This document shows, one piece after another, positions 1 through 42,919 of a DNA stretch of 42,919 nt. The notes below the pieces were generated by a model. The model did no database searches. It had not been told where the DNA came from and saw only the letters and a list, made by a program, of their open reading frames with translations. The stretch covers positions 1 through 42,919 of the forward strand of contig PKCS01000038.1 in NCBI GenBank assembly GCA_002862305.1. Direction: 5' to 3'. Positions within the stretch are counted from its first letter, which is position 1. Each line of letters opens with the position of its first letter. Position numbers and translations under genes: made by a program. Source of the DNA: Phycisphaerae bacterium (lineage in GTDB: Bacteria; Planctomycetota; Phycisphaerae; Phycisphaerales; SM1A02).

Positions 1-1140
1 TACATCGTGGAACTCGCGGAGAGCGTGCCCAGTGCGTCGAACGCGCCGTACTACGCGCGAATCGTCCGGGAGAAGGCGACGCTGCGCGAACTCATCGAGG
101 CTGCCGGCTCCACGCTGGTGGAGGCCCACACCAGCACCGAGGATGCACAGGAAGTCCTGGAGCAGGCCGAGCAGCGGATCTTCAACATCGCCCAGAAGCG
201 GGAACACGCATCGGCCCAGGACCTTGGTTCACTTCTGGACGAGGCGATCCGGGCCCTGGAGGAGAACGAGGGCCGATCCATGACCGGTCTTCCCTCGGGT
301 TTCGGGGATCTCGACGAGCTCACCAACGGCCTTCAGCCCGGCGAACTCATCATCCTCGCGGCCAGGCCTTCCATGGGCAAGACCGCCGTCGCCCTGAACA
401 TGATCGAGCACGTCGCGATGGCCGGGCACCCCGCAGCGATCTTCTCCCTTGAAATGGGACGACAGCAGCTCGTGCAGCGACTCATCTGCGCGCATGGCGG
501 CATCGATTCGCAGCGCCTGAGACGCAACATGCTCCGCACCGACGACTTCTCGAAGATCTTCGCGGCCTGCGATGAACTGAAGAAGTCCCCGCTCTACATC
601 GACGACACCCCCGGCCTTTCCCTCCTGCAGCTTCGGTCGAAGGCGCGCAGGATGAAGGAGCGCTTCGGAATCGAGCTCCTGGTCATCGACTACCTCCAGT
701 TGATGCATGTCGGCGGTAGGCCTGAAAGCCGGCAGATCGAGGTCTCGGAGATGAGCCGGGGCGTGAAGGCCATGGCCAGGGAACTGGACGTCCCCGTCAT
801 CTGCCTGAGTCAGTTGAATCGGGCCGCCGAACAGCGCGAGGGCCACAGGCCGCGACTCAGTGATCTGCGGGAGTCGGGCTCGATCGAGCAGGACGCCGAC
901 GTGGTCATGATGCTCCACCGCGAGGAGTACTACCACCGCCATGACCCCGACTGGGCGGTCGCCAACCCCGAGCGAGTCGGCGTCGGCGAGATCATCATCG
1001 CCAAGCAGCGAAACGGCCCCACCGGGACCGTGCACCTGGTGTGGGATGCCGCATCCACCCGCTACCGGGACCGCAGCCACATGTCCGCCGAGCAGGAGTT
1101 CGGGGCGGGCGGGTTCGAGGAGACCACCCTCCCGCACTGA
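1..1140 (+). CDS. dnaB: Replicative DNA helicase DnaB, 5'-truncated by window edge
   Basis: This is the hexameric replicative helicase that unwinds DNA ahead of the replication fork using ATP. The reading frame is open from base 1 and the visible protein begins in the middle of the N-terminal domain at the conserved VPSASNAPYYARIVREK stretch, so roughly 90 residues lie upstream of the window; the GTG at base 7 is not a credible start. The RecA-like domain is complete: Walker A ARPSMGKTA (about residues 119-127 counted from base 7), Walker B-like LLVIDYLQLM, the SQLNRAAEQR segment, and the C-terminal arginine-finger region with DADVVMMLHRE and AKQRNGPTG. The C-terminal tail after that is short and ordinary. 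It is followed by an ECF sigma gene after 137 bases with no evident terminator. Confidence 0.96.
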   Translation, partial: YIVELAESVPSASNAPYYARIVREKATLRELIEAAGSTLVEAHTSTEDAQEVLEQAEQRIFNIAQKREHASAQDLGSLLDEAIRALEENEGRSMTGLPSGFGDLDELTNGLQPGELIILAARPSMGKTAVALNMIEHVAMAGHPAAIFSLEMGRQQLVQRLICAHGGIDSQRLRRNMLRTDDFSKIFAACDELKKSPLYIDDTPGLSLLQLRSKARRMKERFGIELLVIDYLQLMHVGGRPESRQIEVSEMSRGVKAMARELDVPVICLSQLNRAAEQREGHRPRLSDLRESGSIEQDADVVMMLHREEYYHRHDPDWAVANPERVGVGEIIIAKQRNGPTGTVHLVWDAASTRYRDRSHMSAEQEFGAGGFEETTLPH

Positions 1141-1277
1141 GCAACGCGAACGCTCCCCCCCGGTATTGTCCCCAATCCTCGCGATCAACCCCGGGCTCAT
1201 CCGATGTATGACCCATGCGTCCGCATGGGAGGTCGGAATCCCGGCCGCGGGAATCCCCCGGAGTGAATCGCTGCACC

Positions 1278-1844
1278 ATGGACAAGGAACCGGCCGAAGA
1301 CATCGCCGCCACGCTCCGTGCAGCCTCGGAAGGGGATGAACGGGCCTGGAGGTCGATCATCGACGGCTATGGTCCGAGGGTCTTCGGACTCCTGCGCGCT
1401 CGGTGCGGCGACCCCGAACTCGCCGAGGAGCTCACCCAGTCGACCTTCTGTTCGGTGGCATCCAAGATCGGTACCGCCTACGAGGAACATGGACGTTTCG
1501 AATCCTGGCTGTTCAGGATCGCGATGAACAGGCTCCGCGACGAGATGCGGCGTCGCAAGCGGCATGCGAAACCCACCTCCAGCGAATCAATGGCGGCCTT
1601 CGTACGCGAACAGGAGGCGGAGGAACCCCGCTTCGACGGCGAGGACCTCACCGCACTTCGCCATGCGCTGTCCCGGCTGGCTCCCAACGAACGGGAGATC
1701 ATCGATCTCCGGCACGTCGGCGGACTCTCGTTCCGCCAGCTGGAATCACTGCTCGAGGAGCCCATGGGCACCCTCCTGGCCCGCCACCATCGGGCCCTGA
1801 AAAAGCTGAAGGACCTCATCAAAAGCGAGAAAAAGGCCCTGTGA
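1278..1844 (+). CDS. ECF-type RNA polymerase sigma factor
   Basis: A 188-residue sigma-70 family factor of the extracytoplasmic-function type, which redirects RNA polymerase to a small regulon. Region 2 is visible as ERAWRSIIDGYGPRVFGLL, AEELTQSTFCSVASKI and the promoter-melting segment GRFESWLFRIAMNRLRDEMR. Region 4 is the C-terminal helix-turn-helix LRHALSRLAPNEREIIDLRH followed by GLSFRQLESLLEEPMGTLL and a basic tail. Regions 1 and 3 are absent, as usual for ECF factors. The open frame reaches back to 1215, but the ATG at 1278 gives the normal ECF N-terminus (MDKEPAEDIAATLRAA) and has GGAG at 1260-1263, a rather wide spacing. The next gene encodes a one-TM protein, which suggests but does not prove a sigma/anti-sigma pair. 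Confidence 0.9.
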   Translation: MDKEPAEDIAATLRAASEGDERAWRSIIDGYGPRVFGLLRARCGDPELAEELTQSTFCSVASKIGTAYEEHGRFESWLFRIAMNRLRDEMRRRKRHAKPTSSESMAAFVREQEAEEPRFDGEDLTALRHALSRLAPNEREIIDLRHVGGLSFRQLESLLEEPMGTLLARHHRALKKLKDLIKSEKKAL

Positions 1845-1947
1845 GTCCCTGAAAGGCGTTTATTTGATGCAATCCCGCCTGCGCCCATTCGTTGAACTTG
1901 TGCAGATCCCTGCTCCGGCCCCGGCCCAATCAACTGGTTGAACAAGC

Positions 1948-2499
1948 ATGACGATCCCCGACGACACCCCTGACTTCGACGACCCCGGCGATCCGGGGCT
2001 GCTGCGCGATCTGGCCGCCTACTCGATGCAGGCTCGCCACCGCGAGGGGCTCGAGGATCGACTGTTCGATTCGACCGTCGACCTGGTGTGCGGTCCATCG
2101 GATTCCATGGTCCATCCCTCCGCGCGAGCGTCGCGATTCGCGAACTGGCCCCGACTGGCCATGGCGGCCTGCGTGCTGCTGGCCTTCGCGGTCAGCGTCC
2201 GGCTCGCCCTCGACACCCGGGTCGTGGGCCCCGGCGAGGCCCAGCAGGATCTCCTTGCGAACTCCCTGCAGACTGGAGATGGATTGCTGCCCGAGGATCT
2301 CGCGTTCGGCACCGACCGGGAAGCCGTGGTGGCCGCCCTGCTCGACGCCGGCGAGACGGGGTACCTTGCGCCGCTCGACGAGCTCGAGGGCACGGATGGG
2401 TTCGGACTCGCGTTCGCCCCGATTCTCGGTACCACCGGCTTCGAGTTCGACGATCTCGCGGTCGAGATCCAGGGAATCCAGATCGACATGCGCCGATGA
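1948..2499 (+). CDS. Hypothetical single-pass membrane protein, candidate anti-sigma partner
   Basis: A 183-residue protein that I do not recognise by family. It has an acidic, proline-rich N-terminus (about residues 1-60), one clear membrane segment around residues 70-90 (LAMAACVLLAFAVSVRLAL), and a C-terminal acidic domain with no cysteines in a zinc-binding HC2 pattern. The topology would put the N-terminus in the cytoplasm and the C-terminus outside. It lies 103 bases after an ECF sigma gene and in the same direction, the usual place for a membrane anti-sigma factor, but no classical anti-sigma domain can be read. Just before the start is a short palindrome (TCAACTGGTTGA, 1930-1941), and no good Shine-Dalgarno sequence is seen. 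Confidence 0.65.
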   Translation: MTIPDDTPDFDDPGDPGLLRDLAAYSMQARHREGLEDRLFDSTVDLVCGPSDSMVHPSARASRFANWPRLAMAACVLLAFAVSVRLALDTRVVGPGEAQQDLLANSLQTGDGLLPEDLAFGTDREAVVAALLDAGETGYLAPLDELEGTDGFGLAFAPILGTTGFEFDDLAVEIQGIQIDMRR

Positions 2500-2548
2500 A
2501 CAGGACCCATCCAGGACACCAGGACCAGAGCACACCGGCCTACCCCAA

Positions 2549-3340
2549 ATGACCATGCAACTCATCCCAATCGCCTGCCTCTCGTTCATGCTCGGGCTCC
2601 CCTGCGCCGCTCAGGCTCCGGCAAGCCCTCCAGTTGCGGTTCCGACCGAGCTCGAAGCCAAGGAAGCCAAGGAAGCCAAGGAAGACCGCTCGATGTCCGA
2701 CACTTCGAGGGTCGCGCGCCTGCAGGGCGGAGATCGCCCCCTGCGCATGCAGGGGCAGGGACCCCGTGCCCGGCTGCCACGAAAATTGCGCAACCCGAGT
2801 CCCGAGGAGCTGGATCGACTGATTCTCGTCGCAGGCGAACTCAAGCCGGAGTGGGGTACCGACCTCGCCAAGCTCAGAAAGACCAACCAGACCAAGTTCA
2901 AGGAGTCGGTGGTCAGGTATCGCCGCCTCTGGCACCTCGTGGAACTGCAGGAACGGAACCCAGCCCTCTACGAGCTGCGGTTGACGGAGATGAAGAACGG
3001 GGAGCGACTTCGCCAACTCGCAGATGCCTATCGCAAGGCGGTCGATGGAGGATCACCCGACGAGGCGGACCAGCTCATGGTCGAGCTGAACGGCCTCGCG
3101 CAGGCCCAGGTCGACCTGCAGGTGCGGGTCCGGGCCGAGGAGCTCTCCGCCATGGCCGAGGCTCTTGAGAAGCTGCGCCTGGACATGATCGAGGAACTCG
3201 CGCAACGCGACGAGCTGGCACGCAGGATGGTCGACTCCTACCTCGATGGATCCTCCCGACAACTGCCCCGGGTCGGCCGGCTCCAGGGGCCCATGCCTGA
3301 CGGTGAGGACCCCGAACCCCAGGCTGCGGAAGATCCCTGA
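2549..3340 (+). CDS. Secreted helical protein of unknown function, third gene of the sigma locus
   Basis: A 263-residue protein with an N-terminal signal peptide (MTMQLIPIACLSFMLGLPCAAQA, cleavage probably after AQA). The mature part begins with a Glu/Lys/Ala tract encoded by a 9-bp tandem repeat, then a basic, low-complexity segment (GDRPLRMQGQGPRARLPRKL), and from about residue 90 to 230 a highly charged region predicted to be helical, rich in Glu, Arg and Leu (for instance LWHLVELQERNPALYELRL). The tail is acidic and disordered. The long open frame starts earlier at 2255, but the ATG at 2549 is the only start that yields a signal peptide. The secreted helical character and position after the sigma gene recall periplasmic sensor partners of ECF factors; that is inference only. 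No enzyme motif was found. Confidence 0.65.
   Translation: MTMQLIPIACLSFMLGLPCAAQAPASPPVAVPTELEAKEAKEAKEDRSMSDTSRVARLQGGDRPLRMQGQGPRARLPRKLRNPSPEELDRLILVAGELKPEWGTDLAKLRKTNQTKFKESVVRYRRLWHLVELQERNPALYELRLTEMKNGERLRQLADAYRKAVDGGSPDEADQLMVELNGLAQAQVDLQVRVRAEELSAMAEALEKLRLDMIEELAQRDELARRMVDSYLDGSSRQLPRVGRLQGPMPDGEDPEPQAAEDP
2654..2684 (+). repeat. 9-bp tandem repeat, 3.4 copies, in frame
   Basis: GAAGCCAAG is repeated three times and followed by GAAG. It encodes the (E-A-K) tract right after the signal peptide of the secreted protein. Because the unit is a multiple of three, copy-number change would alter linker length without a frameshift. Confidence 0.85.
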
Positions 3341-3382
3341 AGCGATCACCCGCTCCCGGTCAAGTTCGTAGACTCTTGATCG

Positions 3383-4387
3383 ATGGACACCGCCAGATCG
3401 GACAATCCGCCCCGGATCATCAGGTGGCCCGGCTCCGGCCTTCTCGGGCAGCTGCTTCTGTGGGGCATGGTGGCCGCTTGCTTCCTCTCCCTCCCCTGGA
3501 CCATGGGCGAAGTCGCGGTGCAGGGTGGTTCGAGACCGCGATACCAGGCTTCCAACCTCCAGCTGGCGCTCCTCCCACCATCATGGAGCGGCCTCTCCGT
3601 CCCGGAACGGGAGTTGATCTCCCGGGAATCCTCGCAAGGTGCCTACGTCCCAGGGCTGGTCTTCGGTACCGATCGACTGGGACGCGACTTCTTCGCGAGG
3701 TGCCTGATGGGGGGGACCATCAGCCTTGCGATCGGTTTCGCCGCGGCCCTGCTCTCGGTGGTGATCGGCACGCTCTACGGCGCGATCTCGGGCTGGAAGG
3801 GGGGGCGGCTCGACGCGATCCTCATGAGGATCGTCGACATCCTATTCGGCCTGCCCTACATACTCCTCGTGGTGCTGCTCTCGGTTGCCGTCGATGGCTA
3901 CATGCAGAGGCAGGGGGCCCAGCTCTCGGGGGCGGCTCGCCAGACCGTCAACGTCCTGACCCTCCTCATCGCCATCGGCGCCGTCAGCTGGCTCGCGATG
4001 GCGAGGGTGATCCGGGGACAGGTGCTGAGTCTCCGGGAGCGCCCGTTCATCGAAGCCGCCCGGGCGGGCGGCATTCCCGTACATCGCCAGCTGGCCAGGC
4101 ACCTGCTCCCCAACCTCATGGGCCCGGTCATCGTCTACGCGACCCTCGCGGTCCCCGCCGCGATCCTCTCGGAAAGCTTCCTCAGCTTCCTGGGGATCGG
4201 CGTCCAGGAGCCCCTCCCAAGCTGGGGGAATCTGGCCTCGAGCGGGCTCACCGAGTTGAACACCGTGAAAAGCCGCTGGTGGCTGCTCCTGTGGCCGTGT
4301 TTGCTCATCGGGGTCACCCTGCTCGCGCTCAATTTCCTAGGAGACCACCTCAAGGACCGATTTGATCCCGTCCGCTCCAACCCTTAG
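3383..4387 (+). CDS. Peptide-type ABC transporter permease, DppC/OppC family (canonical size)
   Basis: A 334-residue inner-membrane permease of the dipeptide/oligopeptide importer family. Visible parts are TM1 (about residues 18-38), an extracytoplasmic loop of about 80 residues, the family signature VFGTDRLGRDFFARCL preceding TM2, four further hydrophobic segments, and the cytoplasmic EAA-like coupling loop EAARAGGIPVHRQLARHLLPN that contacts the ATPase. The C-terminus FLGDHLKDRFDP is typical for DppC. It opens a five-gene transporter operon and is followed after 61 bases by the substrate-binding protein. There is a second, much larger DppC-type permease later in the same operon, so this operon carries two C-type subunits. 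The substrate is unknown; peptides, nickel or glycans are all possible for this family. Confidence 0.9.
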   Translation: MDTARSDNPPRIIRWPGSGLLGQLLLWGMVAACFLSLPWTMGEVAVQGGSRPRYQASNLQLALLPPSWSGLSVPERELISRESSQGAYVPGLVFGTDRLGRDFFARCLMGGTISLAIGFAAALLSVVIGTLYGAISGWKGGRLDAILMRIVDILFGLPYILLVVLLSVAVDGYMQRQGAQLSGAARQTVNVLTLLIAIGAVSWLAMARVIRGQVLSLRERPFIEAARAGGIPVHRQLARHLLPNLMGPVIVYATLAVPAAILSESFLSFLGIGVQEPLPSWGNLASSGLTELNTVKSRWWLLLWPCLLIGVTLLALNFLGDHLKDRFDPVRSNP

Positions 4388-4448
4388 CCTGCTCTTCTCA
4401 GGACTCGAGACTCAAACCCTCGCTCAAGGCATGTGTTAGGAAAGTTCT

Positions 4449-6494
4449 ATGCAGAATAGATTCGGTTTCAAAGACGGTGTACTGCTCGTATTGATGCTCA
4501 TCGTCGGACTGCTGGTTGTCGTGGGGATGTTCGGTAACGACCGGGTGCTCAGCGAGGTCCAGAAGCTGGAGGGCAAGGTTGCCGACCTTGAGAAGGTGGT
4601 GGCCTCGGGGCGAGGCGCAGACGCGGATCTCGGATCGGTCAGGGCCGAACTCGATTCCATCCGCGATGCCATCAACTCGCGGCCGATCAACGTGTACGTC
4701 TCTGGCGTGGCGGCTGACTCGGCGAATGCCACGGCTCGGGCTCCGGAGCCCGTCGAGCCTTCCGCTCTCGACCGTCCCGACCCATCCGAGGCTCGACTCG
4801 ACGACTCATGGGCTCGTCCGGGGGTGCCGATCGACTGGCAGGGACCGATCATCCCGACCAGCGACCCGCGTGATGTCCCCGGCTATGCGGCGAACGGGGA
4901 GTTCACCGAGATATTCGGCGCTCAACTCCCGCGAATCACCCCCTACCTCTCGGGGGATGTGTACAGCAGGCGCGTGTTCGACCAGGTCCTGGAATCGATG
5001 GCCAGCTACAACCCCGACACCCTCGAGCTGGAGGGGGTGCTCGCCGACGCCTGGCAGTTCGACCCCGACGGCTTGTGGCTCCGCGTCCATCTCCGCCCCG
5101 ATGCCCGCTTCAGTGACGGGACGCCGCTCACCGCGGAGGACGTGCGCTGGACGATCCAGGACTTCATCTTCAACGAGCGGATCGAGGCCGAGCGTTCCCG
5201 CTCGATCCTCGACATGATCGAGGACGTCGAGGTGCTCGATGACCACGCCCTCGAGATCACGTTCAACAAGGCCCTGTTCTCCAACCTCAGTGGTGCTCTG
5301 GGGATAGCGGTGCTGCCCAAGCACTTCTACTCCCAGTTCGAGGAGTCCTTCATCAACCAGTCAACCGGGCTTCTGATGGGCTCCGGACGGTTCAAGCTGG
5401 AATCCACCAATCCCGACGACCAGTGGTCACCTGGATCTGACGTGGTCGTGGTCCGCAACGACCGCTACTGGGGTCCGGACAAGGCCAGTCTCGAAAGCCT
5501 TCGCTTCAAGGTGATCACCGAACCGGTGGCCGCCCTGGTCGGGTTCCAGAACGGGGACGGCGACATGTTGTCGCCTTCCTCCTCCCAATACGCCGAGCTT
5601 CGTTCCGATTCGGACTTCCTTTCGGACAACGCGATCTACAAGTGGGTCAACATGCGTTCGGGCAACGGATTCATCGGCTGGCAGTGCGGCCAGCGGGGGG
5701 GACCCCCGGACGGCACCTGGACCCCCTTCCACGACAAGCGCGTCCGCAAGGCCATGACCCTCGCGCTGGATCGAGAGCAGATGATCCGCGACATCTATGC
5801 CGGCGTCGGTGTCGTTTCCACCGGCCCCAGCAGTCCGAGTTCACCTGCCTCCAACCCCGCGATCGCGCCCTGGCCCTACGACCTCGACCAGTCCCGAGCG
5901 CTCCTCAGGGAGGCCGGTTGGGAGGACAAGGATGCGGACGGGATCCTCGAATACCAGATGGACGACAAGTACTTCACCAAGGGCACGCCCTTCAAGTTCG
6001 AGTTCACCATCACCCAGTCGGGCGAGATCTCGGAACGGATCATCAGCTACCTGGTCAGCCAGTGCGAGGAACTGGGCATCATCTGCGAGCCTCGCGTCGT
6101 GGACTGGTCCTTCTACTCGGACATGCTCAAGAGCCGTGATTTCGACGCGATGATCATGGGCTGGAGCGCCAGCGGACCCGAGAGCGATCCCCGCCAGATC
6201 TGGCATCGCGATTCCATCCAGAACCAGGGTGACAACTTCATCCAGTGGGACAACCAGGCGGCCAGCGACCTCATCGACGAGGGGCGCATGACCATGGACA
6301 CCGAGTCGAGGATGCTCATCTGGCACGACTTCCACTCGATCCTCCACGACGAGCAGCCCTACACGTTCGTCCGGGTCGCCCCCTGGATCAGGTTCATCAA
6401 CCGGGACATCGGCAACGTTCAGACCTATCCGGTCGGCCTGCTGCCCCACGAGTTCTTCCGCACCGACGCGCAGGAAGCGACCGCCACGAACTGA
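4449..6494 (+). CDS. Membrane-anchored extracellular solute-binding protein, family 5 (DppA/OppA-like)
   Basis: A 681-residue solute-binding protein for the adjacent importer. Instead of a lipobox it begins with a single hydrophobic segment (about residues 10-28, VLLVLMLIVGLLVVVGMF) with no cleavage site, followed by a heptad-like coiled coil (about 30-80) and a Pro/Ala/Ser linker. The SBP_bac_5 fold then runs from about residue 130 to the end: the cluster LEGVLADAWQFDPDG, the family hallmark RPDARFSDGTPLTAEDVRW, NDRYWGPDKASLESLRFK, the hinge region FHDKRVRKAMTLALDREQM, and DFDAMIMGWSASGPESDP. A Shine-Dalgarno AGGAA (4438-4442) precedes the ATG. Binding-pocket specificity cannot be read by eye. 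The N-terminal anchor and coiled coil make the protein about 130 residues longer than typical DppA. Confidence 0.9.
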   Translation: MQNRFGFKDGVLLVLMLIVGLLVVVGMFGNDRVLSEVQKLEGKVADLEKVVASGRGADADLGSVRAELDSIRDAINSRPINVYVSGVAADSANATARAPEPVEPSALDRPDPSEARLDDSWARPGVPIDWQGPIIPTSDPRDVPGYAANGEFTEIFGAQLPRITPYLSGDVYSRRVFDQVLESMASYNPDTLELEGVLADAWQFDPDGLWLRVHLRPDARFSDGTPLTAEDVRWTIQDFIFNERIEAERSRSILDMIEDVEVLDDHALEITFNKALFSNLSGALGIAVLPKHFYSQFEESFINQSTGLLMGSGRFKLESTNPDDQWSPGSDVVVVRNDRYWGPDKASLESLRFKVITEPVAALVGFQNGDGDMLSPSSSQYAELRSDSDFLSDNAIYKWVNMRSGNGFIGWQCGQRGGPPDGTWTPFHDKRVRKAMTLALDREQMIRDIYAGVGVVSTGPSSPSSPASNPAIAPWPYDLDQSRALLREAGWEDKDADGILEYQMDDKYFTKGTPFKFEFTITQSGEISERIISYLVSQCEELGIICEPRVVDWSFYSDMLKSRDFDAMIMGWSASGPESDPRQIWHRDSIQNQGDNFIQWDNQAASDLIDEGRMTMDTESRMLIWHDFHSILHDEQPYTFVRVAPWIRFINRDIGNVQTYPVGLLPHEFFRTDAQEATATN

Positions 6495-6520
6495 CCCCCT
6501 GAAGGGCCGATACGCCACCC

Positions 6521-8242
6521 ATGCTCTCCTACATCGGTCGACGACTGCTGCTGATGATCCCGACCCTGTTCGGGATTACCTTCATGGTGTTCATGCTGCT
6601 CGCACTGGCACCCGGGGGGATCGGTGCCTCGTTGCGGTCCGCCGGCGGGAGCGTGGACGCGGACAGCAAGGCCAGTCTCCAGCTCCTCTACATCGAGGAC
6701 CGCTACGGGCTCAACGACCATGCGATCGTCCAGTACTTCCGCTGGCTGAGCAGGATCTCACCCGTCAAGTTCGGGGAACGCTCCCTTCGCAACTACGCAG
6801 GTGATCTCGAGGAGCCGCCGCGGTCGGTCAAGGACCTCCCAATCGCCCCCGATTGGTTCTCGGGCGACGTCAGCATCGAGGAAGGCCTCGTCGAGAAGGC
6901 CATCGCAGCCAACCCGCCCCTCGCCAAGGACGTCGATGAACAGAGGGCGGCCCAGGTGGCGATGGCCGAGGACGCTGCGGAGGAACGCCGCGACCGGGGG
7001 CTCGCCGTCGGTGACGACCCCGGTTCGATCCCCGAGTACAAGGATGCCAACAAGTCCTACCTCCGGGCACGGGCCGAGTACCTGCTTGCCAGCCGGACGC
7101 TGGCGAGCGCGATCTCCGCCTACGTCGCGGAGGACACCGAGCGACTGATCGACCAGGAGGCCGGGAGGCTCGAGTCGGGCGGCATGCCCGCGGACATCGC
7201 GCTTCGTACCGCCTCGACGTCCGTCAGTTCGGCGTACGGGATCGCGATCCTCGACGCAGGGCAGATCGACTACGGGGCGCTTTCCCGGATCGCTCCCGAC
7301 ACCACCCTCGCGACGTGGCCTGCCATCTGTTCCGCCTTCGACGACACCGTGCAGAAGCAGGCGAAGGCGCTGGCGGCGCTCTCCCGGGTGCAGGCCGCCT
7401 ACCGCAGCGGGCCCTATCCGAGATCCGGGGTCGGTTTCGGGAACGTGGTGAGCCTCGACTGGCCCGACTTCGGCAAGAGCTTCACCATCGGCAGGTCCGT
7501 GATCGACCTCATCGCCGAGGCCCTCCCCGTGACCCTGCTCCTGAACGTGGTGGCGATCCCCTTCATCTACTTCATCGCCGTGCCCTTCGGCATGCAGGCG
7601 GCGGCCCAGCAGAACAAGTGGTTCGACAAGCTGTCCGGGACGATATTCGTCATGTTCTGGTCGATCCCGGTGGTCTGGGCAGGGGTCCTCGCGATCGGGT
7701 TCCTGGCCAACCAGCAGTACCTCGGCTGGTTCCCTGCATCCGGACTCCACTCGAACGATGCCGACGACATGCTGTACCTCCCCAACTGGGTGGACGGGGT
7801 GTTCAACCAGGGGTACCTGCTGGACCTCCTCTGGCACCTCGTGCTGCCGGTGATGTGCCTGGTCTACGGGGGATTCGCCGTGCTGGCCAAGCAGACCAGG
7901 GCCGCGATGCTCGACAACTACACCATGGACTTCGTCCGTACCGCACGGGCCAAGGGGGTCTCCGACGGCTCGGTCAAGTGGCACCATGTCTTCCGGAACA
8001 GCCTCCTGCCGATCATCACGATCTTCGTCCTCGTGTTCCCCGCCATGCTTGCCGGCTCGGTCGTCATCGAGAGGATCTTCTCGGTCCCGGGCATGGGGTC
8101 ACTGATCATCCAGGCGATCTTCAACATGGATCGCGACGTCATCCTCGCGAACGTGTTCATGATCGCGATCGTCAACCTGCTTGCACTCCTTCTCGCCGAC
8201 ATCCTGTACGCGATGGCGGATCCCCGCGTCACCTACGATTGA
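6521..8242 (+). CDS. Peptide-type ABC transporter permease, DppB/OppB family with ~220-residue insertion
   Basis: A 573-residue B-type permease; family members are usually about 310-340. The N-terminus is canonical (MLSYIGRRLLLMIPTLFGI, TM1), as is the segment YGLNDHAIVQYFRWLSR at about residues 62-78. The normal next element, G-x-S followed by PV.DLI..RLP.TL, first appears at GERSLR (85-90) but is then interrupted by an Ala/Glu/Asp-rich, probably helical extracytoplasmic region (about 92-310). It resumes at FGKSFTIGRSVIDLIAEALP (317-336), so the insert looks flanked by two versions of the same motif. The remaining five TM segments, the coupling loop RTARAKGVSDGSVKWHHVFRNS and the VVIERIFSVPGMGSL signature are intact. 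It lies 26 bases after the binding-protein gene and 13 before the next permease. Confidence 0.9.
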   Translation: MLSYIGRRLLLMIPTLFGITFMVFMLLALAPGGIGASLRSAGGSVDADSKASLQLLYIEDRYGLNDHAIVQYFRWLSRISPVKFGERSLRNYAGDLEEPPRSVKDLPIAPDWFSGDVSIEEGLVEKAIAANPPLAKDVDEQRAAQVAMAEDAAEERRDRGLAVGDDPGSIPEYKDANKSYLRARAEYLLASRTLASAISAYVAEDTERLIDQEAGRLESGGMPADIALRTASTSVSSAYGIAILDAGQIDYGALSRIAPDTTLATWPAICSAFDDTVQKQAKALAALSRVQAAYRSGPYPRSGVGFGNVVSLDWPDFGKSFTIGRSVIDLIAEALPVTLLLNVVAIPFIYFIAVPFGMQAAAQQNKWFDKLSGTIFVMFWSIPVVWAGVLAIGFLANQQYLGWFPASGLHSNDADDMLYLPNWVDGVFNQGYLLDLLWHLVLPVMCLVYGGFAVLAKQTRAAMLDNYTMDFVRTARAKGVSDGSVKWHHVFRNSLLPIITIFVLVFPAMLAGSVVIERIFSVPGMGSLIIQAIFNMDRDVILANVFMIAIVNLLALLLADILYAMADPRVTYD

Positions 8243-8255
8243 TTCCCACCGAACC

Positions 8256-10151
8256 ATGAGCACCGACGAACCAGAAACCAAGGAAACGATCTCCGGCATC
8301 GACGTCATGCGTGGCGTCGGCGTGGAGCGTGCCCGGCCGTTCTGGGCGGATGCCTGGCACCGGGTCGTGATCAGGCGTGGTGCCCAACTGGGGCTCCTGT
8401 GGATCGCGATCGTGGGGTTCTTCGCCGTCTTCGCCCCGGTCATCGCGAACGGCCTGCCACTTTGGACCGTGGAGACCCTCGACGACCCCGTGGACGGGAA
8501 TGCCGTCCGCAGTTACTCCCCGCTGTTCGAGTCCCTGACCTCGACGGACCTGCTGCTCTTGCTGGGGGGAGTCCTCGGCACCCTGCTCTTCCTGATACCC
8601 CTCGGCATCACCCGCCAGCGCAAGCTCGGACTGGTCACCGCCGCCACGCTCATCTCCGGCCTGATCGTGGTCATGGTCGCACTGCTGCAGTTCCTGCTCA
8701 CGCCCGCGGACGGTTCCGGTGGGAGCGGTTCCAGCCTGGCCGTCTGGATCTGCCTGGGCAGTGCGGTGCTCGCCGGACTGACCTTCTCCCCTCTGCCCAC
8801 CTTCGGCCGCTTCCCGGGTCGATTCGTCTTCGCGATGACCATCGCCCTGCTCACCGGGTTCATATGCCTGGACCGCTGGAGTTCCCCGGTCCTGCAGCCC
8901 GAGCGTTTCGTGCGGGGCCAGATCGCGGGCACCATGGAGAACACCTACACGCTCATACCCTGGTCCCCCACGCAGTCCCGGGGCGAGTACTACTCGATCT
9001 CCCCCTCGACCTCGACCACCTCGGCGTTCCGGCGACTCGCCGATGAACGGATCTCGGACGGCATCGGCTACCTCGCTCGGACCATCGTCTTCAATCTTTC
9101 GGGAAGAATCGAGGGCCTCCCGCTTTCCCGAAGCAACAAGGACCTTCTCGTGGAGGGTCTCGTGTGCGGATGCAGCCCGCCATTCGATGCCCTCGCGAAG
9201 GCCGGAGTCGACCCCCAGTACATCGGCCTCTTCACGGAAGTCGCAGAGCAGATCACGCTCTACCGGAAGGGGATCGAACAGGACGACCCCGGGGTCGCAG
9301 GGTCCTGCGCCGCTGCGGTGGACAGGTTGGTCCGTCCACTCGAAACCGCGGGGCGCAACTCCACCATCGCCATCTCCGACGCCCTCTCCGAGTTCCGGGC
9401 CAAGATTCCCGAACGGATCCAGTTCGTGGAGAAGGCCGCCGAGGTAGCGGACACCACCTACGGTGGAAGGGTCTTCCATCTCGGCACGGATCCGATCGGA
9501 AGGGACGTGCTGTCCCAGATGCTCTGGGCGTGCCGCCTGTCCATCTCGATCGGACTCGTCTCGACCGGCATATCGGTGCTGATCGGGATCATCGTCGGTG
9601 CCCTCATGGGTTACTTCGGTGGATGGGTCGACCTGGTCCTCTCCCGCATCCTCGAGATCTTCATGGCGGTCCCGGTGCTCTTCCTCCTGATCGTCGCGGC
9701 GTCGGTCCTGCCTCGGAACACGTACGTCATGATGACCATCATCGGATGCGTCACCTGGACGGGATCCGCGCGATTCATCCGGGCCGAGTTCCTCAAGCTC
9801 AGGAACCAGGACTTCGTGCAGAGCTGTCGTGCCGTCGGCCTCCCACTCCATTCCACTCTCTTCAGGCACATGCTTCCCAACGGGGTGACGCCCGTCCTCG
9901 TCCAGGCGTCCTTCGGCGTGGCGGCCGCCATCATCGCGGAGGCGACCCTCAGCTACCTCGGCCTCGGACCTTACGGCCAGCCTTCGTGGGGCAAGCTGCT
10001 GTCCCTCACCACCGGTGAGACCGGGGTCTTCCTCTGGTGGATGGCGGTGTTTCCCGGCCTGGCCATCTTCCTGACCGTTCTGGCGTACAACGTGCTGGGT
10101 GAGAACTTCCGTGATGCCATCGATCCCAAGATGAGGAAGGCCGCGCACTGA
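8256..10151 (+). CDS. Peptide-type ABC transporter permease, DppC/OppC family with ~340-residue N-terminal-loop expansion
   Basis: A 631-residue C-type permease, about twice the family norm. After TM1 (about residues 44-64) comes a large region (65-407) that holds three or four additional hydrophobic segments (about 98-118, 125-148, 161-177, 190-205) and a soluble domain with many charged residues. The conventional core begins at [17 protein letters not shown] (407-423) and contains the remaining TM helices, the coupling loop [22 protein letters not shown], and the [15 protein letters not shown] segment. The open frame extends back to 8181, but the ATG at 8256 avoids overlap with the upstream permease and gives a sensible N-terminus. 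Its stop codon overlaps the start of the ATPase gene (TGATG). It is not a fusion I recognise. Confidence 0.88.
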
Positions 10152-11290
10152 TGCCGAAGATCGACCAGGACGCATATCTGGATCCCACGGTCCCCCTGCT
10201 GGAGGTGCGGGACCTGGCGGTCTCGTTCGGGAATCCCTCCTCCCCCAGCAGCCCCCGGGTCCAGGCGGTCGCCGGGGTCAACATGACCATCTACCCCCGG
10301 CAGACCCTTGCGGTCGTCGGCGAGTCCGGCTGCGGCAAGAGCGTGACGGCCATGAGCACGATGCAGCTCGTACCCCGCCCGCCCGGCCGTTTCGATGGTG
10401 GCAAGGCCCTGTTCAGAGGAGAGGACGTCCTCGAATTCAACGAACGACAGATACGAGCGCTTCGAGGCGACGACATCGCCATGATCTTCCAGGAGCCGAT
10501 GACCTCCCTGAACCCCGTCTACACCATCGGCGACCAGATCATGGAGGCCATCCTGCTCCACCAGAAGGTCAGTGGGTCCGAGGCGGAGCGGATCGCGGTC
10601 GAGGCGATGCGGGACGTCGGGATCCCCCAGCCCGAACAGCGACTGAAGTCCTATCCGCACCAGTTTTCCGGCGGCATGCGCCAACGCGTCATGATCGCCA
10701 TGGCCCTCGCCTGCCAGCCCAAGCTGCTGCTCGCCGACGAGCCCACCACCGCCCTCGACGTCACCATCCAGGCCCAGATCCTCGAGCTGCTCCGGCAGCT
10801 GCAGGAGACGCGGAACATGGGGATCATGCTGATCACCCACAACCTCGGGGTGGTCGCGGAAAACGCGGACGTGGTGTGCGTCATGTACGCGGGCCGAGTC
10901 GTCGAGTACGCGAACGTGTTCGAACTGTTCGACAATCCCCTGCACCCCTACACCCGGGGGCTCTTCCGTTCAATACCGAACCTGCGCGAATCGGCCCACC
11001 GTCTCACCACCGTGGAGGAGATCGTCGAGAACCCTGCGGAGTTCGTGAAGCTCGACGGGTTCGAGAAGGGGCTGGTCCCATGGTGGCCCGACCCCCCGGG
11101 GTCGGTCGTCCCGGAGCTCGAGGATCCCGGCGACGAGTACATCCTGCACGAGATCCAGCCCAACCGCTGGGTCGGTGTGTTCAGGAGCGAATACGCCGCG
11201 AGCCACCCCTCCAGGGTGCCCGATCTCGACTACCGGCGCAGCGAGCACCCCGACCCCGCACAGATTGGAGTTACAGATGCCACTGGTTGA
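10151..11290 (+). CDS. Peptide-type ABC transporter ATP-binding protein, DppD/OppD family
   Basis: A 379-residue ATPase that powers the upstream importer. Walker A is GESGCGKS (57-64), the Q-loop is [12 protein letters not shown], the ABC signature is FSGGMRQRV (172-180), and Walker B is [12 protein letters not shown] (192-203), followed by the H-loop in LITHNLGVV. The family-specific segment [15 protein letters not shown] is present, but the C-terminal extension that usually carries clustered cysteines (an Fe-S site in OppD/DppD proteins) is replaced by an acidic, cysteine-free stretch of about 85 residues. The usual DppF partner is not encoded here. The start overlaps the preceding permease stop and the end overlaps the bcp start by 14 bases, so translational coupling is likely. 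Confidence 0.93.
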
Positions 11291-11765
11291 CATCGGCAGG
11301 AAGGCCCCGGCCTTCACCCTCAAGGATTCCGAGGGGCAGAAGCACAGTCTCAAGGATTACGCTGGGAAGTTCGTGGTCCTCTACTTCTATCCCAAGGACG
11401 ACACCTCCGGCTGCACCAAGCAGGCCTGCCAGTTCCGCGATTCCCTGCCGGGCTTCGACTCGTCCGACGCCGTGATCCTGGGAGTCAGTCCGGACGACGA
11501 GGTGAGCCACCGCAAGTTCATCGCAAAGCACGACCTGAACTTCACCCTGCTCGCCGATCCGAAGGACAAGGACTCCAATCCCGGGGTCTGTGCGAAGTAC
11601 GGCGTCTGGCAGGAGAAGTCCATGTACGGTCGCACCTACATGGGCGTGGTCAGGACCACCTATCTCATCGGCCCCGACGGGAAGGTCCTCCAGCGCTGGG
11701 ACAAGGTCAAGGTCCCCGGTCATGACCAGGCGGTACTCGACTGCATCCGCGAAACCGCCACATGA
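11277..11765 (+). CDS. bcp: Thioredoxin-dependent peroxiredoxin, Bcp/PrxQ family
   Basis: A 162-residue thiol peroxidase that reduces hydrogen peroxide and organic hydroperoxides in the cytoplasm. The peroxidatic cysteine is C46 in [15 protein letters not shown], and the nearby C51 is the resolving cysteine position used by atypical two-Cys PrxQ proteins. The thioredoxin-fold elements [21 protein letters not shown], and [11 protein letters not shown] are in the expected order, and the length is typical. The ATG at 11277 has GGAG six bases upstream (11267-11270) and lies within the end of the transporter ATPase gene. The stop overlaps the dut start in ATGA. The longer open frame from 11175 is not needed. 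Confidence 0.95.
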
Positions 11766-12205
11766 ACACCGTCCCGTTCCAGTTCAAACGCCTCTCTCCA
11801 CTGGCGGTCATTCCCCACTACCAGTCCGAACATGCCGCGGGCATGGATCTCCACGCCGCGATCGAGAGGCCCCTCGCGGTGTCCCCGGGTGATACCGCCC
11901 TGGTCCCCTGCGGGTTCGCGATGGCGATCCCCGCCGGATACGAAGCCCAGGTCCGTCCCAGGAGCGGCCTGGCAACCAAGCATGGCATCACCATGCCCAA
12001 TGCGCCCGGGACGATCGATGCCGACTACCGTGGCGAGGTGATGATTCCCCTGATCAACCTCGGTCGGGAGGAATTCACCGTGGAGCCCGACATGCGAATC
12101 GCCCAGATGGTCGTCGCACCCGTCTGCCGCGCCGAGGTGGTGGAAGTCGAGGACCTGTCCGATACCGACCGGGGCAGTGGGGGATTCGGGTCAACTGGCG
12201 CCTGA
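11762..12205 (+). CDS. dut: Deoxyuridine 5'-triphosphate nucleotidohydrolase
   Basis: A 147-residue trimeric dUTPase that hydrolyses dUTP to dUMP and pyrophosphate, keeping uracil out of DNA and feeding thymidylate synthesis. All five family motifs are present in order: [34 protein letters not shown] with the catalytic Asp in [16 protein letters not shown], and the glycine-rich [10 protein letters not shown] arm at the C-terminus. The length is normal. Its start codon overlaps the bcp stop by four bases, so it is probably translated from the same message as the peroxiredoxin. About 75 bases separate it from the next gene. Confidence 0.97.
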
Positions 12206-12280
12206 AAATCCCCTTTCACGAGTTTTTAGCGCGGATCGCCGATATCATTGCAGCCTATCCTCCACCGGAGCGATCGAACC

Positions 12281-13477
12281 ATGCACACCAGCTCGAAGGC
12301 GACAATCGAGGTTCCCCTGCTGGACCTCAGGGCGCAATACGACACCCTTCGGGCCGAGATCGAGCCCGTCGTCAAGGACGTCATAGAGAGCCAGTGGTTC
12401 ATCGGTGGTCCCCAGGTCTCGGGACTCGAGGAGGAGATCGCCCGGTACTGCACGGTATCGCATGCCGTGGGCTGCGCCAGCGGCTCGGACGCGATCACCC
12501 TCGCTCTCCAGGCCCTCGACGTCGGGCCCGGTGACTTCGTGGCCTGCCCCGACTACAGCTTCTTCTCCACCGCGGGATCCATCTGGCGTCTGGGCGCGAG
12601 GCCACTCCTGGTCGACATCGATCCCTCCACCTACAACATCGATCCCGATGCCCTGGAGGCGGCCCTCGCCAGCGTCCCGCGTGACCGGATCAAGGCCATC
12701 ATGCCCGTGCACCTCTTCGGGCAGTGCTGCGACATGGATCGCGTCGCCGAGCTCGCGACCCACTACGGGGTCCCTATCATCGAGGATGCCGCGCAGGCCA
12801 TCGGGTCCGAGGACGTCCACGGCAGGCGCGCCGGCTCCATGGGCGCCGCCGGCTGCTTCAGCTTCTTCCCCAGCAAGAACCTCGGGGGGTTCGGGGACGG
12901 CGGGATCCTCACCTTCAACGACGAGTCCCTCGCCCAGCGATGTGCACGGTTGCGGAACCACGGGATGGAACCCAAGTACTACCACCATGAAGTGGGCGAG
13001 AATTCCCGGCTCGACGCACTCCAGGCCGCCGTGCTCAGGGTCAAGCTACGGCACCTCGATGACTGGTCCGAGGGGCGGCGCGACAACGCCCGTTTCTACG
13101 ACGCCCAGATCGCAGCGGCAGGTGGATGCTCGAGCAGGACGCCGATCAGCGAGTCCGGCGACCTGCCACTTCGCTTCCCCCATCCGGCCGAGCACGGTCG
13201 CCACATCTACAACCAGTACGTGGTGCGGGTGCCCGCGAAGCATCGAGACGGAGTTCGCGCAAGAATGGCGGAGGCGAAGATCGGGACCGAGATCTACTAT
13301 CCGCTTCCGCTCCATTCGCAGGCCTGCTTCGAGGGCGTGGAACTGCAGGGCCGGGGCCTGACCGCGGCGACCAACGCGTCCGCCGAGACGATCGCGATCC
13401 CCATCTACCCCGACATGTCGGATGACCAGAGGGCCCACGTGGTGGAGACCCTGGTGTCGATCGTTCGGTCGATCTGA
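12281..13477 (+). CDS. DegT/DnrJ/EryC1/StrS-family PLP-dependent sugar aminotransferase
   Basis: A 398-residue aminotransferase of the family that installs amino groups on nucleotide-linked keto-sugars during polysaccharide, O-antigen or glycoconjugate synthesis. The fold-type I motifs are clear: PLLDLRAQY at the N-terminus, GCASGSDAITLAL, the aspartate-bearing EDAAQAIGS (168-176), and the Schiff-base lysine K199 in FSFFPSKNLGGFGDGG. The C-terminal domain contains IYNQYVVRVP and IYYPLPLHSQACF, typical of WecE/FdtB-like proteins. A TTG at 12248 would extend the protein, but the ATG at 12281 has GGAG at 12267-12270 and a normal N-terminus. It converges on the deacetylase gene with only four bases between the stops. 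The exact sugar substrate cannot be deduced. Confidence 0.9.
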   Translation: MHTSSKATIEVPLLDLRAQYDTLRAEIEPVVKDVIESQWFIGGPQVSGLEEEIARYCTVSHAVGCASGSDAITLALQALDVGPGDFVACPDYSFFSTAGSIWRLGARPLLVDIDPSTYNIDPDALEAALASVPRDRIKAIMPVHLFGQCCDMDRVAELATHYGVPIIEDAAQAIGSEDVHGRRAGSMGAAGCFSFFPSKNLGGFGDGGILTFNDESLAQRCARLRNHGMEPKYYHHEVGENSRLDALQAAVLRVKLRHLDDWSEGRRDNARFYDAQIAAAGGCSSRTPISESGDLPLRFPHPAEHGRHIYNQYVVRVPAKHRDGVRARMAEAKIGTEIYYPLPLHSQACFEGVELQGRGLTAATNASAETIAIPIYPDMSDDQRAHVVETLVSIVRSI

Positions 13478-13481
13478 ATCC

Positions 13482-14159
13482 TCAGATCAGTTCGCCGAGT
13501 CCCGTGAGCCCGAGTGGTTCCCGCACGAAGAACGGTTCCCCCCGCTCGGCTCCGATCCTGCTGCCGAAGTAGGTTGCCGCGGAGTCCACCCATTCCACGA
13601 TCCGGCGGTTGCCCTCGTTGGCCACGAACTGGCTCTCGTAGGCGAGGATCGACTGCATCTTTCGTTCGTGGAACCCGCTGGTCTCGAAGATGAAGCTGGG
13701 TTGCGGCACCACCTTCAGGTGCGTGCAGTAGTAGTACACGAGCCTGGGAACGTGCCATGGCTCGCCCGGCAGGTCGATCTTGCCGAGCTTGGCATCGAAT
13801 CGTGCGTCCTCGATGATCCGGGTGCTCGCCCGGTGGTCCGGGTGTGCATCCTCGAAGTAGGGCAGGAACAGGATCTCCGGACGCTCCTGGCGCAGCAGGC
13901 CCGCGGTCAGGTGGCGGGACTCGATGTCGTGCTCGACGAATCGGTTCCGCAAACCCAGACAGGTCCGGCGCACGCCGAGGATCCTCGCCGATTCCCGTGC
14001 CTCCTTCGCACGTGTCTCGGGATCGCCGCAGGGCGTGGGCTCCCCGTCCGTCATGTCCAAGAGCACCAACTCGTGTCCCGCCGAGCTCAGGGCCGCGATC
14101 GTGCCGCCCATGCCCAGTTCCTGGTCATCGGGATGTGGTCCTGCAACTACGATCTTCAT
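13482..14159 (-). CDS. PIG-L/LmbE-family N-acetylglucosamine-type deacetylase (BshB1-like)
   Basis: A 225-residue zinc-dependent deacetylase. The metal-binding motif PHPDDQE (residues 8-14) and the second site AHPDH (105-109) are intact, with GMGGTIA and ETRAKEARESARILGV between them as in bacillithiol-pathway BshB1. The C-terminal part resembles BshB1 as well (HERKMQSILAYESQF, where the family has a K-x-x-A-x-x-A-Y-x-S-Q-F pattern). Substrates in this family are GlcNAc-malate, GlcNAc-inositol, or lipid-linked GlcNAc. It lies 33 bases after the glycosyltransferase gene on the minus strand, so the two probably act in one pathway, but the neighbour does not look like BshA. Calling it bacillithiol synthesis would be premature. 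Confidence 0.85.
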   Translation of the reverse strand: MKIVVAGPHPDDQELGMGGTIAALSSAGHELVLLDMTDGEPTPCGDPETRAKEARESARILGVRRTCLGLRNRFVEHDIESRHLTAGLLRQERPEILFLPYFEDAHPDHRASTRIIEDARFDAKLGKIDLPGEPWHVPRLVYYYCTHLKVVPQPSFIFETSGFHERKMQSILAYESQFVANEGNRRIVEWVDSAATYFGSRIGAERGEPFFVREPLGLTGLGELI

Positions 14160-14192
14160 GGTTCACTCCATCCGGAGCCAGATCGGCTCCGA

Positions 14193-15374
14193 TCACCGAG
14201 GCTGCCCACCCCGGGTCTTGCGTTCGAGAATCGAACGATACAGTCCTTCAAGCTCTTCCACCATCCTCCTCGCGGGGAACATCCGCCTGCACCGCTCCCT
14301 GCCTCGCTGTGCGAGTCGACCTTCCGATCCTGGATCGGATTGTGCCCGCAGGATGGATCGAGCGAGCCCGTCGATGTCGCCCGGAGCAAGGAGTCGGCCC
14401 GTCTCCCCGTCGATGACCGCCTCACGCGTCCCGTCGACGTCGTAGGCGACCACCGGCGTCCCGCTCAGTAGCGCCTGGGGAACCGTCCTCGGCAAGCCCT
14501 CTCGCAGGCTGGGATGGGCCAGAAGGTCGATCGAGTGCATCACCGCCGGCATCTGGTCGGGTGGGAGGGCCCCGGTGAACACCACCCGGTCCGCCAGCCC
14601 GAGTCTCTCCACCTGCCGTCGCAGCTGCGCACCGCGATACCCATCGCCCACCCAGAGGAGCTTGACGGATTCCTCTGCGAGCAGCCTTCCCTGCATGATC
14701 TTCAGCAGGTCGTCGTGACCCTTGAGCTCGGCCAGTCTGGCAACCGTGCCCACCACGAAGTCCTCGGGTCGGAGCCCGTGTCTCGCACGCCACTCGACCG
14801 GATCGAAGTCAGCGTGCATGAACGATTCGGTCTCCATCCCCGAATAGATCGTGGAGTAGAGGTCCGGCTGGCCCACGCCGGCCGCGAGGGCCTGGTCCCG
14901 CATCGCATCCGCGACGCACACGATCGCATCGCACCTGCTGGCCGCCATGCGTTCCAGGGCGATGTACAGCCCGTTGCGAATCCGCGACTGGTAGGGGTGG
15001 AATGGAAGCCCGTGGATGGTGTGCACGATTGCCGGCACGCCTTCGGCTCGGGCTGCCATCCGCCCGAGGATGCCCGCCTTCGAGGAGTGGGTGTGCACGA
15101 CGTCCGGACGATGCTCCCGGATCAGCCGCCTCAGCCGGGACCTGCACCGCAGGTCTCGAACGGGTGAGATGTGCCGGACGAGGTCTGGTACCTCCACCGT
15201 CCCGATGCCTCCATGTGACCTGGCGCGATCCAGCAGGCTTCCCTCCGGACCGTAGATCGGTCCGAACGCAAGCATCACCTCGTGACCGTCATCGGCCTGC
15301 CCCATGCATGAGAGCAGCGTGTTCTCCTGGGAACCGCCGAGGATCAGTCTGGTTGAGAGGTGCATGATTCTCAA
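14193..15374 (-). CDS. Glycosyltransferase family 4 (GT-B fold)
   Basis: A 393-residue retaining glycosyltransferase that transfers a sugar from a nucleotide-sugar donor to a glycan or lipid acceptor at the membrane. The N-terminal domain has the glycine-rich acceptor region LILGGSQENTLLS and RPDVVHTHSSKAGILGR; the C-terminal domain has VGTVARLAELKGHDDLL, LLWVGDGYRGAQLR, VVFTGALP, and the donor-site motif SLREGLPRTVPQALLSGTPVVAYDVDG with the conserved E-x7-E type glutamates in part. A TTG at 15374 is proposed as the start because GGGAG (15382-15386) lies seven bases upstream and MRIMHLST is the usual GT4 N-terminus; an ATG at 15365 is the alternative. Overall it resembles EPS or PelF-type transferases. 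Its acceptor is unknown. Confidence 0.88.
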   Translation of the reverse strand: MRIMHLSTRLILGGSQENTLLSCMGQADDGHEVMLAFGPIYGPEGSLLDRARSHGGIGTVEVPDLVRHISPVRDLRCRSRLRRLIREHRPDVVHTHSSKAGILGRMAARAEGVPAIVHTIHGLPFHPYQSRIRNGLYIALERMAASRCDAIVCVADAMRDQALAAGVGQPDLYSTIYSGMETESFMHADFDPVEWRARHGLRPEDFVVGTVARLAELKGHDDLLKIMQGRLLAEESVKLLWVGDGYRGAQLRRQVERLGLADRVVFTGALPPDQMPAVMHSIDLLAHPSLREGLPRTVPQALLSGTPVVAYDVDGTREAVIDGETGRLLAPGDIDGLARSILRAQSDPGSEGRLAQRGRERCRRMFPARRMVEELEGLYRSILERKTRGGQPR

Positions 15375-15403
15375 GAAGGATCTCCCTGTGTCGGTAAGGG
15401 GAT

Positions 15404-15424
15404 CTCGCGGGCCAGCCCCGCGAG
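15404..15424 (-). terminator. Intergenic hairpin between truA and the GT4 gene
   Basis: An 8-bp perfect stem CTCGCGGG/CCCGCGAG with loop CCAGC lies eight bases after the truA stop on the minus strand. No T-run follows, so it may be an RNA-stabilising or attenuating hairpin rather than an intrinsic terminator. Confidence 0.4.
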
Positions 15425-15431
15425 GCCTGCC

Positions 15432-16208
15432 CTACCCGGCCGAGCGCTCTCGCGGGTATTCGATCCACTCGAGCCGCAGGCCCTCGGGGCCCAGAGTCGG
15501 TCCGGTCAGTGCCCGGTCATTCCGATCGAGTGCTTCGCGGATGCTGCGAGGGTGTCTCGCCCCCCGTCCGATCTCGAGCAGCGATCCGGCGATGATCCGC
15601 ACCATGTTGTACAGGAATCCGTCTCCGACCACCGCGACCCTCACCCGGCTCCCAGGCATGGAGTCCACGATGCACTCCTCGATTGTCCGCACTGTCGACT
15701 CCCTTCCGTGGCTGGCGCTCGCGAAGGGCTCGAAGTCGTGGGTGCCCACCAGCAGTCCTGCACCCTCGTTCATCAGCCCGGGGTCGAGATCGTGATGGGT
15801 GCGCCAGACCAACCTCCGGTCGAAGAGCGGGGGCAGTCCCGTGCCGTGCTGGATGGTGTACTGGTAGCGTTTCCTTCTCGCATCCGAGATCGGATCGAAG
15901 GATTCGTCGACCTGTTCGGCCTCGACCACCTGCATGTCCGAGGGACACCGGGCGGTGATCGCCCGGGGCAGTCGCTCGAGGGGGATCTCCCGGGTGGTCG
16001 AGAACGCGGCGACCTGGCCCAGAGCGTGCACCCCGGAATCGGTGCGGGAAGCCCCGACCAGGCTCACACGTTCCCTCACCACCTTGCAGATCGCCTCCTC
16101 AAGGACACCCTGCACCGTGCGCAGTGGGGCCCGGCCCGGTGGTTCCTGCTTCTGCCACCCGTGGAAGTCGGTTCCCTCGTAGGCCACGGTGAGCTTGTAG
16201 CGCGGCAT
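15432..16208 (-). CDS. truA: tRNA pseudouridine(38-40) synthase TruA
   Basis: A 258-residue enzyme that isomerises uridines 38-40 in the anticodon arm of tRNAs. The N-terminus KLTVAYEGTDFHGWQKQ and the catalytic motif GASRTDSGVHALGQ with the nucleophilic Asp57 are unmistakable. Further family elements are DPISDARRKRYQYTI, VGTHDFEPFAS, and the C-terminal GDGFLYNMVRIIAGSLLEIG. The length is normal. It starts eight bases after the stop of the P-loop/NDT-like gene on the minus strand, suggesting co-transcription, and is followed by a hairpin and a glycosyltransferase gene. Confidence 0.97.
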   Translation of the reverse strand: MPRYKLTVAYEGTDFHGWQKQEPPGRAPLRTVQGVLEEAICKVVRERVSLVGASRTDSGVHALGQVAAFSTTREIPLERLPRAITARCPSDMQVVEAEQVDESFDPISDARRKRYQYTIQHGTGLPPLFDRRLVWRTHHDLDPGLMNEGAGLLVGTHDFEPFASASHGRESTVRTIEECIVDSMPGSRVRVAVVGDGFLYNMVRIIAGSLLEIGRGARHPRSIREALDRNDRALTGPTLGPEGLRLEWIEYPRERSAG

Positions 16209-16216
16209 CGTCGAGG

Positions 16217-17350
16217 TCAGTGTCCAAAGAGGTTTCGCTGCGCGAACATCCCCTGCTCCTCGAAGTATCCGAGGGCGTCATCAACGGTGGGGAATATCTT
16301 GGTGGCCGTCTCGGTGATGAACGGGCTCGGGGCCTTGGCGGGCTTCCAGACCACGTACACCTCCTTGGTGTGCTCCCATGCATGGTGGAGCTCCCGTTCG
16401 ACCCCGCTCGACAGACCGGGTACCCCTCCCTCAAGCTCGGGTATGAACGAGATGATCATCTCGGACTGGTCGATCAGCTTGAAGTCCCTCATGTAGATCT
16501 GCCCGTCGATGTCCCCGGCGATGTCCAGCACGTCCATGACCGAGACCTTCTGGGGGGAGGAGTCCTTGCGTCCCCCGAAGGTGTGCTCCTCGAGTCGTAT
16601 CCAGTCCTCGCCGTTCCGTGCCGCATCCAGTGCGAGGTCGAGAAGCAACTTCTCATCCACGTCGGCGGGATCGAACGCGATGAAGTGCTCGGCGATCGAG
16701 GCCCTGAAGTCGTCGATCTCCTTGAGCACGTCGGGCTTGTCGACCACGTGGCTCATCGGGAAGGAGGGGTAGACCTTGCGCAGGTCGGGTCGGGTCACAA
16801 GGCGCATGCAGGTCTCGATGTTGTCGTTCTGGCGACCGCGGCTCAGGATGTAGAACTGGTCGTGGCAGCCCATCGCATTCGCAAGGAGCTCGGTTGCCAG
16901 GATCTCCTCCTCGCGCCAGACCATGCAGTCCTTGAGTTTCGCATCGATGTCGTGTTCCTGGTGCAGTCGATGGTGGACGGTCTCCACGTTGTCCACGAGG
17001 CAGATCATCATGTCCGGCTTCAGGAGCGACATCTGGTCGAAGTCAAACGCACTGAAGAGCCCGTGCCTCCACCGGAACGTCGCGTGGGTGTTCACGATGA
17101 TGTTCGGGTGCTCCTCGACCGGGGAGCTCTCGGAGATGATGTCCTTGAACGCGGCTCGTCGCAGGCTCGCCAGTCTCGACAGCGGCAGGTCGAGTATCCG
17201 ACCGGCCCTGACGTCCGGGGCCTCGTCGTACATCATGCTCCCGACGTTGAAGATGTCGATCGCGGAGCCCCTCTCCCCGGCCGTGTTGCAGACCTCCTCG
17301 AGAAAGGGTTTCTTGTCCACGCCGATCTGACCGGTAACGATGGCTCGCAT
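16217..17350 (-). CDS. Adenylate-kinase-like P-loop protein with degenerate Walker A, fused to a nucleoside deoxyribosyltransferase-like domain
   Basis: A 377-residue protein with two recognisable parts. Residues 1-190 resemble archaeal-type adenylate kinases: an N-terminal strand and loop IVTGQIGVDKKPFLEE in the Walker A position, FNVGSMMYDEAPDVR, IIVNTHATFRWRHGLFSAF, and LLKPDMMICLVDNVETVHHRL. The P-loop is degenerate, because the invariant glycine before lysine is Asp (GVDKK) and the Ser/Thr after it is Lys. A helical linker follows. Residues 275-377 look like a nucleoside 2-deoxyribosyltransferase or similar Rossmann-like domain (QSEMIISFIPELEGGVPG, SSGVERELHHAWEHTKEVYVVWKP). A good Shine-Dalgarno (AAGGAG) precedes the ATG. 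It could be a nucleotide or nucleoside sensor rather than a kinase; that is inference. Confidence 0.7.
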   Translation of the reverse strand: MRAIVTGQIGVDKKPFLEEVCNTAGERGSAIDIFNVGSMMYDEAPDVRAGRILDLPLSRLASLRRAAFKDIISESSPVEEHPNIIVNTHATFRWRHGLFSAFDFDQMSLLKPDMMICLVDNVETVHHRLHQEHDIDAKLKDCMVWREEEILATELLANAMGCHDQFYILSRGRQNDNIETCMRLVTRPDLRKVYPSFPMSHVVDKPDVLKEIDDFRASIAEHFIAFDPADVDEKLLLDLALDAARNGEDWIRLEEHTFGGRKDSSPQKVSVMDVLDIAGDIDGQIYMRDFKLIDQSEMIISFIPELEGGVPGLSSGVERELHHAWEHTKEVYVVWKPAKAPSPFITETATKIFPTVDDALGYFEEQGMFAQRNLFGH

Positions 17351-17408
17351 GATTCGCTCCTTGCCTCGGTCCCTTAGGGTACCAATGAATCGCTGCCTGG
17401 ATCGGGAC

Positions 17409-18152
17409 TCAGCCGTACTTCTTCAACCACGAAGCCTTGGCGCGCGGTGGTCGGCCCTGGCCCCGGCGAGACTTGACGATCCAGGTGACCAGCGCCGTCA
17501 GCGCGATGATTCCCGCCACCACGCCGAGGGCGGTGAATATGGTGGTCGAGATGGACTCGTCCGCCAGTTCCCGGCCGATAAGTATCCCGATCGTCACTTG
17601 CAGCGAGGTCGTGATCGCACACAGGCCGAGCTCGATCAGCACGAACACCCTCCAGCGCATGTGGAGGATCCCGGCCACCGTCAAAGCGGGTGAACGGGTA
17701 CCGGGGATGAACCTGGAGACGACGAGGACCCAGGGACCCTTCCGGTCGAACTGGTGCTTGACCTCGAGCAACCTGCGTGGGTGGAACATCCGCTTGAACC
17801 ACCTTCGGTGGAGGATCGACTTGCCAAGGGTGCGGCACAGGGTGAACCACAGGAAGTCACCGCCCAGCACCCCGACGTAAGCCGCGATGTAGACGGGGAG
17901 GGCCTCGATCTCACCGCGCCCCACGAAGATCCCCGCGGGAATGTTGACGACCTCCTCGCCGATCGGTACCCCGAAACCGGAGGCCAGCAGGAGCACGATC
18001 ATCGCCCAGGGACCGTATTCAGCGATGAACGAGGTGAAGGGCAGCGCACCCGGATCCGCCCCTCCTGCAGGGCTTGCGGCATCCTGGTACAGGGTCGCCG
18101 AACCCTGAAGGAGGGCATTCCAATCGATGAACATGAGTTCTACGCCGAGCAT
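17409..18152 (-). CDS. DedA-family (SNARE-associated/VTT domain) membrane protein
   Basis: A 247-residue integral membrane protein of the DedA family, members of which act as proton-driven lipid carriers (undecaprenyl phosphate or phospholipid scramblase/flippase roles are known). Visible features are the re-entrant segment ASGFGVPIGEEVVNIPAGIF, the G-D-x-x-W motif YVGVLGGDFLWFTLCRTLG, and the hallmark FIPGTRSPALTVAGILHMRW, with C-terminal TM helices at about 175-200 and 205-230 and a basic tail. The open frame extends to 18248, but the ATG at 18152 (or 18134) gives a more plausible start. It is on the minus strand downstream of ispF across a 477-base non-coding interval. DedA proteins can assist undecaprenyl-phosphate recycling, which would fit the cell-wall genes nearby. 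Confidence 0.85.
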   Translation of the reverse strand: MLGVELMFIDWNALLQGSATLYQDAASPAGGADPGALPFTSFIAEYGPWAMIVLLLASGFGVPIGEEVVNIPAGIFVGRGEIEALPVYIAAYVGVLGGDFLWFTLCRTLGKSILHRRWFKRMFHPRRLLEVKHQFDRKGPWVLVVSRFIPGTRSPALTVAGILHMRWRVFVLIELGLCAITTSLQVTIGILIGRELADESISTTIFTALGVVAGIIALTALVTWIVKSRRGQGRPPRAKASWLKKYG

Positions 18153-18629
18153 CCTGTTCGAGTGTAGCCGCCGTGGGGCACGGTACCCACGCACCCGCCC
18201 GACCCGACCACGTCCCCGGGACGAATCGAACCCCCGACCGACCGGCAATCCGGCTGCTTCCCTCGGTGCTCAGCCCCGCCGGTCATCCTCCTCGTGCTTC
18301 GTGGATGGGTCCCCGGTGACGTGATTCTGCAAGGTCCTCGTGGGTGCGGTGGGGGGGCAGCCACGTCGGCATCTCCTGAACGCCACGAGCGCATCTTCCA
18401 GGCCCCAGGACAGTCTCGGCCTGCCCCGGGACTCCCCGTGGAGGGGAGACCGCCACAAGGTCCACTCCAGCCCCTGAGACCGGCTCCAGGCTCCTCAGGT
18501 GGCACGCCGATTCCCAGCGCGCACGAGTCGGCTGCCGGGATACAGTCCCATAACCTTGCTCGGAGGCCGCCCGGCGGATCGCCGATCACGCTGGGTGGAT
18601 TCCTTGGCCGGCTGGAAGGCCTGCATCGA
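18153..18629. other. 477-base non-coding interval between ispF and dedA with a structured segment
   Basis: No convincing coding region lies here on either strand. The minus strand holds a nested hairpin at 18208-18304: an outer CCACG/CGTGG pairing, an internal 7-bp stem GACCGGC/GCCGGTC, and an apical 5-bp stem GGCTG/CAGCC. The apex contains GGAAGCAGCC, the 3' half of the SRP RNA domain IV consensus, but the 5' partner sequence does not pair as SRP RNA requires. A T-arm-like GGTTCGATTC occurs nearby without the rest of a tRNA. I see no other feature. Confidence 0.35.
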
Positions 18630-19142
18630 TCAGGACTTCGGACCGAGGAGGACCACGGCGTGGGCTTCCACGGCTCGGCCCTCCCCCACGGCATCCACTC
18701 GTTCGTGAGTCTTGGCCTTCAGGTTCACCCTCGAGGAGTCGCACCCAAGAAGCCGTGCCAGCTCTGAAGCGATCAAGTCCTTGTATTCCATGAGTTTGGG
18801 TCGTTCACAGATCACGGTCAGATCCATGTTCACGATGTCGAATCCCGATGCCTGAATGCGCCGCTGCGCTTCGAGGAGGAATCGGCTCGACTCGGCGTCC
18901 CGGCATGCCTCGGAGGAATCCGGGAAGAGGTCACCGATGTCCGGTGCCCCGATCGCACCCAGCAGCGCATCCGTGACGGCGTGCATCAGGACGTCTCCGT
19001 CCGAGTGGCTGACCGGGCCACGATCATGTGGCACCTGGACGCCGCCCAGCACGAAGGGGCGACCGGGACCGTCGGGCGCAACGGGTTCGAGGCGGTGCAG
19101 ATCGTATCCGTGGCCGATTCTGAGCGTGTTCGAGGCATCCAT
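18630..19142 (-). CDS. ispF: 2-C-methyl-D-erythritol 2,4-cyclodiphosphate synthase
   Basis: A 170-residue enzyme of the MEP (non-mevalonate) isoprenoid pathway that cyclises CDP-ME 2-phosphate with release of CMP; it acts as a homotrimer in the cytoplasm. The zinc ligands are seen in GHGYDLHRL (D14, H16) and HSDGDVLMHAVTDALLGAIG (H54), followed by GDIGDLFPDS (read here as APDIGDLFPDS), the CDP-binding DLTVICERPKL and the C-terminal VNLKAKTHERVDAVGEG. The open frame extends to 19250, but the ATG at 19142 gives the standard start and length. It diverges from the lipoprotein gene. No ispD is fused or adjacent. Confidence 0.96.
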   Translation of the reverse strand: MDASNTLRIGHGYDLHRLEPVAPDGPGRPFVLGGVQVPHDRGPVSHSDGDVLMHAVTDALLGAIGAPDIGDLFPDSSEACRDAESSRFLLEAQRRIQASGFDIVNMDLTVICERPKLMEYKDLIASELARLLGCDSSRVNLKAKTHERVDAVGEGRAVEAHAVVLLGPKS

Positions 19143-19248
19143 CGTGCATTGATTCCGGGTTCGGAGAGGATGATTTGGCAGCGAGTTCGATGATATCAGA
19201 TCCATCCTGCCGATCATCGACATGGGACCCATTCCCAGAGGTATGCAC

Positions 19249-19746
19249 ATGAGCTCGCGAGCGATCGATCACCAGTCCATGCTCTTCCCCGCAACGCTGC
19301 TGGCGGGCCTCGTGCTGCTCGCCGGCTGCTTCAATCCGAACGGCGGGGTGACGGGCTACTTTGCCTACGTCTCGACCCCGGTATCCCCGAAGACCGTGGT
19401 GATCTACGACGTGCGCAGTGGTGAGGCATGGTTCAAGAAGGAGATCCCGGTCGGTCAACAGCTCAACTTCAGGTTCCTGTCGCAGGGCGGCGACAATCCG
19501 CAGTTCTCTCCCTCGCGATTCGAGTGGGCGATGGTCGAAGCCGGGAACAATGCAAGCGCGCTCACCAACCAGATGACCGCACCACCCGAGGAAGCATGTT
19601 CGATCCGGGTGGACATCCGCGAACCCGAATACCACCCGATTCCCGACTCGGAACGCTATCGCCAGGATGCCGTGTTCGAGGGGGTCGACCCCGCCGACAG
19701 CGAGGATGACATCCCGGTCGGCAACAGGAACTTCTACGACGAATAG
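19249..19746 (+). CDS. Hypothetical lipoprotein
   Basis: A 165-residue protein with a lipoprotein signal peptide: a short basic/polar start, the hydrophobic core LFPATLLAGLVLLAG, and the lipobox LAGC. The mature part is mixed beta-like (VTGYFAYVSTPVSPKTVVIYDVR) and ends in an acidic tail with DSEDDIPVG. The ATG at 19249 is chosen because GAGG (19238-19241) lies seven bases upstream; the frame is open from 19222. The family is not recognised, although the pattern PVSPKTVVIYDVRSGE with a W-x-K-E-IPVG segment suggests a small beta-sandwich. It lies between divergent ispF and convergent murD and appears to be a single-gene unit. Confidence 0.7.
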   Translation: MSSRAIDHQSMLFPATLLAGLVLLAGCFNPNGGVTGYFAYVSTPVSPKTVVIYDVRSGEAWFKKEIPVGQQLNFRFLSQGGDNPQFSPSRFEWAMVEAGNNASALTNQMTAPPEEACSIRVDIREPEYHPIPDSERYRQDAVFEGVDPADSEDDIPVGNRNFYDE

Positions 19747-19755
19747 TCCGAGCGA

Positions 19756-21153
19756 TCAGGTCCGGTCCCAGCGGGCCTGGAGGCACGAACGCGCGGCATC
19801 CGCGAAGGTCCGACCACGCTCCTCGTAGTTGATGAACTGGTCCCAGCTCGCGCAGCCCGGGGATAGGAGCAGGATGTCGCCGCGGCTCATGCGTCCGGCC
19901 GCGCACGCCACGGCGGACTCGATGTCCCCGCATCGGACGGCATTGCGTCCGGACAGGAGGCTGCCCGCGGTCGTGCCGATGGCATAGAGTCCTGCCAGGT
20001 CGTCGCCCAGGGCGTCGATCCCGCTCAGATCCCCGCCCTTGTCGAAGCCACCAGCGATCAAGTGCGTTCTCGATCGGTCATCCATCGCGGCGACCGCCAT
20101 CAGGGTGGCCTCGGGGGTGGTCGACTTGGAATCATCGACGACTCGTATCCCGTAGAACCCCTCGAGCACCTTCAGGCGGTGGGGGAGTCCCGTGAACGTC
20201 GCAAGGTCCGATGCGAGCGCCTGCGCAGTGGCCCTTCTGTCCTCGGCGCGATCCGCCAGCAACGAAGCCACCGCCCTCAAGGCCGTCATGGCATTGTGCA
20301 CCTGGTGCTCACCCGGGACATCCAGTCGGATCGAATCGTGCAGTTTCTCCAGTTCCCCCACCTCGTCCCAGCTGGCCTCCCGCCGGGCGTGCCAGCCCTC
20401 GGTCAGGTCCTGCGATCCCGGGATGCGGGAATCGATCGCGCCGGGTGCCACCGGGAGCACGAGGTTCCCCGGGGTCGTCGCTCTGCACAGCACCGACTTG
20501 CTCGATACGTAGTGGTCGAGGTCCCCGTGCCAGTCGGTGTGGTTGATGCCGAGAGTCGTCAACACGCCCACTCGTGGCCGGAACGGACTTCTCGTCGCAC
20601 CTATCCAGTGGAGCATGAAACTCGAGACCTCGAGCACCACGGCATCCGCCTCGTCGATCCTCTGTTGGTCGCAGCCGAGCAGCGACCCACCCAGGTTTCC
20701 CCCGAGCAGGCTGTTCCGACCGGACTGTCCGAGCAGGTGATGGATCATCGCGCAGGTGGTCGACTTGCCCGCCGATCCGGTCACCGCGATCAGGCGTGAC
20801 TGGTCGATACGTTCCAGCAGGAGCTGGATTTCCGTGCAGACCCGGGTGCCGGCTGCCATCGCCCTCTTCAGGAAAGGGTTCTCCCATGGTCTCGGAATGG
20901 CGGGGTTGGCCACCACGAGGTCGGCATTCTCGAAGTCGACCCCTTCGTGGGTGCCGAGGACCAGCCTGATCCGGCTCGCGTGCCGCAGGTCCCTCAGCTG
21001 CAGGAGTGAATCGTGCAGCTGCTCCTCCGTCTGGAGATCGGTGACGGTGACCTCCATCCCGCGCTCGAGCAGGTAGCTCACCGCCCCCAGGCCTCCGCCG
21101 AATCGTCCGAGTCCCATGACCACCGCGGATTCAGCTGTTTCCTCGCGACCCAT
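19756..21153 (-). CDS. murD: UDP-N-acetylmuramoyl-L-alanine--D-glutamate ligase
   Basis: A 465-residue cytoplasmic Mur ligase adding D-Glu to UDP-MurNAc-L-Ala in peptidoglycan synthesis. The N-terminal Rossmann domain has VMGLGRFGGGLGAVSYLLERG and VTVTDLQTE; the central ATPase domain has the P-loop VTGSAGKSTTCAMIHHLL (in place of the commoner TGTNGKST), LEVSSFMLHW, and LGINHTDWHGDLDHYVSSK; the C-terminal domain shows GLPHRLKVLEGFYGIRVVDDSKSTTPEAT and LIAGGFDKGGDLSG, then LLSPGCASWDQFINYEERGRTF. These identify MurD rather than MurC, E or F. It stands alone, without mraY, murF, or ftsW next to it; ftsW and murG are about 10 kb away on the plus strand. Confidence 0.95.
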   Translation of the reverse strand: MGREETAESAVVMGLGRFGGGLGAVSYLLERGMEVTVTDLQTEEQLHDSLLQLRDLRHASRIRLVLGTHEGVDFENADLVVANPAIPRPWENPFLKRAMAAGTRVCTEIQLLLERIDQSRLIAVTGSAGKSTTCAMIHHLLGQSGRNSLLGGNLGGSLLGCDQQRIDEADAVVLEVSSFMLHWIGATRSPFRPRVGVLTTLGINHTDWHGDLDHYVSSKSVLCRATTPGNLVLPVAPGAIDSRIPGSQDLTEGWHARREASWDEVGELEKLHDSIRLDVPGEHQVHNAMTALRAVASLLADRAEDRRATAQALASDLATFTGLPHRLKVLEGFYGIRVVDDSKSTTPEATLMAVAAMDDRSRTHLIAGGFDKGGDLSGIDALGDDLAGLYAIGTTAGSLLSGRNAVRCGDIESAVACAAGRMSRGDILLLSPGCASWDQFINYEERGRTFADAARSCLQARWDRT

Positions 21154-21216
21154 TCGACCAGTCTAGCAGGGGCGCCGATCGTGGTTCATCACCCCCACCC
21201 CCTCGCTACACTCATC

Positions 21217-21924
21217 ATGATGGAACCCGAGTCGCCCACACCGCCACCACGACCACGAGTCGATCCCCTCGCCTACCTCGCCATCGCCTGCGCCTGCGTG
21301 TTCTGCTGTCCGTTCGCATCGCTGACCGGTTTCATCGCCGGTTTCGTCTCCTGGCGCAGGATCAAGTCCTCGGATGGTCGCCTGAGGGGGCGCAACCTCG
21401 CAGGGGCGGCGATGGTCCTGGGGCTGGTGATGTTCCCCGCCCAGTACTTCGTCAGCTCCAGCATCGAATCCAGCCAGGCCGAGCTCAGGAAGCAGGGATT
21501 CCAGAGCACCTTCGAGACCCTGTTCGACACCACCGCGGACGGACGCGGCCGCGCCCTCGAGGGAATCCTCAGCGCACACGACGGCAGGCGACCTTCCATC
21601 GAGGAGGTCGACCGGTTCGCCGATGAATTGCAGCGGCAGTTCGGCCGCTTCCGGACGGTGACGGTGCTCGATTCCGCTCCCCTCGGTTCCGGTATCGCCG
21701 GGTTGACCCACCAGGAGTGTGCCATCTACTGCAGCTTCGAGTCCGGGACGACCACCGGCGCCGCCCGGTGTTCAGTGATCGGGACCGGCTGGTCGACGCC
21801 CTACAACGTACGGATCGCGACCTTGCAGCTCACCCTTCCGTCCGGCGAGTCGCGAGAGCTGGTCCCCGGGGAGTCCGTCCCCGCCGACACCACGTCGACA
21901 CCGGCAGCGGGGGAGGCGAAGTGA
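21217..21924 (+). CDS. Two-TM membrane protein, DUF4190-like N-terminus (paralogue 1)
   Basis: A 235-residue protein with a Pro-rich cytoplasmic start, two membrane segments (about residues 18-42 with CVFCCPFASLTGFIAGF, and about 62-82), and a C-terminal extracytoplasmic domain. The segment FETLFDTTADGRGRAL, then RRPSIEEVDRFADELQRQFGRF, corresponds in order to the next gene's product (ALYALYQGNPGGFLEEF ... SELQSLRETLQSRFGTF), so the two are tandem paralogues. The tail is Ser/Thr/Ala rich. The frame is open from 21013, but ATG 21217 (or ATG 21220) gives a sensible start in the 63-base divergent gap from murD. Its stop overlaps the GTG start of the next gene. Function is unknown. Confidence 0.75.
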   Translation: MMEPESPTPPPRPRVDPLAYLAIACACVFCCPFASLTGFIAGFVSWRRIKSSDGRLRGRNLAGAAMVLGLVMFPAQYFVSSSIESSQAELRKQGFQSTFETLFDTTADGRGRALEGILSAHDGRRPSIEEVDRFADELQRQFGRFRTVTVLDSAPLGSGIAGLTHQECAIYCSFESGTTTGAARCSVIGTGWSTPYNVRIATLQLTLPSGESRELVPGESVPADTTSTPAAGEAK

Positions 21925-22622
21925 GCGAGGACACGCACGGCCATCCACCGCCGAACGGACCGGACCGAGATCTACTGGTGTCCCGACTGGCCGCCTTCTC
22001 GCTGGGCAGCGGGCTCGTCCTCTGTTGTCCCGCAGCAAGCCTGGCATCCCTGGTGTCCGGATGCATCGCGCTGTTCCTTGGAAGACAGGCTCCGCCGGGA
22101 CTCCCCTGGCGTCGGTACGCCTGGAGCGGCGTGCTGCTGGGCCTCGTGGGGATCGTGCTCACGGTCGGGGGGGTGCTCCTGCTGAACCAGGGGAAGCAGC
22201 GTTGGGATCAGGAGACCAGGCTGCTGTTCTCGGGGCCCAACAACGCGTTGTACGCGCTCTACCAGGGGAACCCGGGGGGCTTTCTCGAGGAGTTCGTGGG
22301 GCCGGGTGCACAGGCCTCCCCGTCCGAACTGCAGTCGCTTCGGGAAACGCTTCAATCGAGGTTCGGGACGTTCGTCTCCTCCCAGCACTCATCCCAGGAA
22401 CCCATCCAGGTCACCGGGGAGGGGCCCTGGACGATCGCGGGCTACGAGGTCCAGTTCCAGCCGGGAGATCCTGGTGGGCCCATGACGACCATTCCCTGCA
22501 CGATCAGGATCGATCGCCTCGCTTCGGGTACCCTTCGTCTTGTCTGGTTCGAGCTCGTCGAGGAACATGGCAGTCTGAGCTTCCCGCTGAACGGCACATC
22601 GGAGGATTCACCCGTTGGCTGA
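21921..22622 (+). CDS. Two-TM membrane protein, DUF4190-like N-terminus (paralogue 2)
   Basis: A 233-residue protein starting at a GTG (21921) that overlaps the upstream TGA, with a strong GGGGGAGG upstream (21909-21916). It has the same layout as the preceding product: N-terminal tail, a first hydrophobic segment with GLVLCCPAASLASLVSGC, a second around residues 63-83 (GVLLGLVGIVLTVGGVLLL), and a soluble C-terminal domain. The shared CCPxASL motif and the shared helical segment with QSRFGTF indicate duplication. The C-terminal end overlaps the TTG start of the MlaF-type ATPase by eight bases. Position suggests a role with that ATPase, but these proteins do not look like MlaE, which normally has five or six TM segments and an ATPase-contacting loop. 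Confidence 0.75.
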   Translation: MSEDTHGHPPPNGPDRDLLVSRLAAFSLGSGLVLCCPAASLASLVSGCIALFLGRQAPPGLPWRRYAWSGVLLGLVGIVLTVGGVLLLNQGKQRWDQETRLLFSGPNNALYALYQGNPGGFLEEFVGPGAQASPSELQSLRETLQSRFGTFVSSQHSSQEPIQVTGEGPWTIAGYEVQFQPGDPGGPMTTIPCTIRIDRLASGTLRLVWFELVEEHGSLSFPLNGTSEDSPVG

Positions 22623-23514
22623 CCCGATCATCAAAACCACCGAGCTGGTCAAGAAGTTCGGAACCCAGACCGTCCTGTCGGGCGTCAACCTCGAGGTCGA
22701 GCAGGGGGAGACCATGGTCGTCATGGGCGGATCGGGATGCGGCAAGTCCACCATCCTCCGGATGATGGTCGGCTCCTTCCCTCCGACTTCCGGGAAGGTC
22801 GAGATCTTCGGCAACGACGTCAATGAGATGGACGAGGACGCCCTGAACGAGACCCGGAAGAAGTTCGGGATCCTCTTCCAGTCCGGTGCCCTCTTCAACT
22901 CGATGACCATCGCCGACAACGTTTCACTCCCCCTCCACGAGCATACCGACCTCGATTCGACCATCATCGACATCCAGGTCAAGATCAAGCTCGAGCTGGT
23001 CGGGCTCAGGGAACACGCCAACAAGTACCCCTCGCAGATCTCGGGCGGGATGAAGAAGCGTGCGGGTCTTGCCCGTGCCCTGGCCCTCGATCCCAAGATC
23101 CTCTTCTACGACGAGCCATCCGCCGGCCTCGACCCGGTCACGTCGGCCGAGATCGATCAGCTGATGCTCGACCTGACCAAGAAGCTCGGAGTGACCAGCG
23201 TGGTGGTCACCCATGAGATGGACTCCGCGTTCACCATCGCGGATCGAATGTGCATGCTCGACAAGGGGCGTGTTCTCCGGGTCGGGACGCGGGAGGAGTT
23301 CGACCAGCTCAGGCAGAAGGGCGAGGAGGAAGCCGCATCTTTGAGCGAGGATGACCGGCTGATCCGCCAGTTCCTCCGGGGGGACGCGAACGGACCCCTC
23401 ACGCAGCGGAAGATCGAGACCAGCTACGAGGAGGATCTCCTGGGAGAGCCGCCCAGCGGGGTGGTCAAGACCCCCGCGATCGAGCCCACCCGCAAGCGGG
23501 CTTCCGGCGCCTGA
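22615..23514 (+). CDS. ABC transporter ATP-binding protein, MlaF/Ttg2A family
   Basis: A 299-residue ATPase resembling MlaF, which energises phospholipid movement between membranes in partnership with MlaE. Walker A is GGSGCGKST (38-46), then FGILFQSGALFNSMTIADNV (the family-typical Q-loop stretch), the signature ISGGMKKRAGLARAL (142-156), and Walker B ILFYDEPSAGLDPV (162-175) with the H-loop VVVTHEMDSAF. About 50 residues beyond the usual end (IETSYEEDLLGEPPSGVVK...) are Glu/Pro/Lys rich. The start is TTG at 22615 with GGAGG at 22601-22605. The expected MlaE permease and MlaD substrate-binding gene are not adjacent, so the partners are either elsewhere or the two upstream membrane proteins. 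It ends before a strong terminator. Confidence 0.9.
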   Translation: MADPIIKTTELVKKFGTQTVLSGVNLEVEQGETMVVMGGSGCGKSTILRMMVGSFPPTSGKVEIFGNDVNEMDEDALNETRKKFGILFQSGALFNSMTIADNVSLPLHEHTDLDSTIIDIQVKIKLELVGLREHANKYPSQISGGMKKRAGLARALALDPKILFYDEPSAGLDPVTSAEIDQLMLDLTKKLGVTSVVVTHEMDSAFTIADRMCMLDKGRVLRVGTREEFDQLRQKGEEEAASLSEDDRLIRQFLRGDANGPLTQRKIETSYEEDLLGEPPSGVVKTPAIEPTRKRASGA

Positions 23515-23532
23515 TCCGGCATGGACCATGTG

Positions 23533-23563
23533 AAAAGCGGCGGCCCGAGGGGCCGCCGCTTTT
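23533..23563. terminator. Bidirectional rho-independent terminator
   Basis: A perfect 13-bp stem AAAAGCGGCGGCC/GGCCGCCGCTTTT around the loop CGAGG. The flanking A and T runs make it symmetrical, so it can end both the plus-strand mlaF-type operon and the minus-strand dockerin-like gene, which stops at 23599. Confidence 0.9.
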
Positions 23564-23598
23564 CATGGTTCCTTCGTTCGGACTCGCGTCCGGTCGAT

Positions 23599-25002
23599 TC
23601 ACTGGCAGGTGCAGTCCCAGTCGGCGAGCACGATCGCGAGATCCTGACCGTTGGTCAGTGCATCGCCGTTGATGTCGCCGAGCTCGGAACCCCAGTTGCC
23701 CAGCACGTAGGCGAGGTCCTGGCCGTTGACGACGCAGTTACCGTCGATGTCGCCGTCGCAGGGGACGATCGGATCGACGGGACTGGGGACCACGAGGTCG
23801 ATGTTGATGTCCTCGCTCGACTTGAAGAGTCCAAGCATTGCCTGGCCCTCGGTGGGCTCGGCGTTGGAGTCGAACGAGAAGGTGTGCATGCTGTTGTACA
23901 TGATGGCGTTGGCGTCGGAGGAGGTCTTCGAACGCCACATCATCATGCCCATGGATTCTTCGATGCCCTGCGACCAACGGGACACGCTCACGCCGTCACC
24001 GGAGTGGTACTTGGGGTAGAACTGGTAGATGTTGTCGGCATCATTGGCCGGGACTCCGAACTTCGAGAACGACACGTCGCAGTCGAGGTTGTAGACCGCG
24101 TACTCGTAGTGGTACCGACCGTTGTCGAGCTGGCAGACCTTGGAGCCGATGAAGAACGTCTCGTTCCGACCGGACTGGGCGCAGTCGGAGAGGGTGTACT
24201 CCCGGATCTCGACGCTCGGGTCGACTTCCTGCCAGGCGAAGATCGCGGGCTGCATCTGACGAGTGGTCTCGGTGAGGTTGATGTTGTAGCCGTTGTTCCC
24301 GCTGCCGGAGATCTCGACCGGTCGGTAGGAGGCGTTGTTGTAGGACATGCAGGCCGCAGCGTCCTCGGGGTGCACGTAGTGCCCTTCCACGAAGTAGCGG
24401 ACCAGGCCGGGGTAGTTGTCCTCGTCGAGAAGGCTGTTCTGGATCTGGAGCCGTCGACCGATGGTCTGGGGGTACGCGGGGCTGGTGAACGGCCAGGGGA
24501 ACGAGCCGATCGACGCGTTCACCTCGGGGCGCGGCCCGAGGTTGTTCTGCTGGCCATTGAAGTACGAGTCGTAGGGATCGGAACAGTTCCATCCGAGGAT
24601 GTCGGTGCAGCCGAACCCGCCCGGGTTGTCGCAGGGGCCGCAGAGCTGCTGCTGGAGGGCACAGAAGCCGTGCTTGAGCCAGCTCATGCCGATCTGCTCG
24701 ATGCGGGTGCAGCCGTTCTCCAGTTCCCTGACCATGTAGGCGTTCTGGCCGATGGTGGGGTGGAGGTTGCTGTTCTGCTCCCAGATGAGGTAGTCACATC
24801 CCTGGTTGCAGGACGTCGTCCCGACCGCGTAGGCCGAGATGCCGCCGACGATGCCGTACTTCGTGATGTTGTGGAGGGAACCGACGATCACGTCGGGATT
24901 GCATCCCGTGGAATCGCCCCGAGAGGCGACGGCGTCGGAGTTGAGGTGTCCTAGCATCAGTGCCGTACAACCGAGCAGCGTGCCTGCGATAGTGATTTTC
25001 AT
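23599..25002 (-). CDS. Secreted protein with two C-terminal dockerin-like (EF-hand) repeats
   Basis: A 467-residue exported protein. The N-terminus MKITIAGTLLGCTALMLGHL is a signal peptide. The bulk of the protein (about 40-400) is a cysteine-rich, aromatic-rich region I do not recognise, with runs such as CSDPYDSYFNGQQNN, HYVHPEDAAACMSYNN, and GSKVCQLDNGRYHYEYAVYN. The C-terminus carries two repeats of the type I dockerin-like pattern, GDIDGNCVVNGQDLAYVLGNWG and GDINGDALTNGQDLAIVLADW; each provides a calcium-loop D-x-N/D-G-D pattern. Such repeats are common on planctomycete secreted proteins. GGAG is at 25017-25020; a TTG at 25008 has the better spacing (8 bases), while the ATG at 25002 is the more usual codon. 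The product is probably extracellular; no catalytic motif was seen. Confidence 0.8.
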   Translation of the reverse strand: MKITIAGTLLGCTALMLGHLNSDAVASRGDSTGCNPDVIVGSLHNITKYGIVGGISAYAVGTTSCNQGCDYLIWEQNSNLHPTIGQNAYMVRELENGCTRIEQIGMSWLKHGFCALQQQLCGPCDNPGGFGCTDILGWNCSDPYDSYFNGQQNNLGPRPEVNASIGSFPWPFTSPAYPQTIGRRLQIQNSLLDEDNYPGLVRYFVEGHYVHPEDAAACMSYNNASYRPVEISGSGNNGYNINLTETTRQMQPAIFAWQEVDPSVEIREYTLSDCAQSGRNETFFIGSKVCQLDNGRYHYEYAVYNLDCDVSFSKFGVPANDADNIYQFYPKYHSGDGVSVSRWSQGIEESMGMMMWRSKTSSDANAIMYNSMHTFSFDSNAEPTEGQAMLGLFKSSEDINIDLVVPSPVDPIVPCDGDIDGNCVVNGQDLAYVLGNWGSELGDINGDALTNGQDLAIVLADWDCTCQ

Positions 25003-25316
25003 TTTCAAGGCTGGATCTCCGCTTGGAACCTGGGACGATTCTTCTCTTAGGTGAGGCAGGCGTTCGGCTCTTGGCTGACCGACCGGAATGGGTGGGGGCC
25101 TGCTGACTAAAGGTTAGCTCATACCAAACGTCTTGCCCGGCTTTAATCCCCCAAAAACCCGAAACAAACGCATTGAGCCCCCTTTTTCCGGCCACCCCTC
25201 GTGACGATCTGCCGCGTGGGTCTAAAACGTTCACTTCGCCTCGAGCCTCCGGGGGATGGCTCCCGTCGTTTCTGTGTTTACGGAGGAACCCATGGTTCAG
25301 AAGGCGACGTGCCCGA

Positions 25317-25375
25317 ACAAAAAAAACCCGGCCGCCACCAAGGTATTGGCGACGGCGGGTGGGAGTCGTGGATCC
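25317..25375 (-). repeat. 59-bp direct repeat, copy 1, carrying an intrinsic terminator
   Basis: This copy is identical base for base to 25614-25672. Read on the minus strand it contains an imperfect G+C-rich hairpin (CCCGCCGTCGCC ... GGTGGCGGCCGGG) followed directly by eight T residues, the layout of a rho-independent terminator. No gene is recognised immediately upstream of this copy on the minus strand. Confidence 0.85.
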
Positions 25376-25613
25376 TTTGCACTCGAGTGATGCTGTCCGT
25401 GCTGGTTCGGTTGGGCCTGAGCCGCTCCAGGAACTCACCGGTGGGGGGGCGACCGAGTCGTCCCGCGGTGAACTGCTTCGCGTCAGGCAACGCCCGACGT
25501 CTGCTTCATGTTGTCCTGGTATCCCTTTTCACTCTGGTGACGGACGATCCATCACGCTCCTGCATTCACCATACCAGTGTTTCCAAGTACCCCAACGACA
25601 AACTTGATCGTTC

Positions 25614-25672
25614 ACAAAAAAAACCCGGCCGCCACCAAGGTATTGGCGACGGCGGGTGGGAGTCGTGGATCC
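25614..25672 (-). repeat. 59-bp direct repeat, copy 2, terminator of the PEP-CTERM-like gene
   Basis: Second perfect copy of the repeat, 297 bases from the first. It lies 101 bases after the stop of the PEP-CTERM-like gene at 25774 on the minus strand and is positioned to end that transcript. The identity extends beyond the hairpin on one side, which points to recent duplication of a segment rather than convergence of terminators. Confidence 0.85.
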
Positions 25673-25773
25673 GTTGAGTGCAGGATTCACCCGCACCGAT
25701 ACATCTCACTGGCTCGCAGGTGTCGGTCTCGATCGTGGTCGCTTCCCGGCCTAGGTCGGGAGCACCGGACACC

Positions 25774-26493
25774 TCAGATCCTTCGCCTCCTCCTCACGTT
25801 CAGGAAACCACCGGCCACCAGCACGCCGAGCGTGCCAGGTACCGGGACGAATGTCAGTGACTCGGTGAAATCACCGTAATGCACGCCGGTTCCGGCTCCG
25901 TAGTCGTAGCCGACCGTTCCACTGATGTCGAAGTACGCCCCGGCTCGTGCCTCGTCACCCGTCACCACGAAGCGACCGATCCAGACCTTGAGACCGTCAT
26001 CGGCAGCGCCGAGGTCGCTCGGGGGTACCAGGTACCAACCGATGTCCTCGTTGAAGACGTCCAGTGGAAGACCCATCCCGAAGCCGGGGTCGAGTGCCGT
26101 CTGGCCGAGTCCATCATTGATGGTGACGAAGGAATCGATCTGTGGCAGGGCCCCCGCCTGGGGAAGGTCGATGGATGCGGCGGGATTCCAGCTGCCGGTG
26201 GCGGACACGTCGTTGTGCACGAATTGCTCGAAGCCACTTGCGTTGATGTTGACGCCGAAGAGGTTCCTGAGGATCGAATCCGCGTTGTCGGCACCAACCG
26301 TGTTGAGGCCCGAGAAGTCCACGAAGACGTCCATGACCGCGAACTCGGCGTCCTGGATCGTGGTGGTCATCAGGCCGGCTTGACCTGACGTGTAGTAGAC
26401 GACCTCGTCCTGGACGAGCCCGGCCACATCCGCCACCGCAATGGCTGTTGTCATGGCAGTGCACAGAAGTGCACCTGCGTGACGTGTCTTCAT
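25774..26493 (-). CDS. Secreted PEP-CTERM-like surface protein, LDPGFG family (member 1)
   Basis: A 239-residue exported protein. It has a signal peptide (MKTRHAGALLCTAMTTAIAVA), a beta-rich central domain, and a C-terminal tripartite sorting tail: VPVPGTLG, a hydrophobic run VLVAGGFLNV, and RRRRR, like the PEP-CTERM signals processed by exosortase. Internal motifs shared with the next two genes are GSWNPAASIDLP, IDSFVTI, ALDPGFG and IGRFVV. Relative to the other two it is the most diverged and its tail is VPVPG rather than VPAPG. An AAGGG-type Shine-Dalgarno lies about nine bases before the ATG. Its transcript is likely ended by the 59-bp repeat copy 2. The function is unknown; cell-surface or matrix attachment is inferred from the tail. 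Confidence 0.8.
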   Translation of the reverse strand: MKTRHAGALLCTAMTTAIAVADVAGLVQDEVVYYTSGQAGLMTTTIQDAEFAVMDVFVDFSGLNTVGADNADSILRNLFGVNINASGFEQFVHNDVSATGSWNPAASIDLPQAGALPQIDSFVTINDGLGQTALDPGFGMGLPLDVFNEDIGWYLVPPSDLGAADDGLKVWIGRFVVTGDEARAGAYFDISGTVGYDYGAGTGVHYGDFTESLTFVPVPGTLGVLVAGGFLNVRRRRRI

Positions 26494-26663
26494 CGGGTTC
26501 CCTTTTCCCTTGAGAGACTTCTCTTAAGTTGTCTCTGTCCTCGCACGACCCGGGACAGCCTCCTGACAAGAAACTACCCGGTTTGGGAATGAATGCAATA
26601 ACTAGTTCTGGAAGTTGCGGCCGAATGATGATTTCCTTCCACTTCCTGAACCATTCGCCAAGA

Positions 26664-26692
26664 CAACAGCCCTCCACGGGGGAGGGCTGTTG
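26664..26692 (-). terminator. Terminator after PEP-CTERM-like gene 2
   Basis: A 12-bp perfect stem CAACAGCCCTCC/GGAGGGCTGTTG with loop ACGGG, followed on the minus strand by a modest T-rich stretch (TCTTGG). It lies 82 bases after the stop of the gene at 26774. Confidence 0.75.
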
Positions 26693-26773
26693 ACTTATCA
26701 GACGTTGTCTGGTCTCTGAGTGAAGACCCTCACGGGTTGCGCGGGGACGCGTCCCCGAGACTCAGAGGAGCGC

Positions 26774-27394
26774 TCAGGCGCGCCGTCGGCGAGCAGCCAG
26801 GCCACCCAGTCCGAGGAGCGCAAGCGCGCCGGGAGCAGGGACCGTGACCGAGTAGGTGCCGTCAGCGAAGCTCACGTTGGTGTGGTCGGGCTGACCCTTG
26901 TACCCAATGGTGCCGTCGAAGGAGAAGGTGATCTCCTCGCCGGTGTTGGCGAAGACGAACTGCCCGATGGCAATGGTCTCACCCTGGACGTAGCTGGTCG
27001 GGGTTCCGTCGAACCAACCAGCACCTTCGGGGACCAGACCACCGGAGCCGGCGCCGAAGCCCGGATCGAGGGATGCACCCTCGGTACCGATGGTGACGTA
27101 CGAGTCGAGGGTCGAATCAGCGAACCCGGGGATGTCGCCGGTGCTCAGGTAGTTGAAGGACCCGCCGGTGCCGAACGCAAAGTCACTGTGGTTGAACTCT
27201 CCAGAGGAGAGGCCGAGGTTCACGTCGAACAGGTTCAGGAGAACGTTGTTCGGGTCGTCAAAGTTCACGAACAAATTGACGACGTAGAAGTCGCCGAGGT
27301 CTTCGACCTCACCGGAAACCTGGGTGAAGTCAGCCGAGGACACAACCGCCATACTCGCGGCCGCTCCTACAGCAAGGAGGGAGTGAATCTTCAT
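26774..27394 (-). CDS. Secreted PEP-CTERM-like surface protein, LDPGFG family (member 2)
   Basis: A 206-residue exported protein with signal peptide MKIHSLLAVGAAASMAVVSSA and the C-terminal sorting tail VPAPGALALLGLGGLAARRRR. The central beta-rich domain has FGTGGSFNYLSTGDIPGF, LDSYVTIGTEGASLDPGFG, PEGAGWFDGTP and IGQFVF, all in the same order as in the gene at 27809. An AGGATA Shine-Dalgarno lies just upstream of the ATG. Its leader contains a palindrome and two nearly identical inverted repeats (27420-27498), suggesting it is individually regulated. The transcript is closed by the hairpin at 26664-26692. No catalytic residues are recognisable; a structural or adhesive surface role is inferred. 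Confidence 0.82.
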   Translation of the reverse strand: MKIHSLLAVGAAASMAVVSSADFTQVSGEVEDLGDFYVVNLFVNFDDPNNVLLNLFDVNLGLSSGEFNHSDFAFGTGGSFNYLSTGDIPGFADSTLDSYVTIGTEGASLDPGFGAGSGGLVPEGAGWFDGTPTSYVQGETIAIGQFVFANTGEEITFSFDGTIGYKGQPDHTNVSFADGTYSVTVPAPGALALLGLGGLAARRRRA

Positions 27395-27419
27395 TTGGAT
27401 ATCCTATTCTCATCTCTTC

Positions 27420-27432
27420 GGGCCAAAGGCCC
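27420..27432. promoter_or_regulatory. Leader palindrome GGGCC-AAA-GGCCC
   Basis: A 5-bp stem with 3-base spacer, 25 bases upstream of the member 2 start codon. It is close enough to the start to influence initiation or to be part of an operator. Confidence 0.4.
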
Positions 27433-27444
27433 TGGGACTAACAC

Positions 27445-27465
27445 TGGGTTCAGAGGGAGAACCCA
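27445..27465. promoter_or_regulatory. Inverted repeat TGGGTTC-N7-GAACCCA, upstream copy of a pair
   Basis: A perfect 7-bp inverted repeat with spacer AGAGGGA. It is the first of two almost identical elements before the member 2 gene, and the spacing and identity suggest a dimeric regulator site or paired RNA hairpins. Confidence 0.5.
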
Positions 27466-27478
27466 TACATATGGATGA

Positions 27479-27498
27479 TGGGTTCGAGGGAGAACCCA
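27479..27498. promoter_or_regulatory. Inverted repeat TGGGTTC-N6-GAACCCA, second copy of a pair
   Basis: Same arms as the copy at 27445-27465, with spacer GAGGGA; centres are 34 bases apart, close to three helical turns. Confidence 0.5.
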
Positions 27499-27713
27499 CA
27501 CTCAAAGACACGGCAGCGCCGCAGTTAGGTTGTAATCGCACACAGGGGGTCATGCAAGCATCTTCTTGCAAGGAAGACATTAATCCTGCACCCCCCTGAG
27601 TCACCGTGGCTAAGGGCGGGCGGGACCTTGGTGGATGCGCCACGTCGCACTGGTCTACCACGGTTCCTGATCACCTCGTGGATGATTGGATTGCCAGCCG
27701 TGGAATCAAAAGC

Positions 27714-27745
27714 AAGGCAGCCTCCGACTGGTCGGAGGCTGCCTT
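27714..27745 (-). terminator. Terminator after PEP-CTERM-like gene 3
   Basis: A 15-bp perfect inverted repeat AAGGCAGCCTCCGAC/GTCGGAGGCTGCCTT around TG. Downstream on the minus strand is TTGCTTTTGATT, a moderate T-rich tail. It lies 64 bases after the stop of the gene at 27809. Confidence 0.8.
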
Positions 27746-27808
27746 GAAATCTAGTTACCGGACGTGTGAGTGGGTCCGGTCAGTGAGTGCTCCTCAGGAG
27801 CAGGTCAC

Positions 27809-28495
27809 TCAGGCCCGCCGACGACGGGCGACGAGGCCACCCAGGCCGAGCAGCGCAAGGGCGCCGGGCGCGGGAACCGCGTAGACGAAGCTGTCTGAAC
27901 CGAAGAAGACCTCACCGGACGAGTCCGAGGAACCCATCTGGCCGGAGAAGGTGAAGGTCCAGTCACCGACGACACGCTGGCTGTCGACGACGAACTGCCC
28001 GAGGCGGATGCCGACTCCGTTGAGGCCGTCGACCTCACCGGTGAAGGGCGAAGCGGTGGCCGGGACGGCGGGGTTGCCGTTGTACCAGCCGGCGCCCGAG
28101 GGGACGGTCGTGCCGGATCCGTCACCGAAACCGGGGTCCAGGGCGACTGCGCCGGCACCCATCGCGACGTAGCTGTCGATCAGGGAGTTGGCGAAGCCCG
28201 GGATGTCGACGGTCGAAGCGGGGTTGAAGGAGCCACCAGTACCGAACGCCGTGTCGCTCTGGTTGAATCCAAGCCCGTCGGAGGTGAAGACGTCCATCTC
28301 GAACGTGTTCAGGCCGGTGATGGTGCCGCTACCGGCATCGTACACGGCGAACATCTCGATGATGGTGTAGTCGGAAACACCGTCGTTGTAGTTACCAATG
28401 ATGCCGTCAAAACCCAGGAACGCATTGCCCTGAGCCGCAGCAACCGATCCGACCGCAAACGCTGCAGTCATCGAAAGCAGAGAAACCTTTTTCAT
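27809..28495 (-). CDS. Secreted PEP-CTERM-like surface protein, LDPGFG family (member 3)
   Basis: A 228-residue exported protein. The signal peptide is MKKVSLLSMTAAFAVGSVAAA, and the C-terminal sorting tail is VPAPGALALLGLGGLVARRRR, almost identical to that of member 2. The central domain shows FGTGGSFNPASTVDIPGF, IDSYVAMGAGAVALDPGFG, PSGAGWYNGNP and LGQFVV. The open frame reaches 28603, but only the ATG at 28495, with AAAGGG upstream, yields a signal peptide. The leader carries a 7-bp hairpin (28515-28535). Its own terminator lies downstream. As with the two neighbours, the fold looks all-beta, and I assign no enzymatic activity. Confidence 0.83.
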   Translation of the reverse strand: MKKVSLLSMTAAFAVGSVAAAQGNAFLGFDGIIGNYNDGVSDYTIIEMFAVYDAGSGTITGLNTFEMDVFTSDGLGFNQSDTAFGTGGSFNPASTVDIPGFANSLIDSYVAMGAGAVALDPGFGDGSGTTVPSGAGWYNGNPAVPATASPFTGEVDGLNGVGIRLGQFVVDSQRVVGDWTFTFSGQMGSSDSSGEVFFGSDSFVYAVPAPGALALLGLGGLVARRRRA

Positions 28496-28514
28496 CTCTA
28501 TAACCCTTTCTGTC

Positions 28515-28535
28515 TCTCGCTGAAAAAAAGCGAGA
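28515..28535. promoter_or_regulatory. Leader hairpin upstream of PEP-CTERM-like gene 3
   Basis: TCTCGCT/AGCGAGA with a seven-base A-rich loop (U-rich in the minus-strand RNA), 20 bases upstream of the start codon. The U-rich loop could bind an RNA-binding protein or simply protect the 5' end; this is inference. The rest of 28496-28793 shows nothing further. Confidence 0.4.
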
Positions 28536-28793
28536 AGAACCGCCGTTCGAAATGGGCTGCTGTACCTCCTGGTACACAACCCCCAACAATCACACACCCA
28601 CAAGGTATCGGTGGGAGGGGGGCAGTCAAGGAAGTAGATCCAAAATTGCTGAAATGAAGCATTCCAAGGGACTTGCGATCATGCTGCCACGTGGACGGTG
28701 AGCCTGGACCACCGCGATGGATACGTCCGGTAATCCAGTGCATTGGTCCGGCTCCGGGCACCTGTGTCCCCTCGGGCGGGGCCGGGGCGCGCG

Positions 28794-30440
28794 TCAGATC
28801 AAGGTTCCGGAGAGGCTCAACGCGCTGGAATCCTCGATGTGGACCTTCTGGATGGTGCCGATCAGTCGTTCAGGCTGGTGTGACCTCGGGCAGTCGAGGA
28901 AGACGATCAAGTCCCCGGGGGTCCGCCCGGAAAGCTGGATCGAGGCCCCTGGTTCCTCGGCCCCTACGCCTTCGCCAGCCCCGGGCTGAGGCTCGAGGGC
29001 CGCCCCCCCCGAGGTGAGGGTCACCTGGCCCGGCAGGGCCTGTGCCCGCGAATGCCTCTTCCCTCGGGAACGCTCCTGCTTGCTGACCTGTTCGACCAGG
29101 ACTTCGGTGGTGCGTCCCACCCAGCGTGCGTGGACCTCCGCGCTGACCTCGGCCTGCACCGCGAGCAGCCGGTTGTTCCTCTGCTTCTTCACGGCGATGG
29201 GAACGTCATCCTCGAATCGTCGCCTGGCGACCGTGCCCGGGCGCTCGGAGTACTTGAAGATGAAGTTGTTCTTGAACGGGACCCGGCGGAGGAGACGAAT
29301 GGTGTCCTCGAAGTCCTCCTCGGTCTCGGTGGGGAACCCCACGATCACGTCCCCGGCGATCGACACGTCGGGAATCCGAGCCTGTGCTCGATCGATGAAC
29401 TCGAGGTACTGCCCGAGGCTGTAGCCTCGATTCATGAGTTTCAGGATCCGGTCCGATCCCGACTGCGCGGGCACGTGCAGGTAGGGGCAGATCCGCTCGC
29501 AGCGGGCGATGACGTCGAGTGCCTCATCCGAGAAATCCCTCGGGTAGCTGGTCACGAAACGCAGGCGTCTGATCTCCGGGACGCGTTCGTGGATCAGCTC
29601 CAGCAACTCCGCGAAGCTCGTCGTCCTCGCACCGGGTCTCGAGCTCAAGTTCCCTTCTTCAAACGACTTGAGTCCGGGGCCGACCTGCGCCAGTTCCCGC
29701 CCCGAGACCGAGACGGCCACGCCATGGGTGTAGCAGTAGTGGTTGACGGTCTGGCCGAGCAGGGTGATCTCGATGACCCCGCGATCCGCGAGGGTGCGGC
29801 ATTCCTCGACGATGTCACCGGGAGGTCGGTGCACCTCGGCGCCACGTGTGTGCGGCACCACGCAGTAGGTGCAGAACTTGTTGCACCCCCGGGTGATCCG
29901 GACGTAGGCGCTTCTCCCGGCGGCCCGGGCGCCCGGATCCGGGTTGAAGGCCCGGGAAAGGTCGAGCAGCTCCAGGTTGTCCCCGGCGGCCTGGAGGGTG
30001 CTCCAACGGCGGGATCGATTCCCCCCCAGGGCCACCCGTTCATCGATCTGGCTCCGGTGGTTCAATTCCGATCCCCGGGCCCGGCTGATGTTGTCCAGCA
30101 GCAGCGGAAGTCGGTCCAGTTCCCCGGGACCGCACATCAGGTCGACTTCCGGATGCCGCCGCAGCAGGTCATGGCCATCCCGCTCGGCCATGCACCCCAG
30201 AACCCCGAGGATGATCTCCTCCCCGGCACGCTTGCGGTTCGAAATGACCCCGATCCGGCTCCAGGCCTTGTTTTCAGCCTGTTCCCGAACGCTGCAGGTG
30301 TTGTACAGCACCACGTCGGCCCCCGCGTCCCGATCGACCAGGCGGTAGCCGAGGCTCTCCAGCTGGCCCTTCACGAGCTCGCTGTCGAGCTCGTTCATCT
30401 GGCACCCGAAGGTCTCGAGATACACGGATCTGTGGTTCAC
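28794..30440 (-). CDS. miaB: tRNA-2-methylthio-N6-dimethylallyladenosine synthase MiaB
   Basis: A 548-residue radical-SAM methylthiotransferase acting on i6A37 of tRNAs. The N-terminal auxiliary cluster cysteines are C13 (ETFGCQMNELDS), C49 (LYNTCSVREQAENK) and C83 (LGCMAER). The radical SAM motif is RGCNKFCTYC (C186, C190, C193), followed by VVPHTRG. YLHVPAQSGSDRILKLMNRGY, AGDVIVGFPTETEEDF and KNNFIFKYSERPGTVA confirm MiaB. It is about 100 residues longer than usual: one insertion follows LLGQTVNHYCYTHG, and a low-complexity Gly/Ala/Glu insertion of about 45 residues splits the C-terminal TRAM domain before LSGRTPGDLIVFL. It diverges from ftsW with a 115-base gap. Confidence 0.95.
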   Translation of the reverse strand: MNHRSVYLETFGCQMNELDSELVKGQLESLGYRLVDRDAGADVVLYNTCSVREQAENKAWSRIGVISNRKRAGEEIILGVLGCMAERDGHDLLRRHPEVDLMCGPGELDRLPLLLDNISRARGSELNHRSQIDERVALGGNRSRRWSTLQAAGDNLELLDLSRAFNPDPGARAAGRSAYVRITRGCNKFCTYCVVPHTRGAEVHRPPGDIVEECRTLADRGVIEITLLGQTVNHYCYTHGVAVSVSGRELAQVGPGLKSFEEGNLSSRPGARTTSFAELLELIHERVPEIRRLRFVTSYPRDFSDEALDVIARCERICPYLHVPAQSGSDRILKLMNRGYSLGQYLEFIDRAQARIPDVSIAGDVIVGFPTETEEDFEDTIRLLRRVPFKNNFIFKYSERPGTVARRRFEDDVPIAVKKQRNNRLLAVQAEVSAEVHARWVGRTTEVLVEQVSKQERSRGKRHSRAQALPGQVTLTSGGAALEPQPGAGEGVGAEEPGASIQLSGRTPGDLIVFLDCPRSHQPERLIGTIQKVHIEDSSALSLSGTLI

Positions 30441-30555
30441 CGTCGCTGCTCCGATCGGGCCATCCTACGAAACGGCTCCATGCAGGGGAACCGGGGACAC
30501 GCCCGACCCCCGTATTTCCACCATCGACCTTCGATCGGCCGATAAGGCTCCCAGC

Positions 30556-31779
30556 ATGATTCGAGCCGGACAAGGAGTGGCACTGCTGACGATCGCCCTG
30601 CTCGTGGTGGGGGTCCTGATGGTGAACTCCACCGGACTGGTCGTCGAGTCGACCGCGCCACCGATCGACCACGCCACCGTCTTCCTGGGGGCTCCGGCCA
30701 TCCACGCGATGCTGGCGGTCGCCGCCCTGGCCGCGGGGGCCTACTTCCCGGTCCGGCGGCTGGGTGAGTCCCGGCGGGGCCTGGCGAGCCTCGCCCCGAT
30801 GCTCTTCCTGCTCGGACTCGTCATTCTGCTCTTCGCCTGGGTCCCCTCGGTCGGCCGATCGATGAACGCCTCGAGCCGCTGGGTCGAGCTGTTCGGGGTC
30901 CGATTCCAGGCCAGCGAACTCATCAAGTGGACGTTGCCCGTCCTGCTTGCCTGGTGGGCCACCCGGCCCGGCGTGGACCTTCGTAGGTTCTGGAAGGTCC
31001 TCCTGCCCATGCTCCTCCTGGTGGGGCTGGTCGGGGTGACCATCGCCATCGAGGACCTGGGCACCGCATTCCTCGTCGTCTGCGTGGCCCTTCTCGTCCT
31101 CGTCGCCGCCGGAGCCCGACTCGTGCACCTGCTGCTCCTTGCGCCCCTTGGACTGCTCGGCCTGGCCGCCGGCGTGCTGGCCGAACCCTACCGCGTCCAG
31201 AGGCTGATCACCTTCCTCGACCCCTATGCCGATCCCGAACGTTCGGGCTGGCACATCATCCAGTCCCTGCGGGCGATCTCCGGCGGGGGCCTCTTCGGCC
31301 GGGGACTCGGGGCAGGCGAACAGAAGTTCGACCTCGTCTCCGACACCACCGACTTCATCTTCTCGATCATCTGCGAGGAACTCGGGCTGCTCGGGGCGGG
31401 CCTGGTGATCGTCGCCTTCGCCTCCCTGATCTGGTGCGGTCTCTCCATCCTGACCCGCCCCTCGGCGGCTCGCCCCGGGGATGGCGATGGCGGGGAGGAC
31501 CCCGATCGCTTCCTGCGCCTCCTCGGTTTCGGGATCCTCTTCACGGTCGGGGGCCAGGCCCTGTTCAACCTCCTGGTCGCCACCGCCCTGATCCCCACGA
31601 AGGGAATCGCCCTGCCCCTGGTCAGCCGAGGCGGGACGGGCTGGATCCTGACCTCGCTCTTCCTCGGCCTGTTGATCTCGATCGACCGGACCCTCTCGGC
31701 CCCCGCTGCGGTCCGGGACGGGCACCCAGTACCCCGGGGAACCGATCCAGGTCCCCTCGCCGGGACCGTCGGCCAATGA
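30556..31779 (+). CDS. ftsW: FtsW/RodA/SpoVE-family lipid II polymerase, FtsW-like
   Basis: A 407-residue SEDS membrane protein that polymerises lipid II into glycan strands. About ten hydrophobic segments are visible. Family elements include ASSRWVELFGVRFQASELIK, IAIEDLGTAFLV, the segment RLITFLDPYADPERSGWHII, GGGLFGRGLGAGEQKFD, TTDFIFSIICEELGLLGAG and the end region PTKGIALPLVSRGGTGWI, where most FtsW proteins have S-Y-G-G-S. Adjacency and four-base overlap (ATGA) with murG favour FtsW over RodA. The C-terminus is extended by about 30 Pro/Gly/Arg-rich residues. No strong Shine-Dalgarno sequence is seen. Confidence 0.9.
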   Translation: MIRAGQGVALLTIALLVVGVLMVNSTGLVVESTAPPIDHATVFLGAPAIHAMLAVAALAAGAYFPVRRLGESRRGLASLAPMLFLLGLVILLFAWVPSVGRSMNASSRWVELFGVRFQASELIKWTLPVLLAWWATRPGVDLRRFWKVLLPMLLLVGLVGVTIAIEDLGTAFLVVCVALLVLVAAGARLVHLLLLAPLGLLGLAAGVLAEPYRVQRLITFLDPYADPERSGWHIIQSLRAISGGGLFGRGLGAGEQKFDLVSDTTDFIFSIICEELGLLGAGLVIVAFASLIWCGLSILTRPSAARPGDGDGGEDPDRFLRLLGFGILFTVGGQALFNLLVATALIPTKGIALPLVSRGGTGWILTSLFLGLLISIDRTLSAPAAVRDGHPVPRGTDPGPLAGTVGQ

Positions 31780-32891
31780 CCACGTCCGTCATCCTCGCCG
31801 GTGGGGGGTCGGGCGGACACCTCAGCCCCGGACTGGCGGTGGCGGAGCGCCTCCACTCGCTCTCTCCCGAGACCCCGGTGCATTTCGCCTGTTCGGACCG
31901 GCCCATCGACCGGCTCATGCTGGAGTCCGCCGGCGCCTCGTTCACGCCCATCAGGTCCACCCCCTTCTCGATCAGGCCGGTCGGGCTGGTCCGGTTCGTC
32001 CGTGGCCTCGCCCGCGGCACGCGCGAGTCCGCCGAGGTGCTGCGGAGCCACCAGGCCGGCGTGGTGCTCGCACTGGGTGGCTTCGTGAGCGCCCCGGTCG
32101 TCCGGGCGGCCCGCTCCCTCGGCATCCCGGCCTTCCTGCTCAACCTTGACGTGGTCCCCGGCCGAGCCAACCGGTGGGTGGCCGGGCGAGCGCAGCGGGT
32201 CTACACGGCGCTGCCGCTCGGGGCGGGGCAGGTCCTCCCCAACCTCGCGGGGCAGGTGGACTTCCCGATCAGGCGGGCCGCCATCGCACCGGCGGATCCG
32301 GCAACCTGTCGTGAGCGGCTCGGGCTCGCCCCCGAGAAACCCACCCTCCTGGTCACCGGGGCCTCCCAGGGTGCCTCCTCGCTCAACCAGCTGATGATTC
32401 GCTTCGTGGCCGAGCGCCCAGGCGCACTGGAGGGGTGGCAGGTCCTCCACCTGAGCGGACCTGCCGATCGGTCCGCCCTCGAGGACGCCTACCGAACCGC
32501 GGGGATCGATTCGGTGGTGCTGGAGTTCATCGACCAGATGGGACTTGCCTGGGGGGCGGCGGAACTCGCGGTGTCCAGGGCCGGCGCGAACTCGGTCGCG
32601 GAAGTGGCGCTCAACCGGATCCCGGCCATCTTCGCGCCGTACCCATGGCACAAGGACCTGCACCAGGAGCACAACGCGCGGCCGCTGGTCGAGGTGGGAT
32701 CCGCACGTCTCGAGCGGGACCTCGTCGACCCGGATGAGAACCTGTCGACGATCGGTCGAGCCCTGAGGGAGCTGCTGCTGGATCCCGAGGCACGGAATCG
32801 CATGCGGGACGCCTCCGGCGCCCTGCCCTCCTCGGACGGAGCGAGCCAGGTCGCCGAGCTCCTGCTCTCGGCCCTCGCCCGAGGTGCTTGA
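31776..32891 (+). CDS. murG: UDP-N-acetylglucosamine--MurNAc-(pentapeptide) pyrophosphoryl-undecaprenol GlcNAc transferase
   Basis: A 371-residue GT28 enzyme that makes lipid II from lipid I on the inner face of the cytoplasmic membrane. The N-terminal glycine-rich loop ILAGGGSGGHLSPGLAVAERL, the second loop ALGGFVSAPVVRAAR, the hinge LLVTGASQGASSLNQL, and the donor site AELAVSRAGANSVAEVALN with IPAIFAPYPWHKDLHQEHNARPL are all present. The open frame extends back to 31434, but the ATG at 31776, overlapping the ftsW stop, gives the standard N-terminus. It would be translationally coupled to ftsW. It converges with the M42 peptidase gene, with seven bases between the stops. Confidence 0.96.
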   Translation: MTTSVILAGGGSGGHLSPGLAVAERLHSLSPETPVHFACSDRPIDRLMLESAGASFTPIRSTPFSIRPVGLVRFVRGLARGTRESAEVLRSHQAGVVLALGGFVSAPVVRAARSLGIPAFLLNLDVVPGRANRWVAGRAQRVYTALPLGAGQVLPNLAGQVDFPIRRAAIAPADPATCRERLGLAPEKPTLLVTGASQGASSLNQLMIRFVAERPGALEGWQVLHLSGPADRSALEDAYRTAGIDSVVLEFIDQMGLAWGAAELAVSRAGANSVAEVALNRIPAIFAPYPWHKDLHQEHNARPLVEVGSARLERDLVDPDENLSTIGRALRELLLDPEARNRMRDASGALPSSDGASQVAELLLSALARGA

Positions 32892-32898
32892 GCGACGT

Positions 32899-33972
32899 TC
32901 AGCTGCAGTTCGCCAGCCAGGCGGCCAGCAGGTCGACCGACGCCTCGAGGTCACCCTTGTGCGCGGATTCCGTCACGGTGTGGATGTATCGGGTGCCGCA
33001 GGTCAGGGCGACGCACCGAGCCCCCCGTCCGGACTTCTGGATCGCAGCTCCGTCCTGCCCGCCCAGCGGCAGGATCGCCCGCTGGTAGGGGATCTTGTAC
33101 TTGCGGGCGGTGGCGCAGAAATCGTCGACGAGTTCGTGCTGGGAGATCATCGAGCCATCCTGCACGAGGACGGCGGTCCCGTCCCCTCGGCGGGTGACCC
33201 GCTGGTCCGACGGTATCCCCGGGGTGTCGCAGCAGAGGGTGACGTCCAATCCGATGCCGATGTCCGCCTGCACCTGGTTGGCCGCGACCTGGGCGCCTCG
33301 AAGACCGACCTCCTCCTGAGTGGTGAAGGCCACCACGATCTCGCATTCGTGGGTGCCCAGGACCCCGCGCGCCTTCTCGATCTTCCTGATCGCCTCGATG
33401 GCCATGTAGCAGGCGATGCGGTTGTCGAGGGCCTTGGAGACCACCGCCTCCGGTTGTTCGATGAACGGTTCGTGCATGACCACGAAGTCGCCGATCCGGA
33501 CCTTCTTGGAGACCTCCTTGGCGGGCATCCCGAGGTCGATGAAGAACTCGTTGATCGCCGGGACCTTCTTGCGGTCCTCCGGGGTGGCGATGTGCACGGG
33601 GCGGCCTCCGGGATTCATGGCCCCCAGGAAGTCCCCCTTCGAGGTGCACACCATCACCCGACGCGAGAACAGGTTCCTAGGATCGAACCCACCCGCCGGG
33701 TTGACCCAGAGGTGGCCTGATTCATCGATGTGACGCACGTAGAAACCGATCTCGTCCATGTGCGCGGCGATCAGGACGCGCTTGGGCTTGCGGCTCCCGG
33801 TCTTCTTCTTCGTCGGTTTGCGGGTGCAGATCAGCGAGCCCATGGCATCCGTGGTGGTGGTATCGAAGAGTCCCTTGACCTCCTTCTTGATCAGGGCGCG
33901 AACCCGCTCCTCCCGGCCGGGGATTCCTGGTACTTCGCAGAGTCGCTTGAGCAGATCGAGGTCGAGGGACAT
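32899..33972 (-). CDS. M42-family metallo-aminopeptidase (FrvX/glutamyl aminopeptidase-like)
   Basis: A 357-residue co-catalytic zinc peptidase, normally a dodecameric cytoplasmic aminopeptidase finishing peptide breakdown. Candidate metal and catalytic residues are all present: H71 in IAAHMDEIG with D73, D183 in SKALDNRIACY, E220 and E221 in TTQEEVGLRGA, D243 in GIGLDVTL and H331 in GTRYIHTVTE. The PDZ-like/tetrahedral domain inserted between H71 and D183 is of normal size. A GTG at 33984 extends the frame by four residues, but the ATG at 33972 has GGAG seven bases upstream. The neighbouring peptide-type importer (3383-11290) is distant, so a functional link is only speculative. Confidence 0.93.
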   Translation of the reverse strand: MSLDLDLLKRLCEVPGIPGREERVRALIKKEVKGLFDTTTTDAMGSLICTRKPTKKKTGSRKPKRVLIAAHMDEIGFYVRHIDESGHLWVNPAGGFDPRNLFSRRVMVCTSKGDFLGAMNPGGRPVHIATPEDRKKVPAINEFFIDLGMPAKEVSKKVRIGDFVVMHEPFIEQPEAVVSKALDNRIACYMAIEAIRKIEKARGVLGTHECEIVVAFTTQEEVGLRGAQVAANQVQADIGIGLDVTLCCDTPGIPSDQRVTRRGDGTAVLVQDGSMISQHELVDDFCATARKYKIPYQRAILPLGGQDGAAIQKSGRGARCVALTCGTRYIHTVTESAHKGDLEASVDLLAAWLANCS

Positions 33973-34064
33973 GGGTATCTCCACGGGTTTGAAATTGCCC
34001 CCCGGTCCGCTGGACGGGGGTGAAACAGTCTAGAATAGCCGCCACGCACCGCGAGAGGACAGCC

Positions 34065-35315
34065 ATGCTCCGCTTTGATTCCCCACTACGCATCCAGCAC
34101 GAGGAATGGTCCGCCCTGCAGACCCGCCTGCTCGAGGAGCGCCTCCGGGAGGCCTCGGCGGGCACCCCGACCCCCCCGGTCGCCCCCCAGAGGTTCGAGG
34201 TGAACTACCTGCCCTACGGACCCCAGGGCGAATCCGGCGCCAGCTGCGAGATCGTCTCGAGTTACGGTCCGGTCGAGCTGGAGTACGCGAGCATTCGTCG
34301 GGACTGCGGCCTCTTCGACGCCTCCCACCGCGCCCTCATCCAGCTGTCCGGTTCCGAACGACTCGACTTCCTGGACCGGATGCTGACCCAGAAGATCGCG
34401 GACCTCGCGCCAGGATCGGTGACCCGGTCGTTCTGGCTGAACCGGAAGGGGAGGATCGTCGCCGACCTGCTCGTCGCCAACCTCGAGGACCGGACCATCC
34501 TCGAGATGGACGTGCATGCCGCCGAAGCCACCTTCACCTCGCTCGACGCATTCCTCTTCACCGAGGACGTCGAGATGAAGCCCCTCCAGGACTCGCACGT
34601 CGAACTCCAGCTCCACGGCCCACAGGCGCTGGTGGTGTTGGCCGAACTCGTCGAGACCGGTGACCCGCCGGGGCCCCAGGGCGCCTCGCTGGTCACCATG
34701 CGCGGGCACGAGGTGGTGCTCATCCGGACCGACGAGACGGGCGAACCCGGACTGGACCTGATCTGCGAGCGATCCGCCGCGGTCGATGTCTGGAACCACC
34801 TGCTCTCGTGGACCGCCCCGGGCAACAAGCGGGGCATTCGTCCCATCGGGTGGGAGGCCTACAACGTGGGACGGGTGGAAGGCGGCACGCCGCTGTTCAA
34901 CATCGACTTCGGAAGTGATTCCCTGCCCCACGAGACCGGGGTCGTCGAGGAGCGCGTCCACTTCAGCAAGGGCTGCTACCTGGGACAGGAGTTGGTGGCG
35001 CGGATGCACAACCTCGGCCAGCCGAAGCAGATCCTCCGGGCCGTCGACTTCGACAACGACCGACTGCCCGTCTCGGGGACCCAGGTCTTCGCCTCGCTGC
35101 CGGGTGCGGACGGCACCCCGCAGATGGGGCCCGAGGTCGGGATGATCACCAGCAGCACCATCTCCCCGTTGCTCGGGGCCGTCCCGATCGCGTTCGCGAT
35201 GCTGCGGTACGACTACGCCGAGGAATCCTCCCAGCTGTACGTCGCGGCCGAGGGGCAGCCCGGCCTGGCCACGGTGCGCCCGGGGCTCAGTTTCCTCCCC
35301 GGGAAGACCCCATGA
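34065..35315 (+). CDS. Folate-binding YgfZ/GcvT-like protein
   Basis: A 416-residue protein related to the glycine-cleavage T-protein and to YgfZ, which assists maintenance of iron-sulfur enzymes such as MiaB. The T-protein fold is seen in YASIRRDCGLFDASHRALIQLSG, LDFLDRMLTQKIADLAPG, IRPIGWEAYNVGRVEGGTP and the YgfZ/CAF17 hallmark KGCYLGQELVARMHN (K302-E309, with C304). That hallmark favours YgfZ over GcvT; other glycine-cleavage genes are absent. The frame is open from 34020, but the ATG at 34065 has GAGAGGA just upstream. The stop overlaps the next small gene in ATGA. The N-terminal 60 residues are longer than usual. Confidence 0.88.
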   Translation: MLRFDSPLRIQHEEWSALQTRLLEERLREASAGTPTPPVAPQRFEVNYLPYGPQGESGASCEIVSSYGPVELEYASIRRDCGLFDASHRALIQLSGSERLDFLDRMLTQKIADLAPGSVTRSFWLNRKGRIVADLLVANLEDRTILEMDVHAAEATFTSLDAFLFTEDVEMKPLQDSHVELQLHGPQALVVLAELVETGDPPGPQGASLVTMRGHEVVLIRTDETGEPGLDLICERSAAVDVWNHLLSWTAPGNKRGIRPIGWEAYNVGRVEGGTPLFNIDFGSDSLPHETGVVEERVHFSKGCYLGQELVARMHNLGQPKQILRAVDFDNDRLPVSGTQVFASLPGADGTPQMGPEVGMITSSTISPLLGAVPIAFAMLRYDYAEESSQLYVAAEGQPGLATVRPGLSFLPGKTP

Positions 35316-35530
35316 ACGGGACCACCTTCCGAACTTCGATGGTCCCGACGAGCCCGGGCCCCGCGGATGCCGGCTTCGCCTTCACGCCGGAGGTGGGGCT
35401 GCTGCTCCTGGGGATCCTGGCGACCGTGCTGGTCGCCGGGATATTCATCTGGTTGCTTCGGGGGATGATCCGGGAGGACGCCCGGGAGCGGCGGGCCGAG
35501 GACGATCGCTCCGGTGGTGGATCCCGATGA
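35312..35530 (+). CDS. Small single-pass membrane protein
   Basis: A 72-residue protein with one membrane span (about residues 28-50, GLLLLGILATVLVAGIFIWLL) and a charged C-terminal tail (REDARERRAEDD). No family is recognised. Four-base ATGA overlaps with both the upstream YgfZ-like gene and the downstream HMG-CoA lyase gene argue that it is a real, co-translated gene. It may be a small membrane anchor or an assembly factor; nothing in the sequence decides. Confidence 0.7.
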   Translation: MNGTTFRTSMVPTSPGPADAGFAFTPEVGLLLLGILATVLVAGIFIWLLRGMIREDARERRAEDDRSGGGSR

Positions 35531-36432
35531 GTCAGCCGAGCGGTGAATTCGTCCGGGTGTGCGAGGTCGGACCTCGCGACGGCCTCCAGAACGAACCCGC
35601 ACGGCTCGAGCTCGCGGACAAGATCGACTTCGTGAACGACCTCTCCGAGTGCGGTTTCCCCGAGATCGAGGTGGGCAGCTTCGTGCGTCCCGACCGCGTG
35701 CCGCAGCTGGCGGACACCCTGGAGGTCTTCAACGGGATCGATCGCAGGCCGGGGATCACCTACTCCGCCCTGGTTCCGAACCTTCGAGGGCTGGACCGGG
35801 CCCTCGAGGCCGGGGTCGACAAGATCGCGGTGTTCACCTCCGCGACCGAGGGATTCGCCGAGGCCAACATCGGCTGCTCCATCAACCGATCCCTGGAGCT
35901 CTTCGGGGAGGTCGTGGCCGGGGCCGCCCGCGAGGGACTCCCGGTGCGTGCCTACGTGAGTTGCGTGATCAGCTGCCCCTACGACGGACCGACCCCCGTC
36001 GAGGACGTGCGTTCGGTCTGCGAGCGGCTCGCGGCACTCGGGGTCGATGAACTCGACCTCGGCGACACCATCGGCACCGCGACTCCGGAGGCCGTCACTC
36101 GCCTCTACGAGGGACTGGGCCCGGACCTCGAACCCTCGCGCACGGTCCTCCACCTCCACGACACCAACGGCGAGGCGCTGGCCTGTGCGGGCCGTGCCCT
36201 CGATCTCGGCGTTCGTTCGTTCGACGCGGCCTGTGGCGGCCTGGGTGGTTGTCCGTACGCCCCCGGGGCCTCCGGGAACCTCGCCACGGAGGCACTGGCT
36301 CGGTTGATCGAGGAGCGTGGATTCACCAGTGGCCTCGACCGGAGCGCGATCCGGGACCTGGGGCAGCGGATGCGTCGACTGCTCGGCACCGATGGCGGGG
36401 GCGGCGCGGAGCCACCCACGTCCCCGGACTAG
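35527..36432 (+). CDS. Hydroxymethylglutaryl-CoA lyase
   Basis: A 301-residue TIM-barrel lyase that splits HMG-CoA to acetoacetate and acetyl-CoA, the last step of leucine catabolism. Catalytic residues are R17 and D18 in EVGPRDGLQNE, the metal ligands H209 and H211 in VLHLHDTNGEAL, and C242 in GGLGGCPYAPGASGN. EIEVGSFVRPDRVPQLADT and IGCSINRSLE complete the signature. MvaB/YngG-like proteins of this length are common in bacteria. It is the last gene of a three-gene overlapping operon; the operon's other genes do not point to leucine breakdown. Its stop codon overlaps that of the convergent gene within CTAG. Confidence 0.94.
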   Translation: MSQPSGEFVRVCEVGPRDGLQNEPARLELADKIDFVNDLSECGFPEIEVGSFVRPDRVPQLADTLEVFNGIDRRPGITYSALVPNLRGLDRALEAGVDKIAVFTSATEGFAEANIGCSINRSLELFGEVVAGAAREGLPVRAYVSCVISCPYDGPTPVEDVRSVCERLAALGVDELDLGDTIGTATPEAVTRLYEGLGPDLEPSRTVLHLHDTNGEALACAGRALDLGVRSFDAACGGLGGCPYAPGASGNLATEALARLIEERGFTSGLDRSAIRDLGQRMRRLLGTDGGGGAEPPTSPD

Positions 36433-37277
36433 TCTCCCGCCGCGCGCTCGGGAAGGCCCCAGCGCCCGCTGACCCGCTCCGAGCCCCGGACCTCGACCTC
36501 GTAGATCGTCCGCTCGACCTGGGCGGCCCATCGTCCCTTGCGTCGACGCACGGGCACCACCCGAAGCCGGTCCCCCTCCAGCACGACCGCGCGTGGTCGC
36601 GCCGGGGACTGGAACGCTCCGGTGTTGATCACCGTGGGTCTGGCCCCGCCCGAGACCTGGGCCCGGTGGGTATGGCCGACCACCAGGAAGTCCGCCTTCG
36701 GGAAGAAGGTGCTCGCGAAGTCCCTCGCCAGCCGATTGGCGCGTCGCCAGTAGTCGAGGATGTGGATGATCGCCCGTGGTTTCACGAGGATCGAGAGGGG
36801 GGTGCTGAACGTCGGGCACTCCGACTCGAGGGCCCACTCCGCCATGGCGGCCGCGCGGGCGGCCTCGAAACGGTCCTCGACGGATTCGACTTCGTTTCCC
36901 TGGGCCTCCCTGGCCTCCAGCCATGCCTGCTCCAGCAGGCTGGCATGCCTCGACCAGGGTGCGATCCTGCGGGTGAAGGCGTCGCCATGCGTGACGATGA
37001 TCCGATCCTCCGCGAACCCCAGTGCCCGGAGCGGGGTGATCTCCGGATCATGGTTGCCCCCCAGGAGCTCGAGTTCGGTTCCCAGCGTCTCCGCATCCGC
37101 CTGCAGCTCGCCCAGGCGACGCCGGGATTCCGCGGCCAGCCCCGGATGGTGGAGCTCCGCGAGATCTCCGTTGACCACCAGGCGGTCGCACTGGTGCAGC
37201 AGCGCCTCGAGCGGCCTGCCGGTGTCCATCCTCCCCCTGGGGAGGTGCACGTCCGAGATGATCAATGTGCGGCCCAT
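36429..37277 (-). CDS. Calcineurin-like metallophosphoesterase
   Basis: A 282-residue phosphoesterase whose five metal-binding blocks are visible: D9 and H11 in IISDVHLPRG, GD in LVVNGDLAEL (D41), GNHDPE (N78, H79), the H in VTHGDAF, and GHTHRAQ. An Arg/Ala/Glu-rich helical insertion (about 115-175) sits between blocks. The architecture resembles UDP-2,3-diacylglucosamine hydrolase (LpxH)-like or YfcE-like enzymes, but no lipid A genes are nearby. It is downstream of the GGDEF gene by 41 bases, probably in the same operon, so it could act on a nucleotide second messenger; that is speculation. Confidence 0.88.
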   Translation of the reverse strand: MGRTLIISDVHLPRGRMDTGRPLEALLHQCDRLVVNGDLAELHHPGLAAESRRRLGELQADAETLGTELELLGGNHDPEITPLRALGFAEDRIIVTHGDAFTRRIAPWSRHASLLEQAWLEAREAQGNEVESVEDRFEAARAAAMAEWALESECPTFSTPLSILVKPRAIIHILDYWRRANRLARDFASTFFPKADFLVVGHTHRAQVSGGARPTVINTGAFQSPARPRAVVLEGDRLRVVPVRRRKGRWAAQVERTIYEVEVRGSERVSGRWGLPERAAGD

Positions 37278-37318
37278 CGAGGGTTCCTTCGGCCTTCACG
37301 GGCCCCGGGCTTCACCCT

Positions 37319-38830
37319 TCAGGCCTGGTCGGGGTCGGAACCGGCGTCGTCCTCGGTCTTCGGCCCGAAGGTGATGACGTTCTTCCCCGATCGCTTGCTC
37401 CTGAGCGCCAGACGGTCCGCCGCGGTCAGGAGCTCCCTCGTGGTGCGTCCATCCCACGGATAGGTGACCAGCCCCGCGGAGATCGAGAGGGTCTCCTTCG
37501 CATCCACCCCGATCTGGGGCAGCCTCAGGCTTCCGACCTGCTGCTGGAACCGTTCGGCGATCTTCTCGATCGAGTCCGGTGGCTGCGAGCCCCGCGACCT
37601 TGGTCCCGATCGATCCGCGAACACCACCACGAACTCGTCCCCCCCGACCCGGAACACGTGGTCGCCCCGGCGGATGACCGACCTCAGCAACCGAACCGTC
37701 TCCCGGAGGACGTGGTCACCGGCCTCGTGCCCGAATCGGTCGTTGTACCGCTTGAAGTCATCGATGTCGAAGCACATCACCGTGACCGCCGCCAGCTCCT
37801 CCCGGGCCGACTCGAGCACCGTGTCGAGTATCTGCTCCAGCGCACGACGGTTGCCGGCACCCGTCAGGTGGTCGGTCCAGGCCATCTGCTCGAGTTGCTC
37901 GAACTGCCCGCCCAGCACGATCCAGTGGGACAACCACTCCATCCACGTCTGCAGCTGCGTCCGGTCCTCGGGCCGTTCGTGGACCAGGTGCCCCAGCAGC
38001 CGTTCGCCGGAGGGGATCGGCAGGGCCAGTCCCGCGCGGACCGCCTCGGCCAGGGGCCCGGAGGCCTCGCTTCCCGACGGCTCGTCCGGGAGGAAGCACA
38101 GCCCGTTGGTTCCCAGTTCAGCCTGGAGGATGTCCAGCGCGCACTCCACCACGTCGCCACCGGACATCAGCGTCCTGATCAGTCGCACGTCACGCTCACC
38201 GGGCCCTCGATCGGCACCCGGCAGCCTGCCGCCACGTCCCGAGGTGCCGACCGGGGAACCGGTCGTCCCGTGTTCCCGTGCCTTGCGCAGCACCCGTTCG
38301 ACTTCAGAGTGATCCTCGAGTGGGGGACCCTCCTCCCGACCCGGAGGCGATTCGACCGCGTCGCCGGCATCCGGCGTCCCCGGCTTCGCGTCGGCCTGCT
38401 CCCGGGACACGTCGGAAGCCGGGTTGCCGGGGTTGCCGACCATCCGACCGAGCTCCTCGATGTCGAGCGGGGCCCCGAGGACCCCCGCGAAACCGCTTGA
38501 AATCGCCCCGCTCCGATCCTCCTCCAGGGCATCGCGGTCCCGGTCTTCGAGGATCATGACCAGTCGGACCGCGGCATCCATGGTCCGGAAGGCGTTCACC
38601 ACGTCACGCCGGGCGAACGCGGGGCATTCACCAAGGATCACCGCGGAGATCGGTGATTCCAACGGGGCCGTCCCCGTGAGGTGGATCGCATCGAGCAAGG
38701 AGTCGACGGTCGTGAGCCCATCGCCCTCCAACCTTCGCTGGACGGATCGCACCACGTCATCGCTCAGCCCTTCCCTGATCAGGAGGGGTGCCGCACGCTG
38801 CAGACGAGGGTTGCGGTCGATGGCGGTCAT
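37319..38830 (-). CDS. GGDEF-domain diguanylate cyclase with N-terminal receiver-like and GAF-like regions
   Basis: A 503-residue protein that makes c-di-GMP from two GTP. The catalytic motif is FRVGGDEFVVVF (GGDEF 396-400), preceded by the product-inhibition I-site RRGD (387-390) and by DHLTGAGNRRALEQIL and CFDIDDFKRYNDRFGHEAGD. The N-terminal region (about 55-130) looks like a receiver domain that has lost key residues: its strand ISAVILGECPAFARR has no phospho-acceptor pattern and its end reads APLDIEEL where receivers have KPF. A disordered linker (130-215) and a GAF-like region (215-300) follow. The start overlaps the upstream hypothetical gene's stop by four bases. Likely to be soluble. 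Confidence 0.92.
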   Translation of the reverse strand: MTAIDRNPRLQRAAPLLIREGLSDDVVRSVQRRLEGDGLTTVDSLLDAIHLTGTAPLESPISAVILGECPAFARRDVVNAFRTMDAAVRLVMILEDRDRDALEEDRSGAISSGFAGVLGAPLDIEELGRMVGNPGNPASDVSREQADAKPGTPDAGDAVESPPGREEGPPLEDHSEVERVLRKAREHGTTGSPVGTSGRGGRLPGADRGPGERDVRLIRTLMSGGDVVECALDILQAELGTNGLCFLPDEPSGSEASGPLAEAVRAGLALPIPSGERLLGHLVHERPEDRTQLQTWMEWLSHWIVLGGQFEQLEQMAWTDHLTGAGNRRALEQILDTVLESAREELAAVTVMCFDIDDFKRYNDRFGHEAGDHVLRETVRLLRSVIRRGDHVFRVGGDEFVVVFADRSGPRSRGSQPPDSIEKIAERFQQQVGSLRLPQIGVDAKETLSISAGLVTYPWDGRTTRELLTAADRLALRSKRSGKNVITFGPKTEDDAGSDPDQA

Positions 38831-39555
38831 TCCCTTGCTTCCTCGGGCCCGTCCCGTTCCGGGAGTGGGCCTCGCTGCGATCCCGGATCATCCTCCATGA
38901 GCATCTCGAGCTCCTCAGAGGTTAGTTCCGCCCGTGCGCGCCCCGGGTTCGATTCTTCGCGGTTTTTCGAGGGGGTTTCCCCGGCCTCCCCCGATTCCTT
39001 GACCGCGGGGCCCGTCTCGGCCGAAGGGGGGGCGTCCTCCTGGCCGGGTCCGTATCCGCCGGCAAGCCGCAGGGTCCCATAGCCGGAGGTCCCCGCCCCG
39101 GGATTCGCGGCCTCACCCGGATCGCCCTGTCGCCCCGGCATGGGCGATGTCCCCGCATCGGTGGTGGGGGCAGGCGGGGTACCGACCTCGAGTACCAGTC
39201 CCTCGCCGCTGACGTTCCAGAGCGACACCGCGGGAAGCTGCTTCCTCAGGAAGGCCAGGAGCTCCGGGATCCCCGAGTCCGGGTCGTCGGCCCATTCAAG
39301 GTCGCTGTACACAAGGGCCACCCGGTTGTCCGGTTCGAGCCCCAGGGTGATCCGTGGACGTTCGCTCCTGACGACCACGCACACCGCCGCCAGGGCGTTC
39401 AGGGTGTCCCGGACCTCCTCGACCGAATGCCAGAGACCCTTGAGGGTCTCGGTCAGCTCCTCGGGACACGGGGCGTTCCGCCGTCTCAGCAGGACGATCC
39501 GGTTCACTCCTCGTGCCCTCAGAATGGATCTGAAGGTACGACTGGTCACGTTCAC
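38827..39555 (-). CDS. Hypothetical protein, co-translated with the diguanylate cyclase
   Basis: A 242-residue protein I do not recognise. Residues 1-130 form a compact alpha/beta-looking domain with a basic N-terminus (SRTFRSILRARGVNRIVLLRRR), a helical segment around LKGLWHSVEEVRDTLNALAAV, and strands in RITLGLEPDNRVALVYSDLEW. From about residue 130 to the end it is disordered, rich in Gly, Pro, Glu and Ala, with a short acidic helix LTSEELEMLMEDD. No signal peptide or membrane segment. The ATGA overlap with the GGDEF gene suggests it senses or modulates that enzyme, but the sequence does not show how. Confidence 0.7.
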   Translation of the reverse strand: MNVTSRTFRSILRARGVNRIVLLRRRNAPCPEELTETLKGLWHSVEEVRDTLNALAAVCVVVRSERPRITLGLEPDNRVALVYSDLEWADDPDSGIPELLAFLRKQLPAVSLWNVSGEGLVLEVGTPPAPTTDAGTSPMPGRQGDPGEAANPGAGTSGYGTLRLAGGYGPGQEDAPPSAETGPAVKESGEAGETPSKNREESNPGRARAELTSEELEMLMEDDPGSQRGPLPERDGPEEARE

Positions 39556-39661
39556 CTCTCAGGGCCGATCCTAACACGCAAACCACGGCATGCACCCATC
39601 CAATCGCAGCTGCGAGAACTTCCCGGTGGCATGGTGGTTTTCGGACTCACACCCGAGTGTT

Positions 39662-40345
39662 TTATCCTCGACCCGCGGAGGTATCGGAGCAGGCCTCGAC
39701 CAGACCCCTGAAGAGCCCCGCCCCCAGCATCGCATGGCCGGTCCGTTCCGGATGCCACTGGACTCCCACCCGGAAGGGATGCCCGGGGTCGCGGACGCCC
39801 TCGATCACCCGGTCCTCCGCGGTGGCGACCACCTCGAGGGTCCCGGGGTCGGTGATCGCCTGTCGGTGGTGGCTGTGGACGGGGCCGCTTCCCAGTTCAC
39901 CCGTGACCTCGTGCGGGGTGCCACCCCAGTGAAGGTCGGCTGATTCCAGCGTCTCCGGAAGGTGCTGGTCGAGCGTTCCTCCTGCATGAAGGGCCATGTA
40001 CTGCATGCCGAGACAGACGGCCAGGAGCGGGTGCGACCGGTGTGCCAGTGCATCGAGCAGCGCGAGCTCGAATTCCTGTCGCCGGGGATCCACCGGCTTC
40101 GCCTTGGGATGGGTCGGCTGGCCGAAGACCTCCATGAGCGGGTCGTCCCCGCCACTGGTGACTATCCCGTCGCAGATGGACAGGTACTCGGGGATCATCC
40201 CGGTGACCGGTGGCAGCAGGATGGGGGCCGCCCCGGCCTCGGTCACCGCGGTCGCGTATTCCGACCGGCATCGATGCTGTCCGGCCTCGACGTGCACCGA
40301 GATGCCGATGACGGGGTGCCGCGCACGCGCGAGGCGTTCGGTCAT
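39662..40345 (-). CDS. Class I glutamine amidotransferase-like hydrolase, peptidase C26 (PuuD-like)
   Basis: A 227-residue protein of the gamma-glutamyl-GABA hydrolase/PuuD group, which hydrolyses gamma-glutamyl bonds. The catalytic triad is complete: C111 in LLAVCLGMQYMALHAGG, H198 and E200 in VGVQWHPERT. Also seen are PVIGIS at the N-terminus and DGIVTSGGDDPL. The frame is open from 40411, but the ATG at 40345 overlaps the preceding lipoprotein gene's stop (ATGA) and gives the usual start. No putrescine pathway genes are adjacent, so the substrate is uncertain. Downstream (39556-39661) no clear terminator is seen. Confidence 0.88.
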   Translation of the reverse strand: MTERLARARHPVIGISVHVEAGQHRCRSEYATAVTEAGAAPILLPPVTGMIPEYLSICDGIVTSGGDDPLMEVFGQPTHPKAKPVDPRRQEFELALLDALAHRSHPLLAVCLGMQYMALHAGGTLDQHLPETLESADLHWGGTPHEVTGELGSGPVHSHHRQAITDPGTLEVVATAEDRVIEGVRDPGHPFRVGVQWHPERTGHAMLGAGLFRGLVEACSDTSAGRG

Positions 40346-40845
40346 CCTTGACGTGTCTTCCGGCTGAAGTCGACCTTGACCGTCCTCGCTGGTTCCTCCT
40401 CGGTCTCCCATGGACGTGCCAGCTTGAAGATCGCGTTGTCCGATCCATCACCGGGGTTCAGCCTGAGGATGTAGGTGGCCTGCATCGGTCCGCCGGTCCG
40501 CCCGTCCTTGCTCATGCTCCTGGTGGAGGTGTTCACCAGGCTGAGTCCGTCCGAGTGCGAGGCGAGCGCCCAGGAGTACCCGGTGCCGGCCTGGAAGGGA
40601 AGCGTCACCTCCACCTGTGCGCCGACGGGTACCTGGAGCGAATAGGTGTCATCGTCCGCTGAGGTCCCAGCCTCGGATCCGGAGCCTGCCGCGGGAATGG
40701 CCAGGACCACCATTCCCCCCGAGTGATCCTGTAGCTCGTGGCCAGGGGACGGAGGCTCCGTCTTGGTGGTCGGCGTGCTTCCGCAGCCGGCGAGTGCGGC
40801 TGTGAGTGAGAGCACGAGCACGGTCTCGGTCAGCTTCCTAGGCAT
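40342..40845 (-). CDS. Chagasin/I42-like protease-inhibitor-domain lipoprotein
   Basis: A 167-residue lipoprotein with signal VLVLSLTAALAGC and lipid-carrying C21. After a low-complexity linker, residues 65-165 resemble inhibitor family I42: strand VPVGAQVEVTLPFQ, then the first loop AGTGYSWAL (the family's N-P-T-T-G-Y-x-W), a middle glycine loop in RTGGPMQATYILRL, and the third loop motif ARPWE (143-147). These loops form the wedge that blocks papain-like cysteine proteases. A GAGGAA six bases upstream fixes the ATG at 40845; the frame is open from 40869. It overlaps a C26 amidotransferase gene by four bases, an enzyme with a catalytic cysteine, though not of the papain fold. Confidence 0.8.
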   Translation of the reverse strand: MPRKLTETVLVLSLTAALAGCGSTPTTKTEPPSPGHELQDHSGGMVVLAIPAAGSGSEAGTSADDDTYSLQVPVGAQVEVTLPFQAGTGYSWALASHSDGLSLVNTSTRSMSKDGRTGGPMQATYILRLNPGDGSDNAIFKLARPWETEEEPARTVKVDFSRKTRQG

Positions 40846-40959
40846 GGGTAATTCCTCTTCTGTATGCATTCAAGCGGCCATCAGGCCCCGGCGGTCCCAC
40901 CCCGGCATCGTACGGATTGCACCGGGAGCCCCTTCAGGATACCCTCTCGGGCTCGGTTA

Positions 40960-40981
40960 CCGGCGGGCGCGCGCCCGGCGG
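40960..40981. promoter_or_regulatory. Palindrome in the rpsR leader
   Basis: GGGCGCGCGCCC (40965-40976) is a perfect 12-bp palindrome, and flanking bases extend the symmetry to 22 bp with one mismatched pair. It lies about 50 bases upstream of rpsR and downstream of the divergent lipoprotein promoter region, so it could be an operator or an RNA hairpin in the rpsR leader. Confidence 0.4.
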
Positions 40982-41031
40982 AGGCCCGATCAGGGTCTTC
41001 CAGGACTGAATCCCCTTCGAGGTTACACCCA

Positions 41032-41271
41032 ATGTCCCAGTTTCACAGCCCCGCTCCCCAGGTCCAGCTCAAGATGAAGACCGGCTCCGACGGTCGTTTC
41101 TACGTCGACTACAAGGACGTGGACATGCTTCGCCGGATGATGACCCCCAACGGGAAGATCTACTCCCGCAAGCGGCTCGGCACCTCCGCCCGCGAGCAGC
41201 GAATCCTCGGGAAGGCGATCAAGCGGGCTCGCTTCATGGCCCTGCTGCCCTACACCAGCGCCACCCTCTGA
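41032..41271 (+). CDS. rpsR: 30S ribosomal protein S18
   Basis: A 79-residue protein of the small ribosomal subunit platform, which binds S6 and 16S r[23 protein letters not shown], then [32 protein letters not shown], is the standard S18 core; the order and spacing match S18 throughout. The N-terminal 18 residues are polar and variable. The usual neighbours rpsF, ssb, and rplI are absent here: upstream is a divergent lipoprotein, downstream a convergent TPR gene. The upstream leader (40846-41031) contains a palindrome. A more upstream in-frame start exists but the ATG at 41032 gives the standard length. Confidence 0.95.
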
Positions 41272-41335
41272 GCGCAGGCACCCCCGCGGCCAATCCACCC
41301 CGCATCCACTGACTTCGATCGAGGAGCCGGGCCGC

Positions 41336-42676
41336 TCAGCTTCGTCCAGCGAAGCCGGACCAGATCCCACGCAGCAGGCTGGGGATCCGTTGCACGACCA
41401 GGAACCCCCGCAGCCTCCTCAGTGACTCGGACTCCGGACACCGCTCCAGCGCACGCCTGAGCCGGAGGTGGGCCAGCCTGAGCTGCCCCCCGCGGATGGC
41501 GGAGAGCACGAGGTTCTCGTGGACGCGAGGATCCGCGGGATCCAGTCTGCGCAGGGTCCTCGACAGTCGGTCCCCGCCTCGACGGTCACCACCGTCGAAC
41601 CGGGCGAAGGCGGCTCGCCTCAGAAGCTCGAACTGCATCGGATGCCGCTCCAAGGCCTCGTCCAGGTGATCCCGGGCCACGCCGGGAAGTCCGGCGGAGA
41701 TGAGCAGGTCCGCCAGCCTGACGTCGTCCTCCAGGGCGACCTCCGGGTCGTGGCTCTCGAGGTGCTCCAGCAGTGCCCGCTGCGCCTCGCGGGTCCTCCG
41801 GAGTGCGAGCAGGGCCTGGGCCATCGGCAGCAGGACCGAATGCTCCTCCGGTTCGAGGCTGCGAACGAGTTCGTACTCCTGGACCGCAACGTCGTTCCGT
41901 CCAAGACGGTGGAGGGTGTCCCCGAGACGTCGATGGGCCTTGACGTCGGCCGGATTGAGCTCGATGACCCGGCGGAACTTCTCCTCGGCCTCCCTGAGCC
42001 TTCCCAGTTTCAGGAGCAGGTCCCCGAACTCGAGGATCGTCTCCACCGATCCGGGATTCTCCCGGAGCTCCTGCAGGTACATCCTGATCGCCCGATGGGA
42101 TCGTCCGTTGGCGGCCAGCGCGGCGGCCAGCCTGGCCCGGACCCTCGGGAGGCTCGGTTCCTGTCGAAGCGATTCCCTGAAGCACCAGATCGCCTTCTTC
42201 AGCTCGCCGGTCTCCAGGAGGCTCTCACCCATCACCAGGAGGCAGTTCGGGTATTCGGCGAGGTACTGCTGGGCCAGGAAGTAGACGTCCCGGGCCTCTT
42301 CGCGGCGACCCATCCGGGCCAGCGTATCGATGTGACTCGCCCAGGCCTCCTCGCATTCGGGAAGTTCGCGGCATGCACGTTCCAGGAGCACCAGCGAGTC
42401 CTCCAGGTGGCCGCTCTTCGACAGGGCGACGCCCGCCGCGGCCGTGATCTCGACCTCCTCGGGGAGCGACTTCGAGGCTTCGAGGTACCAGTACACGGCC
42501 TCCTCGGTTCGTCCGGCCGCATCGAGGATCAGCGCGAGGTTGAACTGCCAGTCCCCACGATCCGGGGTGACCTCGAGGGCGCTTCTCAGGAAGTCCTCGG
42601 CTTCCTCGAGACGACCGCGCCTGAAGAGCTCCAGTGCTCGGTCGACGTGTTCCTCGGGGCTGTTCCAGTCGGTCAT
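41336..42676 (-). CDS. Tetratricopeptide-repeat (TPR) protein
   Basis: A 446-residue protein made almost entirely of TPR helices, which form protein-binding solenoids. Repeats with the W/L-G-Y/A-P pattern run from about residue 10 to 390; examples are DRALELFRRGRLEEAEDFL, NLALILDAAGRTEEAVYWYL, GDLLLKLGRLREAEEKFRRV and RRLGDTLHRLGRNDVAVQEY, about 10-11 repeats in all. No signal peptide or membrane segment is seen, so it is probably cytoplasmic. The C-terminus is basic (RLRGFLVVQRIPSLLRGIW). The frame is open from 42820, but the ATG at 42676 has GGAG six bases upstream. No partner gene is evident; the function is not deducible. Confidence 0.88.
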   Translation of the reverse strand: MTDWNSPEEHVDRALELFRRGRLEEAEDFLRSALEVTPDRGDWQFNLALILDAAGRTEEAVYWYLEASKSLPEEVEITAAAGVALSKSGHLEDSLVLLERACRELPECEEAWASHIDTLARMGRREEARDVYFLAQQYLAEYPNCLLVMGESLLETGELKKAIWCFRESLRQEPSLPRVRARLAAALAANGRSHRAIRMYLQELRENPGSVETILEFGDLLLKLGRLREAEEKFRRVIELNPADVKAHRRLGDTLHRLGRNDVAVQEYELVRSLEPEEHSVLLPMAQALLALRRTREAQRALLEHLESHDPEVALEDDVRLADLLISAGLPGVARDHLDEALERHPMQFELLRRAAFARFDGGDRRGGDRLSRTLRRLDPADPRVHENLVLSAIRGGQLRLAHLRLRRALERCPESESLRRLRGFLVVQRIPSLLRGIWSGFAGRS

Positions 42677-42919
42677 GGTCCGCTCCGGATCCGATTCCGT
42701 CTCGATTGTCTTGTTCCTGACCGCTCCCGCAAGGGGCATCGGGCCTGAATTCGCATCCTTGTCGCAAACAGTGGAGTGACCGGGGTCGTGGGGGGGGTCC
42801 CTGCGTGGAATCGTTCCCACAACGTCCGATCGATTTGCACGTTATGGATCATCCGTTGCCGTGACCTGCCCCGATCAGTAGACCTCGAGCATGCAACGAT
42901 GCGTCGGCCGCACGTACTT
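42677..42919. other. Terminal 243 bases without a supported gene
   Basis: Upstream region of the TPR gene on the minus strand, presumably with its promoter. No RNA gene, repeat or convincing coding region was found; an adjacent gene may begin outside the window. Confidence 0.5.

Follow-up and report, generated by a model that had tools for sequence, protein, structure and literature searches.

The window (the whole stretch of DNA that was analysed, 42,919 nucleotides) encodes a two-domain protein, here called FUS, in which an archaeal adenylate-kinase-like domain with a degenerate P-loop precedes a domain of the nucleoside deoxyribosyltransferase (NDT), DNPH1 and MilB fold. On balance we lean towards reading it as an N-glycosidase of nucleoside 5'-monophosphates (or a phosphodeoxyribosyltransferase) whose adenylate-kinase domain does not act as a kinase. 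The predicted folds, residue invariance, distribution and purifying selection described below were computed here, and from there on we infer the chemistry, the substrate and what the N-terminal half does.

The FUS ORF is a genuine gene, kept under strong purifying selection, and no chance reading frame, since dN is low compared with dS and differences fall mostly at third codon positions. Against an 86%-identical relative (L002), dN is 0.085 and dS 1.82, the latter near saturation, and 186 of the 243 differences are at third positions (33/24/186 by codon position). The AlphaFold2 model of the full-length protein, made with 63 sequences, has a mean pLDDT of 87.4 and a pTM of 0.87. The features discussed are collected in Table 1.

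Table 1. Positions in the window of FUS, its domains and motifs, and the adjoining truA gene
Feature	Residues	Positions	Strand	Remarks
FUS, two-domain protein	377 aa	16217..17350	minus	ORF with ATG start; stop codon included
FUS N-terminal domain	1-187	16790..17350	minus	archaeal adenylate-kinase fold; Pfam AAA_17, PDB profile search, fold comparison
Degenerate Walker A, GQIGVDKK	7-14	17309..17332	minus	consensus G-x-[IV]-G-x-[DNHE]-[KR]-x
NTHATFRWRHGLF	87-99	17054..17092	minus	aligned with DTH...GY segment of archaeal adenylate kinases
FUS C-terminal domain	188-377	16220..16789	minus	NDT/DNPH1/MilB fold (predicted)
YPSFP	194-198	16757..16771	minus	Y194 likely the catalytic Tyr (DNPH1 Y24), from motif position
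RDF	288-290	16481..16489	minus	D289 likely equivalent to DNPH1 D80 / MilB D78
LSSGVEREL	313-321	16388..16414	minus	E320 likely nucleophile (DNPH1 E104, MilB E103)
PSPFITET	341-348	16307..16330	minus	conserved P341, S342, F344, T348; candidate substrate-closing segment
truA		15432..16208	minus	8 nt downstream of FUS; TIGR00071 above cut-off

The C-terminal domain and its predicted active site

The NDT-type identity of the C-terminal half is confirmed by its predicted fold; by sequence it is sub-threshold only. In the whole AlphaFold2 model, residues 188-370 gave Z-scores of 14.4 to 7o62, 13.1 to DNPH1 and 10.9 to MilB. When the C-terminal domain was modelled alone, the best of five models had a pLDDT of 86.3 (the five spanned 86.3 to 44.1) and its best VIA row was again 7o62, the 2'-deoxyribosyltransferase of D. 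psychrophila (Z 16.8, rmsd 2.0, 128 aligned). Among the 50 VIA rows listed, with Z from 16.8 to 12.6, 49 are named as NDT, DNPH1/RCL or MilB/BcmB, the remaining one being 7m5h, an unnamed Enterococcus protein. The human and rat 2'-deoxynucleoside 5'-phosphate N-hydrolase DNPH1/RCL aligns with Z up to 15.3 (rmsd 2.1, 121 aligned, 15% identity), and the CMP N-glycosidases MilB and BcmB with Z of 13.3 and 12.8; none of these enzymes has the adenylate-kinase-like domain found at the front of FUS. Foldseek also placed 7o62 first (E 2.0e-5), followed by Sir2 rows, with DNPH1 appearing from E 1.7e-3.

The NDT family PF05014 leaves the FUS of the window unmatched at E up to 1, and its C-terminal part unmatched at E up to 10. 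Elsewhere in the family it matches 19 of 30 C-terminal parts when E up to 10 is allowed (best 0.015, under the cut-off), and 5 of 26 full-length proteins (best E 0.087). Comparison with hhalign of the FUS C-terminal half and 18 real PF05014 proteins gave E 5e-5 and a probability of 67.6; the control, in which the N-terminal half was compared with PF05014 proteins, gave 0.14 and 0.4. A PDB sequence search with the C-terminal profile found no NDT chain, and its sole match, a GTPase at E 0.48, was taken as chance. The original prediction had put an NDT-like domain in the last 100 residues: the fold stands, but the domain occupies about 180 residues, since its Tyr motif lies at residues 194-198.

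Residue conservation was counted over 133 distinct FUS proteins, that of the window included, from loci L001-L152. Y194, D289, S314, G316 and E320 are invariant in this set, and so are Ser196, Pro198, Pro228, Asp280, Gln284, Ser342, Phe344 and Thr348; in the FDP motif that contains Pro228, D227 is found in 132. The SSGVERE string singled out by the original prediction is thus the E320 motif, and the acidic residues of this half whose conservation it proposed to check include D289 and E320, present without exception. According to hhalign, E320 falls on an invariant Glu of the PF05014 proteins and S314 on an invariant Asp. D289 falls on the Asp of the first PF05014 row, in a column that varies among local PF05014 proteins; Cys seems to stand in for Asp here in many PF05014 proteins of planctomycetes.

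In DNPH1, Y24, D80 and E104 form the catalytic triad and S98 binds phosphate (PMC10603095, in excerpt). MilB uses D78, S97, G99 and E103, the Ser and Gly as phosphate ligands and the Glu as nucleophile (PMC4081090, in excerpt), a set matched by S314, G316 and E320 of FUS. Ser314 lies six residues ahead of Glu320, the same spacing as S98/E104 in DNPH1 and S97/E103 in MilB, and is likely the 5'-phosphate Ser equivalent to these two. For the 5'-OH, NDTs have Asp or Asn, and enzymes that act on nucleotides carry uncharged residues there (excerpted text of PMC12884076); the Ser of FUS at this place suggests 5'-monophosphate substrates over nucleosides. Residue identity at the Tyr position goes with ribose or deoxyribose, being Phe in the ribose-preferring MilB and Tyr in DNPH1 (PMC10603095, in excerpt). 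Tyr194 would accordingly predict a preference for 2'-deoxyribose in FUS, in contrast to MilB. Because both Ser314 and Tyr194 match the DNPH1-type pattern, the substrate is probably a deoxyribonucleotide. The original guess at a nucleotide-binding sensor or an NAD- or nucleoside-processing protein finds only partial support, as Ser314 points to 5'-monophosphates rather than to nucleosides or NAD. No FUS equivalents were assigned to R30, H56 and S128' of DNPH1 or R23 of MilB, the loops giving no certain residue alignment, and no counterpart was identified for the second Ser/Arg with which DNPH1 and MilB close their phosphate site.

A catalytic cycle can be proposed by analogy. The 5'-phosphate of the substrate would sit on S314 and G316, and E320, held by Y194, would attack the anomeric carbon to give a (deoxy)ribose-5-phosphate ester while D289 protonates the leaving base. 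Either water or another base would then resolve the ester. With another base, FUS would not be a hydrolase but a base-exchange phosphodeoxyribosyltransferase that makes or recycles a modified nucleotide, like phage DmtZ. We consider this unlikely as the sole activity, although the closest structure among the VIA rows listed is a 2'-deoxyribosyltransferase and P228 of the FDP motif, invariant as noted, may be equivalent to the Pro conserved in known transferases (Pro57 in DmtZ; PMC12884076, in excerpt). The alignment at this point is ambiguous, however, and D227-P228 could match either the water-activating Glu55 of DNPH1 or the transferase Pro; moreover, the DNPH1 rows follow close behind at Z 15.3. 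Hydrolase and transferase may both fit D227-P228. By residue numbers, and if the FDP motif does correspond to E55, its distance to D289 is about 35 residues longer than that from E55 to D80 in DNPH1.

Fusion of NDT-fold nucleotide enzymes to nucleotide-metabolism domains has precedents in the dAMP-using transferase DmtZ and the phage NDT-Dut fusion (PMC12884076, in excerpt). The partner in NDT-Dut is dUTPase-like and the hosts of the fusion are Z-DNA phages (same excerpt), whereas FUS is found in bacterial genomes of one class. In a viral fold library the top match to the two-domain model was A0A8S5VIY1 (294 aa), over 374 columns at rmsd 17.4; this protein and phage G Gp264, which cover about 375 columns at poor rmsd, are possible viral kinase-NDT fusions.

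The adenylate-kinase-like N-terminal domain

The archaeal adenylate-kinase layout that the original prediction saw in the N-terminal half is borne out by sequence and fold searches. The sole Pfam match of FUS at E up to 1 is AAA_17 (34.9 bits, cut-off 27), phmmer matches 6ln3 at 2.1e-8, and a PDB profile search gives E 7.4e-12. Residues 1-187 of the AlphaFold2 model superpose on 3h86/6pjw with a Z-score of 19.6 (rmsd 2.1, 180 aligned, 18% identity), the likeness in fold extending to 6ln3 and OdinAK. The score against the archaeal adenylate kinase equivalog PRK04040 of NCBIfam, 31.1 bits, is far under its cut-off of 155.

FUS differs from these kinases in the residues that define their P-loop. 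The loop reads TGQIGVDKKPF (residues 6-16) in the window. Across the 133 proteins, position 12 is Asp in 121, Asn in six, His in three and Glu in three, but never Gly; position 13 is Lys in 131 and Arg in two; and position 14 is Lys in 112, Arg in ten, Ala and Gly in three each, Thr and Gln in two each, Leu in one and Ser in none. No protein of the set has the functional Walker A pattern GxxGxGK[ST], so that the degenerate loop of the original prediction, GQIGVDKKPF, is a family trait without an intact exception, and its Lys 13 is nearly constant. In the segment aligned with DTH...GY, N87, H89, W94 and H96 are invariant, and the Asp of DTH, as placed by alignments with 6ln3, 6pjw, 1ki9 and 3h86, is Asn87 throughout. 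Run by itself against 246 genomes, the N-terminal profile had matches in 17, each coinciding with a FUS gene, and at E up to 0.01 it retrieved no free-standing relative whose loop is intact.

Having lost the Gly and Ser/Thr of its P-loop as well as the Walker-B-like Asp, the N-terminal half is probably no phosphotransferase. The invariance of many of its other residues suggests a retained ligand, with a nucleotide as the likeliest candidate. We therefore picture it as a nucleotide-binding or assembly module that would gate, select for or assemble the glycosidase. A more pointed version, in which the dead adenylate kinase reads nucleotides as a lid or allosteric gate over a dNMP N-glycosidase, is put forward tentatively; FUS would then be a nucleotide-surveillance enzyme that defines its class, in most members of which it would destroy a specific toxic or non-canonical nucleotide. 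The departure from Walker A is by itself no proof of lost kinase activity, since solved methanococcal adenylate kinases also deviate, having in the alignments Gly for the P-loop Lys, yet these keep the Gly and Thr. Judged by its conservation, the altered loop of FUS appears to do something, though phosphotransfer need not be that role.

Were phosphotransfer retained, FUS could be a bifunctional salvage enzyme in which a kinase with a remodelled P-loop and the NDT-like domain process the same nucleotide one after the other. Some observations fit: K13 is replaced only by Arg, in two proteins, and conservation of the loop is tight, unlike that of a drifting sequence; a changed P-loop is tolerated by solved chains that bear the name adenylate kinase; and HGPRT-adenylate kinase is both a fusion precedent and a precedent for a bifunctional salvage enzyme (PMC7326950, in excerpt). 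The replacement of Gly12 in every protein, the presence of Ser/Thr at position 14 in only two and the uniform change of the DTH Asp to Asn make this quite unlikely, however, and an ADK-family kinase (PF00406) is already present in 19 of 21 related genomes. The absence of a PF00406 match from G000 itself, which would favour the bifunctional enzyme, is read as an assembly gap because three genomes of its genus, G002, G003 and G004, do show a match; G001 (54% complete) is likewise without.

Distribution, a divergent homologue and genomic context

FUS is characteristic of one bacterial class, probably Phycisphaerae judging by the labels of relatives in named records. It was matched in 59 of the 61 close relatives (a count that takes in its own genome), in 128 of the 150 class genomes (113 of the 126 better ones) and, with the A1 profile, in 346 of 397 genomes sampled from the class (259 of the 284 better ones). 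A phylum-wide sample of 294 genomes contained it in 22, comprising 21 of 22 class members and one of 272 others. This sole out-of-class copy (L045 in G274, 62% identity) is a possible transfer, or else a binning error or mis-binned contig. There is usually one copy per genome. Named records hold at least 420 confirmed relatives, of which the best 80 were kept; most are labelled Phycisphaerae, Phycisphaerales or other planctomycete, a few MAGs carrying other labels (for example L093, L110 and L121). Three genomes of family f105 (G469, G615 and G626) have two FUS matches each, the best being well above those of other f105 genomes and nearer the order of the window, a possible transfer between orders. 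Weak matches were seen in G432 to the A1 profile (E 4.2e-6) and, to the C-terminal profile (A3), in G341, G416, G362 and at a second place in G274 (E 0.27 to 0.93).

The C-terminal profile also retrieved, at E 3.9e-5, a 421-residue protein (L221:571-1836, plus strand) from G349, a class member in which no FUS was found. It matches FUS proteins in both halves and scores 40.3 bits with the FUS profile, the best of 500 shuffles reaching 4.1. Its P-loop, GPTGTQKH, is degenerate in its own way, and of the FUS motifs it retains the Tyr, RDF and LSxGVxxE ones but not the NTHATFRWRHGLF segment, which makes the putative glycosidase site the more constant part of the protein. This may be a second subfamily. 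Strong matches to it occur in one of 21 genomes in one search and one of 268 in another, in both cases G349 itself. The other 18 genomes matched in the 268-genome search gave 1.3e-5 to 8.8e-4, 15 of the places being FUS genes and three having no coordinates to compare. Searches of phage, plasmid and viral-contig collections found no relatives of this protein; G182, G416 and G393 have weak matches (E 0.012 to 0.75).

On the strand of FUS the genes run MurD, IspF, DedA/VTT protein, FUS, TruA, GT4 glycosyltransferase and BshB1-like deacetylase. TruA lies within 200 nt after FUS in 50 of 74 loci, these being the ones with at least 900 nt downstream among the 80 highest-identity FUS loci. The two genes are likely co-transcribed in the family of the window, though truA is not a constant partner: 20 FUS loci from other families gave no truA match, and among ORFs of at least 100 aa within 8 kb no neighbour family occurred in more than four of them. 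The two larger neighbour clusters other than FUS itself in these loci proved to be frames overlapping FUS, and matches to familiar neighbours were isolated (GT4 in L136 and L137, BshB1 in L142, MurD in L147). A constant genomic partner was rejected, truA adjacency being limited and the other-family loci sharing no neighbour in more than four cases; for the same reasons no functional partner is implied. No neighbour points to nucleotide metabolism.

Median identity to the copy in the window was 72.9% for FUS in the 80 highest-identity loci, against 53.2% for TruA (FUS higher in 64/64 loci), 59.9% for IspF (45/45), 42.9% for MurD (38/38), 59.6% for BshB1 (48/48), 54.5% for GT4 (28/28), 42.5% for DedA (37/37) and 58.2% for DegT (7/7), a comparison that favours FUS through the choice of loci for FUS identity. 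At 13482-15374 of the window (minus strand) the GT4 glycosyltransferase adjoins the BshB1-like deacetylase (168.3 bits, cut-off 182.5), a pair that may be genes of a bacillithiol-type thiol pathway. At 19222-19746 (plus strand) a lipoprotein-like ORF, with LAGCF near its N-terminus, overlaps the first ATG of the opposite-strand ispF ORF and has tblastn matches near murD/ispF in many relatives.

Taken with the strict conservation of the degenerate P-loop, the 8-nt spacing to truA and the linkage to murD/ispF in the family of the window could fit a nucleotide sensor or scaffold that is non-catalytic in both halves. This is very unlikely given that the complete C-terminal catalytic pattern is invariant and is retained in the L221 protein too.

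Neither phage, plasmid nor viral-contig collections yielded a relative of FUS, PHROGs gave a single match, at E 0.29, with a family whose function is unknown, and no PADLOC defence model matched at E up to 1. Least probable of all is an NAD/ADP-ribose or TIR-like signalling or defence protein, which could appeal to Foldseek rows of ThsA for the whole model and of Sir2, some above DNPH1, for the C-terminal domain, but these alignments are poor (rmsd 21-23 for ThsA, 15-17 for most Sir2 rows) and were set aside as mostly above rmsd 15, with the exception of two short rows of Plasmodium Sir2 (rmsd 3.7 over 86 columns and 6.0 over 94), while no Sir2 is among the 50 VIA rows listed, the defence, phage and plasmid searches were empty, FUS is widespread and highly similar through the class, and Ser at 314 points to monophosphates.

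Meaning for the family

The original prediction knew of no described function for this combination, and within open-licence PMC papers we likewise found no description of FUS or of such a fusion. The protein is conserved, present in most sampled members of the class and known to Pfam only as an 'AAA domain', which suggests a lineage-specific core step of nucleotide metabolism; in the loci compared, chosen as they were, its neighbours with cell-wall, isoprenoid and tRNA-modification functions are less conserved. A likely job, shared by most of the class, is salvage of nucleotides or control of their pool.

The N-glycosidase reading can be tested directly through the invariant residues. If the adenylate-kinase domain is indeed a pseudoenzyme that regulates the glycosidase, protein pseudokinases would have in it a counterpart among NMP kinases and, should the gating version be true, FUS would to our knowledge be the first nucleotide sanitiser under the control of a pseudo-NMP-kinase.
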